A stretch of 64,000 nucleotides of DNA from Pseudomonadota bacterium (GTDB taxonomy: Bacteria; Pseudomonadota; Gammaproteobacteria; Burkholderiales; Methylophilaceae): assembly GCA_020053735.1 (NCBI GenBank), contig JAGVMP010000004.1, forward strand, positions 57,407 to 121,406. Reading direction: 5' to 3'. The notes beneath the pieces were generated by a model. That model was given only the letters and a program-made list of their open reading frames with translations, searched no databases and was not told the origin of the DNA. Both the position numbers and the translations under genes were made by a program. Below are positions 1-64,000 of this stretch, piece by piece. Within the stretch, counting starts at the first letter, position 1, and each line of letters starts with the position of its first letter.

Positions 1-2
1 GT

Positions 3-488
3 ATGCCTGGTGGCAAAATCATGGTGCTGTCTGGTTTGGTAGAAAAACTCCATGCTACTGATGACGAATTGGCCGCCGTGATTGGTCACGAAATTGCCCA
101 TGCACTGCGTGAGCACGGCCGTGAGCGTATGTCACAAGCTTATGTACAACAATTCGGTCTGCAAGCACTAGCGGCATTAGCCACCGGTTCAGCCGCAGGT
201 GGAGCGGCGGTACAAGCAGCTGGTATGGGGTCGCAACTATTTTTCGCTATGCCAAATGGCCGCGAGCAAGAGCGCGAAGCCGACAAAATGGGTTTAGAGC
301 TTGCCGCACGTGCGGGCTTTAATCCAGATGCCGCCGTGACTTTATGGCAAAAAATGGGGGCACAAAGCAAAAGTGCTCCACCCGAATTTTTTAGCACCCA
401 CCCAGCAAACGAAAATCGTATCGCTGAATTGAAAGCATTAGCGCCGAAAGTGCGCCCTCTATACGAAGCGGCAAAAGCTAAAAAATAA
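3..488 (+). CDS. M48 family metallopeptidase (5' end cut by window edge)
   Basis: HEIAH zinc motif and EREADKMGLELAARAGFNP region typical of M48 peptidases; frame open to the left edge. Confidence 0.85.
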   Translation: MPGGKIMVLSGLVEKLHATDDELAAVIGHEIAHALREHGRERMSQAYVQQFGLQALAALATGSAAGGAAVQAAGMGSQLFFAMPNGREQEREADKMGLELAARAGFNPDAAVTLWQKMGAQSKSAPPEFFSTHPANENRIAELKALAPKVRPLYEAAKAKK

Positions 489-605
489 ATTAACAAATAG
501 AGCGAATTGCTGCGTTACGCAGTACTCGCAATCCTCATGTACTAAAACGTACATTCTGGTTGTTGCGTGCTGTGCGCCTTGCACTTCATCTCTACTTGTT
601 AATTT
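487..605. repeat. Inverted-repeat-bounded intergenic element, copy 1
   Basis: aaattaacaaatagag (487-502) pairs with ctctacttgttaattt (590-605), 15/16; apex gtactaaaacgtac. Confidence 0.7.
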
Positions 606-620
606 ATAACTTTTAAATTT

Positions 621-648
621 AAAAGCGCGTATTTTTACGCGCTTTTTT
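621..648 (+). terminator. Rho-independent-like terminator
   Basis: aaaagcgcgta-ttt-tacgcgcttttttg. Confidence 0.75.
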
Positions 649-708
649 GTTTTTGCGCGGCTTAGGTTAAAATGGCTGCTTTCGTCAATTAATCTACTAG
701 AGAGCCTC

Positions 709-1536
709 ATGGATCCACGCCTAAGTATTATCGAAGCCGCGTTTGAAGACCGCGCCAATATTAACCCAGCCAACGCATCTGCTGAAATCAAAACAACGGT
801 AAATTCTATTATTGCCGACTTAGACGCAGGCAATTTGCGCGTGGCCAGTCGTATTGGTGATAGTCAAAATTGGGAAACCCATCAATGGTTGAAAAAGGCC
901 GTGTTGCTATCATTCCGCTTAGAAGAAAACGTATTGATGGATGATGGCGTGACAAAATATTTTGATAAAGTACCGCCAAAACTTGCCAATTATTCCGAGG
1001 CAGACTTCAAAGCAGGTGGCTTTCGTGTAGTCCCTAATGCAATCGTGCGTCGCGGTTCCTTTATCGGCAAGAATGCTGTTTTAATGCCTAGCTACGTCAA
1101 TATTGGCGCGCATGTGGGCGAAGGCAGCATGGTAGACACCTGGGCAACTGTCGGCTCTTGCGCGCAAATCGGCAAAAACGTGCACCTATCTGGCGGCGTG
1201 GGTATTGGCGGCGTATTAGAACCTGTACAAGCGGGACCAACCATCATTGGCGATAATTGCTTTATTGGCGCCCGTTCTGAAGTTGTAGAAGGCGTGGTGG
1301 TAGAAGACAATTGCGTCATCTCGATGGGCGTGTATATTGGCCAAAGCACCAAAATTTATGACCGCGAAACTGGCGAAGTGTTTTATGGCCGCGTGCCTGC
1401 GGGCTCAGTCGTCGTTTCTGGCAACTTGCCATCAAAAGACGGTGCGTATAGCTTATATTGTGCAATCATCGTTAAGAAAGTAGATGCCAAAACTTTAGGT
1501 AAAGTAGGCATTAATGAATTATTGCGTGGTATTTAA
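709..1536 (+). CDS. dapD: 2,3,4,5-tetrahydropyridine-2,6-dicarboxylate N-succinyltransferase
   Basis: Left-handed beta-helix hexapeptide repeats; full-length DapD-like protein (275 aa). Confidence 0.95.
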
Positions 1537-1539
1537 ATA

Positions 1540-1637
1540 CTTGCTAAAAATATTGTCAATATTTCAACATTAATACAGCCCACTTTACTCGCTGAATATA
1601 AAATCATACGCTTGTTATTTTTAGCAAGCGTATGATT
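1540..1637 (+). promoter_or_regulatory. Two mutually exclusive perfect hairpins (terminator/attenuator-like)
   Basis: cttgctaaaaata (1540-1552) pairs with tatttttagcaag (1616-1628); aatcatacgcttg (1602-1614) pairs with caagcgtatgatt (1625-1637); right arms overlap. Confidence 0.55.
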
Positions 1638-1722
1638 AATATCAATAATTACCACCAATCCAAACGCCATCTACACGCTGGCACATCAATTGCTTAAGAT
1701 TTACCCAATAACATTAATAATA

Positions 1723-3870
1723 ATGTATAGGGTTCAATTGACAACAATTAACGTGGACATTTGGTTAATTCTACTTTCGCTACTAGCGAGTAGCTTTGCC
1801 ATGTTTGTCACCTTCAGCTTTGTAAATCGTTTATATCACGCGACCACTTCTGACAGAAAATTTCTATTACCAACTTACGCCCTGACAGTAGGTAGCGGAC
1901 TATTAGGCATTCATTTTATCAATTTTCTCGCTTTTAATAGCGGGGCCACATTTCAACTTTCTGCAAAGTTTATGCTGGCATCTTGGCTTGCCGCGCTCTT
2001 TGTGGGTTATGTTTTATGTGAGGTCTCAAGCAAAAAAATAATCCCATTAAGATTATTAGTGCTCAGCGGCGTATTAGCTGGATTGGGCAGTTACACCATG
2101 TTCTATATGTGTGTTATCTCTATACATACATCCAGTAATATTAGTTTTGATGTTTTATCGTTTTTTATTGCACTGATTTTAGCAATTTGCACAAGCACGC
2201 TAGCCTTGTTAACGCTATCTTGGATGAAAGAATATGCAGGCGAAAACTCATTACTCCTTAAACTTATTTTTTCATTGTTTATGGCGGTCGCGATTGTTGG
2301 CCTCCATATCACCTTTAACGCCTCAGCAATTACACAAGCCAATACTTTGGTTGCGACAACTAGTGATATCGCCAATAAAAAAATGTTGGCTACCATCATC
2401 TCGCTTGCTATCGTCTGCTTATTTTTATTAGTATTTGTAGTTGCTCTTTTTTATGAAAAATTTGGCAAAAATATATTTAAATTTGGGCATGTCAGCAAGC
2501 AAAAACAAACAAATACGCTCAACATTAAAGACGCGCTGACTAACCTGCCAAATCGCCTTGCATTTCGCCAGCTTTTAGAGACCTCTGTCAAACATTGTAT
2601 ACCTGCTGGTAACACCATTGCGTTGGCCTATATTGACTTGGACCACTTCAAACCAATTAACGATAAATTTGGCCATCATGTGGGTGATGCTGTGTTAACC
2701 ACTGTTGCGCAGAGATTACAAGCCGCTATGCGCAGCTGCGACGTGGTTGCGCGACTAGGTGGCGATGAGTTTGCAGCTTTAATTGAGGACATTGAGTCAG
2801 ACAAAGACATCATCCCGATTGTAGAACGTATCGTTAAATCGGTTAATTCACCAATCTATATTAACCGCCAGTTAATTGAGGTTTCATGCTCAGTTGGCAT
2901 CGCTTTATATCCGCGCGATGGCAATATTGAAAAGCTGATGATTTGTGCCGATAGCGCCATGTATAAAGCTAAACAAAATGGTAAAAATCAATTTAAATTT
3001 TACGACACCGAACTAGAGTCTGCATCAAACAATATGCAAATAATGCAAGCAGACATGTTGGCAGCTATTGAAAAAAACCAATTTTCACTTTTATATCAGC
3101 CTAAGCTGGATTGTAAAACCCAACTTTTTGTTGGCGCTGAGGCGCTTATTCGTTGGAATCACCCAACCAAAGGTGTCATTATGCCGACTGACTTGATTCC
3201 TGCTGCCGAGCATTTAGGTTTAATTGATCAAATTAACGATTGGGTGACACAAGAAGCTTGCCGCGCTATTGGCCGCGCCAAAACCAAGGGCATTGATCTT
3301 AACCTTTCCATTAATTTATCTAAACATCGCTTTCGCAATAAAAATTTAGTGGCCGAAACCATCCGCTATTTAAAACAATCTGATGCGCCAGCAGAAAATC
3401 TAACCTTTGAAATTAAAGAAACTTCTGGCGTAAGAGACGAAGCACTATTCAACCAACTCATCACACAACTCAAAGCAGCCAATATTCGAATTGCTTTGGA
3501 TGATTTTGGTTTGCATCCTTTCACACTCAACTACTTGCAAGATTTAAATGTAGATGAAATTAAAATCGATAAAATATTTATAGATAAGCTAAATGCTCAA
3601 GCTGAGTCGTGGAAACTGATTGGGGTACTGATTAACCTAGCGCACACATTAAACATTAATGTAGTGGCTGAGGGCATAGAGAATCAGACTCAGCGCAGTG
3701 TACTTACGCAACTTGGCTGCGACCATATGCAGGGTTACTTATTCTCCGCACCGATTAATGAAAGCGATTTATATCGCTTCTGCAACCAGCATCACTTAAG
3801 TTTTGACCAAACCAGTTTTGAGCAGACCAGTTTTGAAAATACTGTGCAAGAAAATTTAGCCTCAGCATAA
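1723..3870 (+). CDS. MHYT-like membrane sensor with GGDEF and EAL domains
   Basis: Several N-terminal TM segments, RLGGDEF with RxxD upstream, EALIRW, DDFG, VVAEGIE, QGYLF; ATG at 1723 (ORF track starts at a TTG at 1690). Confidence 0.88.
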   Translation: MYRVQLTTINVDIWLILLSLLASSFAMFVTFSFVNRLYHATTSDRKFLLPTYALTVGSGLLGIHFINFLAFNSGATFQLSAKFMLASWLAALFVGYVLCEVSSKKIIPLRLLVLSGVLAGLGSYTMFYMCVISIHTSSNISFDVLSFFIALILAICTSTLALLTLSWMKEYAGENSLLLKLIFSLFMAVAIVGLHITFNASAITQANTLVATTSDIANKKMLATIISLAIVCLFLLVFVVALFYEKFGKNIFKFGHVSKQKQTNTLNIKDALTNLPNRLAFRQLLETSVKHCIPAGNTIALAYIDLDHFKPINDKFGHHVGDAVLTTVAQRLQAAMRSCDVVARLGGDEFAALIEDIESDKDIIPIVERIVKSVNSPIYINRQLIEVSCSVGIALYPRDGNIEKLMICADSAMYKAKQNGKNQFKFYDTELESASNNMQIMQADMLAAIEKNQFSLLYQPKLDCKTQLFVGAEALIRWNHPTKGVIMPTDLIPAAEHLGLIDQINDWVTQEACRAIGRAKTKGIDLNLSINLSKHRFRNKNLVAETIRYLKQSDAPAENLTFEIKETSGVRDEALFNQLITQLKAANIRIALDDFGLHPFTLNYLQDLNVDEIKIDKIFIDKLNAQAESWKLIGVLINLAHTLNINVVAEGIENQTQRSVLTQLGCDHMQGYLFSAPINESDLYRFCNQHHLSFDQTSFEQTSFENTVQENLASA

Positions 3871-3928
3871 CAATACATCAGCAGCGCATTTATATGCAGA
3901 GGGTGGTATGTGCTGTTAAAATGCTGTT

Positions 3929-5424
<1,496 letters not shown>

Positions 5425-5440
5425 AGAAATTATTAAGTCA

Positions 5441-6355
5441 ATGCATTATCCAAGATTAGCAGAAGAACTTTACACCATTCGCGATTGGCTGCGCTTTACC
5501 GTAAGCCAGTTTGAAGCATCCGACATTTTTTTTGGTCACGGCACAGACAATAGCTATGACGAGGCGGTATGGTTGGTAATGAGTGCGCTACATTTGCCGC
5601 ACGACACACTACACAATTTTTTAGATGCGGTAATTACCGAAACCGAGCGCAAACATCTAGCGCATCTCATCGAACAGCGCATCACCAAGCGTACCCCTAC
5701 AGCATATTTACTGCGCGAAGCATGGCTGCGTGGCTTTAAGTTTTATGTAGATGAACGCGTCATTGTGCCACGCAGTTTTATTGCCGAATTGTTAGATTTT
5801 AACGAAGAAGGTGAGCATGGCTTACAACCGTGGATTGAGCATCCTGAACTGATTAATTCTGCGGCAGACATTTGCACTGGCAGTGGCTGCTTAGGTATTT
5901 TGCTGGCTAATGCCTTCCCAGATGCCGCCATTGATGTGGTGGATATTTCAGCTGATGCGATTGCAGTGTGCAACATCAACATTGCCAATTACGGCTTGCA
6001 AGAACAAGTCACCGCCGTTCAATCAGATATGTTTACTGCGTTAAAAGGCAAAAAGTACGATTTGATTATCTCTAACCCGCCTTACGTAGATGCACCGAGC
6101 ATGGCGAAGCTGCCAACAGAATATCGCAACGAGCCACAAATTGCCCTGGGTAGTGGCGATGCAGGTTTAGATCACACCCACACTATTTTGCGTGAAGCGG
6201 CTAAGTACTTAAATGATGAAGGTATTTTGGTGGTGGAAATTGGTCATAATCGCGATGCGCTAGAAGCGGCTTATCCTGAAGTGGCATTTACCTGGCTGGA
6301 AGTTGCCGCGGGTAATCAGTTTGTGTTTCTGCTGACGAAAGAACAGTTAATTTAA
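5441..6355 (+). CDS. prmB: 50S ribosomal protein L3 glutamine N5-methyltransferase
   Basis: DICTGSGCLGI SAM site and SNPPYVD catalytic motif, full PrmB length. Confidence 0.93.
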   Translation: MHYPRLAEELYTIRDWLRFTVSQFEASDIFFGHGTDNSYDEAVWLVMSALHLPHDTLHNFLDAVITETERKHLAHLIEQRITKRTPTAYLLREAWLRGFKFYVDERVIVPRSFIAELLDFNEEGEHGLQPWIEHPELINSAADICTGSGCLGILLANAFPDAAIDVVDISADAIAVCNINIANYGLQEQVTAVQSDMFTALKGKKYDLIISNPPYVDAPSMAKLPTEYRNEPQIALGSGDAGLDHTHTILREAAKYLNDEGILVVEIGHNRDALEAAYPEVAFTWLEVAAGNQFVFLLTKEQLI

Positions 6356-6373
6356 CTGTCAGCAAACGCTAAA

Positions 6374-7384
6374 TTATTCGCCTGCCGAATATCTTGTGAA
6401 TAATTCACTGCGTTTAGCTCTCACTCGGCTAAATTGCCAGCTATTACCGGCACAATCATGCGCTTGCATTAGGCTTTCTAGTGTATATAAATCCCACTCG
6501 TCGTTTTCTTCTAAATTACGCTTAAATAGCGCCACTGCGGCATCGCACTTACCTGTGCGCATATAAATAGCACCCAAATCAGTCAGTGCGTCACTATGCG
6601 CATCAATACTTATCGCTTTTTCAAGCTCTGCAACCGCAGCACCTAGTTGCCCATTAACCTGATATTCTCTACCTTTGCGCCAATAAAAATCCGCTTGTAG
6701 TGCTTTTGCTAGCTTGGCATTCTTTTGTTTTACCTCTTCAATAAAAGCGAGCATCGCAGATTCAGATCCGCCCCATTGTGGGTAAAGTGTTTGAAAATAA
6801 GAGAAAGGCGCCCGCCAAATATCGCCATCACGTGCCATCGCTTCATCTACAAGGCTTTTATTTTCATCATCAAGATTTAGCAATAGGTTAATTTTCATCA
6901 TGCCACCCGCATATAAGCCAAATGGGGCCTGATGTTCGTGTGCTGTTTCCAACAGCTCTTTTGCTTGTTCTGCCAATTCTGTCATTTTTTCAAAGTTTGC
7001 TTGCGGCGTTTTGTTATATGTTTCACTACCGCGCGCATCGCTTGCTTGTTTTACCAAATACAAACCATGCAATAAGTGCGACCAACGTGAATCTGGAAAA
7101 GTTTTTACATAATCCTCAAAGCGCTTATCTGCTCCTGCATTCGCCCACTCAAGTGAAAAAATTTGCCTAGAAAACTCCGCACCTGTTAGCTTGCCTTTTT
7201 TATACCGGCTGTGTTGTTCGTCAAGGCTGGTTTCCAGCTCTTGGAAGCGGTAATTCCAAAACATACCAAGCTGATGATGGCGCATATGCAAATCGTCACT
7301 ATAACCACATGAGGTGATTAAGATGACCAACAAAAACACTAAACACCTTGGATTAAACCCAAGCTTATTCTTATTATTTAACAC
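6374..7384 (-). CDS. TPR-containing lipoprotein (hypothetical)
   Basis: In-frame GTG at 7384 gives a lipoprotein signal (FLLVILITSCG); the ORF-track start at 7513 would overlap rluB by 125 nt. Confidence 0.65.
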   Translation of the reverse strand: MLNNKNKLGFNPRCLVFLLVILITSCGYSDDLHMRHHQLGMFWNYRFQELETSLDEQHSRYKKGKLTGAEFSRQIFSLEWANAGADKRFEDYVKTFPDSRWSHLLHGLYLVKQASDARGSETYNKTPQANFEKMTELAEQAKELLETAHEHQAPFGLYAGGMMKINLLLNLDDENKSLVDEAMARDGDIWRAPFSYFQTLYPQWGGSESAMLAFIEEVKQKNAKLAKALQADFYWRKGREYQVNGQLGAAVAELEKAISIDAHSDALTDLGAIYMRTGKCDAAVALFKRNLEENDEWDLYTLESLMQAHDCAGNSWQFSRVRAKRSELFTRYSAGE

Positions 7385-7388
7385 CAAT

Positions 7389-8543
7389 TTAACCTCTGCC
7401 GCGATTTCTATCGTTTTTCTTTTGCATAGCTGGCGCATTTGGCAGATCGCCACGAATGCGCCTTTTACTCGGTCTAGATCCTGATTTAGATATAGTATTT
7501 TTATCGATGCCATGCGAGCCAGTATTCATACGGCCTGCAGGCCTGCTATCTTCTCTCGTGTTTGAATCACGCGGTTTTCTATTGCTTGGGTCTCTATCTA
7601 AAACACTGCTGCGTTGCTTGCGCACTTTAGGCACAAACACGCTGGTGGCTTTATCTTTTTCGCGCTGACTCAACTGCTTCATCGGCGTTCTTGGCACTTC
7701 CAAGCCTGCCCATTCCAGCAAATCCACTACTTGTTTTTGTTCTAACTTCAACATCGTGCCGCGCTTCACGCGTGGCGGCAAATTGACGGGACCAAAACGT
7801 ACGCGCATCAAACGGCTTACTGGCAGTTGAAACGCCTCAAACAAACGCCTTACTTCGCGATTCCTGCCTTCGCGAATAATCACCTGATACCAATGATTGG
7901 CGCCCTCGCCGCCTTGCGGCGAAATGCTGTCAAAACTGGCTGGGCCATCCTCTAGTTCAATACCTTGCGTCAGTGTCAGCATTTGGCCTTCGGTCAGTTC
8001 ACCAAAAATACGCACTGCATATTCCCGCTCTACCTCATAGCGTGGATGCATAAAACGGTTGGCCAACTCTCCAGAATTGGTAAAAATCAGCAAGCCGCTG
8101 GTATTGATATCCAGCCGTCCAATCGCAATCCATTTGCCTTGCTTGATGCGCGGCAGCTTATCGAATACGCTAGCGCGGCCTTCTGGGTCGTCCTGGCTGA
8201 CGATTTCACCCTCAGGCTTGTGGTAAATCAGCACTTGCGGCAGCTCTGGTTCAAAATTTAATTTAAGCGGGCGGCTATCCACACGCACCACATCGTATTG
8301 CGTCACACCTTGGCCAGGTTTGGCGGTTTCGCCATTTATGGTGACGCGGCCGCTGGCAATCATTTCCTCCATATCGCGGCGCGAGCCTAAACCCGCCAAA
8401 GCCATCAGCTTGTGTAAGCGCTGTGTGGGTTCTGCTGGAGTTAAACTTAGCCCGTTCTCGTCGACTTCTAATTTTTTAAAATCAGTCTTTGGTCTGCGTG
8501 GGGTGGCTTGTGGGTCGCGCTGCTGTTTGAATGGACGTGCCAT
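7389..8543 (-). CDS. rluB: 23S rRNA pseudouridine synthase RluB-type
   Basis: S4 domain then GRLDINTSGLLIFTN and EGRNREVRRLF; basic C-terminal tail; next to scpB/scpA. Confidence 0.92.
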   Translation of the reverse strand: MARPFKQQRDPQATPRRPKTDFKKLEVDENGLSLTPAEPTQRLHKLMALAGLGSRRDMEEMIASGRVTINGETAKPGQGVTQYDVVRVDSRPLKLNFEPELPQVLIYHKPEGEIVSQDDPEGRASVFDKLPRIKQGKWIAIGRLDINTSGLLIFTNSGELANRFMHPRYEVEREYAVRIFGELTEGQMLTLTQGIELEDGPASFDSISPQGGEGANHWYQVIIREGRNREVRRLFEAFQLPVSRLMRVRFGPVNLPPRVKRGTMLKLEQKQVVDLLEWAGLEVPRTPMKQLSQREKDKATSVFVPKVRKQRSSVLDRDPSNRKPRDSNTREDSRPAGRMNTGSHGIDKNTISKSGSRPSKRRIRGDLPNAPAMQKKNDRNRGRG

Positions 8544-8610
8544 ATGAGTAAACTATTGATTGCAAAAGCGCATTTTACAGCAGTTAGCGTTAAAGCTAGA
8601 ATAAAATATA

Positions 8611-9162
8611 TTAACTATCGAGCGGAATTTCCGCTTGGGCAAAATCTTCAAACGGGGGCAACTCAGAAATTGAGCGCAAATTCAGGTCATCTAAAAAGTG
8701 CTTAGTCGTAGCATACAGCGATGGTCGCCCAGGCACTTCGCGCTGCCCAACTACATCAATCCAATCACGCTCTTGCAATTGGCGCATTACGTTCGGGTTT
8801 ACTGCTACGCCGCGAATTTGCTCAATATCTCCGCGCGTTACGGGTTGGCGGTAAGCGATAATGGCAAGCGTTTCCATCACCGCGCGGCTATATTTTGGTT
8901 GCCGTTCTGGGCTAAGGCGCACAATAAATTCGCTGAACTGTGGCTTGGCTTGAAAGCGGTAACCAGTGGCTACTTGCACCAACTCCAATGTTTTCTCAGC
9001 CCAATCTATTTTCAGCTCATCCAACAGCATTCTTAAGGTGGTGCGCTCCATGCGACCAGCAAACAGCTTTAGCATGTCATCCAAACTAAGTGGCTGGCCA
9101 GCAGTCAGCAGTGCAGCCTCTAAAATCTGCTTCATTTCGCTAATATTATCGGGTTCTTTCAT
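8611..9162 (-). CDS. scpB: SMC-Scp complex subunit ScpB
   Basis: LEAALLTAGQPL..., ETLAIIAYRQPVTRGDIEQIRGV. Confidence 0.93.
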   Translation of the reverse strand: MKEPDNISEMKQILEAALLTAGQPLSLDDMLKLFAGRMERTTLRMLLDELKIDWAEKTLELVQVATGYRFQAKPQFSEFIVRLSPERQPKYSRAVMETLAIIAYRQPVTRGDIEQIRGVAVNPNVMRQLQERDWIDVVGQREVPGRPSLYATTKHFLDDLNLRSISELPPFEDFAQAEIPLDS

Positions 9163-9164
9163 GC

Positions 9165-9992
9165 TTACTCACTAACACTTTCACCTAAATTGGCTTGCAG
9201 GTAAATCGGCGAAAACGCTTGTTGCTGCGTCATGCGAATCAAGCCTTCTTTTGCCAATTCTAAAATCGCTAAAAAATTCACCACAAGTTTAGCCAAACCA
9301 TCGTGTGCCATATCAAATAATTGCGAAAACTCTACCATGCCGTCAGTCTTCAAGCGTCGTAGAATCTGGCTCATGTGCTCGCGTACAGAAAGCTCTTGCT
9401 TGCCGATTTTATGGTGACTATTCAATTTGGCACGTTTCAGCACATTGCGCCATGCCTCTACCAACTCATCCAAACTCACTTCGGGCGGTTTGATTTCTGA
9501 TATGTGCTGATAATAAGCGGCCGCGACACTAATATCCACGCCGACTTGCGGCATGGCATCCAAACGCGCGGCAGCGAGTTTAATCGCCTCATATTCCATT
9601 AACCGGCGCACCAATTCGGCACGCGGGTCATCTTCCTCAGCAATTTCAGCAGGTTTTGGCAGCAACATGCGCGATTTAATCTCAATCAACATTGCTGACA
9701 TCAACAAATAATCGGCAGCGAGTTCTAGCTTATTCACCTTCATTTTTTCTACATACACCATATATTGCTTGGTCAGCTCAGCCATGGGAATGTCGAGAAT
9801 ATCCAGATTGTGCTTGCGAATAAGGTACAACAGCAAATCGAGCGGGCCTTCAAACGCTTCTAAATATACTTCCAGCGCATCGGGCGGAATGTATAAATCG
9901 TGCGGCAACTCGCTAAGCGTTTCGCCCTTAATTTTAATTTCTGGGATTTTAATTTCAGGGGTTTTAATTTCTGAGTTAAGCTGCGTTAACAT
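9165..9992 (-). CDS. scpA: Segregation and condensation protein ScpA
   Basis: FEGPLDLLLYLIRKHNLDILDIPM. Confidence 0.93.
   Translation of the reverse strand: MLTQLNSEIKTPEIKIPEIKIKGETLSELPHDLYIPPDALEVYLEAFEGPLDLLLYLIRKHNLDILDIPMAELTKQYMVYVEKMKVNKLELAADYLLMSAMLIEIKSRMLLPKPAEIAEEDDPRAELVRRLMEYEAIKLAAARLDAMPQVGVDISVAAAYYQHISEIKPPEVSLDELVEAWRNVLKRAKLNSHHKIGKQELSVREHMSQILRRLKTDGMVEFSQLFDMAHDGLAKLVVNFLAILELAKEGLIRMTQQQAFSPIYLQANLGESVSE
9932..9976. repeat. 15-bp x3 in-frame tandem repeat in scpA 5' end
   Basis: ttttaatttctggga / ttttaatttcagggg / ttttaatttctgagt; protein SEIKTPEIKIPEIKIK. Confidence 0.85.
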
Positions 9993-10006
9993 TCGTGTAA
10001 GCTTTT

Positions 10007-10339
10007 TTAATGAACCACTGATTTAGAAAACACGTTAATCACAACCGCACCCGCAATAATCAAACCCATGCCGACAATGGCGGGCATATCCAACACTTGC
10101 CGATACACCACCCAGCCAATAATCGACACCAGCACAATGCCCATGCCCGACCAAATGGCATACATAATGCCCACCGGCAGCACACGCATACTTAGCGCCA
10201 TAAAATAAAACGCTGTGCCATAACCCACCACCACAATGAGTGAAGGCCATAACCGTGTAAACTCGTTAGACGCTTTCAGTGCGGTGGTGCCAACCACTTC
10301 TGCGACGATTGCGATGGCAAGTGCTACCCAATGATTCAT
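10007..10339 (-). CDS. Small multidrug resistance (SMR/EmrE-like) transporter
   Basis: Four-TM protein with AEVVGTTALKAS and YAIWSGMGIVLVS; likely start at MNHWVAL (10339). Confidence 0.88.
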   Translation of the reverse strand: MNHWVALAIAIVAEVVGTTALKASNEFTRLWPSLIVVVGYGTAFYFMALSMRVLPVGIMYAIWSGMGIVLVSIIGWVVYRQVLDMPAIVGMGLIIAGAVVINVFSKSVVH

Positions 10340-10373
10340 CGTTTCCTTGTTAAACATTTACACTAAAAAACAT

Positions 10374-10414
10374 ATGCCCTACAACCCGCATGGATATTGG
10401 CTCACAGAGCATCT
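10374..10414. repeat. ~40-bp palindromic dispersed repeat, complete copy
   Basis: atgccctacaacccgcatggatattggctcacagagcatct. Confidence 0.65.
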
Positions 10415-10484
10415 ATTATCTATTATTTTTAGATATAAATATATCTTTTGTATATGAAGGCAAGCGCCATCCCCTCCGCACAAT

Positions 10485-10859
10485 CTAATATCCTGCTTGG
10501 CAACTTTGCCAATCTTTGTAGACCTTCCCATTTTTGGGGGATACGAATGCAAAATCAACAGGGTTAATTGTTTTGTTTTTTGTTCCAGGTTTTACAATCA
10601 CACAGCCATGTAAAACTCCATAAGTGCCATAATATTCGCCATTAAAATCTGATTTCATAAAAGTAACTCCAGCATCTGGAATTCCGACCCCTGCCACTGA
10701 CAACCAGAAATCTTTACCTATTTTATAACTGCAATCCAATTGTTGGTTGCTGCCTTCTTCACACTTCTTACCTTTAAGAATTAAGTCATAGGTTGATTCT
10801 TCAGCGATACAACCTGTTTGAAAGGCTAGTATAATTAAAATGAATATAAGCAGTTTCAT
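10485..10859 (-). CDS. Hypothetical secreted or lipoprotein-like protein
   Basis: Signal peptide MKLLIFILIILAFQTGCIA; no recognised family. Confidence 0.55.
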   Translation of the reverse strand: MKLLIFILIILAFQTGCIAEESTYDLILKGKKCEEGSNQQLDCSYKIGKDFWLSVAGVGIPDAGVTFMKSDFNGEYYGTYGVLHGCVIVKPGTKNKTINPVDFAFVSPKNGKVYKDWQSCQAGY

Positions 10860-10874
10860 TTTTACTCCATATAT

Positions 10875-12077
10875 TTAGCTGTAATTCAAACCCATCGCAT
10901 CGCGTACATCGCGCATGGTTTCACGCGCTAACTTACGCGCTTTTTCACAACCTTCAGCGACGATATTTTTCACTAAAGTCGGGTCTTCGGCATATTGTGC
11001 GGCGCGCTCTTGGATCGGCTTAAGTTCTTTCAACACGGCATCAATCACCGGTTGTTTGCACTCAATACAGCCAATGGTTGCGCTTTTGCAGCCAATTTGC
11101 ACCCAATCTTTGACGTTGTCATCAGAATACACTTCATGCAATTGCCATACGGGACATTTGGCTGGGTCGCCCGGGTCAGTACGCCTTATTCTTGCAGGGT
11201 CAGTCGGCATGGTCTTGATTTTCTTGGCCACGGTGTCGGTATTTTCGCGCAACGAGATGGTGTTGTTATACGATTTCGACATTTTTTGGCCGTCTAAGCC
11301 CATCATTTTTGAGGCTGGCATCAGCTTATATTCTGGCTCCAGCAAAATCATTTTACCGCCACCCTCCAAGTAACCCAGCAAGCGCTCTTTATCGCCCAGG
11401 CTTAAATTTTGCGCCTCTTCTATCATGGCGCGCGCACTGTCTAACGCCTCTTCATCGCCACTTTGTTGGTAGGCATTGCGCATTTCTTCGTACACCGTTG
11501 CACGTTTGTTACCGAGTTTTTTAATGGCGGCAATGGCTTTTTCTTCAAAGCCCGCCTCTTTGCCATAAATATGGTTAAACCTGCGCGCAATTTCACGGGT
11601 AAATTCAATATGCGGAATTTGGTCTTCGCCCACTGGCACCTGCGTCGCCTTATAAATCAGAATATCCGCGCTTTGCAATAATGGGTAGCCTAAAAAGCCG
11701 TAGGTAGATAAGTCTTTGCTGGCGAGTTTTTCTTGCTGGTCTTTATAGGTGGGCACCCGCTCTAGCCAGCTGAGCGGTGTAATCATGCTTAGCAGCGTAA
11801 ATAATTCGGCATGTTCTGGCACGCGCGATTGAATAAAAATAGTCGCATTGGCAGGATCTACACCCGCTGCCAGCCAATCGATGACCATCTCCCATACGGA
11901 TTCTTCGATAATTTCTGGTGTATCGTAATGCGTGGTCAATGCATGCCAATCAGCCACAAAAAACAAGCATTCATGCTCATGCTGTAGCTTAATCCAATTT
12001 TTAAGTACGCCGTTGTAGTGCCCAAGATGTAAGTTGCCTGTGGGGCGCATGCCAGATAAGACGCGTTCGATTGCCAT
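10875..12077 (-). CDS. trpS: Tryptophanyl-tRNA synthetase
   Basis: GMRPTGNLHLGHYNG (HIGH-like) and KMSKS. Confidence 0.96.
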   Translation of the reverse strand: MAIERVLSGMRPTGNLHLGHYNGVLKNWIKLQHEHECLFFVADWHALTTHYDTPEIIEESVWEMVIDWLAAGVDPANATIFIQSRVPEHAELFTLLSMITPLSWLERVPTYKDQQEKLASKDLSTYGFLGYPLLQSADILIYKATQVPVGEDQIPHIEFTREIARRFNHIYGKEAGFEEKAIAAIKKLGNKRATVYEEMRNAYQQSGDEEALDSARAMIEEAQNLSLGDKERLLGYLEGGGKMILLEPEYKLMPASKMMGLDGQKMSKSYNNTISLRENTDTVAKKIKTMPTDPARIRRTDPGDPAKCPVWQLHEVYSDDNVKDWVQIGCKSATIGCIECKQPVIDAVLKELKPIQERAAQYAEDPTLVKNIVAEGCEKARKLARETMRDVRDAMGLNYS

Positions 12078-12149
12078 GAAAATAGTACCTAATTTTTTAA
12101 GAAGTTTTTATAAAAATGATTATAAGAATAATAGCCAAATAAATATACG

Positions 12150-12806
12150 TTAAACAAAAATACGAAAGATAATTTGCTGGAAAAACTCAATAAATGGCGA
12201 AAGAATTTTGCCCAACACGCCCATAAACATCAATGCGATTAAAATAATAAAGCCATACTGCTCTAACCGCGATAACTGCATGCCCAAATGATTGGGCAGC
12301 AAACTCACCGCAATGCGTCCACCATCCAGCGGCGGCATCGGTAGCAAATTGAGTACCATCAGCACAATATTAATGGTGATGCCGACATAGGCCATATCAA
12401 TAAACATGTACGCCGCGCCAGGAAAGTCCCCCGCATCTATGCCGCGCTTTACAAACCCCAGCAAGATGCCCCAAGCAATCGCCATCAGCAAATTTGAGGC
12501 TGGCCCAGCTGCCGCCACCCACAGCATGTCTCTTTTTGGGTTGCGCAAATTATTAAAATTAACCGGCACTGGTTTGGCCCAGCCAAACAATATGCCACCC
12601 ACAATCAGCGTCAGCGCAGGCAATATAATAGTGCCGACTAAATCAATATGTCGAAACGGGTTAAGCGAAATACGCCCCATTCTTTCTGCGGTTAAATCAC
12701 CAAAATATTTCGCCGCGTAGCCGTGTGAGGCCTCATGCACAGTGATGGCCAAAATAATAGGCACGGCAGAAATTACGATTTTAAGAATCAGTGCTTCTAG
12801 TTGCAT
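12150..12806 (-). CDS. Site-2 protease family (M50) membrane peptidase
   Basis: HEASHGYAA (HExxH) and NLLPMPPLDGGRI. Confidence 0.9.
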   Translation of the reverse strand: MQLEALILKIVISAVPIILAITVHEASHGYAAKYFGDLTAERMGRISLNPFRHIDLVGTIILPALTLIVGGILFGWAKPVPVNFNNLRNPKRDMLWVAAAGPASNLLMAIAWGILLGFVKRGIDAGDFPGAAYMFIDMAYVGITINIVLMVLNLLPMPPLDGGRIAVSLLPNHLGMQLSRLEQYGFIILIALMFMGVLGKILSPFIEFFQQIIFRIFV

Positions 12807-12822
12807 ATTTGTACTCTAATGA

Positions 12823-13446
12823 TTAAATGCCAAACGGTGTTGCGTCGGCCACGCCTTGCCGAATTAATACTGGCGCAGTTTCGGTTAAATCAATCACGGT
12901 CGTCAGTCCAGCCAAACTAATCGCTGAATCAATGACCAAATCAACCGTGTGTTCAAGCCGCTCGCGAATCTCCCATGCTTCGTTCAATGGTTCGTCATCG
13001 TCTGGTAATTGCAAAGTCATACTTAATAATGGCTCAGCAAGCTCTTCTAGCAAGGCTTGCACTACCGCATGGTTTGGAACACGAATGCCTACCGCACTGC
13101 GCTTGGGATGCTGCAAACGGCGCGGCACCTCTTTAGTCGCCTTAAGTACAAAAGTATAAGCGCCTGGCGTATTGGCTTTAAGTAAGCGAAATTGGCTATT
13201 ATCCACTTGCGCATAAGTTGCGAGCTCGCTCAAGTTGCGACACACCAAGGTAAAAAGATGGCTATCATCCAGCCCACGAATTTGGCGTATTTTATCTTGC
13301 GCATCCTTAAAACCCATCATGCAGCCCAGCGCATAGCTGGAATCTGTGGGATATGCAATGACCCCACCTTCGCGCAAAATCTCTACCGCATGCTTGATGA
13401 GCCTCGCCTGCGGATTTTCGGCGTTGATAACAAAGTATTGCGCCAT
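12823..13446 (-). CDS. Sua5/YciO/YrdC-family threonylcarbamoyl-AMP synthase-like protein
   Basis: GGVIAYPTDSSYALGC, KxxxR region, GIRVPNH. Confidence 0.88.
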   Translation of the reverse strand: MAQYFVINAENPQARLIKHAVEILREGGVIAYPTDSSYALGCMMGFKDAQDKIRQIRGLDDSHLFTLVCRNLSELATYAQVDNSQFRLLKANTPGAYTFVLKATKEVPRRLQHPKRSAVGIRVPNHAVVQALLEELAEPLLSMTLQLPDDDEPLNEAWEIRERLEHTVDLVIDSAISLAGLTTVIDLTETAPVLIRQGVADATPFGI

Positions 13447-13461
13447 CTATTGAATACGCTT

Positions 13462-14313
13462 TTAATTCAACAGCTTCGCTTCTGGCCAATCGTCCCAAAC
13501 GGGTACGCAAATCTCTGGTAAATCTGGAATACAACCCATCTCCATATACGAAATACCCGAGCCGTGAAAATCGGAACCCAGCGACGATTTAAGGCTGAAT
13601 TTATGCGCAATCTTGGCAAATTGTTGATACTGCGCTGGCGTGTGGCTACCGGTCACCACCTCAATCGCTGTGCCACCCAAGCTTCTGAATTCGTGCATGA
13701 GTAACAACATATTAATCGTACCCAAATCGTAGCGGCCCGGGTGCGCGATGACCGCTTGTCCGCCTGCGCCCTTAATTAAATCCACCGCAGACTTTAAATC
13801 CATCCATTCATGCTCTTTAAAGCCAGGCTTGCCCTTTACCAGATATTTTTTAAAGACACTTTTGGTGTCTTTCGCGTGGCCGTTATCAACCAAAAATCGT
13901 GCAAAATGCGTGCGGGTGATAATGCTTTGCTTTGCTAACGCTTTTGCACCTTCATAAGCGCCATGAATGCCAATACGCGTCAAATCTGTACCCATCTCTT
14001 GTGCACGTTCATCACGGCCTGTACGCACTTTATTGAGTGCGGCTTTTAACGGAGCGTTATGAATATCTACTTTCAAGCCGACAATATGCAGGGTGCGGCG
14101 CTTCCAAGTCACTGAGATTTCTACACCATTTACAAATTGAATACCATGCTCGAGCGCAGCTTCACTTGCGGCCTGAAGCCCACCTAAATCATCATGGTCT
14201 GTTAACGCCAGCACTTTGACACCGCGTTTAGCCGCATGCGCTACCAACTCGGGCGGGGTTAGCAAGCCATCAGAAACAGTAGAGTGACAATGAAGATCGA
14301 ACAATGCAGCCAT
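13462..14313 (-). CDS. PHP-domain phosphoesterase (YciV/RNase AM type)
   Basis: FDLHCHSTVSDG, LTDHDDLGG, VIAHPGRY, GSDFHG. Confidence 0.88.
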   Translation of the reverse strand: MAALFDLHCHSTVSDGLLTPPELVAHAAKRGVKVLALTDHDDLGGLQAASEAALEHGIQFVNGVEISVTWKRRTLHIVGLKVDIHNAPLKAALNKVRTGRDERAQEMGTDLTRIGIHGAYEGAKALAKQSIITRTHFARFLVDNGHAKDTKSVFKKYLVKGKPGFKEHEWMDLKSAVDLIKGAGGQAVIAHPGRYDLGTINMLLLMHEFRSLGGTAIEVVTGSHTPAQYQQFAKIAHKFSLKSSLGSDFHGSGISYMEMGCIPDLPEICVPVWDDWPEAKLLN

Positions 14314-14448
14314 GCGCTATGATTCTCTATAAATGAGTTTCGAAATGCTTTTGCAATACTTTTGCAAAATAAGGCAAATCATAGCAAAATACTGCCTTTA
14401 CAGATAGCGTTGCTTTTAGATAGCAACCCTCAAAAACACAAGGTCTAC

Positions 14449-15000
14449 ATGAAATTTTTATTCGATTTACTTCCTGTTATTTTATTTTTTGTCGGCTTTA
14501 AGCTGTATGGCATTTTTGCCGCCACCGCCATTGCCATTGCTACTACGCTAGCTATGATTATTTACGCCAAAATTCGCCACGGTAAAATTGAAAAAATGCT
14601 ACTGATTAACGGCGCAGTGATTAGCGTACTGGGCGGCATTACCTTATTGTTGCAAGATAAAACCTACATTATGTGGAAACCCACCGTATTGTATTGGTTG
14701 TTAGCGGCCGTATTACTGGTTTCTAACTTGTTTTTTAATAAGAATTTTATTCAACAAATGATGGGTAAAATGATGCAAGCGCCTACGGCTATTTGGACCA
14801 AGCTTAATTGGGCTTGGGTAATATTTTTAGTCGGCTTAGGTTTTTTAAACCTATATGTCGCGTTTAACTACACTGAAGATGCCTGGGTTAATTTTAAATT
14901 GTTTGGCGTTACTGGCATGATGTTTGTGTTTGTGATTTTACAAACTTTCGCGTTAAGAAAATATTTAATTGAGCCAACTGAGCAAGATAGTAGCAAATAA
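14449..15000 (+). CDS. yciB: Septation protein A / inner membrane YciB family
   Basis: [59 protein letters not shown]. Confidence 0.92.
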
Positions 15001-15299
15001 TGCTCTATACAATAGTCGCAGAAGATGTTGAAAACAGCCTTGAGAAGCGTTTAGCTGCTAGGCCTGCGCATCTGGCACGTTTAACTGAACTACAAAACCA
15101 AGGTCGATTATTGCTCGCTGGACCTTTCCCCGCCATTGATAGCGTAGACCCAGGTCCTGCCGGGTTTACAGGCAGTTTAATCGTGGCAGAGTTTGCAAGC
15201 TTAGAAGCTGCAAGAGCGTGGGCTGAGGCTGACCCGTTTGTCAGCGCGGGGGTCTATGCAAACGTTACAGTAAAACCTTTTAGAAAAACGCTACCCTAA
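15000..15299 (+). CDS. YciI family protein
   Basis: [36 protein letters not shown]. Confidence 0.9.
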
Positions 15300-15321
15300 G
15301 TATGAAATAATTAAGTACAAG

Positions 15322-15585
15322 ATGAATTTAATTGAAACTATCCAACATCGGCTGGCCAGCTTACAGCCAGTTAGCCTTGAAATACAGGACGATAGCGCCT
15401 TGCATGCGGGGCATGCAGGCAATACCGGTGGCGGGCATTTCACGCTAAAAATTGTAAGCTCGCAATTTTCGCAAAAATCGCAGATAATACGCCATCGCTT
15501 AATTTATCAAGCACTTACGGACTTAATACCGCAGCAAATTCATGCACTTAGCATACTTGCAATTTCTCCAGACGACCCCACTTAG
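15322..15585 (+). CDS. BolA family protein
   Basis: QDDSALHAGHAG..GGHFTLKIVS, RHRLIYQAL, IHALSI. Confidence 0.9.
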   Translation: MNLIETIQHRLASLQPVSLEIQDDSALHAGHAGNTGGGHFTLKIVSSQFSQKSQIIRHRLIYQALTDLIPQQIHALSILAISPDDPT

Positions 15586-15618
15586 TTTGGGCACTCTCAA
15601 TTTAAAAAAGGATTACCA

Positions 15619-16413
15619 ATGAAAATCTCGCAACTTATCGCTACTATTTTCGCAGCTTCCACACTTTCATTTGCAACCAGCAGCTTTGCAGCAGACCCCG
15701 CTACGGTAAACGGCAAGCCGATTAAGCAAGCTTGGGTTAACTACATTATGAAAGATGCGCAAGCACGCGGCCAAAAAGGTGATGGCTTAAAAAATGCTAT
15801 TATTAACGAATTAGTTGGCTCCGAGCTAGCTTATCAAGAAGCGGTAAAACAAGGTGTAGATAAAGACCCAGATTTAATGATTGCTTCTGAAATCGGCCAA
15901 CGTAAATTAGTGGTTAACGCATTTTTAGCTGATTTTATGAAGAAAAACCCTGTGAGCGATGCTGATAAAAAAGCTGCTTACGAGCAATACAAAAAAGAAT
16001 TGGGCGATAAAGAATATAGCGCACGTCATATTTTGGTCAAAACTGAGGCGGAAGCCAACGAAGTTGCTGCGGCAGTTAAAAAAGGTGATTTCGCTAAGGT
16101 AGCCAAAGAGAAATCACTTGATCCTGGCAGCAAAGATAAAGGCGGCGATTTGGGTTGGTTCTCGCCCGCCGGCATGGTAAAACCATTTAGTGATGCAGTT
16201 ACCACGATGAAAAAAGGTGAAATAAGCGCACCAATTCAAACTCAATTTGGCTGGCATATCATTAAATTAAATGACAGCCGTGCCACGCAAGTGCCACCAT
16301 ACGACAAAGTAAAAGATGGCTTAGAGCGCACTTTGCAACAACGTAAATTAGAAAAATTGATGTTGGGCTTAAAAGAAAAAGCAAAAATAGATGTACCTGG
16401 TGCGACTAAATAA
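15619..16413 (+). CDS. Periplasmic parvulin-type peptidyl-prolyl isomerase
   Basis: Signal peptide; SARHILVKTEAEA...GGDLGWFSPAGMVKPF..FGWHIIKL. Confidence 0.93.
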   Translation: MKISQLIATIFAASTLSFATSSFAADPATVNGKPIKQAWVNYIMKDAQARGQKGDGLKNAIINELVGSELAYQEAVKQGVDKDPDLMIASEIGQRKLVVNAFLADFMKKNPVSDADKKAAYEQYKKELGDKEYSARHILVKTEAEANEVAAAVKKGDFAKVAKEKSLDPGSKDKGGDLGWFSPAGMVKPFSDAVTTMKKGEISAPIQTQFGWHIIKLNDSRATQVPPYDKVKDGLERTLQQRKLEKLMLGLKEKAKIDVPGATK

Positions 16414-16441
16414 GATTTTTTAGGTAAGCACTTTACTGATT

Positions 16442-16469
16442 AAAAAAACCTGCTCATGCAGGTTTTTTT
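16442..16469 (+). terminator. Rho-independent terminator
   Basis: aaaaaaacctg-ctcatg-caggttttttt. Confidence 0.85.
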
Positions 16470-16553
16470 ACGTCTAGTAAAAATTATTCTTAATTGCGAA
16501 CTATTATCATTTGTATTATACTAATTACTAGTCAACATTTTTTAGGAACATCC

Positions 16554-17342
16554 ATGTTTGAAACCCTGATGATTGCATTTAGAGAAGGCTTAGAGGCTTT
16601 TTTGATTATCGCCATTACTTTAGCTTACCTTGCCAAAACTGGTGGTGAAAAGCTGATTCCATCTGTACGCCAAGGTTGCTATGTGGCGGTAATTGCCTGC
16701 GCAGTTTTAGGCATCGTACTCGCTAAGATTGGCGGCCTCACCCCCTTTTGGGAAGGCACATTGGCTTTAGTTGCCGCCATTTTGGTGATTACTTGCACCA
16801 TTCACATGCTGAGAATGGGTAAGCACATGAAACGCGAAATCACTGGTGCGATTGATAAGGCGGTAGCAAACCCGACTGGTGGAGCCAAGTTTGCTATCTT
16901 TTTGTTTGTGTTGTTGATGATTGGACGCGAAGGTTTAGAGGCTGCTACCATGATTGCGTCACTGGCACAAACGACTGATGGTATGCCACTGGCTCTTGGT
17001 GGCGTGTTAGGCGTCTCGTTAGCAGGTTTAGTCGCTTGGGCTTGGAGCAAGTATGGCCAGCGTGTGAATCTTGGGCTATTTTTTCAAGTCACGGCTATTT
17101 TTATGGTGCTGTTCTCCATTCAGTTGCTTATTTATGCATTTCACGAATACACCGAAACGCCAGAACTATACAATTTAGGCATCATTGATACGCCTTATTG
17201 GCACACAGTGACTGAAGATTGGGGGCCAAATGGCAGAATTGGCTCATGGATTTCTTACAGCTTATTGTTGGTACCACTGGCATTTTTGGGTTTTAGCTTA
17301 GTTAAAGGCAAAAATCCACCCAAACTGGCTGCTAGCAAATAG
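16554..17342 (+). CDS. FTR1-family iron permease (EfeU-like)
   Basis: REGLEAFLI and REGLEAATM (two REGLE motifs), 7 TM; ATG at 16554 preferred over track start. Confidence 0.9.
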   Translation: MFETLMIAFREGLEAFLIIAITLAYLAKTGGEKLIPSVRQGCYVAVIACAVLGIVLAKIGGLTPFWEGTLALVAAILVITCTIHMLRMGKHMKREITGAIDKAVANPTGGAKFAIFLFVLLMIGREGLEAATMIASLAQTTDGMPLALGGVLGVSLAGLVAWAWSKYGQRVNLGLFFQVTAIFMVLFSIQLLIYAFHEYTETPELYNLGIIDTPYWHTVTEDWGPNGRIGSWISYSLLLVPLAFLGFSLVKGKNPPKLAASK

Positions 17343-17383
17343 CAATATTTAAATATAAATACCTTGAAATAGAAGGCCAATTC

Positions 17384-17418
17384 AAAAGCCACTCAATCAA
17401 ACTTGAGTGGCTTTTTTG
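17384..17418 (+). terminator. Rho-independent terminator
   Basis: aaaagccactcaa-tcaaac-ttgagtggctttttt. Confidence 0.88.
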
Positions 17419-17525
17419 TGCCTGGATTTTTTGTATCGGGCTTTATCAAATCGCCCGCGCCAAACATGTGGCGCTTTCTGTTAAAATACTGACTGATTAT
17501 TTTCAAACAATAAGCATCGCCTTAC

Positions 17526-20500
17526 ATGTCTAATTCTTTAGCTAAATCTTCTTCCAACGCACACTTTTTAAGCTTTCGTGGTAGCCCTGCTTTATCTGCA
17601 TTTCGGCTGGATAAATTACATGCATCCTTAAAAAAATCTGCACCAAACATAGTCAATATTAATACTGAGTTCGTACATTTTGTATTTAGCAACGCAGTAT
17701 TAAGCAAAGCTGAGCAAAGCACTTTAAAACAAATTTTAACCTATGGTGCGCATACTGATGCTCTGCAGGCCAATATCCATGCGGTCTCTGGCGACATAAA
17801 AAATGATTCTAAGCAAAAATCACTATATTTAGTTATTCCACGCATTGGCACCATTTCACCATGGGCATCTCGTGCCACCGATATTGCCAACAACTGTGGC
17901 TTAGGAAGCATTTTACGTATTGAACGCGGCATTGCGTTTTATGTGGAAAGCAGTGGCGAACTAAATGAAAGTGAAAACACCGCACTAAAAGCCGCCATTC
18001 ACGACCGTATGACAGAAACGGTATTGAGCGATCTAAACGATGCCGAAAAACTCTATCACCATGCAGAGCCAAAACCGTTGAGCAGCGTCGATATTTTACA
18101 AGGTGGTGCGACCGCATTAAACGCAGCCAATAGCGACATGGGTTTGGCGCTGTCACCCGACGAAATAGACTATTTGGTAGAGAACTTTAGCAAAATTGGC
18201 CGCAACCCAACGGATGTGGAATTGATGATGTTTGCGCAAGCCAACTCGGAGCATTGTCGCCATAAAATTTTTAACGCCGACTGGGTGATTGATGGTGAAC
18301 AGCAAGATATTAGTCTGTTTGGCATGATACGTAACACGCATAAACTTAACCCTGGTCACACTGTTGTTGCCTATTCTGATAATTCTTCCATTGTAGCTGG
18401 GCAAAAAACGCAGCGCTTTTATCCCAACTCAAATGGCGAATACAGCTTTAATGAAGACGAAATGCACTACCTGATGAAGGTGGAAACGCATAACCACCCT
18501 ACTGCTATTTCGCCTTTTGCGGGCGCGGCCACAGGAGCGGGAGGTGAGATTCGTGACGAAGGTGCGACAGGAATTGGCTCTAAACCTAAGGCGGGCTTAA
18601 CTGGCTTTTCCGTATCTAACTTAAACATTCCAAACTTTGCACAACCGTGGGAGAAGCCATACGGTAAACCTGGCCGAATCGCCACACCGTTGCAAATCAT
18701 GACCGATGGCCCACTCGGTGGGGCCGCCTATAACAATGAATTTGGTCGCCCCAATATTGCAGGCTACTTCCGCACATTTGAGCTAGAGAATAATGGCGAA
18801 GTGCGTGGTTATCATAAACCCATCATGCTGGCAGGCGGTGTAGGCAATATTTCAGCCAGTCACTCACATAAAAATGCAATTCCGGCAGGCGCAGCCCTCA
18901 TTCAACTGGGCGGCCCTGCCATGTTAATCGGTTTGGGCGGCGGCGCGGCCAGCAGCATGGATACAGGCAGCAATACCGAGAATTTAGATTTTGATTCGGT
19001 ACAACGTGGCAACCCAGAGTTGCAACGTCGTGCGCAAGAAGTGATAGACCGTTGCTGGCAACTGGGCGAGAAAAACCCAATTCTGAGCATTCACGACGTC
19101 GGTGCGGGCGGCATTTCCAACGCCTTCCCTGAATTGGTGAATGACGCCAAAGTGGGCGCAAAGTTTGATTTGCGCAATGTGCATAACGAAGAACCTGGCA
19201 TGAGTCCAAGAGAGTTATGGAGTAACGAGGCGCAAGAGCGTTACGTCATGGCAGTGCTACCAGAGAATTTAGCAGCATTTAAAGCCATATGTGAACGCGA
19301 ACGCGCACCCTTCGCCATTGTAGGTTACGCCACTTCAGAACGTCATTTAACGGTGGCGGATAGCCATTTTGGTAACAAACCTGTGGACATGGAGTTAAGC
19401 GTATTACTGGGCAAACCACCCAAAATGACACGCGACGTGAAAAGGGTTGCCAAAAAATTAAGCACTTTTGATACGAGCAAAATCGACTTCAAAGACGCTG
19501 CAGCGCGTGTGTTAAGGCTACCAGGCGTGGCGGATAAAACATTTCTGATTACGATTGGCGACCGCACGGTTACGGGACTAATCGCACGTGACCAAATGGT
19601 GGGGCCGTGGCAAGTGCCTGTGGCCGATGTGGCCGTCACGCTAGCTGGCTACCAAACCTACGCAGGAGAAGCCTTTGCCATTGGCGAAAAGGCGCCGCTG
19701 GCACTGATTAACGCGCCTGCCTCTGGCCGTATGGCGATTGGTGAAGCAATCACCAACATCGCTGCTGCGCAAATTGATGACATTAGCAACTTAAAACTTT
19801 CCGCAAACTGGATGGCGCCTGCAGGACATGCGGGTGAAGACGCTGCACTATTTGCAACCGTAAAAGCGGTGGGCATGGAACTGTGCCCAGCACTGGGAAT
19901 CAGCATTCCTGTCGGCAAAGACTCAATGAGCATGAAGACGGTGTGGAACGAAGATGGCCTAGATAAAGCGGTCACTTCCCCCATCTCTTTAGTTGTCACT
20001 GCCTTTGCTAATATAACCGATGCGCGTAAAACTCTAACTCCGCAGTTGAGGACAAGTTTTTCTAATCAAAACCTGGCTAATCAAAACCTGGGTGAAACCA
20101 AGCTCATTTTAATTGATTTAGGCAATGGCAAGAACCGTTTAGGTGGTAGCAGTTTGGCTCAGGTATACAACCAAATTGGCAACGAAGCGCCCGATGTTGA
20201 TTCACCCGAACAATTAAAAGCGTTTTTTGCAGAAATTCAAAAGTTAAATGCTGAGAATAAAATTTTAGCGTATCACGACCGCAGTGACGGCGGCTTGTTT
20301 ACCACGCTTTGCGAAATGGCATTTGCTGGCAGATGTGGTCTGCAAGTCACCATAAATAATACTAATGGTAATGCACTTGCTAGCGATATCGTCAGTGCAC
20401 TATTTAATGAGGAATTAGGCGCAGTTATTCAAGTGCGCGCCAGTGAAGCCGATGCAATTTTGGCGCAATTGAATCAACACTTAAGTGCACATATTATTGG

Positions 20501-21539
20501 TGCAGTGACCACTGAGAATGCAATCAATATCACCTCTAATGGCCAAACAGTGTTTGCAGACACTCGCGTGAATTTACATAGAATGTGGTCTGAAACCACT
20601 TATCACATGCAAAGCCTGCGCGATAACCCTGCATGTGCGCAACAAGAGTATGACCGCATTTTAAACACTGCTGATGTTGGCTTAAATGTGCATACCACAT
20701 TTGATATTGACGACGACTTGGGAATTAAGTCTAGCGCACCATATTTAAATTTAAGCCGTCCCAAAATGGCAATTTTGCGCGAACAAGGCGTCAATGGCCA
20801 AGTGGAAATGGCGTCTGCATTTGACCGCGCAGGCTTTGCCACATTTGATGTGCATATGAGCGACATTATCAGTGGGCGAACATCACTTAAAGATTTTGCT
20901 GGTTTTGTAGCCTGCGGTGGCTTTAGCTATGGCGATGTACTAGGCGCTGGTGAAGGCTGGGCAAAGTCCATTTTATTTAACGCCAGAGCGAATGAAGAAT
21001 TCAGTGCATTTTTTAACCGCACCGATTCATTCGCGCTAGGCGTATGCAATGGCTGCCAAATGATGAGCAACTTGCACAGCATTATCCCTGGCAGTGCACA
21101 CTGGCCGCACTTTGTTAAAAATAAATCTGAGCAGTTTGAAGCGCGCTTTGCCATGGTGGAAGTATTAGAATCGCCCTCACTGTTTTTTAATGGCATGGCT
21201 GGGAGCCGCATGCCTATTGCCGTTGCGCATGGTGAAGGTTTTGCGGAATTTTCTAGCGCAAGTGCTGTCAATAGCGTGTTAGAAAAAAAATTGGTTACGA
21301 TGCGCTTTATAGCACCAACATCTGGTGCGTCAACGCCAACCGAAGTCTACCCGTTTAATCCTAACGGCTCGCCACAAGGGATTACTGGCTTAACTAGCAC
21401 AGATGGGCGTTTTAGTATTATGATGCCGCATCCCGAGCGAGTATACCGCTCGGTACAGCATTCATGGTATCCTGACGATTGGCAAGAAGATGCGCCTTGG
21501 ATGCGGATGTTCCGAAATGCAAGAAAATTTGTCGCTTAA
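17526..21539 (+). CDS. purL: Phosphoribosylformylglycinamidine synthase
   Basis: 1337-aa large PurL with AIRS-like repeats and C-terminal glutaminase ([17 protein letters not shown]). Confidence 0.97.
20062..20091. repeat. Perfect 15-bp x2 in-frame tandem duplication in purL
   Basis: ctaatcaaaacctgg repeated twice; protein [10 protein letters not shown]. Confidence 0.95.
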
Positions 21540-21575
21540 ACTTTTTAAGCGTTTTTAATAAAGGGAAAATGTAGT

Positions 21576-22064
21576 ATGAACATGTTAAAAACATTATTTG
21601 CGGTACTGACTTTAAGTTTTTCACTCAACAGTATGGCAATTACCGATGACGAACAAGTAGAGTTTAGCGACGGCCTGACTGAAGGCAAAATGAAAGTAGT
21701 AGAAAAATTTGTAAAGGCCGACCCAAACATTGTGAATGAAAAATTTTTCGGCTGGGCGCCACTACAAATGGCAGCTAACAAAGGCCAAATGGGTGTGGTG
21801 AAGTACTTGCTAAGCAAGGGTGCGGATATCAATTACATTCACCCAGTGGCATATCACACTGCTTTTCACTTGGCCGTATTGAATGGCCATATGGATTTGG
21901 CTAAATACCTTGCCAGCAAAGGTGCCGATGTCAATGTTAAAATGAAAGCAGATGTTTCATTAATTCGCTTTTTCCGTGATGCAGACAGACCAGATATGGT
22001 AAAAATGCTGACAGAAATGGGCGTTAAGGATGATGGTTGCATCGAAGGCAAATGCTTCGAGTAA
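21576..22064 (+). CDS. Exported ankyrin-repeat protein
   Basis: Signal peptide then GWAPLQMAANKGQMGVVKYLLSKGADINY ankyrin repeats. Confidence 0.88.
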   Translation: MNMLKTLFAVLTLSFSLNSMAITDDEQVEFSDGLTEGKMKVVEKFVKADPNIVNEKFFGWAPLQMAANKGQMGVVKYLLSKGADINYIHPVAYHTAFHLAVLNGHMDLAKYLASKGADVNVKMKADVSLIRFFRDADRPDMVKMLTEMGVKDDGCIEGKCFE

Positions 22065-22149
22065 TCTAATGTAACTTAACACATGTGACATTAAGTCACG
22101 CAACCTTATAAAACGTCTTTACAATGATGTTTTAGGCTAGAATAAAAAC

Positions 22150-22539
22150 ATGATGAAATATTCAATTTTTATTAGCTTGTCCGTCATAACATTCATCATC
22201 TCGGTTGCTCACGCAGCTGAGGTGGTTTCTTCTACAGAAACCTTTAGCAACACGCCGCACATTCGTACACTTGCCGCCTCTTGCGCAGCATGCCATGGCA
22301 GTAATGGCAATGCCCTACATGGTAATGCCGTGCTCGCTGGCATGGATGGCGACAAATTCACTGCAGCAATGGTAGCGTTTAAAGACGGTAGCCGCCCCGC
22401 TACGGTCATGCATCGACATGCAAAAGGCCTTAACGTAGACGAAATCAATTTACTTGCTGAATACTTCTCTAAGCAAAAGCGTGTGCCTAGCCAAGTGCCA
22501 CAGCCGCAGACTTTAAAATCCAGTCATGAACAACGTTAA
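22150..22539 (+). CDS. Class I cytochrome c (single haem)
   Basis: Signal peptide, CAACH, Met ligand region; overlaps next gene by 14 nt. Confidence 0.88.
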   Translation: MMKYSIFISLSVITFIISVAHAAEVVSSTETFSNTPHIRTLAASCAACHGSNGNALHGNAVLAGMDGDKFTAAMVAFKDGSRPATVMHRHAKGLNVDEINLLAEYFSKQKRVPSQVPQPQTLKSSHEQR

Positions 22540-23821
22540 ACGTCGTGCTTTTATTAAAAACACTATAAAAGCTGGCTTCAGTTTAGGCGCTGTCAGCCTA
22601 GCACCCAGTTTCCTTACAGCTTGTGCAGGTTTAAACAAGCAAAACACAAAAACCATCGGTCGCGTGGTGGTCATTGGCGGCGGTTATGCTGGCCTTACAG
22701 CAGCCAAATACATTCGCATATGGAGTGCAGGCAGTATTGAAGTCATGGTGATTGAAAAATCCAGCCAATTTGTCTCCTGCCCGCTCAGCAATCTGGTACT
22801 AGGTGGCAGTAAAAGTATTCATGACTTAACCTTTGGCTACGATTTAGTGCAAAAAAATCATGGTGTCACTTGGATCAAAGACGAAGTCACCACGATTGAC
22901 ACTACCACCAAAAAAATAACGATGAAGCGTGGCGAGGTGTCTTACGACCGCCTGATCATAGCGCCTGGCATCGACATGATGTATGACACTCTGCCGAATT
23001 TAGAAACTGCACAACAGGAGATTCCACATGCGTGGAAAGCTGGTTGGCAAACTGTGAATTTACGCAAGCAGCTGGAAGCCATGCCAGATGGTGGTGTGTT
23101 TGTGATGAACGTACCACGCGCGCCCTATCGCTGTCCACCAGGGCCTTACGAGCGAGCGAGCCAAGTGGCCAGCTACCTAAAAGCGCATAAACCAAAAAGC
23201 AAAATTATTGTGCTGGATGCCAATGCTGAAATTACTTCTAAAAAAGGCTTATTTACCAAAGTGTGGGTAGACATTTATCCTGGCATGGTGGATTATCGCC
23301 CCAACAATATCATCGCAGAAGTTGACGTTAAAACTAAAACCGTGAAAACAGATTTTGAAACGGTTACAGCTAGTGTGCTGAATATTATTCCACCGCAACG
23401 TGCCGGCAAACCTGCACAACTAGCGGGCGTGGATAATGCCGATAAGCGCTGGTGTGAAGTGAGTTTTATTACCTATGAATCGACCGCAGTGCCAAACATT
23501 CACGTCATCGGCGATGCGATTGACAGCAACTTGCCAAAATCGGCACACATGGCCACCAATCAAGCACGTATTTGTGCCAGCGCAGTGGTAGAGTTAATGT
23601 TTAACCGTACGCCAGACCCTGCACCCGTGTTTGCCAATACTTGCTACAGCTTTGTGAGCGATAAAGAGGCGATGCACGTGGCGACGGTTTACCGCTTTGA
23701 TACCAACAAAAAAATTATGGTGGCTGCTGAAGGTGGTGGTGTATCACTGAAGCCATCGGTGCAAGAAGGCGATTATGCACAGGCATGGGCGGCCAATATT
23801 TGGTCAGATGTACTGACCTAA
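22526..23821 (+). CDS. Flavocytochrome c sulfide dehydrogenase-like FAD oxidoreductase
   Basis: Tat-like KRRAFIK signal; VVVIGGGYAGLTAAKYI dinucleotide fold; SCPLSN and APYRCPPGPYERA cysteines; C-terminal FCSD flavin-binding region. Confidence 0.87.
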   Translation: MNNVKRRAFIKNTIKAGFSLGAVSLAPSFLTACAGLNKQNTKTIGRVVVIGGGYAGLTAAKYIRIWSAGSIEVMVIEKSSQFVSCPLSNLVLGGSKSIHDLTFGYDLVQKNHGVTWIKDEVTTIDTTTKKITMKRGEVSYDRLIIAPGIDMMYDTLPNLETAQQEIPHAWKAGWQTVNLRKQLEAMPDGGVFVMNVPRAPYRCPPGPYERASQVASYLKAHKPKSKIIVLDANAEITSKKGLFTKVWVDIYPGMVDYRPNNIIAEVDVKTKTVKTDFETVTASVLNIIPPQRAGKPAQLAGVDNADKRWCEVSFITYESTAVPNIHVIGDAIDSNLPKSAHMATNQARICASAVVELMFNRTPDPAPVFANTCYSFVSDKEAMHVATVYRFDTNKKIMVAAEGGGVSLKPSVQEGDYAQAWAANIWSDVLT

Positions 23822-23849
23822 TACCTCTAACTTAATCTATCTAAAAACT

Positions 23850-25046
23850 ATGATTGAAGCAATCTTTTATAAAGTCAGCACTTACATTCAACTGGCTTTT
23901 TGCAGCCTGTCTACACTCAGTTGCGCAAGCGCTGCCGAGCCGCCGAATGCGCTAAACCTTAACTTGCCCGCTGGCTTTGAAATCAAACTATTTGCGAAAT
24001 TAGAAACTGCACCGCGCATGCTGGCGTTTGATAAAGGTGGCAATCTATTTGTATCTTTAGCAAATAGCAACCAAGTAGTCATGCTGCCAGACGCCAATAA
24101 AGACGGGCTTGCTGAGGCAGCAGTTTTAATCTCTGACGCATTGAATACACCGCATGGCTTGGCATTTATCGGTGATGATTTGCTGGTGGCCAACCAAGAT
24201 GGTGTCATTAAACTCACAAAAACAGAAAATAGGTGGTCAGCGCCTAAACCGTTTATTCGTAATTTGCCTTACGGACATCACACCGTAAAAACCATCAAAT
24301 TGGGGCCAGATAATCACTTATATCTTAACGTGGGCTCTAGTTGTAATGTATGCGTAGAAGACAACCCGTTACGCGCAACGATTTTAAGATATACGTTAGA
24401 AGGTAAAGCGGCAGGCGCATTACAAACTTTAGGTCGCCATGCGCCAAACGCCACTTGGGCTAGCGGTTTGCGCAACAGTCAAGGCTTTGCATGGCATCCC
24501 AAAACGGGTGCTATGTTTGCCACCAATAACGGCTCTGATATGCGTAGCGACAAGAAAAATGGCAAAGTAAATGATGAACTACCGCCAGAACACTTTAATA
24601 AAATTGAAACTGGCAAACATTATGGCTGGCCTTATTGCTGGGGTGATGGCAAGGGTGGCATGACGCAAGATCCCAATTTTGTGGGTGAAGTCGATTTTTG
24701 TAAAACTGCCATGCCGCCCGCGATTACTTTAACTTCCCATTCCACGCCAATTGGTGTCACATTTTTAGACAAAACTAATTTCCCTGATGAATATAAAAAT
24801 GATGCCATCCTTGCGTTACATGGCTCATGGAACCGTAAGCAATTGAGCGGTTACAAGCTGGTACGCGTTAAATTTAATGGTGATAACCCGGTTGAAGTCA
24901 TTGATTTTGCCACTGGCTGGCTCAATAATAGTAAGAACGAGGCATGGGGACGGCCTGTTGATGTCGTCACTGGTCCAGATGGCGCATTGTACGTGTCGGA
25001 TGACCGCGCGAACACTATTTACCGCATCAGCTATAAAGCAAAATAA
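23850..25046 (+). CDS. PQQ-dependent sugar dehydrogenase / sorbosone dehydrogenase-like beta-propeller
   Basis: LPAGFEIKLFAK...APRMLAF, HHTVKTIKLGPDNHLYLNVGSSCNVC, HYGWPYCWG, GPDGALYVSDDRANTIYRI. Confidence 0.85.
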   Translation: MIEAIFYKVSTYIQLAFCSLSTLSCASAAEPPNALNLNLPAGFEIKLFAKLETAPRMLAFDKGGNLFVSLANSNQVVMLPDANKDGLAEAAVLISDALNTPHGLAFIGDDLLVANQDGVIKLTKTENRWSAPKPFIRNLPYGHHTVKTIKLGPDNHLYLNVGSSCNVCVEDNPLRATILRYTLEGKAAGALQTLGRHAPNATWASGLRNSQGFAWHPKTGAMFATNNGSDMRSDKKNGKVNDELPPEHFNKIETGKHYGWPYCWGDGKGGMTQDPNFVGEVDFCKTAMPPAITLTSHSTPIGVTFLDKTNFPDEYKNDAILALHGSWNRKQLSGYKLVRVKFNGDNPVEVIDFATGWLNNSKNEAWGRPVDVVTGPDGALYVSDDRANTIYRISYKAK

Positions 25047-25111
25047 TAAGCAAATCATTCAAACTGCGCTTATTGTAAGCATCAGCCACTAAAGTTAATA
25101 GAAAGCACCGC

Positions 25112-25699
25112 ATGCAAAAATTGCTCACCATCTCTATTTTAAGTCTAATATTTTGCGCCACTGCGCAGGCCGAAACCCAGCCAGTCAAGCTGCCCGGCAC
25201 TATCGCCATGCACATCGGCCAAACCCACTATGAACACCCTGTGCGCTTGCTACACCCCTATTTGGATGTGTGGCACATGAAAGGCCCGCTGGCAGAAAAA
25301 GCTGCGCTTAAGGCGCTAAAAAAACGTTTTGCTAATGTAGGCGATTGCAGCGCACCTGCCAATGTCGTGCTACTGTTAGAACCACATATGTTTTACAACG
25401 CCCAATTACGTGTGTTTCATGGCGAAATTATTGCGCGTGCTTATACCAAAGGCGCTGAAGCACCAACGTATGAGAACTCACTTACCGTGATTAAAAAGCA
25501 AGCGCAACAAAATGGTGATCTTGGCGTCAAGCCAGATTTTTATATGGAAAAAGCTTACGCCAAAGCCATGGATAAAGTGATTAAAAAACTAGAAACCGAC
25601 AAAGCGTTTTTAGCCACTTTAGACAAACCTAAAATGCAAGACCCCAAAAGTATTTGTGATACGCTAGACAGTTTGCCAGCCGCCAAATTTTATTATTAA
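25112..25699 (+). CDS. Hypothetical secreted protein
   Basis: Signal peptide MQKLLTISILSLIFCATAQA; no recognised family. Confidence 0.6.
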   Translation: MQKLLTISILSLIFCATAQAETQPVKLPGTIAMHIGQTHYEHPVRLLHPYLDVWHMKGPLAEKAALKALKKRFANVGDCSAPANVVLLLEPHMFYNAQLRVFHGEIIARAYTKGAEAPTYENSLTVIKKQAQQNGDLGVKPDFYMEKAYAKAMDKVIKKLETDKAFLATLDKPKMQDPKSICDTLDSLPAAKFYY

Positions 25700-25723
25700 C
25701 ATCTCATAAAAGGTCCAGAATAA

Positions 25724-26617
25724 ATGAAAAACTTAATTTCAGCATTTGCCATTGCAACCAGCTTGATGAGCGCAGGTTGTAGCAATGAAGCACAAGACGC
25801 GCAACAAATAGAAGCAGCGCAAGATGCCCCTAAACAAAAAATTACTGGCTTAAAAACCCCTGAGTCTGTTGTGCAAGCTAAAGATGGACGCATTTTTATT
25901 TCCGAAATTAACGAAATGGGTAAAGATGCTGATGGCCAAATTACAGTGATTGACACCAGTGGTAAAGCCTCGGTTTTCGCTAAAGGCTTAGATGACCCTA
26001 AAGGTTTAGCGATGATTGGCGAAAACCTGTTTGTAGCAGATAAAAACAAAATTATAAAAATTACGCCTGATGGCCAAAGCATTGTCTTTGCTGCGACAGA
26101 AGCATTTCCAGTCACTCCACAATTTTTCAACGATTTGGAAGCCGACCCGCAAGGCAATTTATATGTATCCGACAGTGGCGATATTATGGGTACGGGCAAA
26201 GGTGGCATCATCTATAAAATCGATGCGAATGGGCAAGTGAAATTGCTGATTGATGGCAAACAAGATGCGCGCGTGATGGCGCCTAATGGCTTGATGGCGG
26301 ATGACACCGGCGACGTGTTGATTTATGTCGATTTCACATCTGGTATCTTATACACCTATAACCAAAAAACACAGGCACTCACCGATATTGCTGAAGGCTT
26401 TGGCGGTGGCGATGGCGTGGTACATCACTCCAATGGCACCATGTATGTGAGCGACTGGAAAAATGGAAAAGTGTTTAGCATAAGCACCAAAGGGGATGTC
26501 ACCCTGTTAAAAGAGGGTTATCAATCCGCAGCAGATATTGCCATTACTAAAGATGAAGCCTACTTAATGGTGCCTGACATGAAGGCTGGCGAACTGGATT
26601 TTATTCCACTCAAATAA
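25724..26617 (+). CDS. SMP-30/gluconolactonase-like beta-propeller lipoprotein
   Basis: Lipobox SAGC; repeated blades (GNLYVSDSGDIMGTGKGGIIYKID, NGTMYVSDWKNGKVFSI). Confidence 0.8.
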   Translation: MKNLISAFAIATSLMSAGCSNEAQDAQQIEAAQDAPKQKITGLKTPESVVQAKDGRIFISEINEMGKDADGQITVIDTSGKASVFAKGLDDPKGLAMIGENLFVADKNKIIKITPDGQSIVFAATEAFPVTPQFFNDLEADPQGNLYVSDSGDIMGTGKGGIIYKIDANGQVKLLIDGKQDARVMAPNGLMADDTGDVLIYVDFTSGILYTYNQKTQALTDIAEGFGGGDGVVHHSNGTMYVSDWKNGKVFSISTKGDVTLLKEGYQSAADIAITKDEAYLMVPDMKAGELDFIPLK

Positions 26618-26630
26618 GCGTGCAATCAAG

Positions 26631-27422
26631 TTGAGCGAATTACGTCAGTTGGCCTTAACCTGGCTTTGTGAATGCAATGCCTCAAACAAAGCTGCTGGGG
26701 TTTTATCTTTAGGTAAAATTCTTGATTATAGAATCGTCACAGACCAATATCCATGCGGCTACCAGAGCATCTTAAATACAATCCCAGGCCGACCAAACAA
26801 ACCTGAATTAGTCGCACCGCTCTTGCTGCCCAAACGCAGCATGCGCACTGCAGAAGGCCGCGCTGCACTGATTCACGCCCTCGCCCACATTGAATTCAAC
26901 GCCATTAACTTGGCGCTGGATGCGATTTGGCGTTTTGGCAATATGCCCGAAAACTATTACACCGATTGGCTAAAAGTCGCGATTGAAGAAGCTTATCATT
27001 TCTCGCTTTTAAACGCACATTTGAAAACGTTGGGTTATGCATACGGCAGCTTCAGTGGTCACAATAGCTTATGGGAAATGGTAGATAGAACTAAGGATGA
27101 TGTGCTTGCGCGCATGGCTTTAGTGCCGCGCACCATGGAAGCGCGTGGTCTAGATGCCAGCCCAGAATTGCGCAACAAATTTGCGCAAATAGACGATTTA
27201 GCAATGGCTGAAATTTTAGATATTATTTTGCGCGACGAAATTGGCCATGTGGCGATTGGTAATCACTGGTTTAACTGGCTTTGCAACGAACGAAAATTAG
27301 AACCAATCGCCACTTTTAAACAACTATGCCAACAATATAGCGCACCAAAATTAAAACCGCCATTTAATCTAGAAGCCAGAAGACTCGCTGGATTTACCGA
27401 AGCTGAATTGGCTTTGCTTTAG
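26631..27422 (+). CDS. DUF455 ferritin-like protein
   Basis: AHIEFNAINLALDA, KVAIEEAYHFSLL, RDEIGHVAIGNHWF Glu/His ligands; TTG start. Confidence 0.85.
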   Translation: MSELRQLALTWLCECNASNKAAGVLSLGKILDYRIVTDQYPCGYQSILNTIPGRPNKPELVAPLLLPKRSMRTAEGRAALIHALAHIEFNAINLALDAIWRFGNMPENYYTDWLKVAIEEAYHFSLLNAHLKTLGYAYGSFSGHNSLWEMVDRTKDDVLARMALVPRTMEARGLDASPELRNKFAQIDDLAMAEILDIILRDEIGHVAIGNHWFNWLCNERKLEPIATFKQLCQQYSAPKLKPPFNLEARRLAGFTEAELALL

Positions 27423-28258
27423 GCTACAAATAAGTTTCTTATGCCATCCAAGCCACTAAAATTTAAAGCATAAGTGGCATGTTGCTGAACAATAGGTTTT
27501 GCGTGGTAGGCTACGCCCACACTAGCTACTTTCATCATTTTTAGATCATTGGCGCCATCGCCCACTGCAATCGTCTGGTCAAATCTTAAGTTTAGCGTTT
27601 CACGCAACGTCAATAACTCCATTGCTTTACGGTCGGCATCTACGATATCACCGAGCACATTACCAGTAAGCTTGTTATCTACAATTTCTAGCGTATTAGC
27701 CACTGCATAATCCAAACCCAGCAAGTCTTTTACATGGTTGGCAAATAAGCTAAAGCCACCAGACACAACCATGGTTTTAATGTTGTTGGCTTTGCAGGTA
27801 GCAATCCATTCTACCGCGCCAGGATTAGGCTGTAGGCGTTCGTCAATGACGCGTCTTAGTGCCATTTTATCCAGGCCTTTTAACAATGCTACCCGCTTTT
27901 TTAGGCTGGTGGCAAAGTCTAATTCACCGCGCATGGCAGATTCGGTAATCGCCGCCACCTGTGGTTTCAGATTCATCATGTCTGCAATTTCATCAATGCA
28001 CTCAATATTAATCAGCGTCGAATCCATGTCCATCACACACAAGCCAAATTGGCTTAGACGCTGCACATCGGGCACCAGCGCGCAATCAATACTTTGCGCA
28101 GCGCAGAAATCTTTAACTTCAGTGACATCAGTTAAATCAGTAGGCAAGTAATAGGCGTGCTCGTCAATTTGCATAAACTGCGTGCTACCACCAACAATGC
28201 GATGGATATGAGTGAGATGCGCCATGCCAATAGCACGGCCTTGAATAACTAAACGCAT
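27419..28258 (-). CDS. serB: Phosphoserine phosphatase
   Basis: VMDMDSTLINIECIDEIA HAD motif, VSGGFSLFA, VGDGANDLKM. Confidence 0.94.
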   Translation of the reverse strand: MRLVIQGRAIGMAHLTHIHRIVGGSTQFMQIDEHAYYLPTDLTDVTEVKDFCAAQSIDCALVPDVQRLSQFGLCVMDMDSTLINIECIDEIADMMNLKPQVAAITESAMRGELDFATSLKKRVALLKGLDKMALRRVIDERLQPNPGAVEWIATCKANNIKTMVVSGGFSLFANHVKDLLGLDYAVANTLEIVDNKLTGNVLGDIVDADRKAMELLTLRETLNLRFDQTIAVGDGANDLKMMKVASVGVAYHAKPIVQQHATYALNFSGLDGIRNLFVA

Positions 28259-28440
28259 AAAACCTACTAAGAAAAAAAGTTAAGTAAAATGATAATGACT
28301 AAACCCTGATTATAGCATTGGCCTGTTATTGGGTATAACTCAGGCTTTTAATACCAAATATTGATAAAAATTATGAAAGCTGACTTTGTTATTTCATCTT
28401 TGAATGCTATGATTTTTACATTCTGTATCGAAAGCAAACC

Positions 28441-29301
28441 ATGAAGCCCGAAGCAAAAGCACCTTCAAAACCCACCCCTAAATCACAAGCCAAAACCACC
28501 GCAAAATTATCAGACAAAAAAGTGCCTGCTGTCACTAGCACAACATCTGGCTTAAGCTGGTTAAACTTACCCAATTTGCCTAAACCTTTAAAAGCGCTGT
28601 TTGCAGGCTATTTATTAGTGATCGGCGTGGGCTTGCTGATGGCGGGCTTGCAGATTATGCTTACCCACGGCATGGCAGATGGCAAAATTGGCTTATCTAA
28701 AAACGACATCGTTTACAGTTATTACGGCGACAGAACGCATAGCAAGCTAGAAAGCATGTTAAATGGATCGATGAAGGCGATGGCGCCCGATGAAACGCGC
28801 GCGGATATTATTCAGTGGGTGCGCAAAGGCGCGCCAAAAGCGGATTGGGACGCGCATTTTAAAGACGTATTTGCCAAAAATTGCGTGTCTTGCCACAGCG
28901 TAGTCCCCAATATCCCCAACTTTAACAATTTTGAAGAGGTACAAATCGTGGCTGCCACGGGTGAAGGCGAAAGCATCCAAAACCTCACCCGCGTCTCGCA
29001 TATCCATTTGTTTGGCATCAGCTTCATCTTCTTCTTTATGGGCTTTATTTTTAGCTTTGCAGTGGGCGTGCCAAAAATATTGAAAGTATTGGCGATTGCT
29101 TTCCCATTTGGCTTTTTAATTATCGACATATTGTCTTGGTGGTTGACTAAATTAAGCCCAGGCTTTGCTTACTTCACTATTATTGCTGGCGTAGGCTACA
29201 GTTTGGCATCCACATTTATGTGGTTTACCAGCATGTACCAAATGTTCATTTTATCGCGCAACGGTAAAGTGTATGGCAATGCCTGGGAACAAGACTTATA
29301 G
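28441..29301 (+). CDS. Integral membrane protein with a single c-type haem motif
   Basis: FAKNCVSCHSVV in a non-TM segment between TM1 and a four-TM C-terminal bundle; Lys/Pro-rich cytosolic N-terminus. Confidence 0.65.
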   Translation: MKPEAKAPSKPTPKSQAKTTAKLSDKKVPAVTSTTSGLSWLNLPNLPKPLKALFAGYLLVIGVGLLMAGLQIMLTHGMADGKIGLSKNDIVYSYYGDRTHSKLESMLNGSMKAMAPDETRADIIQWVRKGAPKADWDAHFKDVFAKNCVSCHSVVPNIPNFNNFEEVQIVAATGEGESIQNLTRVSHIHLFGISFIFFFMGFIFSFAVGVPKILKVLAIAFPFGFLIIDILSWWLTKLSPGFAYFTIIAGVGYSLASTFMWFTSMYQMFILSRNGKVYGNAWEQDL

Positions 29302-29334
29302 CAGCAAGATTTAAACAAACAGATTGGTCATACG

Positions 29335-29466
29335 AAAGCTGGTTAATCACGTGTGAAAAACAGATGCCCTGCAAGCCTCATGGATATTGGCTTTCACGCA
29401 TGAATAACCAGCTTTAGCTGGTATATTCTGCGGGGACAACCCTTGCGGTTGCAGGGCATCTGTTTT
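29335..29466. repeat. Interleaved inverted repeats (A-B-A'-B') in a convergent intergenic region
   Basis: A 29335-29358 / A' 29392-29415 (21/24); B 29357-29374 / B' 29449-29466 (18/18); extra hairpin ccagct-tt-agctgg 29408-29421. Confidence 0.8.
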
Positions 29467-29499
29467 AATGATTTAAAATCTAATGATTTTAAATATCGA

Positions 29500-30102
29500 T
29501 TAAGCTTTTAAGCTTGCTACATCATCCAGCACCACGGCAAATAAATCGCGAATCGCAGCCAAAGCGGCTTCGTGCATCGTTTCTGCATCAACTACTTTGC
29601 CATTTGCACCCACCAAACTACGCGTTGCGCAAGCACTGGCAATCACTGTTGGTTTAAAGCCCAAGTTAAACGCACCACGTGCAGTGGAGTTAATGCACAT
29701 ATGCGTCATAAAGCCCGCCAATACGAGGTTTTCAATACCTAAAGCTTTTAATTGCATCTCAAGCGGCGTGGCGATGAACGAGTTTGGGTAATTTTTGGTG
29801 ATCACATTTTCGCCATTTTTTGGAGCAACTTCTGCTGAAATCTGGCCAATCTCTGCTGTTACATCATACGGCGTACCCACCCCTGCATCATGCTGAATAT
29901 GAATAATTGGCACTTTTAAATCGCGTGCCATGGTCAATAATTTTTGTGCTTCCTTAATGGCAGGCTCCACATTAGTGAGCTGCATGATGCCGTGCCGATA
30001 GGTATTCTGGCAATCCACCATAATCAAGGCAGAGTCTTTCAAACTCGCTGGGCTGTAACCTAGGCCAGTAATGTCGCGTAAAGTTTGTGATGCAGTGCTC
30101 AT
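29500..30102 (-). CDS. Isochorismatase-family cysteine hydrolase
   Basis: ALIMVDCQNTY, KNYPNSFIATPLE, LVLAGFMTHMCINSTARGAF. Confidence 0.9.
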   Translation of the reverse strand: MSTASQTLRDITGLGYSPASLKDSALIMVDCQNTYRHGIMQLTNVEPAIKEAQKLLTMARDLKVPIIHIQHDAGVGTPYDVTAEIGQISAEVAPKNGENVITKNYPNSFIATPLEMQLKALGIENLVLAGFMTHMCINSTARGAFNLGFKPTVIASACATRSLVGANGKVVDAETMHEAALAAIRDLFAVVLDDVASLKA

Positions 30103-30209
30103 CTTGCGTCCTTTATTGTTGGTTTTGCTAGCTTCAATAGCGCTTTTGCGCGAAAATATCGGAAGTTAAATATAATTTAAATAAAACAAATCCTAAATCC
30201 CACTCTAAA

Positions 30210-31394
30210 ATGAATTTACACGAATATCAAGCCAAAAATTTATTAAAACAGTACGGCCTACCAACCCCTATTGGCGCGGTTGCTGGCGATGCTGCTGGCG
30301 CAGTGACTGCCGCAAAAAGTATCAATAGCGAACAATATGGCGGTCAATACCGCGGTCAATATGTAGTCAAAGCGCAAATTCACGCAGGCGGGCGCGGCAA
30401 AGCGGGTGGTGTTAAGTTGTTAGACTCACTTACTGAAGTTGAAGCCTACGCAAAAAAACTATTAGGCAACCCTTTAGTCACCTACCAAAATGCCCCAGAC
30501 GGTCAACTGGTGAACCAAGTGCTGGTAGAAGAAACGCTGCCGATTGCACATGAGCTGTATTTATCGATGCTAGTGGACAGGACGCATGAGCGCTTGGTGG
30601 TGGTGGCTTCCAGCGCAGGTGGTATGGATATTGAAGAGATTGCGGCCCATCATCCTGAACAAATTCTGCAAGAAGTGTGCGACCCGTTGAATGGTTTGGT
30701 GGGTTATCAAGCACGCAATTTGGCGTTTGCGCTAAATTTAAGCGGTGAGCAAATTGCTGCGTTTACTAAGTTACTTAAAGGTTTGTACAAACTGTTTAAA
30801 GAAAACGATTTAAGCTTGCTGGAAATCAATCCGTTGATTGTAACAACGGATGGCAAATTAGTCGCACTGGATTGCAAAATGAGTGTGGATGACAACGCGC
30901 TTTACAGGCATAAAGATTTGAGCGAGCTACGTGATTTAAGCCAAGAAGACGCTAAAGAAGCAGCAGCACATGCAGCTGGCATCAATTACATTGCGCTTAA
31001 CGGCAATATTGGTTGCATGGTCAATGGCGCGGGTTTGGCGATGGCGACTATGGATTTGATTAAGCTGCATGGCGGCGCGCCTGCTAATTTCTTAGACGTG
31101 GGCGGCGGCGCCACAGCCAAAACCGTGACCAAGGCATTTAAAATTATTTTGGCTGATAGCAATGTAAAAGCCATACTGGTCAATATTTTTGGCGGCATTA
31201 TGCGCTGCGATATTATTGCCGAAGGCATTATTACCGCGGTGAAAGAAGTCGGTATGCTTATCCCTGTCATCGTGCGTTTAGAAGGTACCAATGTGGATTT
31301 AGGTAAACAAATGCTGCGCGAAAGCGGATTGAATATTATCTCGGCAGAAAACTTAACCGATGTGGCCAAGCAAGCAGTGAAGGCAACACAGTAA
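30210..31394 (+). CDS. sucC: Succinyl-CoA synthetase beta subunit (ADP-forming type)
   Basis: [50 protein letters not shown]. Confidence 0.93.
30327..30362. repeat. 12-bp degenerate x3 in-frame tandem repeat in sucC
   Basis: agcgaacaatat / ggcggtcaatac / cgcggtcaatat; protein [12 protein letters not shown]. Confidence 0.8.
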
Positions 31395-32281
31395 TGGCTA
31401 TTTTAGTAGATAAAAACACCCGTGTTATCTGCCAAGGCTTTACTGGCAAACAAGGCACTTTTCACAGCGAGCAAGCGCTGGCTTATGGCACAAAAATGGT
31501 GGGTGGCGTGACACCTGGCAAAGGTGGCCAGCAACATTTAAAGCTGCCTGTATTCAACACCGTGCGCGATGCGGTGCGCGACACCAAAGCCAACGCCAGC
31601 GTGATTTATGTACCACCCGCTTATGCGGCAGATTCTATTTTAGAAGCAGCCGATGCGGGCATTGCGCTAATCGTATGTATTACTGAAGGCATTCCTGTGT
31701 TGGATATGCTCAACGTAAAAGCCGCGATTAAAGCCAATGGTGTTAAGCTCATCGGCCCCAATTGCCCTGGCATTATCACGCCAGATGAATGCAAAATTGG
31801 CATTATGCCAGGCAGCATTCATTTGCGCGGCAAAGTCGGTGTCGTGTCGCGTTCGGGCACACTCACTTATGAAGCTGTGCATCAAACGACTGCGCTGGGG
31901 TTAGGTCAAACCACTTGTGTGGGTATTGGTGGCGATCCAATTAAAGGGTTGAATTTTATTGAATGCCTCAGCTTATTTGAGGCAGACCCTGAAACTGAAG
32001 CCATTATCATGGTGGGCGAAATCGGTGGTAGCGATGAGGAAGCCGCGGCGGATTATATTAAACATCATGTCACTAAACCGGTGGCTGCTTATATTGCTGG
32101 CCTCACTGCGCCAGCAGGCAAACGCATGGGGCATGCAGGCGCGATTATCTCTGGCGGGTCTGGGCGTGCTGAAGATAAAATTAAAGCTCTTGAACTTGCT
32201 GGTTGTGTAGTGGCTAACTCACCCGCCGGCTTGGGCGAGGCAGTGTTGCAAGCCATTCAATTAAAAGGCCGTTCAAAGTAA
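31394..32281 (+). CDS. sucD: Succinyl-CoA synthetase alpha subunit
   Basis: [41 protein letters not shown] active-site His. Confidence 0.95.
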
Positions 32282-32303
32282 ACAACATTATCAAAATAAA
32301 GGG

Positions 32304-33257
32304 TTGTCATTGAAAAAACAGTTAGTTTTATTTTTGTTATTGGCTACACACTTTTTTGCTCCACAAGTAGGCTTTGCGGCAGATGTTGCTTACCTGCTCA
32401 CCGCAGCATCCAAAGGTGATGTGCCGACGGTAAAAGCCATATTGGAAAGTGGCGGGAATGTAGAAGCCAAAGATGAAAATGGCATTACTGCGCTGATGTA
32501 CGCAGCACGTAAAAATCGTGCGGATGTAGCCAGCTTACTCATCAGCAAAGGCGCGCAAGTCAATGCTAAAGATAACGGCGGCTGGACACCGATTATGTTT
32601 GCCACCAAGAAAAATCATATTGAAACGGTAAAAGTGTTGCTAGAAAAAGGCGCTGACCCAAAAATCCGCGATGAAAGTGGTTGGAGCGCGTTTGGCATGG
32701 CGTCGACTTCTGGTTTCAGCGAAATCGTCAATCTCATGATTAAGCATGGCGTAGATGCCAATGCCAAAAGTGACGATGGCAAAACAGCGCTGATGTACGC
32801 GGCCAAAAGTGGTGATGTGCCCACGATTACAGCGCTGATGGCGCAAGGCGCACAAGCCAACGCGCACGATAGACAGGGCGCCACAGCATTGATTTATGCA
32901 GCGCGTGAAGGGCATACCCCTGCAGTGGCCTACATGCTAAGCCGTGGTTCCAAGGTGGATGAACAAGATCAATCGCGCTGGACTGCGCTGACATGGGCGG
33001 TGAAAAAATCGCAAGTGGAAGTGGCAAAAACGCTACTGGCAAACAAAGCGGATGTTGACCATGAAGACTCTGAAGGTACACCGTTGCTGCAGGTAGCAGT
33101 GGATACTGGCTCGCAAGAGATGGTGAAATTGTTACTGGAATACAAGGCGGATGTGAAAGCGCGTGACAAATACGGCCTCACCGCTTATGTCTACGCGCTT
33201 AAGAAAGGCGAGCCAGAAATCGTTAAGATGATTAAAGACGCTGGTGGCAAGTATTAA
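32304..33257 (+). CDS. Exported ankyrin-repeat protein
   Basis: Signal peptide and about eight ankyrin repeats; TTG start. Confidence 0.88.
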   Translation: MSLKKQLVLFLLLATHFFAPQVGFAADVAYLLTAASKGDVPTVKAILESGGNVEAKDENGITALMYAARKNRADVASLLISKGAQVNAKDNGGWTPIMFATKKNHIETVKVLLEKGADPKIRDESGWSAFGMASTSGFSEIVNLMIKHGVDANAKSDDGKTALMYAAKSGDVPTITALMAQGAQANAHDRQGATALIYAAREGHTPAVAYMLSRGSKVDEQDQSRWTALTWAVKKSQVEVAKTLLANKADVDHEDSEGTPLLQVAVDTGSQEMVKLLLEYKADVKARDKYGLTAYVYALKKGEPEIVKMIKDAGGKY

Positions 33258-33374
33258 ATCCTCTTATAAATCAATGCCTACCTCCGTTATTCTGGCTATG
33301 TCGCCTTCGCTTCGCCGTAGTAGTTGTACTGTCTTCAGCTCGCCTTCTTGTCAAAACTGATTTATAAAAGGATT
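33257..33374. repeat. Inverted-repeat-bounded intergenic element, copy 2
   Basis: aatcctcttataaatca (33257-33273) pairs with tgatttataaaaggatt (33358-33374), 16/17. Confidence 0.7.
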
Positions 33375-33417
33375 AAGCCAACATCCTCATGAAAATCGCC
33401 ACTTTACAATTTACGCT

Positions 33418-35025
33418 ATGAAAATAGCTATCGGTCAAATCAATGCCATGGTTGGCGACATCGCTGGCAATGCCAACAAAATACTAGACTTTGCTAACCG
33501 TGCACAACAAGCTGGCGCCAGCCTGATAGTAACGCCAGAACTCGCTTTGTGTGGTTACCCCCCAGAGGATTTATTGTTTCGTGATGACTTTAAACAGGCC
33601 TGCAAACAAGCACTGAAGCGGCTTGCAGAGCAGGTAAAAAATATCTCCCTATTAGTTGGCCACCCGCATGTTGAAAATGGCCATTTATACAATGCAGCTT
33701 CGCTCATCGAAAATGGCAAAATCCAAGCTACTTATCACAAACAATGCCTGCCTAATTACAGCGTGTTTGATGAAGAGCGTTATTTTGAAGCGGGTGATAC
33801 ACCGTTAGTATTTAATCACCAAGGCGCGCAATTTGGCGTCATAATATGCGCGGATGGCTGGGAGTCTTGGCCTGCGATGAAAGCCAAACAAGCAGGTGCA
33901 GAATTTTTGCTCTCGCTTAACGCCTCGCCTTACCATATGGACAAACTAGAGACGCGCTACGAGGTGATTGCCGAGCGCGCAAGAGAAACAGGCTTGCCCA
34001 TTATTTACGCTAATTTAGTCGGCGGCCAAGATGAGCTAGTGTTTGATGGCGCCTCATTCGTGTTAGATGGCACTGGTAAGCTGACGCAGCAACTACCTAG
34101 CTTTGTAGAGTCCTTAAGTTACGTTGATATCCTCAATCATCAGCCAGTTAAAGCTGCAATACCACCCACACTTAGCCTTGAAGCCTCCGTCTACCTTGCG
34201 CTTAAGCTGGGCTTAGCAGATTATGTCAATAAAAATGGTTTTCCTAGTATTGTATTAGGCTTATCTGGTGGCATCGATTCTGCACTTACATTAGCGATAG
34301 CAGTAGATGCGCTTGGCGCTTCAAGAGTGAAAGTGGTGTTGATGTCATCCGAGTTTACCGCCAGCATGAGTGTAGGTGATGCCGTAGAAATGGCGAATTT
34401 GGTCGGCGTTCAATACAGCCAATTGCCCATTAAAGATTTATTTGAGCTTTTTCGTAAGACTTTGGCGCCTGAGTTTGGTGATTTGCCTTTTGACACCGCA
34501 GAGGAAAATTTGCAAGCGCGTATCCGCGGCATGTTGCTGATGGCGCTCAGCAATAAATTTGGCAGTATTGTGCTGACGACTGGCAATAAATCAGAAATGG
34601 CGGTGGGCTACAGCACACTGTATGGCGACATGGCGGGCGGGTTCTCGTTATTGAAAGACGTGCCTAAAACGCTGGTGTACAAACTGGCTGAATATCGCAA
34701 TAGTCTTTCCAAAGTGATTCCAGAACGCATTATCACGCGTGCGCCCAGCGCCGAACTGCACGCCAACCAAACCGACCAAGATAGCCTACCATCTTACGAA
34801 ATTTTAGACGCCATTATGCAAGCGTATGTGGAAGAAGATTTAAGCCGCAGCGCCATTGTTAAACTTGGATTTTCTGAAAAAGATGTCAACCGCGTTACAA
34901 ATTTAATAGACCGCAACGAATATAAGCGCCGCCAAGCGCCAGTTGGGGTTAGAATTACGCAAAGAGGATTTGGTAAAGATAGGCGTTATCCGATAACATG
35001 TAAATTAAAATTTAATAATCAGTAA
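33418..35025 (+). CDS. nadE: Glutamine-dependent NAD+ synthetase
   Basis: N-terminal nitrilase amidotransferase (CGYPPEDLLFRDDF) plus LGLSGGIDSALT ATP-PPase. Confidence 0.95.
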   Translation: MKIAIGQINAMVGDIAGNANKILDFANRAQQAGASLIVTPELALCGYPPEDLLFRDDFKQACKQALKRLAEQVKNISLLVGHPHVENGHLYNAASLIENGKIQATYHKQCLPNYSVFDEERYFEAGDTPLVFNHQGAQFGVIICADGWESWPAMKAKQAGAEFLLSLNASPYHMDKLETRYEVIAERARETGLPIIYANLVGGQDELVFDGASFVLDGTGKLTQQLPSFVESLSYVDILNHQPVKAAIPPTLSLEASVYLALKLGLADYVNKNGFPSIVLGLSGGIDSALTLAIAVDALGASRVKVVLMSSEFTASMSVGDAVEMANLVGVQYSQLPIKDLFELFRKTLAPEFGDLPFDTAEENLQARIRGMLLMALSNKFGSIVLTTGNKSEMAVGYSTLYGDMAGGFSLLKDVPKTLVYKLAEYRNSLSKVIPERIITRAPSAELHANQTDQDSLPSYEILDAIMQAYVEEDLSRSAIVKLGFSEKDVNRVTNLIDRNEYKRRQAPVGVRITQRGFGKDRRYPITCKLKFNNQ

Positions 35026-35093
35026 AATTTGATTAGTGCACTGGTATAAAAATTGAAGTAGAAAATTTAGTATTAAAATTTAGGCGAAATTAG

Positions 35094-35441
<348 letters not shown>

Positions 35442-35553
35442 TAATTACTGTTAATTTTTGTGGTTGGCGATGTTCTATGCTCGCCCCACCGAATGTAATG
35501 CCCGCTATCAGTCGCGCTAATTATAACAATTTAGAGACCAGTAAAGGCACATC

Positions 35554-35904
35554 GTGCCAACCATCCTCAAAACCATCATCCTACTCACTATTTCAAACGT
35601 CTTTATGACGTTTGCTTGGTATGCGCACCTTAAAAACCTGAACAACAAGCCTTGGATTATTGCTGCGCTGGTAAGTTGGGGTATCGCATTATTGGAATAT
35701 TTGTTTCAAGTACCAGCTAACCGCATGGGGTTTACCGTGTTGTCACTTGGGCAACTTAAAATGCTGCAAGAAGTGATTACGCTGAGCGTGTTTGTGCCAT
35801 TTGCAGTGTTTTATATGCACCAACCGTTAAAGCTAGATTTTTTATGGGCAGGCTTGTGTTTGCTGGGTGCAGTTTATTTTATATTTCGCTCGACTCCTAC
35901 TTAA
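35554..35904 (+). CDS. DUF486 (DMT-related) family membrane protein
   Basis: NVFMTFAWYAHLKNLN, QVPANRMGF, LKMLQEVITL; GTG start. Confidence 0.85.
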   Translation: MPTILKTIILLTISNVFMTFAWYAHLKNLNNKPWIIAALVSWGIALLEYLFQVPANRMGFTVLSLGQLKMLQEVITLSVFVPFAVFYMHQPLKLDFLWAGLCLLGAVYFIFRSTPT

Positions 35905-36031
35905 TATAACCATTAGCTATATTAATACAACTTAATATATTTTATTTAAAAAATATTACATATAACTTGGTTGCTTATGCAATAATTCGCTTTCAAAAAT
36001 TCCCCTGAATTATTTATTTTGGAGCACAAGA

Positions 36032-36310
36032 TTGAAAGCCCCCGCATTCGCCATTTTATTCACCAGCCTATTTGCAAGCCAAGCCTTTGCCGAGTGCAAA
36101 AGCGTGATGGGTACTTGTGTTACACAGGATATGGTCAACTCCGCACCGCATATGCGCTCAGAGTATGTAGATAAAACCAAAACATCCAAAGCAGCGCCAC
36201 AAGCAAACAAGCCTGCTGCTGCAAACGCAGTATCAAACAACAAAAACATTACAAAAAAAACCAATAGCACAGGTGTATTTAGCACCATGCAAAATACTAC
36301 TGCTAAATAA
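36032..36310 (+). CDS. Small exported hypothetical protein
   Basis: Signal peptide to FAECKSVMGTCVTQ; low-complexity tail. Confidence 0.55.
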   Translation: MKAPAFAILFTSLFASQAFAECKSVMGTCVTQDMVNSAPHMRSEYVDKTKTSKAAPQANKPAAANAVSNNKNITKKTNSTGVFSTMQNTTAK

Positions 36311-36322
36311 GTCATCATCAAT

Positions 36323-36354
36323 AAAAAAGCGCTGATGATTCAGCGCTTTTTTTG
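36323..36354. terminator. Rho-independent terminator
   Basis: aaaaaagcgctga-tgat-tcagcgcttttttt. Confidence 0.85.
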
Positions 36355-36425
36355 TTGGGTATCTGTTCTAAGGCTATGCGAGACAGTATACACAAGGCTT
36401 GCAGGGCATTATTGTTTGCAATGGC

Positions 36426-37166
36426 TTAAAACAGGCTGCGCACATAATCTAAATCTGCCTGTGTATCCACTCCGCTTTCTGGCGCATTTGCAGTCACTGT
36501 CACACCAATTTTATAGCCATGATGCAATACTCTTAACTGTTCTAGGCTTTCAATTTTCTCTAATTCTGTCACAGTCAGCTCGGCATATTTTTTAAGAAAA
36601 CCAACTCGATAGGCATAAATGCCAATATGGCGATGCGCTTGAATATTATTTTTATACACTTCATCACGCGGGTATGGAATTGGCGAACGGCTGAAATACA
36701 GCGCGTTACCGTTGGCATCCATCACCACTTTGACAATATTAGGGTTAAGTAGCACAGCTTCATCATGGATAGCGTGACAAGCGGTGGCCATCACTGCATC
36801 TAGACTGTTCGCCAAATGCGTAGCCACTTCTTGAATTAATTGTGGGTCTATCAGCGGCTCATCGCCCTGTACATTAACAACAATTTCGTCGTCAGCCCAA
36901 TTTAATTGCTGAGCAACTTCAGCGATTCTATCCGTACCTGAAATATGCGTGACACGCGTCATCACTGCTTTGAAATTGTGTGCTGCCGCGACTTGCATAA
37001 TTTTTTCGAAATCCGTTGCAATCACAATTTCACTTGCGCCACTCTTCTCTGCCTGCTGTGCAACCCTGACTACCATAGGCTTACCAGCAATATCTAATAA
37101 GGGTTTGCCAGGCAACCTAGCGCTGGCATAGCGCGCAGGAATGACGACCTTAAAAGCCATTTGCAA
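36426..37166 (-). CDS. kdsB: 3-deoxy-manno-octulosonate cytidylyltransferase
   Basis: IPARYASARLPGKPLLDI, VNVQGDEPLI, HIGIYAYR. Confidence 0.96.
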   Translation of the reverse strand: MQMAFKVVIPARYASARLPGKPLLDIAGKPMVVRVAQQAEKSGASEIVIATDFEKIMQVAAAHNFKAVMTRVTHISGTDRIAEVAQQLNWADDEIVVNVQGDEPLIDPQLIQEVATHLANSLDAVMATACHAIHDEAVLLNPNIVKVVMDANGNALYFSRSPIPYPRDEVYKNNIQAHRHIGIYAYRVGFLKKYAELTVTELEKIESLEQLRVLHHGYKIGVTVTANAPESGVDTQADLDYVRSLF

Positions 37167-37172
37167 ATCCCG

Positions 37173-37355
37173 TCAATCTATCTTCTCATCAGGGCTCAAT
37201 TTTCTGGCTTCATCTTCTAGCATCACAGGAATGCCATCACGAATGGGATAAGCCAGACGCGCGGATTTAGAAATGAGCTCATTGGCTTTTTTGTCATAAA
37301 TAAGCGGCCCTTTGGTCACAGGACAGACTAAAATTTGCAGTAGTTTTGAATCCAT
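37173..37355 (-). CDS. Trm112/YcaR family protein
   Basis: [14 protein letters not shown]... [12 protein letters not shown]. Confidence 0.92.
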
Positions 37356-37362
37356 AATAATG

Positions 37363-38364
37363 TTACCTCTTAGCTAATTCATTCAAGACTAGTGACATCA
37401 AACCTGTATCAATACTGGCTTGCACTGGTAACACCCAGTAGTGTGCCTGCGCAAACGCTTTACATTTTACCGCATCTTTTTCGGTCATAATGAGTACATC
37501 GCAATCCATTTGGGCTAAATCTTGTGCTGTGTAAGCATAGTGATCGCCAAAACTTGTGCTGGCAAAAGTTAATCCCAACTTATTCAAATGCTCAAAAAAT
37601 CGCGCTGGCTTGCCGATGCCAGCGATGGCTTTAATACTTTTATGCTTAAAATCGGCTGCGCTAGCTTTAATATTATTATCTTGCAGATTATAAAACTGTT
37701 CACCGATTAATTGCATTTCAAACGCTGTCGGAATACTGTATTTATTATTGAAAATCTTGCCATTGCTTACTATCGCGTCCACTGTATTTAAGCGCGTCAG
37801 CGGCTCTCGTAACGGCCCGGCGGGTAAAAGCCGCAGCTTGTCAGTGCGTTGCTCAGGCTGGGTAACAACAATCTCAATATCTCGCCTCAAACTATAGTGC
37901 TGCAAACCATCGTCGCTGATGATGATATTGCAATCTGGATGCGCTTTTAATAGTTCAGTAGCTACGCTTACACGACTCGCTCCTACCCATACCGGGCACA
38001 CACAACGACTCGCAATCAATATGGGCTCATCACCAACCTCGCCAGCATTACTATCAGCATCCACGCTAGTAGGCAGTTTGACGGTGCCGCCATAACCACG
38101 ACTCACAACGCCTGGCTGATAGCCATAGTTTTTAAGTTGTTCTACCAGCCACATCACCACAGGAGTTTTGCCGTTGCCACCCACAGTGATATTACCCACC
38201 ACAACGACTGGCACAGGCAAGCTGTAAGATTTTAAAATACCAAGTTGGTAGGCAGATTTTCTAATATAAATAATGGCTGCGAACAACCAAGAAAGCGGCA
38301 CTAGCACGAGATAATAAAGTGCATTCTTGCGCCGCCAAGCTGCTAGTATTAATTCTGTCAGCAT
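37363..38364 (-). CDS. lpxK: Tetraacyldisaccharide 4'-kinase
   Basis: [30 protein letters not shown]. Confidence 0.95.
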
Positions 38365-38370
38365 AATAAT

Positions 38371-40125
38371 TTATGCTACAAATTCTTTTTGGTACAACTT
38401 GGTGTAGTATCCATTTTTTGCTATTAATTCCTGATGGCTACCCGCTTCTACAACCTCACCTTGTTCCATCACTAAAATTCTATCGGCATTTTCAATAGTG
38501 CTTAGGCGGTGCGCAATGACAATGCTGGTACGATTCTGCATTAACGCATCCAGCGCCGCTTGCACATGTTGTTCCGATTCTGTATCCAGCGCACTAGTGG
38601 CCTCGTCCAGTAATAATATTGGCGCATCCTTTAAAATTGCACGGGCAATGGCAATGCGCTGACGTTGCCCGCCTGAGAGGCGCACACCTCTATCGCCAAT
38701 CTCGTTTTGCAAGCCGTTAGGAAGCTGCTGAATAAAGTCCCACGCATGTGCAGCTTTAGCGGCTTCTATCACCTCTGCCTCACTAGCGCCGCGCAACGCA
38801 CCATAGGCAATGTTGTTAAAAATAGTGTCGTTAAATAATATAATGTCTTGGCTGACGAGTGAGAACTGGCTACGCAAGTTTTTGAGTTCCAGCGCACGAA
38901 CATCGATACCATCAAGTAAAATTAAACCTTGTTGTAGCTCATAAAAGCGTGGCAATAAATTCACCAACGTCGTTTTACCCCCACCAGAACGCCCCACCAG
39001 CGCGACTTTTTCACCTGATTTTATGCTAAAACTCAAATTATCAATCGCTGGTTTTTTGGTGTTGTCGTAACGCACTGTGACATTTTTAAATTCAATCTCG
39101 CCACGCGCACGTGCTATGGTTTTGTCGCCCTCGTTCAGTTCGGGCGGCGTATCAATCACCTCAAACACACTTTGCGCGGCAGCTAGCCCCACTTGAAAAT
39201 CCTCGTTGGCGGCAGTGATATGTTTAATAGGTGCAATCAGCATCAACATTGCGCCGATAAAGGCGGCGAACTCGCCTACCGTAAAACGCCCCAAGGCGTA
39301 ATACACTACTAACGCCAATGCAAAAGCTGCCATAATTTCTATGACTAAGCTACTTAAGCCAGCAATACGCGTCGTGCGTAGCTCTAGTTGACGATTTTTA
39401 ACCACCACATTGCCAAAACGCTCATTTTCGTAATCTTGTGCGCCAAAAATTTTAACAATGCGCTGACCTGAAATCGCTTCTTCTGCAACTTTGGTCATCT
39501 CACCCACACCTAGCTGCACTTTTTGCGCATTGGCACGTAGCTTAGGTGTCATTTTCCCTAAATATAGCGCCATAAATGGCGTAACTACCGCAAATACCAG
39601 TGTGAGGCGCCAATCTAAATAGAGCATATAGCCAATGAGGCCGATGACCGTCAGCACGTCGCGCAATACATTCAGGGCGGCACGTGTACAGGCGCTAGAA
39701 ATCCGCTCAGTATCATAAGTGAGTTTAGAAACCATCACGCCAGTTTGATTATTATCGTAGAATCCAGCTGAAAGCTGCATCATTTTGGAAAAGGCGGCCT
39801 TGCGCATGTTTTCTACAATCTTGCGCGCTATCAATTTCATGCTATAAGTAGAAATAAAACCAGTCAATCCGCGCAGCGTCATCAAGCCAAACAACATAAT
39901 AGGTAATAAACTGAGTTTGTCCGCCGATTGCTTAACAAATCCTTCATCAGTGATCTGTTTGATAAGCGCCAAGAAACCTGTATTGCTAGCAGCTAAAACA
40001 GCGGTGGCGGCGATGGTGATAAAGAAGTAGATCTTTTGTGCCCATATATAACGAAACAGCCGCAGGTACAATCCTTTGGCGTTTGCGATATGCGGCTTAT
40101 CTTTTTTACGAGAGGATTTCGACAT
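38371..40125 (-). CDS. msbA: Lipid A flippase MsbA-type ABC transporter
   Basis: TM-ABC half transporter; VGRSGGGKTTLVNL Walker A, LSGGQRQRIAIARA; neighbour of lpxK. Confidence 0.94.
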   Translation of the reverse strand: MSKSSRKKDKPHIANAKGLYLRLFRYIWAQKIYFFITIAATAVLAASNTGFLALIKQITDEGFVKQSADKLSLLPIMLFGLMTLRGLTGFISTYSMKLIARKIVENMRKAAFSKMMQLSAGFYDNNQTGVMVSKLTYDTERISSACTRAALNVLRDVLTVIGLIGYMLYLDWRLTLVFAVVTPFMALYLGKMTPKLRANAQKVQLGVGEMTKVAEEAISGQRIVKIFGAQDYENERFGNVVVKNRQLELRTTRIAGLSSLVIEIMAAFALALVVYYALGRFTVGEFAAFIGAMLMLIAPIKHITAANEDFQVGLAAAQSVFEVIDTPPELNEGDKTIARARGEIEFKNVTVRYDNTKKPAIDNLSFSIKSGEKVALVGRSGGGKTTLVNLLPRFYELQQGLILLDGIDVRALELKNLRSQFSLVSQDIILFNDTIFNNIAYGALRGASEAEVIEAAKAAHAWDFIQQLPNGLQNEIGDRGVRLSGGQRQRIAIARAILKDAPILLLDEATSALDTESEQHVQAALDALMQNRTSIVIAHRLSTIENADRILVMEQGEVVEAGSHQELIAKNGYYTKLYQKEFVA

Positions 40126-40163
40126 GCGTATTTAGTCGAATTAAGCGATATGGTTGGGAATGA

Positions 40164-40586
40164 TTAAGATCCTGCTGCGGTTTGGGTAGCAAAGGTAATG
40201 TGCGTGTAATTAGCCTGGCGTGACGCCTCCATCACATTGACCACGCTTTGGTGTGTTGCCTTAGCATCTGCGCTAATTACAATGGTGGGATCTTTGCCAT
40301 TGCCTGCGGCTTTGGTCAATGCACCTGCAATTTGCGCTACATCGCCACCTGCTACTTCGTTGCCGTTTACCATGTAACGACCACCTGCATCTACTTCTAC
40401 TGTAATGACTAACGGCTTATCGACCGGACTACTGGCTTCTGCCGTGGGCAGATTGATTTGCAGCTCGCTAGTGCGGGCAAAAGTGGCACTGACGATTAAG
40501 AAAATAATAATCACCAGCAACACATCAATCAACGGCACTAAGTTGATTTCTAACTCTTCATGCGCTTTACCGCGTTGAAAATTCAT
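40164..40586 (-). CDS. exbD: ExbD/TolR biopolymer transport protein
   Basis: LEINLVPLIDVLLVIIIFLIVSATF. Confidence 0.93.
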   Translation of the reverse strand: MNFQRGKAHEELEINLVPLIDVLLVIIIFLIVSATFARTSELQINLPTAEASSPVDKPLVITVEVDAGGRYMVNGNEVAGGDVAQIAGALTKAAGNGKDPTIVISADAKATHQSVVNVMEASRQANYTHITFATQTAAGS

Positions 40587-40589
40587 ACG

Positions 40590-41195
40590 TTACTTTCTTT
40601 CACCATGCAGAATTTCTACTAGTTTAATCGCCTGCTGTTCCATCTCGACTAATAAACCGTCCACTTTGCCACGGAAATAGCGGTAAGCAATCATCGCAGG
40701 CACCGCTACCACTATACCAGCCGCCGTGTTATAAAGCGCCACAGAAATACCGCGCGCAAATTGCGCCACATCGTGACCACTATTGGTAAACGAGCCAAAC
40801 AACTCCACCATGCCGATAACAGTACCTAACAAGCCCAGCAAAGGCGATACAGTAGCGATTGTACCCAACGTAGGTAAGTAGCGTTCTAGCTTGTGCGCCA
40901 CGGCGCGGCCAGTTTCTTCAATTGCTTCTTTGGTGATTTCGCGTGAGCTTTTAGCATTTGCCAGTGCACTCGCAAACACTTGCCCCAGCATAGAATGACT
41001 TTCTAGCTTGCCTAATGTTTCTTTAGTCACGCCACCTTGTGCCAGCCATTTTTGCACCTCTGGCAACAAGTTGCTTGGTGCCACTACTTCATCGCGCAAG
41101 GCCCAAAAACGCTCGCCTATAATTGCCAGCGCAATAATTGAAGCAATAATTAATGGCCAAATTGGCCAACCAGCCGCTAAAATAATTTCCCACAC
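40590..41195 (-). CDS. exbB: MotA/TolQ/ExbB proton channel family protein
   Basis: TVSPLLGLLGTVIGMVELF, GISVALYNTAAGIVVAVPAM; GTG start. Confidence 0.93.
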   Translation of the reverse strand: MWEIILAAGWPIWPLIIASIIALAIIGERFWALRDEVVAPSNLLPEVQKWLAQGGVTKETLGKLESHSMLGQVFASALANAKSSREITKEAIEETGRAVAHKLERYLPTLGTIATVSPLLGLLGTVIGMVELFGSFTNSGHDVAQFARGISVALYNTAAGIVVAVPAMIAYRYFRGKVDGLLVEMEQQAIKLVEILHGERK

Positions 41196-41208
41196 AGCAA
41201 AACTCCTT

Positions 41209-41247
41209 AAGTCAAAAACCGCAAGTCAAAAACACTAACTCAAAAAC
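41209..41247 (-). repeat. Three 14-bp-spaced direct repeats upstream of exbB
   Basis: aagtcaaaaac at 41209 and 41223, aactcaaaaac at 41237. Confidence 0.75.
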
Positions 41248-41315
41248 ATGTGCCACTTTAGCTTGAAGCTGGCTTTTGGGCAAGTTTCTTTATTAAAGCC
41301 TTGCCAGTATTTCAT

Positions 41316-43790
41316 TCAGTATTTATCGTGCCAGTAACGTGGCTGGCTCTGGCGCAAAGCATTCACGCTGATATTATTTATTCGCGTAAAATCTAGTGTC
41401 AGCGCACCTTGGAAGTCAGATCGATGAATCAGCGCGCCACTTTCCTCATACCGCTTCTCTATCAATGGCTTGGGATGTTTAAAGCGGTTTAAATAACCCA
41501 CAGTAAAAATAACATGCTGCGCGCTAACCGCTTGCACAAATTCGCGTGTTGAGGAGGTTTTACTGCCATGATGCGGCACAATGAGCACGTCACTTTTTAA
41601 GCGAGAGAAAATATCTTCTCCCGAAGCCTTATCTACATTGGCTTGCAGGGCAGTATCTTCGATAACATCTTCAAAAAGTGCATTTTCTGCCTCTTTTTCG
41701 ATATCTCCTGTTAATAGCAGACTGCCGAATTGGCTGCTCACCTTCACCACACAACTGCGATTATTGTCTTTAATATTGGCGTTTTCATAGCTGGCTAAAG
41801 TTGGCGCAAGCACTTCAAATTTCACTTGATCCCACAACCACGTTTGGCCTGCAAAGCATCGTATTGATTTTTTCGTACTGATTTCATGCAAGTTATTATC
41901 CATGCCGAATGAGCTTATCAACCAAGTCACAGGCAACTGTGCTAGCACTGACGTCGCGCCACCACTGTGGTCAGCATCATCGTGACTCACGATAAAACCA
42001 TCCAATTTTTTAATGCCGACTCCACGCAAAAACGGCACCACAATGCGACTGCCCGCATCGCTCTGTGTCGAAAAACGTGGTCCAGCATCATACAAAAATG
42101 TGTGATCTCTAGTTTGCACCACCACCGCCAAACCTTGACCGACATCTAACACCGTCGCGCGCATTTCACCTTTGGCAAGTTTGGCGGGACTGACAAAAAA
42201 TAGAGGCAGAAACAAAATGAAGCCTAACCAACGTTGTGGAAAACCACGCGGTAACAGCAGCCAAAGTACACCGAGTACTGCCAATAGCAGCGCCCAAATA
42301 GGCGGCGCAGCCTGTTGCCAAGTGGGTAAGTCTGATAAAAACACTAAGCCCTGCATGCATATTTCCAAAACGAAATGCGCCGCATGTAAAATAAAATCGA
42401 CAGGCATCAAGCTGCCCAAAATGGACAATGGCACGACCAATAAGCTGATGACAGGAATTGCAAATGCGTTAGCAACGGGCGAAATAATGGAAGCTTGACC
42501 GAACATCACGATGAGCAAAGGTAGTAACCCAAGCGTAATCGCCCACTGTGTATGAACTGCAGTTTTAAACGCAGAAAACGGCTTTAAGCGCCCTACCGTG
42601 ATGTAAGCAATTAAAGCCACCGCACCAAACGACAGCCAGAATCCAGGTGCAATTACCGCCCAAGGATCAACCATCACCACAACTAACACAGCTATAGCTA
42701 AGGCGCGCGAAATGGCCAAATTTCGCCCAAATAATAACGCTATGGCAAAGGTAGTGAGCATCAACAAGGTACGCTGTGTGGGTACTGACATGCCCGCCAG
42801 TAGTGCATAAACAACAGCGACCAGCAAACCTGCAATGGTGGCAACTTTGCGCGCAGGCATGTGCATGACTAAACTGGGAACTCGCCGCCATATAAAACTA
42901 GCCATGGCAAACGCCAACCCTGCCAGCATGGTAATGTGCAGCCCAGAAATACTGACGAGATGATTCACGCCCGTGCGCAGAAATACATTCCACTGATCTT
43001 GGGTAATTTGGCTATCATCCCCTACCACCAGCGCACGAATCACACCAGCGTAAGGCTTATTTTCCAGAGTTTGTGAAATTCGACTGCCGACTTTTTCGCG
43101 CAGATTTTCTACCACATACGTTGGCCGCCACACAAAATTGGTAAGCTTTTTATAGCCGCTCTTACTATGAACACTGCCAGTGGCACGCATATTTTCGGCC
43201 AAAGCCCACGCTTCGAAATCGAAACCATGTGGATTGTAAGTGGTATGCGGACGTTTCAAACGAATGGTAAATTGCCAACGCTCGCCAGCATGAAAATGGT
43301 TGCTGGCACTTGGCGCATTTTCTGGCCTTGGCGACTTCACATTGCGATAAAAATTAAGTGAAATATGCTGTGGGACATGTATTTGATTGAATGGTGCTTG
43401 CGGCGTCAGAATCTTTTCCACATCAAACTTAAAGCGCTCGCCACGCTCGGTGACCTCTGGCAAACTCGCTACAACGCCAATCACATTGATGCTTTTTTGC
43501 TGCCAATCTTTGGGCAACTCATCGCTTAATCGAACAGCTGCAACATTGGCAGCCCATACAAAACCCAGCAAACCTGCAACGAGCAGGTTGCCAAGGTTTT
43601 TTAAGACTTTTTGATTTACACCAAGCTGATGTAGTGAACGATTAAAATAAATTAAAATGGCAAGGCTGGGAGCCAATATCCATAAGGCTTGCAGGCCAAT
43701 GAAAATACTAGGGAAATAACTATCATAAAGACTGGGCTGTTGTTGCAACAACCAAGCGCCAAACACAAACCCCAGCGCAACTAACACCAT
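41316..43790 (-). CDS. comEC: DNA internalization-related competence protein ComEC/Rec2
   Basis: HLVSISGLHITMLAG competence domain; C-terminal metallo-beta-lactamase DVGQGLAVVVQT, SHDDADHSGG, VPHHGSKTSS. Confidence 0.94.
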   Translation of the reverse strand: MVLVALGFVFGAWLLQQQPSLYDSYFPSIFIGLQALWILAPSLAILIYFNRSLHQLGVNQKVLKNLGNLLVAGLLGFVWAANVAAVRLSDELPKDWQQKSINVIGVVASLPEVTERGERFKFDVEKILTPQAPFNQIHVPQHISLNFYRNVKSPRPENAPSASNHFHAGERWQFTIRLKRPHTTYNPHGFDFEAWALAENMRATGSVHSKSGYKKLTNFVWRPTYVVENLREKVGSRISQTLENKPYAGVIRALVVGDDSQITQDQWNVFLRTGVNHLVSISGLHITMLAGLAFAMASFIWRRVPSLVMHMPARKVATIAGLLVAVVYALLAGMSVPTQRTLLMLTTFAIALLFGRNLAISRALAIAVLVVVMVDPWAVIAPGFWLSFGAVALIAYITVGRLKPFSAFKTAVHTQWAITLGLLPLLIVMFGQASIISPVANAFAIPVISLLVVPLSILGSLMPVDFILHAAHFVLEICMQGLVFLSDLPTWQQAAPPIWALLLAVLGVLWLLLPRGFPQRWLGFILFLPLFFVSPAKLAKGEMRATVLDVGQGLAVVVQTRDHTFLYDAGPRFSTQSDAGSRIVVPFLRGVGIKKLDGFIVSHDDADHSGGATSVLAQLPVTWLISSFGMDNNLHEISTKKSIRCFAGQTWLWDQVKFEVLAPTLASYENANIKDNNRSCVVKVSSQFGSLLLTGDIEKEAENALFEDVIEDTALQANVDKASGEDIFSRLKSDVLIVPHHGSKTSSTREFVQAVSAQHVIFTVGYLNRFKHPKPLIEKRYEESGALIHRSDFQGALTLDFTRINNISVNALRQSQPRYWHDKY

Positions 43791-43794
43791 ACTG

Positions 43795-44472
43795 CTAGGC
43801 GCTAAATTGTGTCAGCTTGCCATCTTCGAGCCGATATTGCCGCTGCATTTTGGCCGCCAGTGCCAAGTCATGGGTAACGACAACTAAGCTAGTATGTTGC
43901 GCTTGGTTAATCTCCAATAGTAAATCAAACACTTGGTTAGCGGTGACGCGGTCTAAATTGCCGGTTGGCTCATCTGCCAAGATACAGGCGGGTTGGGTGA
44001 CAAGCGCTCTGGCCAGAGCAGCACGTTGCCGCTCTCCCCCTGAAAGCTCACCTGGCATATGCTCCAAGCGATGCGCCAAGCCCACTTTTTCCAGCATGAC
44101 TTTTGCACTTGCTAAAGCCTGCTCGCTAGACAAGCGGCGAATTAACAAAGGCATTGCGACGTTTTCAATCGCAGTGAATTCTGGCAACAAGTGATGGAAC
44201 TGATAGACGAAACCCAGCGCCTGATTTCTAAGTGCGCCTTTTTGTGCCTCGTTTAATTGGCTTAAATTTTTGTCCATCAATGCTACGCTACCACTACTAG
44301 GTGCATCTAAGCCGCCCAATAAGTGTAGCAGCGTGCTTTTGCCCGAACCTGAAACCCCGACAATGGCAATTTGCTCTCCTGCACTTATCTGCAAATCAAT
44401 CCCGTTAAGCACCGCCACATCTAAGCCGGTGTAGGTTTTGCACAAGTTTTGGCAGGTAATAATATTACTCAT
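43795..44472 (-). CDS. lolD: Lipoprotein-releasing ABC transporter ATP-binding protein
   Basis: [43 protein letters not shown]; start at [10 protein letters not shown] (44472). Confidence 0.93.
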
Positions 44473-44485
44473 AGCAAAATCTCTC

Positions 44486-44623
44486 AAAATGATGCGTTTG
44501 AGATGCAGTGCGAGGCGCACGGAGCGCAGAAGTTGAGATAGTACGGGGTTGTACATCGAAGCTGTGAAGACTTAAATTAAACGTCTCGCGCAACGAAGTC
44601 AATGCGCTCAAAATCATCATTTT
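44486..44623. repeat. Inverted-repeat-bounded intergenic element, copy 3
   Basis: aaaatgatgcgtttgag (44486-44502) pairs with ctcaaaatcatcatttt (44607-44623), 15/17; apex gtacggggttgtac. Confidence 0.7.
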
Positions 44624-45881
44624 ACTCATACCTTAAGGCCTCAGCAGGATTGATAGTCGAAGCTTTATAGCTAGGGTATAGCGTGGCTAGCAAGCTTAAT
44701 ATAAACGACATGACGACGATGGTAATGACATCATTCCACTCTAGTTTAGAAGGCAAATCGCTGATGTAATACACATCTTTAGCCAAAAACTGCACCTTAA
44801 ACAGGTTCTCGATAAACGGGATTATCGTATCAATATTCAGCGCAATAATCACACCCACCACCGCACCGATGAGGGTGCCAATCATGCCGATAAGCGCGCC
44901 TTGCACGATAAAAATACCCATAATGCTACGCGGACTCGCGCCGAAAGTACGCATAATGGCAATGTCAGCACGCTTGTCTGTCACCGCCATCACCAGCGTA
45001 GAGACAATGTTAAATGCCGCAACGGCGACGATTAAAGTCAGGATAATAAACATGACTTTCTTCTCTAGCTGTACCGCTTTAAAAAAGTTGGCGTGTTGCT
45101 GCGTCCAATCAGTGACATAGTAATTGCCATCTAATTTTTGGGCTAATTTTGCTGACATTTCTGGCGCATCAAATAAGTCATTCAGCTTTAAACGTAAGCC
45201 GGAAACATTGTCTCCCATGCGGTATAGCTTGGCAGCGTCATCCATATGAATCAGTGCAAGGCCAGCATCATATTCGTACATACCAATTTGAAACAAGCCG
45301 ACTACTTTAAATTGCTTGATGCGTGGCACCACCCCTGTTGGCGTAAACTGACCTTGTGGCGCCATCAGCACCACTTTTTCGCCGATTGAAACGCCTAGCA
45401 ATTGCGCTAAATCGGCGCCCAGCACCACGCCAAATTCACCTGCACGCAAGTCAGCCAAACTACCTGCTTTCATATTTTTGCCTAAGTCAGCCACCTTATC
45501 TTCTTCTGCCGGCAACACGCCACGCACTAAGGCGCCCTGCACCGCCTGGCCATAACTCAACATACCTTGCGCCATGACATAGGGTGCGCTGGCGATGACT
45601 TCGGGTTGGCTTTTTAGCTGTGCTGCCAGCACTGGCCACTCACTCAACTGATTATTGGCGCCAGTAATTTCCAGGTGCGAGGCTACGCCCAAAATACGGG
45701 TGCGCAACTCCGCCTGAAAACCATTCATCACCGAAAGCACCACAATAAGTGCGGCCACACCCAGCGCAATACCGATCATGCTGGTAAGCGAAATGAACGA
45801 AATGAAATGATTTTTGCGTTTTGCCCGCGTGTAGCGCAAGCCGATAAGCAGCTCGTAAGGCAGTTTATTGATTAAAGACAT
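44622..45881 (-). CDS. lolC: Lipoprotein-releasing system permease LolC/LolE
   Basis: LPYELLIGLRYTRAKRKNHFISFISLTSMIGIALGVAALI. Confidence 0.94.
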   Translation of the reverse strand: MSLINKLPYELLIGLRYTRAKRKNHFISFISLTSMIGIALGVAALIVVLSVMNGFQAELRTRILGVASHLEITGANNQLSEWPVLAAQLKSQPEVIASAPYVMAQGMLSYGQAVQGALVRGVLPAEEDKVADLGKNMKAGSLADLRAGEFGVVLGADLAQLLGVSIGEKVVLMAPQGQFTPTGVVPRIKQFKVVGLFQIGMYEYDAGLALIHMDDAAKLYRMGDNVSGLRLKLNDLFDAPEMSAKLAQKLDGNYYVTDWTQQHANFFKAVQLEKKVMFIILTLIVAVAAFNIVSTLVMAVTDKRADIAIMRTFGASPRSIMGIFIVQGALIGMIGTLIGAVVGVIIALNIDTIIPFIENLFKVQFLAKDVYYISDLPSKLEWNDVITIVVMSFILSLLATLYPSYKASTINPAEALRYE

Positions 45882-45883
45882 AA

Positions 45884-45920
45884 ATAGAATCTTAGCAGTT
45901 TTATGCTGCTAAGATTCTAT
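45884..45920 (-). promoter_or_regulatory. Perfect 15-bp hairpin immediately upstream of lolC start
   Basis: atagaatcttagcag-ttttatg-ctgctaagattctat. Confidence 0.7.
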
Positions 45921-45960
45921 GACGATTGAAAATTTGCGATTATCTTAATGAAGTGCTGAG

Positions 45961-47649
45961 TTAAGCTGGCATTGCCACGCGTACCCAATCGCGCTGTTTC
46001 ATTAAAGGGATACCCATTTCCAGCACCTGCTCGCTACCTTGTAGTTTTACCGAGACTTTGCTGCCACGCTTATACTCACTTCTCGGCACAATAAGGGATG
46101 CACGATTTGATTTATTATCGTCCTGTTGGTCAAGTAACAAACCAACGAAAGTATTAGTCTCATTCACATTAATTTCACCAGCATGGGCTTTGCTATCATC
46201 CACATAATATCCCTCTACCGCTTCAGATAAATTGTTTTTGCCTAAACGGCCAATTTTAACTGAGGTGCCATGTGTACCAATAATTTCCAAGCCTGCCCGA
46301 TAATTACCATTCGCTTGCTTACGCACACTTTTAATCTCAGCAATGACAAATACTTTTTTATTTTCTGGCGAGGTGTAAGCAATCAGTTTACCGGCTTCAA
46401 TCCATTTACTATAAGTTTTACCCAACTCTACACCAATGCCCTTTTCACTTTCATCAACCAACCACCAATTCTCACTACCCGCCTCTGCGCGGCTCGCCTG
46501 ATAAGCACTAGGTGCTTTGTCTTTATTACGATAACTGGCCAATTTCATTTCAAATTCAAAGCTATCTCTAGGCTGCGGCTTTTCAAACAAGCTCGCATTG
46601 GCATCACCTAACAGACGGCAAATATTGTTTAAGCCATAGATAACATGAATAAGCTTGTTCTTTTTAAGGCGCGTTTCTTTTCTACGTTGGCGCTCATATC
46701 CCTCCGCACACCAATCAACGCGCAGTTTTTTAAATAGCTTAACCAATGACTCGGTTGAGGCCATTTTCTCTAAGCCAAACTCAGCCAACGCTTTATCTGT
46801 ATTGGCTGCGCATAAATAAGCCTCAATTAAATCGATTAAACGCGTCACACGCCAAAAGCGATATTCTGAAAATTTTTCTACCGAGCGTATGCGCTCAGGA
46901 CCTTTATCACTCTCCATATTAATAAAGAAATGATGTTTATCGCGTTTAAATCTGTTTACCAATACTGGATTGGTTGCCCAGACCTTTAAAATTTGTTCAG
47001 TCAACTGAATTTGCAAGCGACTATAGTTACCTTTATGCAAAGTAGACATCATAAAACCTTGTTTTAACAAACTAGCTAAACTGGTTTCTTTTCTCTGATG
47101 CTCGTATAGAAATAAATTGGTATTGAGTAATGACAAATTCTCAGCACATTTGATGACTTTACAAACATTAGTCCAAGTGCATTGCGGTGCCGGCTGGTCA
47201 TCAAAATAGCGCCATTTTGTCATCGAAAAAGCCGCATTGAGCAATCGAGCTAGCGCCAAAGTCAACGTTTCGTCACTCAGTAAAATCTTGGTTTGCGCTT
47301 GGTAGTAATCTAGAAATTGTGTATAGGCCAAATACAATTGACGCTGATATGCGTACACCGCATTATAAATATTAACTTCCGATTCATTGTTTGATTTCAA
47401 TAAATTCAAGTACTTAATCGTAGTCCTCTTAGCCTCACGATAAGTTTTTTGGTCAATTTCCAGCAAAACATCCAATTGGCGCTTCAGCGTCGCACCACGA
47501 TCAAACTTGATTTGGGCGATGTGCACCGTCGTCTCTTTTAAGGCATCGAGTTCATCCATATTGGTCAGCGTGTCCATCCATTCAAGATTTTTTTGCACCT
47601 CTTGATGATGTATCACGGTTTGTATTTTTTGTATGACACTTGTAAACAT
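45961..47649 (-). CDS. Hypothetical cytosolic protein (562 aa)
   Basis: Long intact ORF with helical N-terminus and small beta-rich C-terminus; no confident family assignment. Confidence 0.6.
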   Translation of the reverse strand: MFTSVIQKIQTVIHHQEVQKNLEWMDTLTNMDELDALKETTVHIAQIKFDRGATLKRQLDVLLEIDQKTYREAKRTTIKYLNLLKSNNESEVNIYNAVYAYQRQLYLAYTQFLDYYQAQTKILLSDETLTLALARLLNAAFSMTKWRYFDDQPAPQCTWTNVCKVIKCAENLSLLNTNLFLYEHQRKETSLASLLKQGFMMSTLHKGNYSRLQIQLTEQILKVWATNPVLVNRFKRDKHHFFINMESDKGPERIRSVEKFSEYRFWRVTRLIDLIEAYLCAANTDKALAEFGLEKMASTESLVKLFKKLRVDWCAEGYERQRRKETRLKKNKLIHVIYGLNNICRLLGDANASLFEKPQPRDSFEFEMKLASYRNKDKAPSAYQASRAEAGSENWWLVDESEKGIGVELGKTYSKWIEAGKLIAYTSPENKKVFVIAEIKSVRKQANGNYRAGLEIIGTHGTSVKIGRLGKNNLSEAVEGYYVDDSKAHAGEINVNETNTFVGLLLDQQDDNKSNRASLIVPRSEYKRGSKVSVKLQGSEQVLEMGIPLMKQRDWVRVAMPA

Positions 47650-47787
47650 TTTTCAATCCTATTCATTCAACAGCGAATAATGGTTGTACATTTGCAATCC
47701 GCGTGCCAACTTATTAATTGATACATTCACACATTTTTTAAATTGTAGTTTTTCAGCAGTTTTAATTAATACTGTTAAAATGTGCAC

Positions 47788-48411
47788 ATGTTTACAGGAA
47801 TTATTCAAGCAACTGGTCATATCGATACAGTCATACACGTTGGCAACGATGTCAAGCTGACGATTCAAGCAACCAGTTTAGACTTAGATGATGTGCAACT
47901 GGGCGACAGCATCGCGGTAAATGGTGTTTGTTTAACTGTCGCTCATTTGAGTAAAACACATTTTGAAGTGCATGTATCCAAAGAAACGTTGAATGTAAGT
48001 GTTGGCTTAAACAGGCAGCAAGCCGTTAATTTAGAAAAAGCCTTGCGCTTAAATGGCCGGCTTGGTGGGCATTTGGTCAGCGGCCATGTGGACGGTGTTG
48101 GAGAAGTCACCCATTTTGAAGACATAGGCCAAGCAAACGAAGAAAGCTGTTGGCTCTTGACTATTCGTGCGCCACACGCTATTTCTAAGTACATCGCCAA
48201 AAAAGGCTCTATCTGCGTGGATGGCGTCAGCTTGACCGTCAATACAATTGAAAACGATATGTTCACCATGAATATTATTCCACACACGTTACAGCACACC
48301 GCATTTCAATATTTAACCGTGGGCAGCCAAGTCAATTTAGAGATTGACCAAATTGCACGCTATGTAGAGCGCATGGCTGAATGGGCGCAAGAGAGTAAAC
48401 ATGCCACTTAA
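47788..48411 (+). CDS. ribE: Riboflavin synthase alpha subunit
   Basis: MFTGIIQATGHI, NGVCLTV, GGHLVSGHVDGVG, DGVSLTVN. Confidence 0.95.
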   Translation: MFTGIIQATGHIDTVIHVGNDVKLTIQATSLDLDDVQLGDSIAVNGVCLTVAHLSKTHFEVHVSKETLNVSVGLNRQQAVNLEKALRLNGRLGGHLVSGHVDGVGEVTHFEDIGQANEESCWLLTIRAPHAISKYIAKKGSICVDGVSLTVNTIENDMFTMNIIPHTLQHTAFQYLTVGSQVNLEIDQIARYVERMAEWAQESKHAT

Positions 48412-49531
48412 ATCCATTAGCCCAATCACCGAAATCATTAAGGACATCAAAGCTGGCAAAATGGTGATTTTGGTGGATGACGAAAATCGCGAAAACGAAG
48501 GTGATTTTGTGATTGCGGCCGAGTTTGCCACCGCTGAACACATCAACTTTATGGCCAAACATGGTCGTGGTCTGATTTGTTTAACACTAACAGAAGCGCG
48601 CTGTAAGCTGTTGAACCTGCCGCAAATGGTAGTGAATAATGGCACCCGTTTGGGCACCAATTTTACCGTGTCCATTGAGGCCGCAAGTGGCGTCACCACG
48701 GGCATCTCGGCTAAGGACCGTGCCACCACCATACAAGCCGCCACTGCCAAACATGCCAATGCCAAAAGTGTCATTAGTCCTGGCCATATTTTTCCACTCG
48801 CGGCACTGAATGGCGGCGTATTGGTACGTGCAGGACACACTGAGGCAGGCAGCGATTTAGCTGCACTGGCAGGTTTCGAGCCAGCCAGTGTGATTTGCGA
48901 GATACTAAAAGATGATGGTGAAATGGCACGATTGCCAGATTTGGTGACCATTGCCGAGCAGCACCAGATTAAAATTGGCACTATTGCCGATTTAATCCAC
49001 TATAGATCTGAAAACGAAAAACTCATTGAACGCGCGGCAGAGCGCACTATTAACACGCCTTATGGCGAAATGCGCTTAATTGCTTACACCGATAAAATTG
49101 CCAAAGAAACGCATTTGGCACTGATTAAAGGTACGCCAAGCGAAGACCAAGAAACGCTAGTACGCGTGCATGAGCCTTTATCTGTGTTTGATTTGCTCGA
49201 TAGCAGCAGTAAAACGCATAGCTGGAATTTAATTGATGCCCTGCAAGCCATATCCAATGAGCCTTCTGGCGTGATTGTTTTATTACATCATAGCGAAACT
49301 GCTGATGATTTGGTGGCACGCATTCAAGGCGCGGATGAGCCGATACGCTACAACCAAGAGCTACGCACTTATGGCATTGGCTCGCAAATTTTGCTAGATT
49401 GTGGTGTGCGTAAAATGCGCCTGATGGCCACCCCGCGCAAAATGCCGAGCATGATGGGCTTTGGACTTGAAGTGACAGGATATCTTGAAGTGACAGGGTA
49501 TTTAGAGGCGCAAAAAACTGTGTTAAAATAA
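48401..49531 (+). CDS. ribBA: Bifunctional 3,4-dihydroxy-2-butanone-4-phosphate synthase / GTP cyclohydrolase II-like
   Basis: VDDENRENEGDFV, AGHTEAGSDLA; C-terminal GCHII-like region lacks an obvious zinc Cys set. Confidence 0.9.
   Translation: MPLKSISPITEIIKDIKAGKMVILVDDENRENEGDFVIAAEFATAEHINFMAKHGRGLICLTLTEARCKLLNLPQMVVNNGTRLGTNFTVSIEAASGVTTGISAKDRATTIQAATAKHANAKSVISPGHIFPLAALNGGVLVRAGHTEAGSDLAALAGFEPASVICEILKDDGEMARLPDLVTIAEQHQIKIGTIADLIHYRSENEKLIERAAERTINTPYGEMRLIAYTDKIAKETHLALIKGTPSEDQETLVRVHEPLSVFDLLDSSSKTHSWNLIDALQAISNEPSGVIVLLHHSETADDLVARIQGADEPIRYNQELRTYGIGSQILLDCGVRKMRLMATPRKMPSMMGFGLEVTGYLEVTGYLEAQKTVLK
49466..49501. repeat. 18-bp x2 in-frame tandem duplication at ribBA 3' end
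   Basis: cttgaagtgacaggatat / cttgaagtgacagggtat; protein LEVTGYLEVTGYLEA. Confidence 0.93.
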
Positions 49532-49545
49532 CGCCATTGAAAATT

Positions 49546-50112
49546 ATGAATCTTACAGGTCAGTTTCTCATCGCGATGCCCGCCATGACAGACCCATATT
49601 TTTCTAAAACAGTTACCTATATTTGCACCCACAATGCCGATGGCGCCATGGGCATCACACTTAATCGCACGGCTGATATTAGCATTGCCGATTTACTTAA
49701 ACAAATTAAGCTAGAAACTGCATCTAAACCGCTACTTAGCAAACGTGTGCATTTCGGTGGTCCAGTGCAAATGGAACGTGGATTTATTTTGCACGAACCA
49801 CATGTGGAGTACGACTCCACCATTGTGGTCAACGGCAGTGTTGCACTCACTACCTCTAAGGATATTCTTGCCGCGAGCGCCGAAGACAAAGGCCCGCACA
49901 ACATGTTAATCGCCTTAGGCTATGCGGGGTGGACGGCGGGCCAGTTGGAGCATGAAGTGCTGCAAAATTCTTGGCTAAGCTTAGAAACGAGCGACCCACA
50001 GCAGATTCATCAACTCATTTTTGATAGCAATAACCGCAGTAAATTTGATTACGCCATGGGTCTAATGGGGTTAAATCTAGCCAACTTGTCTGATGTTGCT
50101 GGGCATGCATAA
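49546..50112 (+). CDS. YqgE/AlgH family protein
   Basis: LTGQFLIAMPAMTDPYFSKTVTYIC, GGPVQMERGFILH; ATG at 49546. Confidence 0.92.
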   Translation: MNLTGQFLIAMPAMTDPYFSKTVTYICTHNADGAMGITLNRTADISIADLLKQIKLETASKPLLSKRVHFGGPVQMERGFILHEPHVEYDSTIVVNGSVALTTSKDILAASAEDKGPHNMLIALGYAGWTAGQLEHEVLQNSWLSLETSDPQQIHQLIFDSNNRSKFDYAMGLMGLNLANLSDVAGHA

Positions 50113-50113
50113 T

Positions 50114-50629
50114 ATGTCACAAGCCACCGACTTAAAGCACGGCAACGTAGGCCAAAGTAGCTTAAATCAAAGTCATTTACCTATTCTAGAACGCAAATAT
50201 CCTGATATTGCAGGCACCGTGTTGGCATTTGATTTTGGCGAAAAACGCATTGGTGTGGCGGTTGGCGAAACCATACTCAAAGCCGCGCATCCCCTCACCA
50301 CCATCGTCGCAGAAGAAAATGAATTAAAATTTTCCCAAATTGGGCAGCTGATTGCCGAATGGCGGCCTAGTCTATTGGTGGTCGGCCTGCCTACACACAT
50401 GGATGGCACACCCCATGGCATGACCCAACTCGCTAAAAAATTTGCTCAACGGCTTGAAGGCCGCTTTAACTTACCTGTCATGATGGTGGATGAGCGCTTA
50501 AGCTCAGCCGAAGCAGCGCAAAGTTTGCGTGAAGCAGGCATTGTGGGCAGCAAGCAAAAAGCAATGATAGATGCAGTGGCAGCACAAAGCATATTACAAT
50601 CTCATTTTGATGGACTCACTTCTAACTAA
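50114..50629 (+). CDS. ruvX: Holliday junction resolvase-like RuvX/YqgF
   Basis: VLAFDFGEKRIGVAVG, VVGLPTHMDG, MVDERLSSAEA. Confidence 0.93.
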   Translation: MSQATDLKHGNVGQSSLNQSHLPILERKYPDIAGTVLAFDFGEKRIGVAVGETILKAAHPLTTIVAEENELKFSQIGQLIAEWRPSLLVVGLPTHMDGTPHGMTQLAKKFAQRLEGRFNLPVMMVDERLSSAEAAQSLREAGIVGSKQKAMIDAVAAQSILQSHFDGLTSN

Positions 50630-50657
50630 TGCGTCTAAGCAATTACAACTAAACAGC

Positions 50658-51173
50658 ATGCAACTACCTAATCCAGAAACCTTACTTGCAGACATTACCG
50701 CCAAAATTGCAGCGCAAATTAATTCAAACTCTGCACTGGTAGGTATCCACAGTGGTGGCGTATGGTTAATGCGGCGTGTGTTGCAAACACTCAAGCAAGA
50801 CTTCCCACAACACGCCATACCATTTGGCACTTTAGACGCCGCTCTTTACCGTGATGACTATGCGGCGCGCGGCCTCAAAACCGATCCGAAGCCATCAGAT
50901 ATTGCGTTTGATGTGACTGATAAGCACATTATTTTAATCGACGATATTTTTTACACTGGCCGTACTACGCGTGCGGCGATGAATGAATTGTTTGATTATG
51001 GCCGTCCTGCCAGCATCACACTAGCCGTGCTGATTAATCGCGGCGGTGCGCAGTTACCGATAAAGCCTAACATTACAGGCGCAGAAATTTTGCTGCAAGC
51101 CAATCAAAACCTACAGCTGTCGCAAGATACTAAAGGTAAGCTACATTTAGAGGTAGAACAGAATAATGCATAA
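50658..51173 (+). CDS. pyrR: Bifunctional pyr regulatory protein / uracil phosphoribosyltransferase PyrR
   Basis: [43 protein letters not shown]; start ambiguous (50610 or 50658). Confidence 0.9.
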
Positions 51174-52179
51174 CCCGCAACTTGATATCGATGGTAAATT
51201 AAAGCACCTGCTAACCATTGAAGGTCTGCCAAAACGGATACTTAACCAAATTTTAGATACCGCTGAGACTTTTGTGGGGGTAGCAGAACGCGACATCAAA
51301 AAAGTGCCCCTACTGCGCGGCAAAACCGTATGCAATATCTTTTTTGAAAACAGTACCCGCACCCGCACCACCTTTGAAATTGCCGCCAAAAGATTATCTG
51401 CAGATGTGATTAATCTGAATGTAGGCACCTCCAGCCAATCTAAAGGCGAAACCATTCTCGACACGGTGGACAACCTTATCGCCATGCATGCCGATATGTT
51501 TGTGGTGCGCCATGCACAAAGCGGTGCGGCACATTTTATTGCGCAACATGTACCCGACAACATTAGCGTCATCAACGCTGGCGATGGTCGCCACGCACAT
51601 CCTACGCAAGGATTATTAGATGTATTCACCGTGCGTCGCTATAAGCCAGACATGCACAACTTACGCGTCGCCTTGGTGGGCGACGTATTACATTCAAGAG
51701 TTGCGCGCAGTGAGATTCATGCGCTGACCACATTGGGCGTACCTGAAGTACGCGTGATTGCACCCAAAACTTTGCTGCCCGCTGATGTAGAAAAATTAGG
51801 CGTGCAAGTGTTTCACGATATGAAAAACGGCCTAAAAGATGTGGATGTAGTGATGATGCTACGCCTGCAAAATGAGCGAATGACTGGTGCGTTGCTACCT
51901 AGCGCGCAAGAATATTTTAGAACTTTTGGCTTAACTCAAGAAATGTTAAACCACGCCAAAAATGACGCAATAGTCATGCACCCCGGCCCGATGAATCGTG
52001 GCGTGGAAATTGATTCTAGCGTGGCAGATGGCAGCCAGTCTGTCATCTTGCCGCAAGTGACCTACGGTATTGCGGTGCGCATGGCGGTGATGGCAATCCT
52101 TGGCGGCAGGCAATCTGCTGGAGAGAGAAATACTGCCCTGCAAGCCGCATCTAGCATGGCTCCGGGAGGCATATCTTGA
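51166..52179 (+). CDS. pyrB: Aspartate carbamoyltransferase catalytic subunit
   Basis: [39 protein letters not shown]. Confidence 0.96.
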
Positions 52180-53453
52180 AGATTCATATTAAAAATGGCC
52201 ATGTGATTGACCCAAAAAATAACCTTAATTCCAAAAAAGACGTGTTCGTGGCCGCAGGTAAAATTGCCAGCATAGGTAACGCGCCTGATGGCTTTATTGC
52301 CAACCAAACCATTGATGCTGCGGGTTTAGTTGTCAGCCCTGGTTTTGTCGATTTAAGTGCAAGGCTACGCGAACCAGGCTCTGAATACACTGCCACGCTA
52401 AAAACTGAGCTGCAAGCGGCGATAGCAGGCGGCATTACCAGCTTGGCATGCCCACCAGACACGACACCTGTGTTAGACGAGCCAGGTTTAGTAGAGATGC
52501 TAAAACATCGCGCCAAATTACTCAATTTAGCGCATGTATACCCACTTGGCGCATTGACCAGAAGATTAGAAGGTAAATTGCTGACTGAAATGAACGCACT
52601 CAGCAATGCTGGCTGCGTAGGCTTTAGCCAAGCAGATAACGCCATGACTGATACCTTAGTGCTTTGGCGCGCATTTGAATACGCAGCCACGTTTGGTTAC
52701 ACCATATTCTTACGCGCCGAAGATTATTACTTAGCCCAAAACGGCGTTGCACACGATGGCGAAATTGCTAGTCGACTCGGGCTAAAAGGTATCCCTGCTG
52801 CTGCAGAAAGTTTAGCTATCGCCAGCATTTTACGCATTGCACAGCAAACCAATACGCGTATTCACCTGTGCAGAATTTCCAGTGCAGAAGGTGTTGAATT
52901 GATACGCGCCGCAAAGAAAAATGGCGTGCAAGTAAGTGCCGATGTAAGCACACAACATTGCCATTTAACTGAAATGGATATTGGCTATTTTAATGCGCAC
53001 GCCAACCTTAAACCGCCGCTACGTTCAACCCGCGACAAAAACGCGCTGTGCCAAGGCCTAAAAGATGGCACCATAGACGCCATATGCTCAGACCATACGC
53101 CAGTGAATGATGACGCCAAACTACTGCCTTTTGCCGAGGCTGAGGCTGGCGCATCAGGGTTAGAGCTATTATTGCCACTTGCACTCAAGTGGGCTGTGGA
53201 CAATAAAGCCAGCGTGGCTGACGCCATTGCAAAAATTACCAGCCACCCCGCACACATTTTAAACATCGCGGCGGGCGATTTAAGTGTAAACGCTAATGCG
53301 GATATTGCCATCTTCAACCCTCAGGCCGAGTGGAAAGTACAAGCTAGCCAGCTAAAAAGCCAAGGCAAAAACACGCCGTTTTTAGGGCAAAGCATGCTTG
53401 GACAGATACAGTATACCTTGCTAAATGGACAACTAAGCTTTCAAAAAAATTAA
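52176..53453 (+). CDS. Dihydroorotase-like protein, probably non-catalytic (PyrC'/PyrX)
   Basis: DHOase fold with [11 protein letters not shown] (metal HxH lost), [14 protein letters not shown]; overlaps pyrB by 4 nt. Confidence 0.9.
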
Positions 53454-53606
53454 ATAGAGTCACAATAATTTACGTTTGAACTTATATTTCAGCCTGCTTA
53501 ATGTATTTTAGTCTGCTAATGACTTGACGTTTGCTAAAAAGACGCAGATAGTTTACCTTCATGTAGCAATCTGTTTTTCGACGAATCATTTTATTGGGGA
53601 GTAATA

Positions 53607-54152
53607 ATGAGTTCTCTATTCAGTTCTTTAGCATGTTGTTTTTGGTGGTTTCTAGCAGGTATTTTATTAGGCTGGCTACTTAACCGCTGCTTATGCAAAT
53701 GCGGCCGTAGCACAACACAGCAAGCTGCAACACCTCCCCCAGCGGCAACCTCCGCCTCAACGCCTGCTGCTGCGCCTGTAAAAGCATCTGAAGTACCGGT
53801 GGCCAAAGCCGCACCTGCTGTGCCAAAAGCTGCCGCTGCGTCCAAAGTAGTGATTGACTTAGCAGCCGCTAAAAAAGCTGGCTTTACCATTAAAAATGCC
53901 AACGACCTCACGATTGTAGAAGGTATAGGTCCAAAAATTAATGAGCTTTTCCACAATGCAGGCATTAAAACATTTGCACAACTTGCTGCTGCTACTGTGC
54001 CGCAAATGCGCAAAATTTTGGATGACGGTGGCTCACGCTTCCGCATTGCCAACCCAAGCACATGGGCACAACAAGCTGCATTGGCTGCCGAAAATAAATG
54101 GAGTGAGCTTAAAAAATTGCAAGATAAGCTTTCTGCTGGCGTTAAAAAATAA
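53607..54152 (+). CDS. Membrane-anchored protein with helix-hairpin-helix domain
   Basis: N-terminal TM (FWWFLAGILLGWLL), Ala/Pro linker, DLTIVEGIGPKINELFHNAGIKTFAQLA. Confidence 0.75.
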   Translation: MSSLFSSLACCFWWFLAGILLGWLLNRCLCKCGRSTTQQAATPPPAATSASTPAAAPVKASEVPVAKAAPAVPKAAAASKVVIDLAAAKKAGFTIKNANDLTIVEGIGPKINELFHNAGIKTFAQLAAATVPQMRKILDDGGSRFRIANPSTWAQQAALAAENKWSELKKLQDKLSAGVKK

Positions 54153-54163
54153 AGGTGAATGCC

Positions 54164-54913
54164 ATGAAAAATCAATCGAGCTATAACCGCTGGAGTTGGA
54201 TAGTTGCGCTGATTCTTGCCTTAATTTTGTTGTGGATGCTACTCACTGGCCGTGGTCCATCTAGTGATTGTTGCGCCACACCTGCAGCAGTGGCGCCTGT
54301 AGAAGAAGTGATGCCAGCAGTAGTGACTGAAGCTTGCAGTTTTAGCGCTAGTAACACTGATTTCACTAGCAATGAAGCATGTGCCAGTTTGGCTTGGTTG
54401 AGTAAATCAGATGAATTGAAATCTTACTTGGCAGGCGATTTACGTGCGGATGGTGATGATAAATCTGTGGTGTTGACTGGCAGTGTAGGTTCTGAAGACA
54501 TCAAAACGCAGATAGGCCAACAAGCGCAAACGTTTTTTGGGCCTGATGTGTCGGTAGATAACCAAATTACAGTAAAAGCAGCTGAACCTGTGGCCATGAC
54601 GCCACCGCCTGCAGCTAAGCTATATTTTGAGTCAGGTAAAACAACTTTACCAATTGACACCGATACTTTAATCGCACCAATTATCGAGTGGCTCAATGCA
54701 CATCCTGAGTCAAAAGCCGTATTGTCCGGTTTTCATGATTCACGTGGCAATCAAACCGCAAATGAAGATCTTGCCTATAACCGTGCCAAAGCAGCACAGG
54801 CAGCGTTGATTGCTGCGGGTGTTGATGTAATGCGGATTGAGTTTGTGAAACCTGAAGTCGTTGATGGTGGTGATTTAAATGAAGCTAGACGTGTAGAGGT
54901 TTCAATAAAATAG
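54164..54913 (+). CDS. Membrane-anchored OmpA-family protein
   Basis: TM IVALILALILLWMLL; KLYFESGKTTL...VLSGFHDSRGNQTANEDLAYNRAKAA. Confidence 0.82.
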   Translation: MKNQSSYNRWSWIVALILALILLWMLLTGRGPSSDCCATPAAVAPVEEVMPAVVTEACSFSASNTDFTSNEACASLAWLSKSDELKSYLAGDLRADGDDKSVVLTGSVGSEDIKTQIGQQAQTFFGPDVSVDNQITVKAAEPVAMTPPPAAKLYFESGKTTLPIDTDTLIAPIIEWLNAHPESKAVLSGFHDSRGNQTANEDLAYNRAKAAQAALIAAGVDVMRIEFVKPEVVDGGDLNEARRVEVSIK

Positions 54914-54953
54914 CCCAGCAAATCTAATCCGCAAATCTTAAGTGAAAACAAGC

Positions 54954-54986
54954 AAAAAGCCGATGAATTTTTCATCGGCTTTTTTT
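54954..54986. terminator. Rho-independent terminator, probably bidirectional
   Basis: aaaaagccgatgaa-ttt-ttcatcggcttttttt. Confidence 0.88.
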
Positions 54987-55001
54987 GTTACTGGTTAAAT
55001 A

Positions 55002-56141
55002 CTAAACCATGCCTAGATGGTCTAAGCCAGCAGATAAATCCTTGTCTTTAGCGCCCTGGCCTTCCAGCTTAATTTTCAGACGTATATCATTGACAGAATC
55101 TGCATTACGCAGGGCCTCTTCGTAACTAATTGCGCCTGATTCATGCAGATCAAACAATGCCTGGTCGAATGTCTGCATACCCAACTCTCTTGACCGTCCA
55201 ATAATTTCTTTAATCTCGTGCACATCGCCTTTAAAAATTAAATCTGAAATCAGTGGCGAATTAAGCATAATTTCAATGGCTGCAGAGCGTCCTATACCAT
55301 CAGCATTTGGAATCAATCGCTGTGAAATAAATGCACGCGTGTTTAGCGACAAATCCATCAGCAGTTGATGTCTGCGCTCTTCGGGGAAGAAATTAATAAT
55401 ACGATCCAGCGCTTGATTGGTACTATTTGCATGCAATGTAGCTAGGCATAAATGACCAGTTTCGGCAAAGGCAATTGCATAATCCATGGTTTCACGATCA
55501 CGAATCTCGCCAATCAAAATCACATCGGGCGCTTGGCGCAGGGTATTTTTCAGTGCAATAGCCCAGCCATCGGTATCCACCCCCACTTCACGCTGAGTAA
55601 TAATGCAATTAATGTGTTCATGCACAAACTCCACGGGATCTTCAATGGTAATAATGTGCCCATAGCTATTTTGATTACGGTAGCCCACCATAGCAGCGAG
55701 TGAGGTCGATTTACCAGAGCCCGTACCACCAACAAAGATCACCAAACCGCGTTTGGTCATGGCTATATCTTTTAGCACTTCTGGTAAGCCCAAATCCTCA
55801 AACTTAGGGATTTTAGTGGTGATAGTTCTAAACACCATGCCCACTGAGCCACGTTGCACAAATGCATTCACACGAAAACGCGCCACTCCAGGCAAACCAA
55901 TGGCAAAATTACATTCGTTACTGGCGTCAAATTCTGCCGTTTGCTTATCATTCATTACCGAGCGCGCAATCTCACGTGCCTGTTGTGCCGATAATACTTG
56001 CGAACTCACCGGCGTCATTTTGCCATCTATCTTCATGGCTGGCGGAAAACCCGCAGTGATAAACATATCAGAGGCTTTTTTGCTCAGCATCAATCGCAAT
56101 AAATCAAATACAAACTTTTCGGCCTGACCTTTTTCCATCAT
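55002..56141 (-). CDS. pilU: Type IV pilus twitching ATPase PilU
   Basis: FVGGTGSGKSTSLAAMVGYRN, GEIRDRETMDYAIAFAETGHLCLATLHANS. Confidence 0.94.
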   Translation of the reverse strand: MMEKGQAEKFVFDLLRLMLSKKASDMFITAGFPPAMKIDGKMTPVSSQVLSAQQAREIARSVMNDKQTAEFDASNECNFAIGLPGVARFRVNAFVQRGSVGMVFRTITTKIPKFEDLGLPEVLKDIAMTKRGLVIFVGGTGSGKSTSLAAMVGYRNQNSYGHIITIEDPVEFVHEHINCIITQREVGVDTDGWAIALKNTLRQAPDVILIGEIRDRETMDYAIAFAETGHLCLATLHANSTNQALDRIINFFPEERRHQLLMDLSLNTRAFISQRLIPNADGIGRSAAIEIMLNSPLISDLIFKGDVHEIKEIIGRSRELGMQTFDQALFDLHESGAISYEEALRNADSVNDIRLKIKLEGQGAKDKDLSAGLDHLGMV

Positions 56142-56160
56142 TTAATCCTAAATATTAATA

Positions 56161-56199
56161 TGCCCCAGGAGTCAATATCCATGCGGCTTGCAGAGCATC
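56161..56199. repeat. ~40-bp palindromic dispersed repeat between pilT and pilU
   Basis: tgccccaggagtcaatatccatgcggcttgcagagcatc. Confidence 0.65.
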
Positions 56200-56216
56200 A
56201 ATAAAATAACCAAAAA

Positions 56217-57260
56217 TTAACCAATAATCGAATCTTTATTGGCCGCCTTGCCACGCGCTTCATTGGCAGAGATCACATTGCGGCGCACCAAATCTTGTAA
56301 GTTTTGATCCAGCGTCTGCATACCGATATTCTGACCCGTTTGAATCGACGAGTACATTTGTGCCACTTTATTTTCACGAATCAAGTTACGAATCGCTGGC
56401 GTACCAATCATAATTTCGTGCGCAGCCACGCGGCCTTGTTCATCTTTGGTTTTGCACAAAGTTTGCGAAATAACTGCACGCAATGATTCCGATAACATCG
56501 AGCGCACCATTTCTTTTTCCGCAGCCGGGAAAACATCAACGATACGGTCAACCGTTTTTGCAGCTGAGCTAGTATGTAGCGTACCAAACACCAAATGGCC
56601 GGTTTCTGCGGCAGATAACGCCAATCTAATGGTTTCCAAGTCACGCATCTCACCCACCAAAATTACATCAGGGTCTTCACGTAGAGCACTTCGTAGCGCG
56701 TTTTGAAATGACAGGGTGTGCGGGCCTACCTCACGCTGGTTGATCAAGCACTTTTTACTGGTATGCACAAACTCAATCGGGTCTTCAACGGTAAGAATGT
56801 GTCCCATTTCATTTTCGTTAATGTAATCCACCATCGCAGCTAGAGTCGTCGATTTTCCTGAACCCGTAGGGCCAGTCACCAACACAATACCACGTGGCGT
56901 GTCGGCAATCTCTTTAAAAATGGGCGGGCAGTTTAACTGCTCTAGTGTTAAAATTTTAGACGGAATGGTCCGAAACACTGCGCCAGAGCCGCGATTATGA
57001 TTAAACGCGTTAACCCGAAAACGGGCTAAATTGGGGATTTCAAACGAAAAATCACATTCCAGCGTTTCCTCGTATACCTTGCGCTGACCATCATTCATGA
57101 TGTCGTACACCATATCGTGTACTTGCGTATGATCCATCGATGGCACGTTGATTTTGCGCACGTCACCGTGCACGCGAATCATTGGCGGCAGGCCTGCTGA
57201 GAGGTGCAAATCTGAAGCTTTATTCTTCACCGAAAACGCGAGTAAATCTGAAATATCCAC
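56217..57260 (-). CDS. pilT: Type IV pilus retraction ATPase PilT
   Basis: VTGPTGSGKSTTLAAMVDYIN, GEMRDLETIRLALSAAETGHLVFGTLHTSSAAKT. Confidence 0.95.
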   Translation of the reverse strand: MDISDLLAFSVKNKASDLHLSAGLPPMIRVHGDVRKINVPSMDHTQVHDMVYDIMNDGQRKVYEETLECDFSFEIPNLARFRVNAFNHNRGSGAVFRTIPSKILTLEQLNCPPIFKEIADTPRGIVLVTGPTGSGKSTTLAAMVDYINENEMGHILTVEDPIEFVHTSKKCLINQREVGPHTLSFQNALRSALREDPDVILVGEMRDLETIRLALSAAETGHLVFGTLHTSSAAKTVDRIVDVFPAAEKEMVRSMLSESLRAVISQTLCKTKDEQGRVAAHEIMIGTPAIRNLIRENKVAQMYSSIQTGQNIGMQTLDQNLQDLVRRNVISANEARGKAANKDSIIG

Positions 57261-57328
57261 TGTCAGCTCCTGCTATAATGAGTATTGTTAATAAACTACA
57301 TAAAGTTCATTGTTTAGATAATTGAATT

Positions 57329-58021
57329 ATGTCCACAATTGTTGATTCCTTGCAAGCAATTCAAGCAAGTATTGTTGCAGCAACAGTATCTGCAAATCGT
57401 ACAGACAAAGTACATTTGCTTGCAGTAAGCAAAGCGCAACCATCGGACAAGTTGCGCGCCGCTTATTTGGCTGGACAAAGGCAGTTCGGCGAGAACTACG
57501 TACAAGAGGCGATTAGCAAGCAAGCTGAGTTGAATGATTTAGCCATCGAATGGCATTTTATTGGCCCCATTCAAAGTAATAAAACCGCGTTAATCGCGCA
57601 ACATTTTGATTGGGTACATTCTGTCGATCGACTAAAAATTGCACAGCGTTTAAACGAAGCACGGCCAGAAAATTTACCACCTTTAAATGTATGTATTCAA
57701 ATCAATAGCAGCGAAGAAGGCTCTAAGAGTGGCGTGGATATTGGTTTGCAGAGCATGCTCGCGAAAGAATTTTCTTCTATGCAAAATCTAAAATTGCGTG
57801 GCGTGATGGCGATTCCCGCACCTACGCAGGACTTTGCAAAACAACGCGCGCAATTTAAAATAGTCGCAGACGCCTATAAAAATTTGCAACAGCAAGGGTT
57901 TGAACAAGGTTTTAAATTGGATACGCTGTCTATTGGTATGTCAGATGATTATGTAGCGGCCATACAAGAAGGTGCTACTATCGTGCGCATTGGCTCAGCA
58001 ATCTTTGGCTTGAGAACTTAG
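57329..58021 (+). CDS. YggS-family pyridoxal phosphate homeostasis protein
   Basis: LLAVSKAQPSDKLRAAY, FGENYVQEA, WHFIGPIQSNK, LSIGMSDDYVAAIQEGATIVRIGSAIFG. Confidence 0.94.
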   Translation: MSTIVDSLQAIQASIVAATVSANRTDKVHLLAVSKAQPSDKLRAAYLAGQRQFGENYVQEAISKQAELNDLAIEWHFIGPIQSNKTALIAQHFDWVHSVDRLKIAQRLNEARPENLPPLNVCIQINSSEEGSKSGVDIGLQSMLAKEFSSMQNLKLRGVMAIPAPTQDFAKQRAQFKIVADAYKNLQQQGFEQGFKLDTLSIGMSDDYVAAIQEGATIVRIGSAIFGLRT

Positions 58022-58061
58022 GCTAAACGCAGCACAAAATTAAATAATTGAGAAAAATTAG

Positions 58062-58874
58062 ATGAAACTGGGGTTTATTGGTGGTGGCAATATGGCGCAA
58101 GCCTTGATAATTGGACTAAAAAGCCAGCAATTTGCCATGCAAGATATTACCGTGATTGAGCTGGACGCCAATAAGCGCCTAACGCTTAGCCAAGAGTTAG
58201 GCATAAATGCAACAGACGATTTAGCACGCATCCAAGCTTGTGATGTCATTGTGTTAGCGATTAAACCGCAACAACTACCTACGCTGGCAAAAGCACTAGC
58301 GCCTTTACTCAATACCCAGCTCATCATTTCAATCGCCGCAGGCATCCGCATCACAGATTTGTCGCGCTGGCTGGGTGATTATAAAACCATCGTGCGCGCC
58401 ATGCCCAACACGCCTGCGCAAATTCAAGCTGGAATCACTGGCTTATATGCCATGCCTAGCGTAACTCCAACGCAAATTGCCTTGGCAGACCAAGTACTTA
58501 GCGCTGCTGGTAATACCGTGTGGTTAGATACAGAGCAACAACTTGATGCAGTGACTGCGATATCTGGTAGTGGACCAGCGTATGTGTTTTATATGATTGA
58601 AGCGCTGCAGGCAGCGGCGATTGATTTAGGCTTAGGTGAGGCGCAAGCCAAGCAACTAAGCATTGCCACTTTTAAAGGCGCTAGCTTGTTGGCGGATGCC
58701 AGCACTACGCCGATTAACACTTTGCGTGAGCAAGTCACTTCAAAAGGCGGCACCACTGAACAGGGTTTGCTAAGCTTGCATGAGTCTGAAGTTAAGCAGG
58801 CGATTATATTAGCGGCACAAAAAGCCTGTCAGCGCGCAAAGTCTCTGGGCGATGAACTTGGTAAAGATAAATAG
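58062..58874 (+). CDS. proC: Pyrroline-5-carboxylate reductase
   Basis: MKLGFIGGGNMAQALI, AMPNTPAQI, GSGPAYVFYMIEALQAAAIDLGL. Confidence 0.95.
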   Translation: MKLGFIGGGNMAQALIIGLKSQQFAMQDITVIELDANKRLTLSQELGINATDDLARIQACDVIVLAIKPQQLPTLAKALAPLLNTQLIISIAAGIRITDLSRWLGDYKTIVRAMPNTPAQIQAGITGLYAMPSVTPTQIALADQVLSAAGNTVWLDTEQQLDAVTAISGSGPAYVFYMIEALQAAAIDLGLGEAQAKQLSIATFKGASLLADASTTPINTLREQVTSKGGTTEQGLLSLHESEVKQAIILAAQKACQRAKSLGDELGKDK

Positions 58875-58886
58875 GATAAAGATTAA

Positions 58887-59462
58887 ATGTTATCAACCGC
58901 GCTAAATTTTTTACTCAGCACTATTTTTAATTTGCTGACTCTGCTGTTTTTGTTACGTTTTTTTCTGCAATTATTTAAAGCACCTTTCAATAATCCATTG
59001 ACCTACATGGTGGTTTCGCTCACCGATTTTGCGGTCAAGCCTGCGCGCAGAATCGTACCTAGCTGGGGGAAGATTGATTTATCCACCTTAATGTTAGCGC
59101 TAGTTACACAGCTTTTATTACAGTTTTGTTTGTTATGGTTACGCGATTTACCTATTAGCTTGGTGGGTAACGCAATTTGGGCGAGCTTAATAGGAATGAG
59201 CTTGTTAGGCGTATTTCGCGCGATTCTGGACGTGTTTTTTTATGCTATTTTACTGCAGGTGATTTTAAGCTGGGTGAGTCCGCATTCGCCCATCTCTAGC
59301 GTATTAAATAGTCTAACCAAACCAATTTTAGCCCCGATACAACGCGTATTACCCACTGCTGGCGGAATGGATTTTTCGCCAGTGGTAGCACTCATTTTGA
59401 TACAAATGCTCAATGTTTCTGTGATCAGAACACTAGAACAACAACTGCTAAACGTATTTTAG
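58887..59462 (+). CDS. YggT family membrane protein
   Basis: Two YggT repeats (FLLRFFLQLFKAPFNNPL..., LLQVILSWVSPHSPIS). Confidence 0.92.
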   Translation: MLSTALNFLLSTIFNLLTLLFLLRFFLQLFKAPFNNPLTYMVVSLTDFAVKPARRIVPSWGKIDLSTLMLALVTQLLLQFCLLWLRDLPISLVGNAIWASLIGMSLLGVFRAILDVFFYAILLQVILSWVSPHSPISSVLNSLTKPILAPIQRVLPTAGGMDFSPVVALILIQMLNVSVIRTLEQQLLNVF

Positions 59463-59514
59463 GTTAAACACTCTGATTACAAAAGATGTAATAATCAATC
59501 ACAAAAAAACCAAA

Positions 59515-61533
59515 ATGATCAACACTGGCCTAGCTGACACATTAGAATCCAAGGTCTATGAGTACCAGTCCTGGCGTGGTAATTTAAAGCGCGTGATTAG
59601 CGACTATCGTGACTGGTTAGCCTCAAGCCCACAATCGGATGCCGTACAAGAACTGCGATTGTATGATGTGCTTGAAATGCTTAAACGAGACCAGCTGGTA
59701 ATGGCATTTTTAGGTGAGTTTTCTCGCGGAAAAACTGAAACGATCAATGCGCTGTTGTTTGCAGACTTCAACCAAAGACTGCTGCCCAGCGAGCCTGGTC
59801 GCACCACCATGTGCCCAACCGAGATTTTTTGGGATGCGCGTGAAGAGCCTTGTATCAAACTACTGCCGATTGGCACCCGCCTGAGCGATGACACGCTGAC
59901 CTATCTAAAAACCACACCTAATGCTTGGACAAAATTCAGGTTAAATATTGAAGACCCTCAACAAATGCAGCAAACGCTGCGCAAGCTTATTGACCAAAAA
60001 GAAGTGACGCAGGCCGAGGCGGAGAAGTTGGGGTTATTTAACCCGAGCGATGTCAGCATGATGAATGAGTTAAAAACACAAGGCTTGCTGAACATTCCGG
60101 CGTGGCGTCATGCCATTATCAATTACCCACACCCACTACTTAAAAGTGGCTTGGTGGTGCTAGACACACCTGGCTTGAATACGCTTGGTGCAGAGCCAGA
60201 ACTGACGCTGAATATTATTCCCAATGCACATGCCATTTTATTTTTAACTGCGGTAGATACTGGCATTACACAATCTGACATGCAAATTTGGAACGACTAC
60301 ATTAAAGGTCGCGCTAAGTATAAATTGGCACTGCTGAACAAAGTGGACATGCTATGGGATGACCTGAAACCTAAGCAAGATGTGCAGAACGAAATTAACA
60401 AGCAGGTGAATATGACGGCACACCAGCTGGGCATTGCGCCAGAAAGCGTATTTGCAATTTCTGCACAAAAAGCGCTGGTGGCCAAAATTAAAAAAAATCA
60501 TACCTTATTACAACAAAGTGGCATGCTGGCGTTAGAAGCCACTTTAGGCAACCAGATTGTACAGGCCAAACACGAGATTTTAGGCAGAACAGTGGCCAGT
60601 GAATGTAGTGTGATGATTAAGAACTCGCGCAAATTAGTACAACAGCGCTTGCTCAATTTGCGCGAACAAGTGCTAGAACTGCGTAACTTACGTGGCCAAA
60701 AATCCGATGCAACCAAACTGTGTCTTGCAAAAGTAGTGGCGGATAGAAAACGTTATGAAGCCTCTGTGCCCACTTTTAACCACGCAAACGATAAGATTAG
60801 TCATATTGGTAAACGTTTATTACGCCACTTAAGCGTGGGCTATTTAGACAGTGCGTTGATGTCTAGCCGCAAAGAAATGGGTGATAGCTGGACTACCGTA
60901 GGCTTGAATAAAGGCATGCGCAATCTAATGAAGCAGGCGAACGATTTGGCCAGCAATATCACTAAGGAAAGCAGAGACATTAATAAACTGGCAGATAATA
61001 TTTATCATGTGTTCCAAAATAAACATGGCTTTGATGTATTTGAGCCACCGCCATTGGACATTTCAAATTTCTTGCATAACATGCGGGCTATAGAAAAAAT
61101 TACCAACGACTTTTGTACAGATCCCGTTAACTTACTGACTGAAAAACACTTTTTGATTCGTAAATTCTTTTTAGGCTTAGGTACGCAAACACAAAAAATA
61201 TTTGAACAGGCCGAAAAAGATTGCGAGCGTTGGATTGAGGATGTGCTGGGCATGCTTAAAACACAAATGGCTCAGCATAAAAATAGCTTGGATGAGCGCA
61301 CCAAAAACCTAACTGAAGCCAAGGCCAGCGCTGAAGCGCTAGATACCCAGCTGGCAATAGTGGAACGCAAATATACGTTACTATCTAAAGAAAGTCAGGC
61401 ATTAGATGTCATGCTATTGCAGTTGATTAAGGCAGTCAAACCTGCCATAAAGGCAAAGGCAAGCGAGCAAGCGGTAACCGCATTAGACAAATCAATACAA
61501 CTGCCTGAAATGCCATTTTTGAACGTGGCTTAG
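59515..61533 (+). CDS. Dynamin-family GTPase
   Basis: GEFSRGKTETINALL P-loop, LDTPGLNT G3, LNKVDML G4; long helical C-terminus. Confidence 0.85.
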   Translation: MINTGLADTLESKVYEYQSWRGNLKRVISDYRDWLASSPQSDAVQELRLYDVLEMLKRDQLVMAFLGEFSRGKTETINALLFADFNQRLLPSEPGRTTMCPTEIFWDAREEPCIKLLPIGTRLSDDTLTYLKTTPNAWTKFRLNIEDPQQMQQTLRKLIDQKEVTQAEAEKLGLFNPSDVSMMNELKTQGLLNIPAWRHAIINYPHPLLKSGLVVLDTPGLNTLGAEPELTLNIIPNAHAILFLTAVDTGITQSDMQIWNDYIKGRAKYKLALLNKVDMLWDDLKPKQDVQNEINKQVNMTAHQLGIAPESVFAISAQKALVAKIKKNHTLLQQSGMLALEATLGNQIVQAKHEILGRTVASECSVMIKNSRKLVQQRLLNLREQVLELRNLRGQKSDATKLCLAKVVADRKRYEASVPTFNHANDKISHIGKRLLRHLSVGYLDSALMSSRKEMGDSWTTVGLNKGMRNLMKQANDLASNITKESRDINKLADNIYHVFQNKHGFDVFEPPPLDISNFLHNMRAIEKITNDFCTDPVNLLTEKHFLIRKFFLGLGTQTQKIFEQAEKDCERWIEDVLGMLKTQMAQHKNSLDERTKNLTEAKASAEALDTQLAIVERKYTLLSKESQALDVMLLQLIKAVKPAIKAKASEQAVTALDKSIQLPEMPFLNVA

Positions 61534-61560
61534 GTTGATTTCTGATTAATTTTTCAGTGT

Positions 61561-61581
61561 AAAAAGCGGCACAAGCCGCTT
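61561..61581. terminator. Hairpin between convergent genes
   Basis: aaaaagcggc-acaa-gccgctt. Confidence 0.6.
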
Positions 61582-61619
61582 ATCAAAAAAAACTTTACGA
61601 ATCTAAATCAAGACAAACG

Positions 61620-63080
61620 TTATATCCAAACAATGTCGAACGCCTCACGGCCATACTGATTATCGGCCTGCAAGCTGACGCGCTTGTTTATAAAGTCCGA
61701 TAAGTTGGCCAAACTTTGTGCTTCTTCATCCAGCAACAAATCAATCACCGCGGTTGAGGCAATCACTTTAAATTCTTTTGCGTTAAATTGTTTTGATTCA
61801 CGCAAGAGCTCGCGCATAATTTCATAGCAAATTGTCTGCGCAGTTTTATGCTCGCCGCGCCCTTCACACACCTCACACTGCTCACATAGCAAATGCGCCA
61901 AGCTTTCGCGAGTACGCTTGCGGGTCATCTCCACCAAGCCCAGCGAGGTAAAGCCATTAATGCCAGTACGTGCACGGTCCAGTTCCACCGCTTTCTTAAG
62001 CTCGTCTAACACTGTTTCACGTTGGTTATCTTCATCCATGTCGATAAAGTCGATGATAATAATGCCGCCTAAATTTCTCAACCTTAGCTGCCGCGCAATA
62101 CATTGCGCCGCTTCTAAATTGGTTTTAAAAATGGTATCAGATAAGTTTTTACCGCTAACAAAACTGCCCGTATTCACATCTATGGTGGTTAACGCTTCCG
62201 TTTGGTCAAAAATCAAATAGCCGCCTGAGGTCAGCTCCACCTTGCGAGACAAAGCCCTTTCGATTTCTTTTTCAATATTATAAAAATCAAAAATCGGGCG
62301 GTCGCCTTGATAGTGATATAGCGGCTTGACCGCTTTGGCGACGTAGAGCTCGGCAAACTCTTTTAACTGCTCAAAGGTGGCTTTAGAGTCGACGCGGATG
62401 CTGACCGTGTTGTCATTCACTACGTCTCTCAGCATGCGCCTAGGCAGACTCAAATCATAAAACACTAAAGATTTTTCATCAGCATGCTGGCTATCTGCTT
62501 GGATTTTTGCCCATACTTTTTGCAAGTACTCAATGTCATTCAGCAACTCTTGGTCTGATGCCGTCTCACTCATAGTGCGGATAATAAAGCCACCACTTCT
62601 TTTTTCTGGCAAGAGCCCCAGCAAGCGGTTGCGCAACATTTCGCGTTCTTCTTCATCTTCAATGCGTTGCGATACGCCAATATGATCCTGATGCGGCAAA
62701 AACACTAAAAACCGTCCTGCAATACTAATTTCCGTCGTCAGCCTTGCGCCCTTGGTACTGATTGGCTCTTTAATCACTTGTACAATAATTGACTGGCCTT
62801 CAAACAACACCTCTTGAATCGGCCGTTCAGTTTGTGGCTCGCCATTAATATGGCATTCTTTAATGTCTGCCGCGTGCAAAAATGCGGCGCGCTGCAAACC
62901 GATTTCAACAAACGCTGACTGCATACCTGGTAAAACGCGGCACACTTTGCCGCGATAAATATTGCCGACAATGCCCAGCGAAGAGCTACGCTCGATATGT
63001 AACTCTTGGGCAATCCCCTGCTCTAGTACGGCTACCCGGGTTTCTTGCGGCGTGACGTTTATTAAAATTTCTTGTCCCAA
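61620..63080 (-). CDS. rng: Ribonuclease G
   Basis: EILINVTPQETRVAVLEQG, S1-like GNIYRGKV, GGIIIIDFIDM, CEVCEGRG zinc link. Confidence 0.94.
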   Translation of the reverse strand: MGQEILINVTPQETRVAVLEQGIAQELHIERSSSLGIVGNIYRGKVCRVLPGMQSAFVEIGLQRAAFLHAADIKECHINGEPQTERPIQEVLFEGQSIIVQVIKEPISTKGARLTTEISIAGRFLVFLPHQDHIGVSQRIEDEEEREMLRNRLLGLLPEKRSGGFIIRTMSETASDQELLNDIEYLQKVWAKIQADSQHADEKSLVFYDLSLPRRMLRDVVNDNTVSIRVDSKATFEQLKEFAELYVAKAVKPLYHYQGDRPIFDFYNIEKEIERALSRKVELTSGGYLIFDQTEALTTIDVNTGSFVSGKNLSDTIFKTNLEAAQCIARQLRLRNLGGIIIIDFIDMDEDNQRETVLDELKKAVELDRARTGINGFTSLGLVEMTRKRTRESLAHLLCEQCEVCEGRGEHKTAQTICYEIMRELLRESKQFNAKEFKVIASTAVIDLLLDEEAQSLANLSDFINKRVSLQADNQYGREAFDIVWI

Positions 63081-63098
63081 ATATTTAACCTATTCTTT

Positions 63099-63665
63099 TT
63101 AAACCAATTTTTGCAAAAGCAAGTTTGTTTCGTGCAGCGGCAAACCCATCACACCAGTATAGCTACCAGTGATTTTTTTAATCCAACACGCTGCCAAGCC
63201 TTGTATGGCATAGCTGCCAGCCTTATCTTTGTGCTCACCACTTGCAATATATTCGCTAATCATAGCATCGCTAAGCGACATCATCTCAACTTGTGTAGTA
63301 TTAATCGCCGTTTCTAGCTTGCCTTTAAACGCTAATGCAATGGCGGTATGTACCTGATGCGTGCTACCAGATAATTGTTTCAACATATTAAATGCATCCG
63401 CATCATGCTCTGGCTTACCTAAAATCTGCAAACCTAACGCAATAGTCGTATCCGCTGCCAAGATTGGTAATTCTTGGTTTGGCAGTTTATTCACAATGGC
63501 CTGCGCTTTTTGTGCGGCTAAACGCAGCACATAATCGCTAGGTGATTCATCTGGCAAGGCTGCTTCATCAATATCAGCAGGCATGACTAAGCAAGCAATG
63601 CCAATCTGCTTAAGTAGTTCAACGCGACGTGGGCTTCGTGAGGCCAAAATAATTTTTAGGTGCAT
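63099..63665 (-). CDS. Maf-family nucleotide pyrophosphatase
   Basis: IILASRSPRRVELLKQIG, LAADT, GSYAIQGL. Confidence 0.94.
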   Translation of the reverse strand: MHLKIILASRSPRRVELLKQIGIACLVMPADIDEAALPDESPSDYVLRLAAQKAQAIVNKLPNQELPILAADTTIALGLQILGKPEHDADAFNMLKQLSGSTHQVHTAIALAFKGKLETAINTTQVEMMSLSDAMISEYIASGEHKDKAGSYAIQGLAACWIKKITGSYTGVMGLPLHETNLLLQKLV

Positions 63666-63713
63666 AGTGATACTTTAATTTAAACTAACGGTTTACTTTC
63701 AAAAGCCACCAAG

Positions 63714-64000
63714 ATGACAGATTGGGCATACTTACTGAAAACCACCATCGCCTTACTAGCGATAGTAAATCCCATCGGCATCATCCCTATTTTTATTAGC
63801 GCAACCGATGGCTGGCGCAAACAAGACCGCGCTAAAACTGCACGCACAGTCTCTGTCACAGTATTTATTGTACTCACCATTTCAGCTTTTATTGGCGATA
63901 CTGTTTTAAAAATTTTCGGTATCAGCATCCCGTCTTTTCAGGTAGGCGGCGGTATTCTACTGATGTTAATTGCCATTAGCATGATGCATGGCAAACAAAG
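63714..64000 (+). CDS. MarC-family membrane protein (3' end cut by window edge)
   Basis: Read directly: MTDWAYLLKTTIALLAIVNPIGIIPIFISATDGWRKQDRAKTARTVSVTVF...; open to right edge, absent from ORF track. Confidence 0.88.
   Translation, partial: MTDWAYLLKTTIALLAIVNPIGIIPIFISATDGWRKQDRAKTARTVSVTVFIVLTISAFIGDTVLKIFGISIPSFQVGGGILLMLIAISMMHGKQ

Follow-up and report, generated by a model that had tools for sequence, protein, structure and literature searches.

A long palindromic word dispersed in one Methylotenera clade may work like a DNA-uptake sequence

Self-recognizing DNA-uptake words are, to our knowledge, known from two families, the Neisseriaceae (DUSs) and the Pasteurellaceae (USSs). These words are 10 to 12 nt long and occur in thousands of copies per genome; neisserial DUSs are evenly spaced, and the Haemophilus USS carries A/T tracts at fixed offsets. 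It has long been disputed whether such words spread by point mutation, recombination, drive or selection. Neisserial DUSs occur at a density of roughly one per 1.1 kb (PMC2397512), form inverted pairs that act as terminators and can lie opposite gaps in relatives (PMC2397512, PMC3630211). Among dispersed palindromes of other kinds, REP repeats sit at convergent 3' ends and also inside genes, with CGTC-type REPs lacking a dedicated transposase (PMC3733652), and Rickettsia palindromic elements (RPEs) are insertions of ~150 bp (PMC10969869).

The Methylotenera word described here resembles DUSs and USSs in its abundance on both strands, its in-place origin within genes, its gains facing gaps in relatives and its inverted pairs at gene ends, where termination is predicted from placement. 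It also has A/T tracts at fixed offsets, as the Haemophilus USS does, and pilus and ComEC genes are present in the window. Unlike those words, it is palindromic and ~40-53 bp long rather than 10-12 nt, and it numbers ~100-400 copies rather than thousands; its role in uptake is proposed from sequence. With the GTAG/CGTC REP palindromes it shares a small size, a position at 3' ends and in convergent gaps, and some intragenic copies, but it has no end tag, its genome has no RAYT, its loop is conserved, its arms do not covary and it arose in place in several genes. Like an RPE, it is a reading-frame-compatible palindrome found in unrelated housekeeping genes in a preferred frame; unlike an RPE, it brought no gain in length to about half of the gene copies examined.

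The window, by which we mean the whole 64-kb stretch of DNA analyzed (C10:57407-121406), comes from a 2.44-Mb genome, G000, that is 99.99% complete, and its pilT gene matches Methylotenera and other Methylophilaceae best. An earlier note on this DNA had reported a palindrome at 10374-10414 with related copies at 29362-29393 (+) and 56161-56199 (-). The palindrome was found as described and is a real repeat, and both related copies are present, at ~29363 (+) and 56161-56199 (-). The note's partial copies inside genes fared unevenly: those in comEC (two), purL and an RluB-like gene held up, along with a weak one in nadE and one with a broken core in pyrB, whereas matches at 18940, 21193, 49235, 52957 and 57717 proved to be ancestral coding sequence, equal in length in every relative compared, and were rejected as copies. 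All copies retained are listed in the table.

Copies of the word in the window (coordinates are window positions)
Feature	Position	Strand	Context
RluB-like copy	7500..7552	-	C-terminal linker of RluB-like pseudouridine synthase gene (7389-8543, -)
Full copy	10367..10419	+	best score, 63.8 bits; 10 bp upstream of SMR-family gene (10007-10357, -)
purL copy	17751..17803	-	inside purL (17526-21539, +)
Degenerate copy	26725..26777	-	probably upstream of true start of gene called at 26841-27422
Long composite form	29357..29470	+	between convergent genes; same arms and core, extra ~57-bp module at 29385-29441
Weak nadE copy	33588..33640	-	21 bits; inside nadE (33418-35025, +)
Degenerate copy	36364..36416	-	syntenic word in G162 and G171, core oppositely oriented
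Degenerate comEC copy	41608..41660	+	orientation opposite to gene
comEC copy	43654..43706	-	N-terminal region of comEC (41316-43790, -)
Partial pyrB copy	52120..52180	+	last codons of pyrB; left arm intact, core broken
pilT-pilU copy	56153..56205	-	between pilT (56217-57260, -) and pilU (55002-56141, -)

The repeat unit spans ~53 bp and is made up of an A/T tract, TGCYCTGCARGCC, an asymmetric 11-bp core (GCATGGATATT, or TTATGGATATT as an alternative), GGCTTGCAGRGCA and a second A/T tract. In a profile of 98 aligned copies, conserved information extends from -13 to +39 relative to the left arm with nothing conserved outside, the core, which forms the loop, is the best-conserved part, and A/T tracts of either polarity sit symmetrically around it. 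The arms are symmetric and lie one helical turn apart. Neither a GTAG nor a CGTC end tag appeared in the position profile, and an Rfam search with the word gave no match above threshold. Among the aligned copies we found no covariation between the arms and no compensatory changes in the stem, and linkage between positions is local only. These two properties argue against a hairpin that is maintained at the RNA level or copied whole as a single palindrome (selection on an RNA or ssDNA hairpin was rejected on the missing covariation), and they would fit two half-words evolving separately. A weight matrix of 53 positions, built from 94 genome copies, found 10 sites above 18 bits in the window and none above 14 bits in three Markov-3 shuffles. 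The word holds ~52 bits of information, against 13.6 needed to locate ~380 sites; matrix and search pattern are partly circular, so that the ~52 bits are partly ascertainment, and 19.7 bits fall outside the search pattern.

The earlier note had proposed comparing genome-wide copy number with background and presence at orthologous loci among relatives, and both comparisons bore it out. By pattern searches and fetched stretches, on which all genome counts rest, TGCARGCCNNATGGATATTGGCT with up to 3 mismatches occurs at 126 places in the Methylotenera genome (61 on the plus and 65 on the minus strand), against none for the reversed control. The right half-word, an 18-mer, has 203 matches (103 and 100 on the two strands) against a control of 0. 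The word is thus over-represented on both strands, as would be expected of a DUS or USS, at a density of about one per 6-20 kb. On contig C14, where the set is sparse, spacing is no more even than random, and even spacing of the neisserial type was rejected on that set.

We surveyed the word's distribution in 187 Methylophilaceae genomes. Ten species of the window's genus carry the full word in abundance (14-126 copies), and five species of the same genus nearly lack it (0-2 copies); the five word-poor species group together in a tree built from Pth and Ddl after masking of the word region. Elsewhere in the family, the full word is abundant in a few genomes (225 copies in G140, 60 in G127, 33 in G128 and 22 in G078), and copy number is patchy from genome to genome. 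Word-moderate species have more half-words than full palindromes (55 vs 16 in G164, 60 vs 15 in G168). Enriched k-mers in relatives showed no clear dominant alternative word. A phage- or plasmid-borne repeat was rejected, since exact matching against IMG/VR viral contigs and BLAST against PLSDB plasmids both found nothing.

At the orthologous positions of individual window copies, the relatives differ. The copy at 10367 has orthologues in G162 and G171, where the flanks are no longer alignable; the neighboring SMR (small multidrug-resistance)-family gene is apparently absent at the syntenic position in G162, where the adjacent palindrome is kept. At the site of the composite form, G161, G171 and G172 have unrelated terminator-like hairpins in place of the word. 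The degenerate comEC copy is present in G162, and G171 has a shorter related sequence. The opposite core orientation seen in G162 and G171 at 36364-36416 could reflect either an inversion or an independent gain. In nadE, length at the weak copy is equal in all relatives, pointing to an in-place origin.

Placement was assessed for 94 copies, with genes called by a home-made hexamer gene caller. Gaps between convergent genes hold 33 of them and divergent gaps 1 (P = 4e-9); 29 lie in co-directional gaps, 23 are intragenic, 4 straddle a gene end and 4 fall at the edge of a locus. Intergenic copies sit 10-60 nt past stop codons, and the co-directional ones mostly 10-45 nt past the upstream stop. 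Their stem-loops are stronger than those of intragenic copies (P = 5e-4), and T tracts tend toward the transcribed strand. Judged by placement and hairpins, the copies between genes probably terminate transcription in both directions. As REP repeats and inverted pairs of neisserial DUSs are placed likewise, placement alone leaves the nature of the word undecided.

About a quarter of the copies are intragenic. The core has no stop codon in any of its six frames, and 18 of the 23 intragenic copies share one codon phase (P = 1e-5), which reads ALQANIHAA or ALQAAWILA. Host genes encode GltX, GluQ, Ddl, Pth, Fmt, FolC, PrmC, RecJ, RNase R, PurL, PyrB and ComEC, some of these names having been read from sequence alone. 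For ddl and for pth alike, the 15 orthologues aligned from across the genus show no indel at the word; matrix scores, below 0 in the word-poor species, climb to 50-56 bits in the word-rich species. At this place in Ddl, the word-poor clade has GGLKAAYELAAKAD, and the word-rich clade shows a series that passes through GGLEAAYILASKAD and GALQAAYILACRAD and ends in GGLQPAWILAAKAD, the matrix scores going from below zero to 50 bits. By parsimony, the Ddl word gained 23.5 bits on one internal branch and 18.9 bits on the next, and changes on terminal branches are mostly away from the word, as in erosion. In these alignments, the word in ddl and pth clearly appears to have arisen at the site itself through more than one step, with single changes that, so reconstructed, are not uniformly toward the word; because changes at the tips run mostly away from it, any drive would have acted most strongly in the stem lineages rather than continuously. 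Compared with solved homologues (distant ones for all the following except Ddl and Pth), Ddl, Pth, Fmt, PrmC, RecJ and an epimerase show no change in length, an in-place origin of the kind known for DUSs and USSs, and GltX (long form), GluQ and FolC are longer. Together with PurL and PyrB, these last three are the host proteins with a gain in length, such as an in-frame insertion of the RPE type would bring.

Other gains are element-sized. G000 and G162 have the pilT-pilU copy and G161 has a diverged one; it is absent from G171, G164, G165, G160 and Methylophilaceae bacterium 11, and the stretch is ~55 bp shorter in G171 and G164 than in word-bearing genomes. The purL copy amounts to ~14 extra codons (~42 bp) in G000 and G162, is degenerate in G161 and is absent from G164, G165, G171, G172 and G173. 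The pyrB gene of G000 has gained a clean 45 bp over that of G162, and GGAG may be duplicated there. These insertion-like gains span 42-58 bp and suggest that the word can also be acquired in one piece. Such arrivals are what a non-autonomous mobile palindrome of the MITE, REP or RPE type would produce if it inserted ~45-58 bp, was tolerated at gene ends and in frame within genes, and was mobilized by a separate enzyme. The lengthened GltX, GluQ and FolC, the patchy copy number, the REP-like placement at convergent and 3' ends and a motif of ~52 bits where 13.6 would suffice also speak for this reading. Against it stand the unchanged lengths of ddl and pth in 15 species and of Fmt, PrmC, RecJ and the epimerase, together with the arms that do not covary and the profile that lacks either REP tag. 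The MITE features are the inverted arms and a single possible target-site duplication, the 4 bp in pyrB, with no consistent one elsewhere. The transposase search covered the Y1 family: a Y1_Tnp (RAYT-type) search of genome G000 returned 0 matches, so mobilization of the RAYT/REP kind was rejected, and across genomes copy number does not track Y1 presence. A full transposon with these ends was rejected as well, in that unpaired GATGCYCTGCAA sites, read out over 50-110 bp, proved to be degenerate words, words embedded in genes or the ~57-bp module. On balance, we regard a mobile palindrome as an unlikely origin, though one to be kept in mind.

Two further readings take the word for a binding site or for a terminator. 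Symmetric arms one helical turn apart, flanked by A/T tracts of either polarity, would suit binding sites for a chromosomal protein (a nucleoid organizer, a topoisomerase recruiter or a termination factor), as would a core kept at orthologous sites whose flanks can no longer be aligned and a preference for convergent regions, where supercoiling accumulates. Such sites should, however, need far less information than the word holds, even with part of that figure being ascertainment; the ~52 bits thus favor a copying or drive process over plain binding-site selection. A sister clade of the same genus does without the sites, and the amino-acid changes accepted in essential enzymes would demand strong selection per site, making the binding-site reading improbable. 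That the word amounts to a set of intrinsic bidirectional terminators and nothing more seems very improbable: stem-loops with A and T tracts 10-60 nt past stops in both orientations, stronger between genes than within them, are as expected of terminators, but the loop is the best-conserved part, which ordinary terminators do not need, the stem shows no compensatory changes, and the quarter of copies inside genes, some of them formed in place, disfavors it.

Of the three options raised in the earlier note (a mobile repeat, an uptake-type word and a protein-binding site), the uptake-type word fits best and the mobile repeat is retained. What decides for the former is in-place substitution without indels in several essential genes, which a transposing unit does not explain. 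We thus favor, at a probability of roughly 0.4, the reading that molecular drive built up a genome-wide word in one Methylotenera clade, where it would work like a DNA-uptake sequence. In the proposed mechanism, a type IV pilus competence receptor would bind the word (pilT, pilU and comEC all lie in the window), DNA carrying it would be taken up preferentially, recombination would fix the alleles bearing it, and single words and inverted pairs would persist where harmless or useful as terminators. Uptake with recombination would explain the in-place origin, the presence on both strands, the codon phase and the gains opposite gaps, as well as the inverted pairs at gene ends and the absence from phage and plasmid collections. 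Counting against a DUS are the spread of information over ~53 bp and a density far from one short word per kilobase; given this low density and long word, we say that it works like a DUS, not that it is one. The wider proposal, of an independently evolved, clade-wide uptake-word system in Methylotenera, outside the Neisseriaceae and Pasteurellaceae, long, bipartite and palindromic, that rewrote parts of essential enzymes and furnished a set of terminators too, is one we put forward with considerable reserve. If the drive reading is true, a young, clade-limited word with word-free sister species and intermediates in essential genes would allow its spread to be traced stepwise. If the word is a mobile palindrome instead, its entry into essential genes without a change in their length makes it an uncommon kind.

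Several other repeats were observed alongside the word. The ~57-bp module TTTCACGCATGAATAACCAGCTTTAGCTGGTATATTCTGCGGGGACAACCCTTGCGG (window 29385-29441; L249-L278) lies between core and right arm in some copies and occurs in 45 of the 187 Methylophilaceae genomes; several of these occurrences are at the tips or inside the stems of unrelated palindromes, including the CGTCATTCCCGC type. It gave no Rfam match in the loci tested, and it has a small 3' hairpin (ACC-NNNNN-GGT) with seemingly compensatory variation. In PrmC (L176:1026-1997, +), the in-place word is accompanied by FPRRRESN...RLRGNDE, an in-frame segment such as CGTCATTCCCGC repeats encode. A second dispersed repeat of ~70 bp (window 44498-44568), at the end of the open reading frame at 43795-44556, has matches in several genomes of the genus. 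The 8-mer TGACCAAA, unrelated to the word, is over-represented in the window (17 vs 4 expected). In other genomes (L034:1264 and 8730 (-); L266), the same arms GCYCTGCRAGCC surround a different core, TTGTAAATAAA or TTTATTTACAA, in the manner of a dialect.
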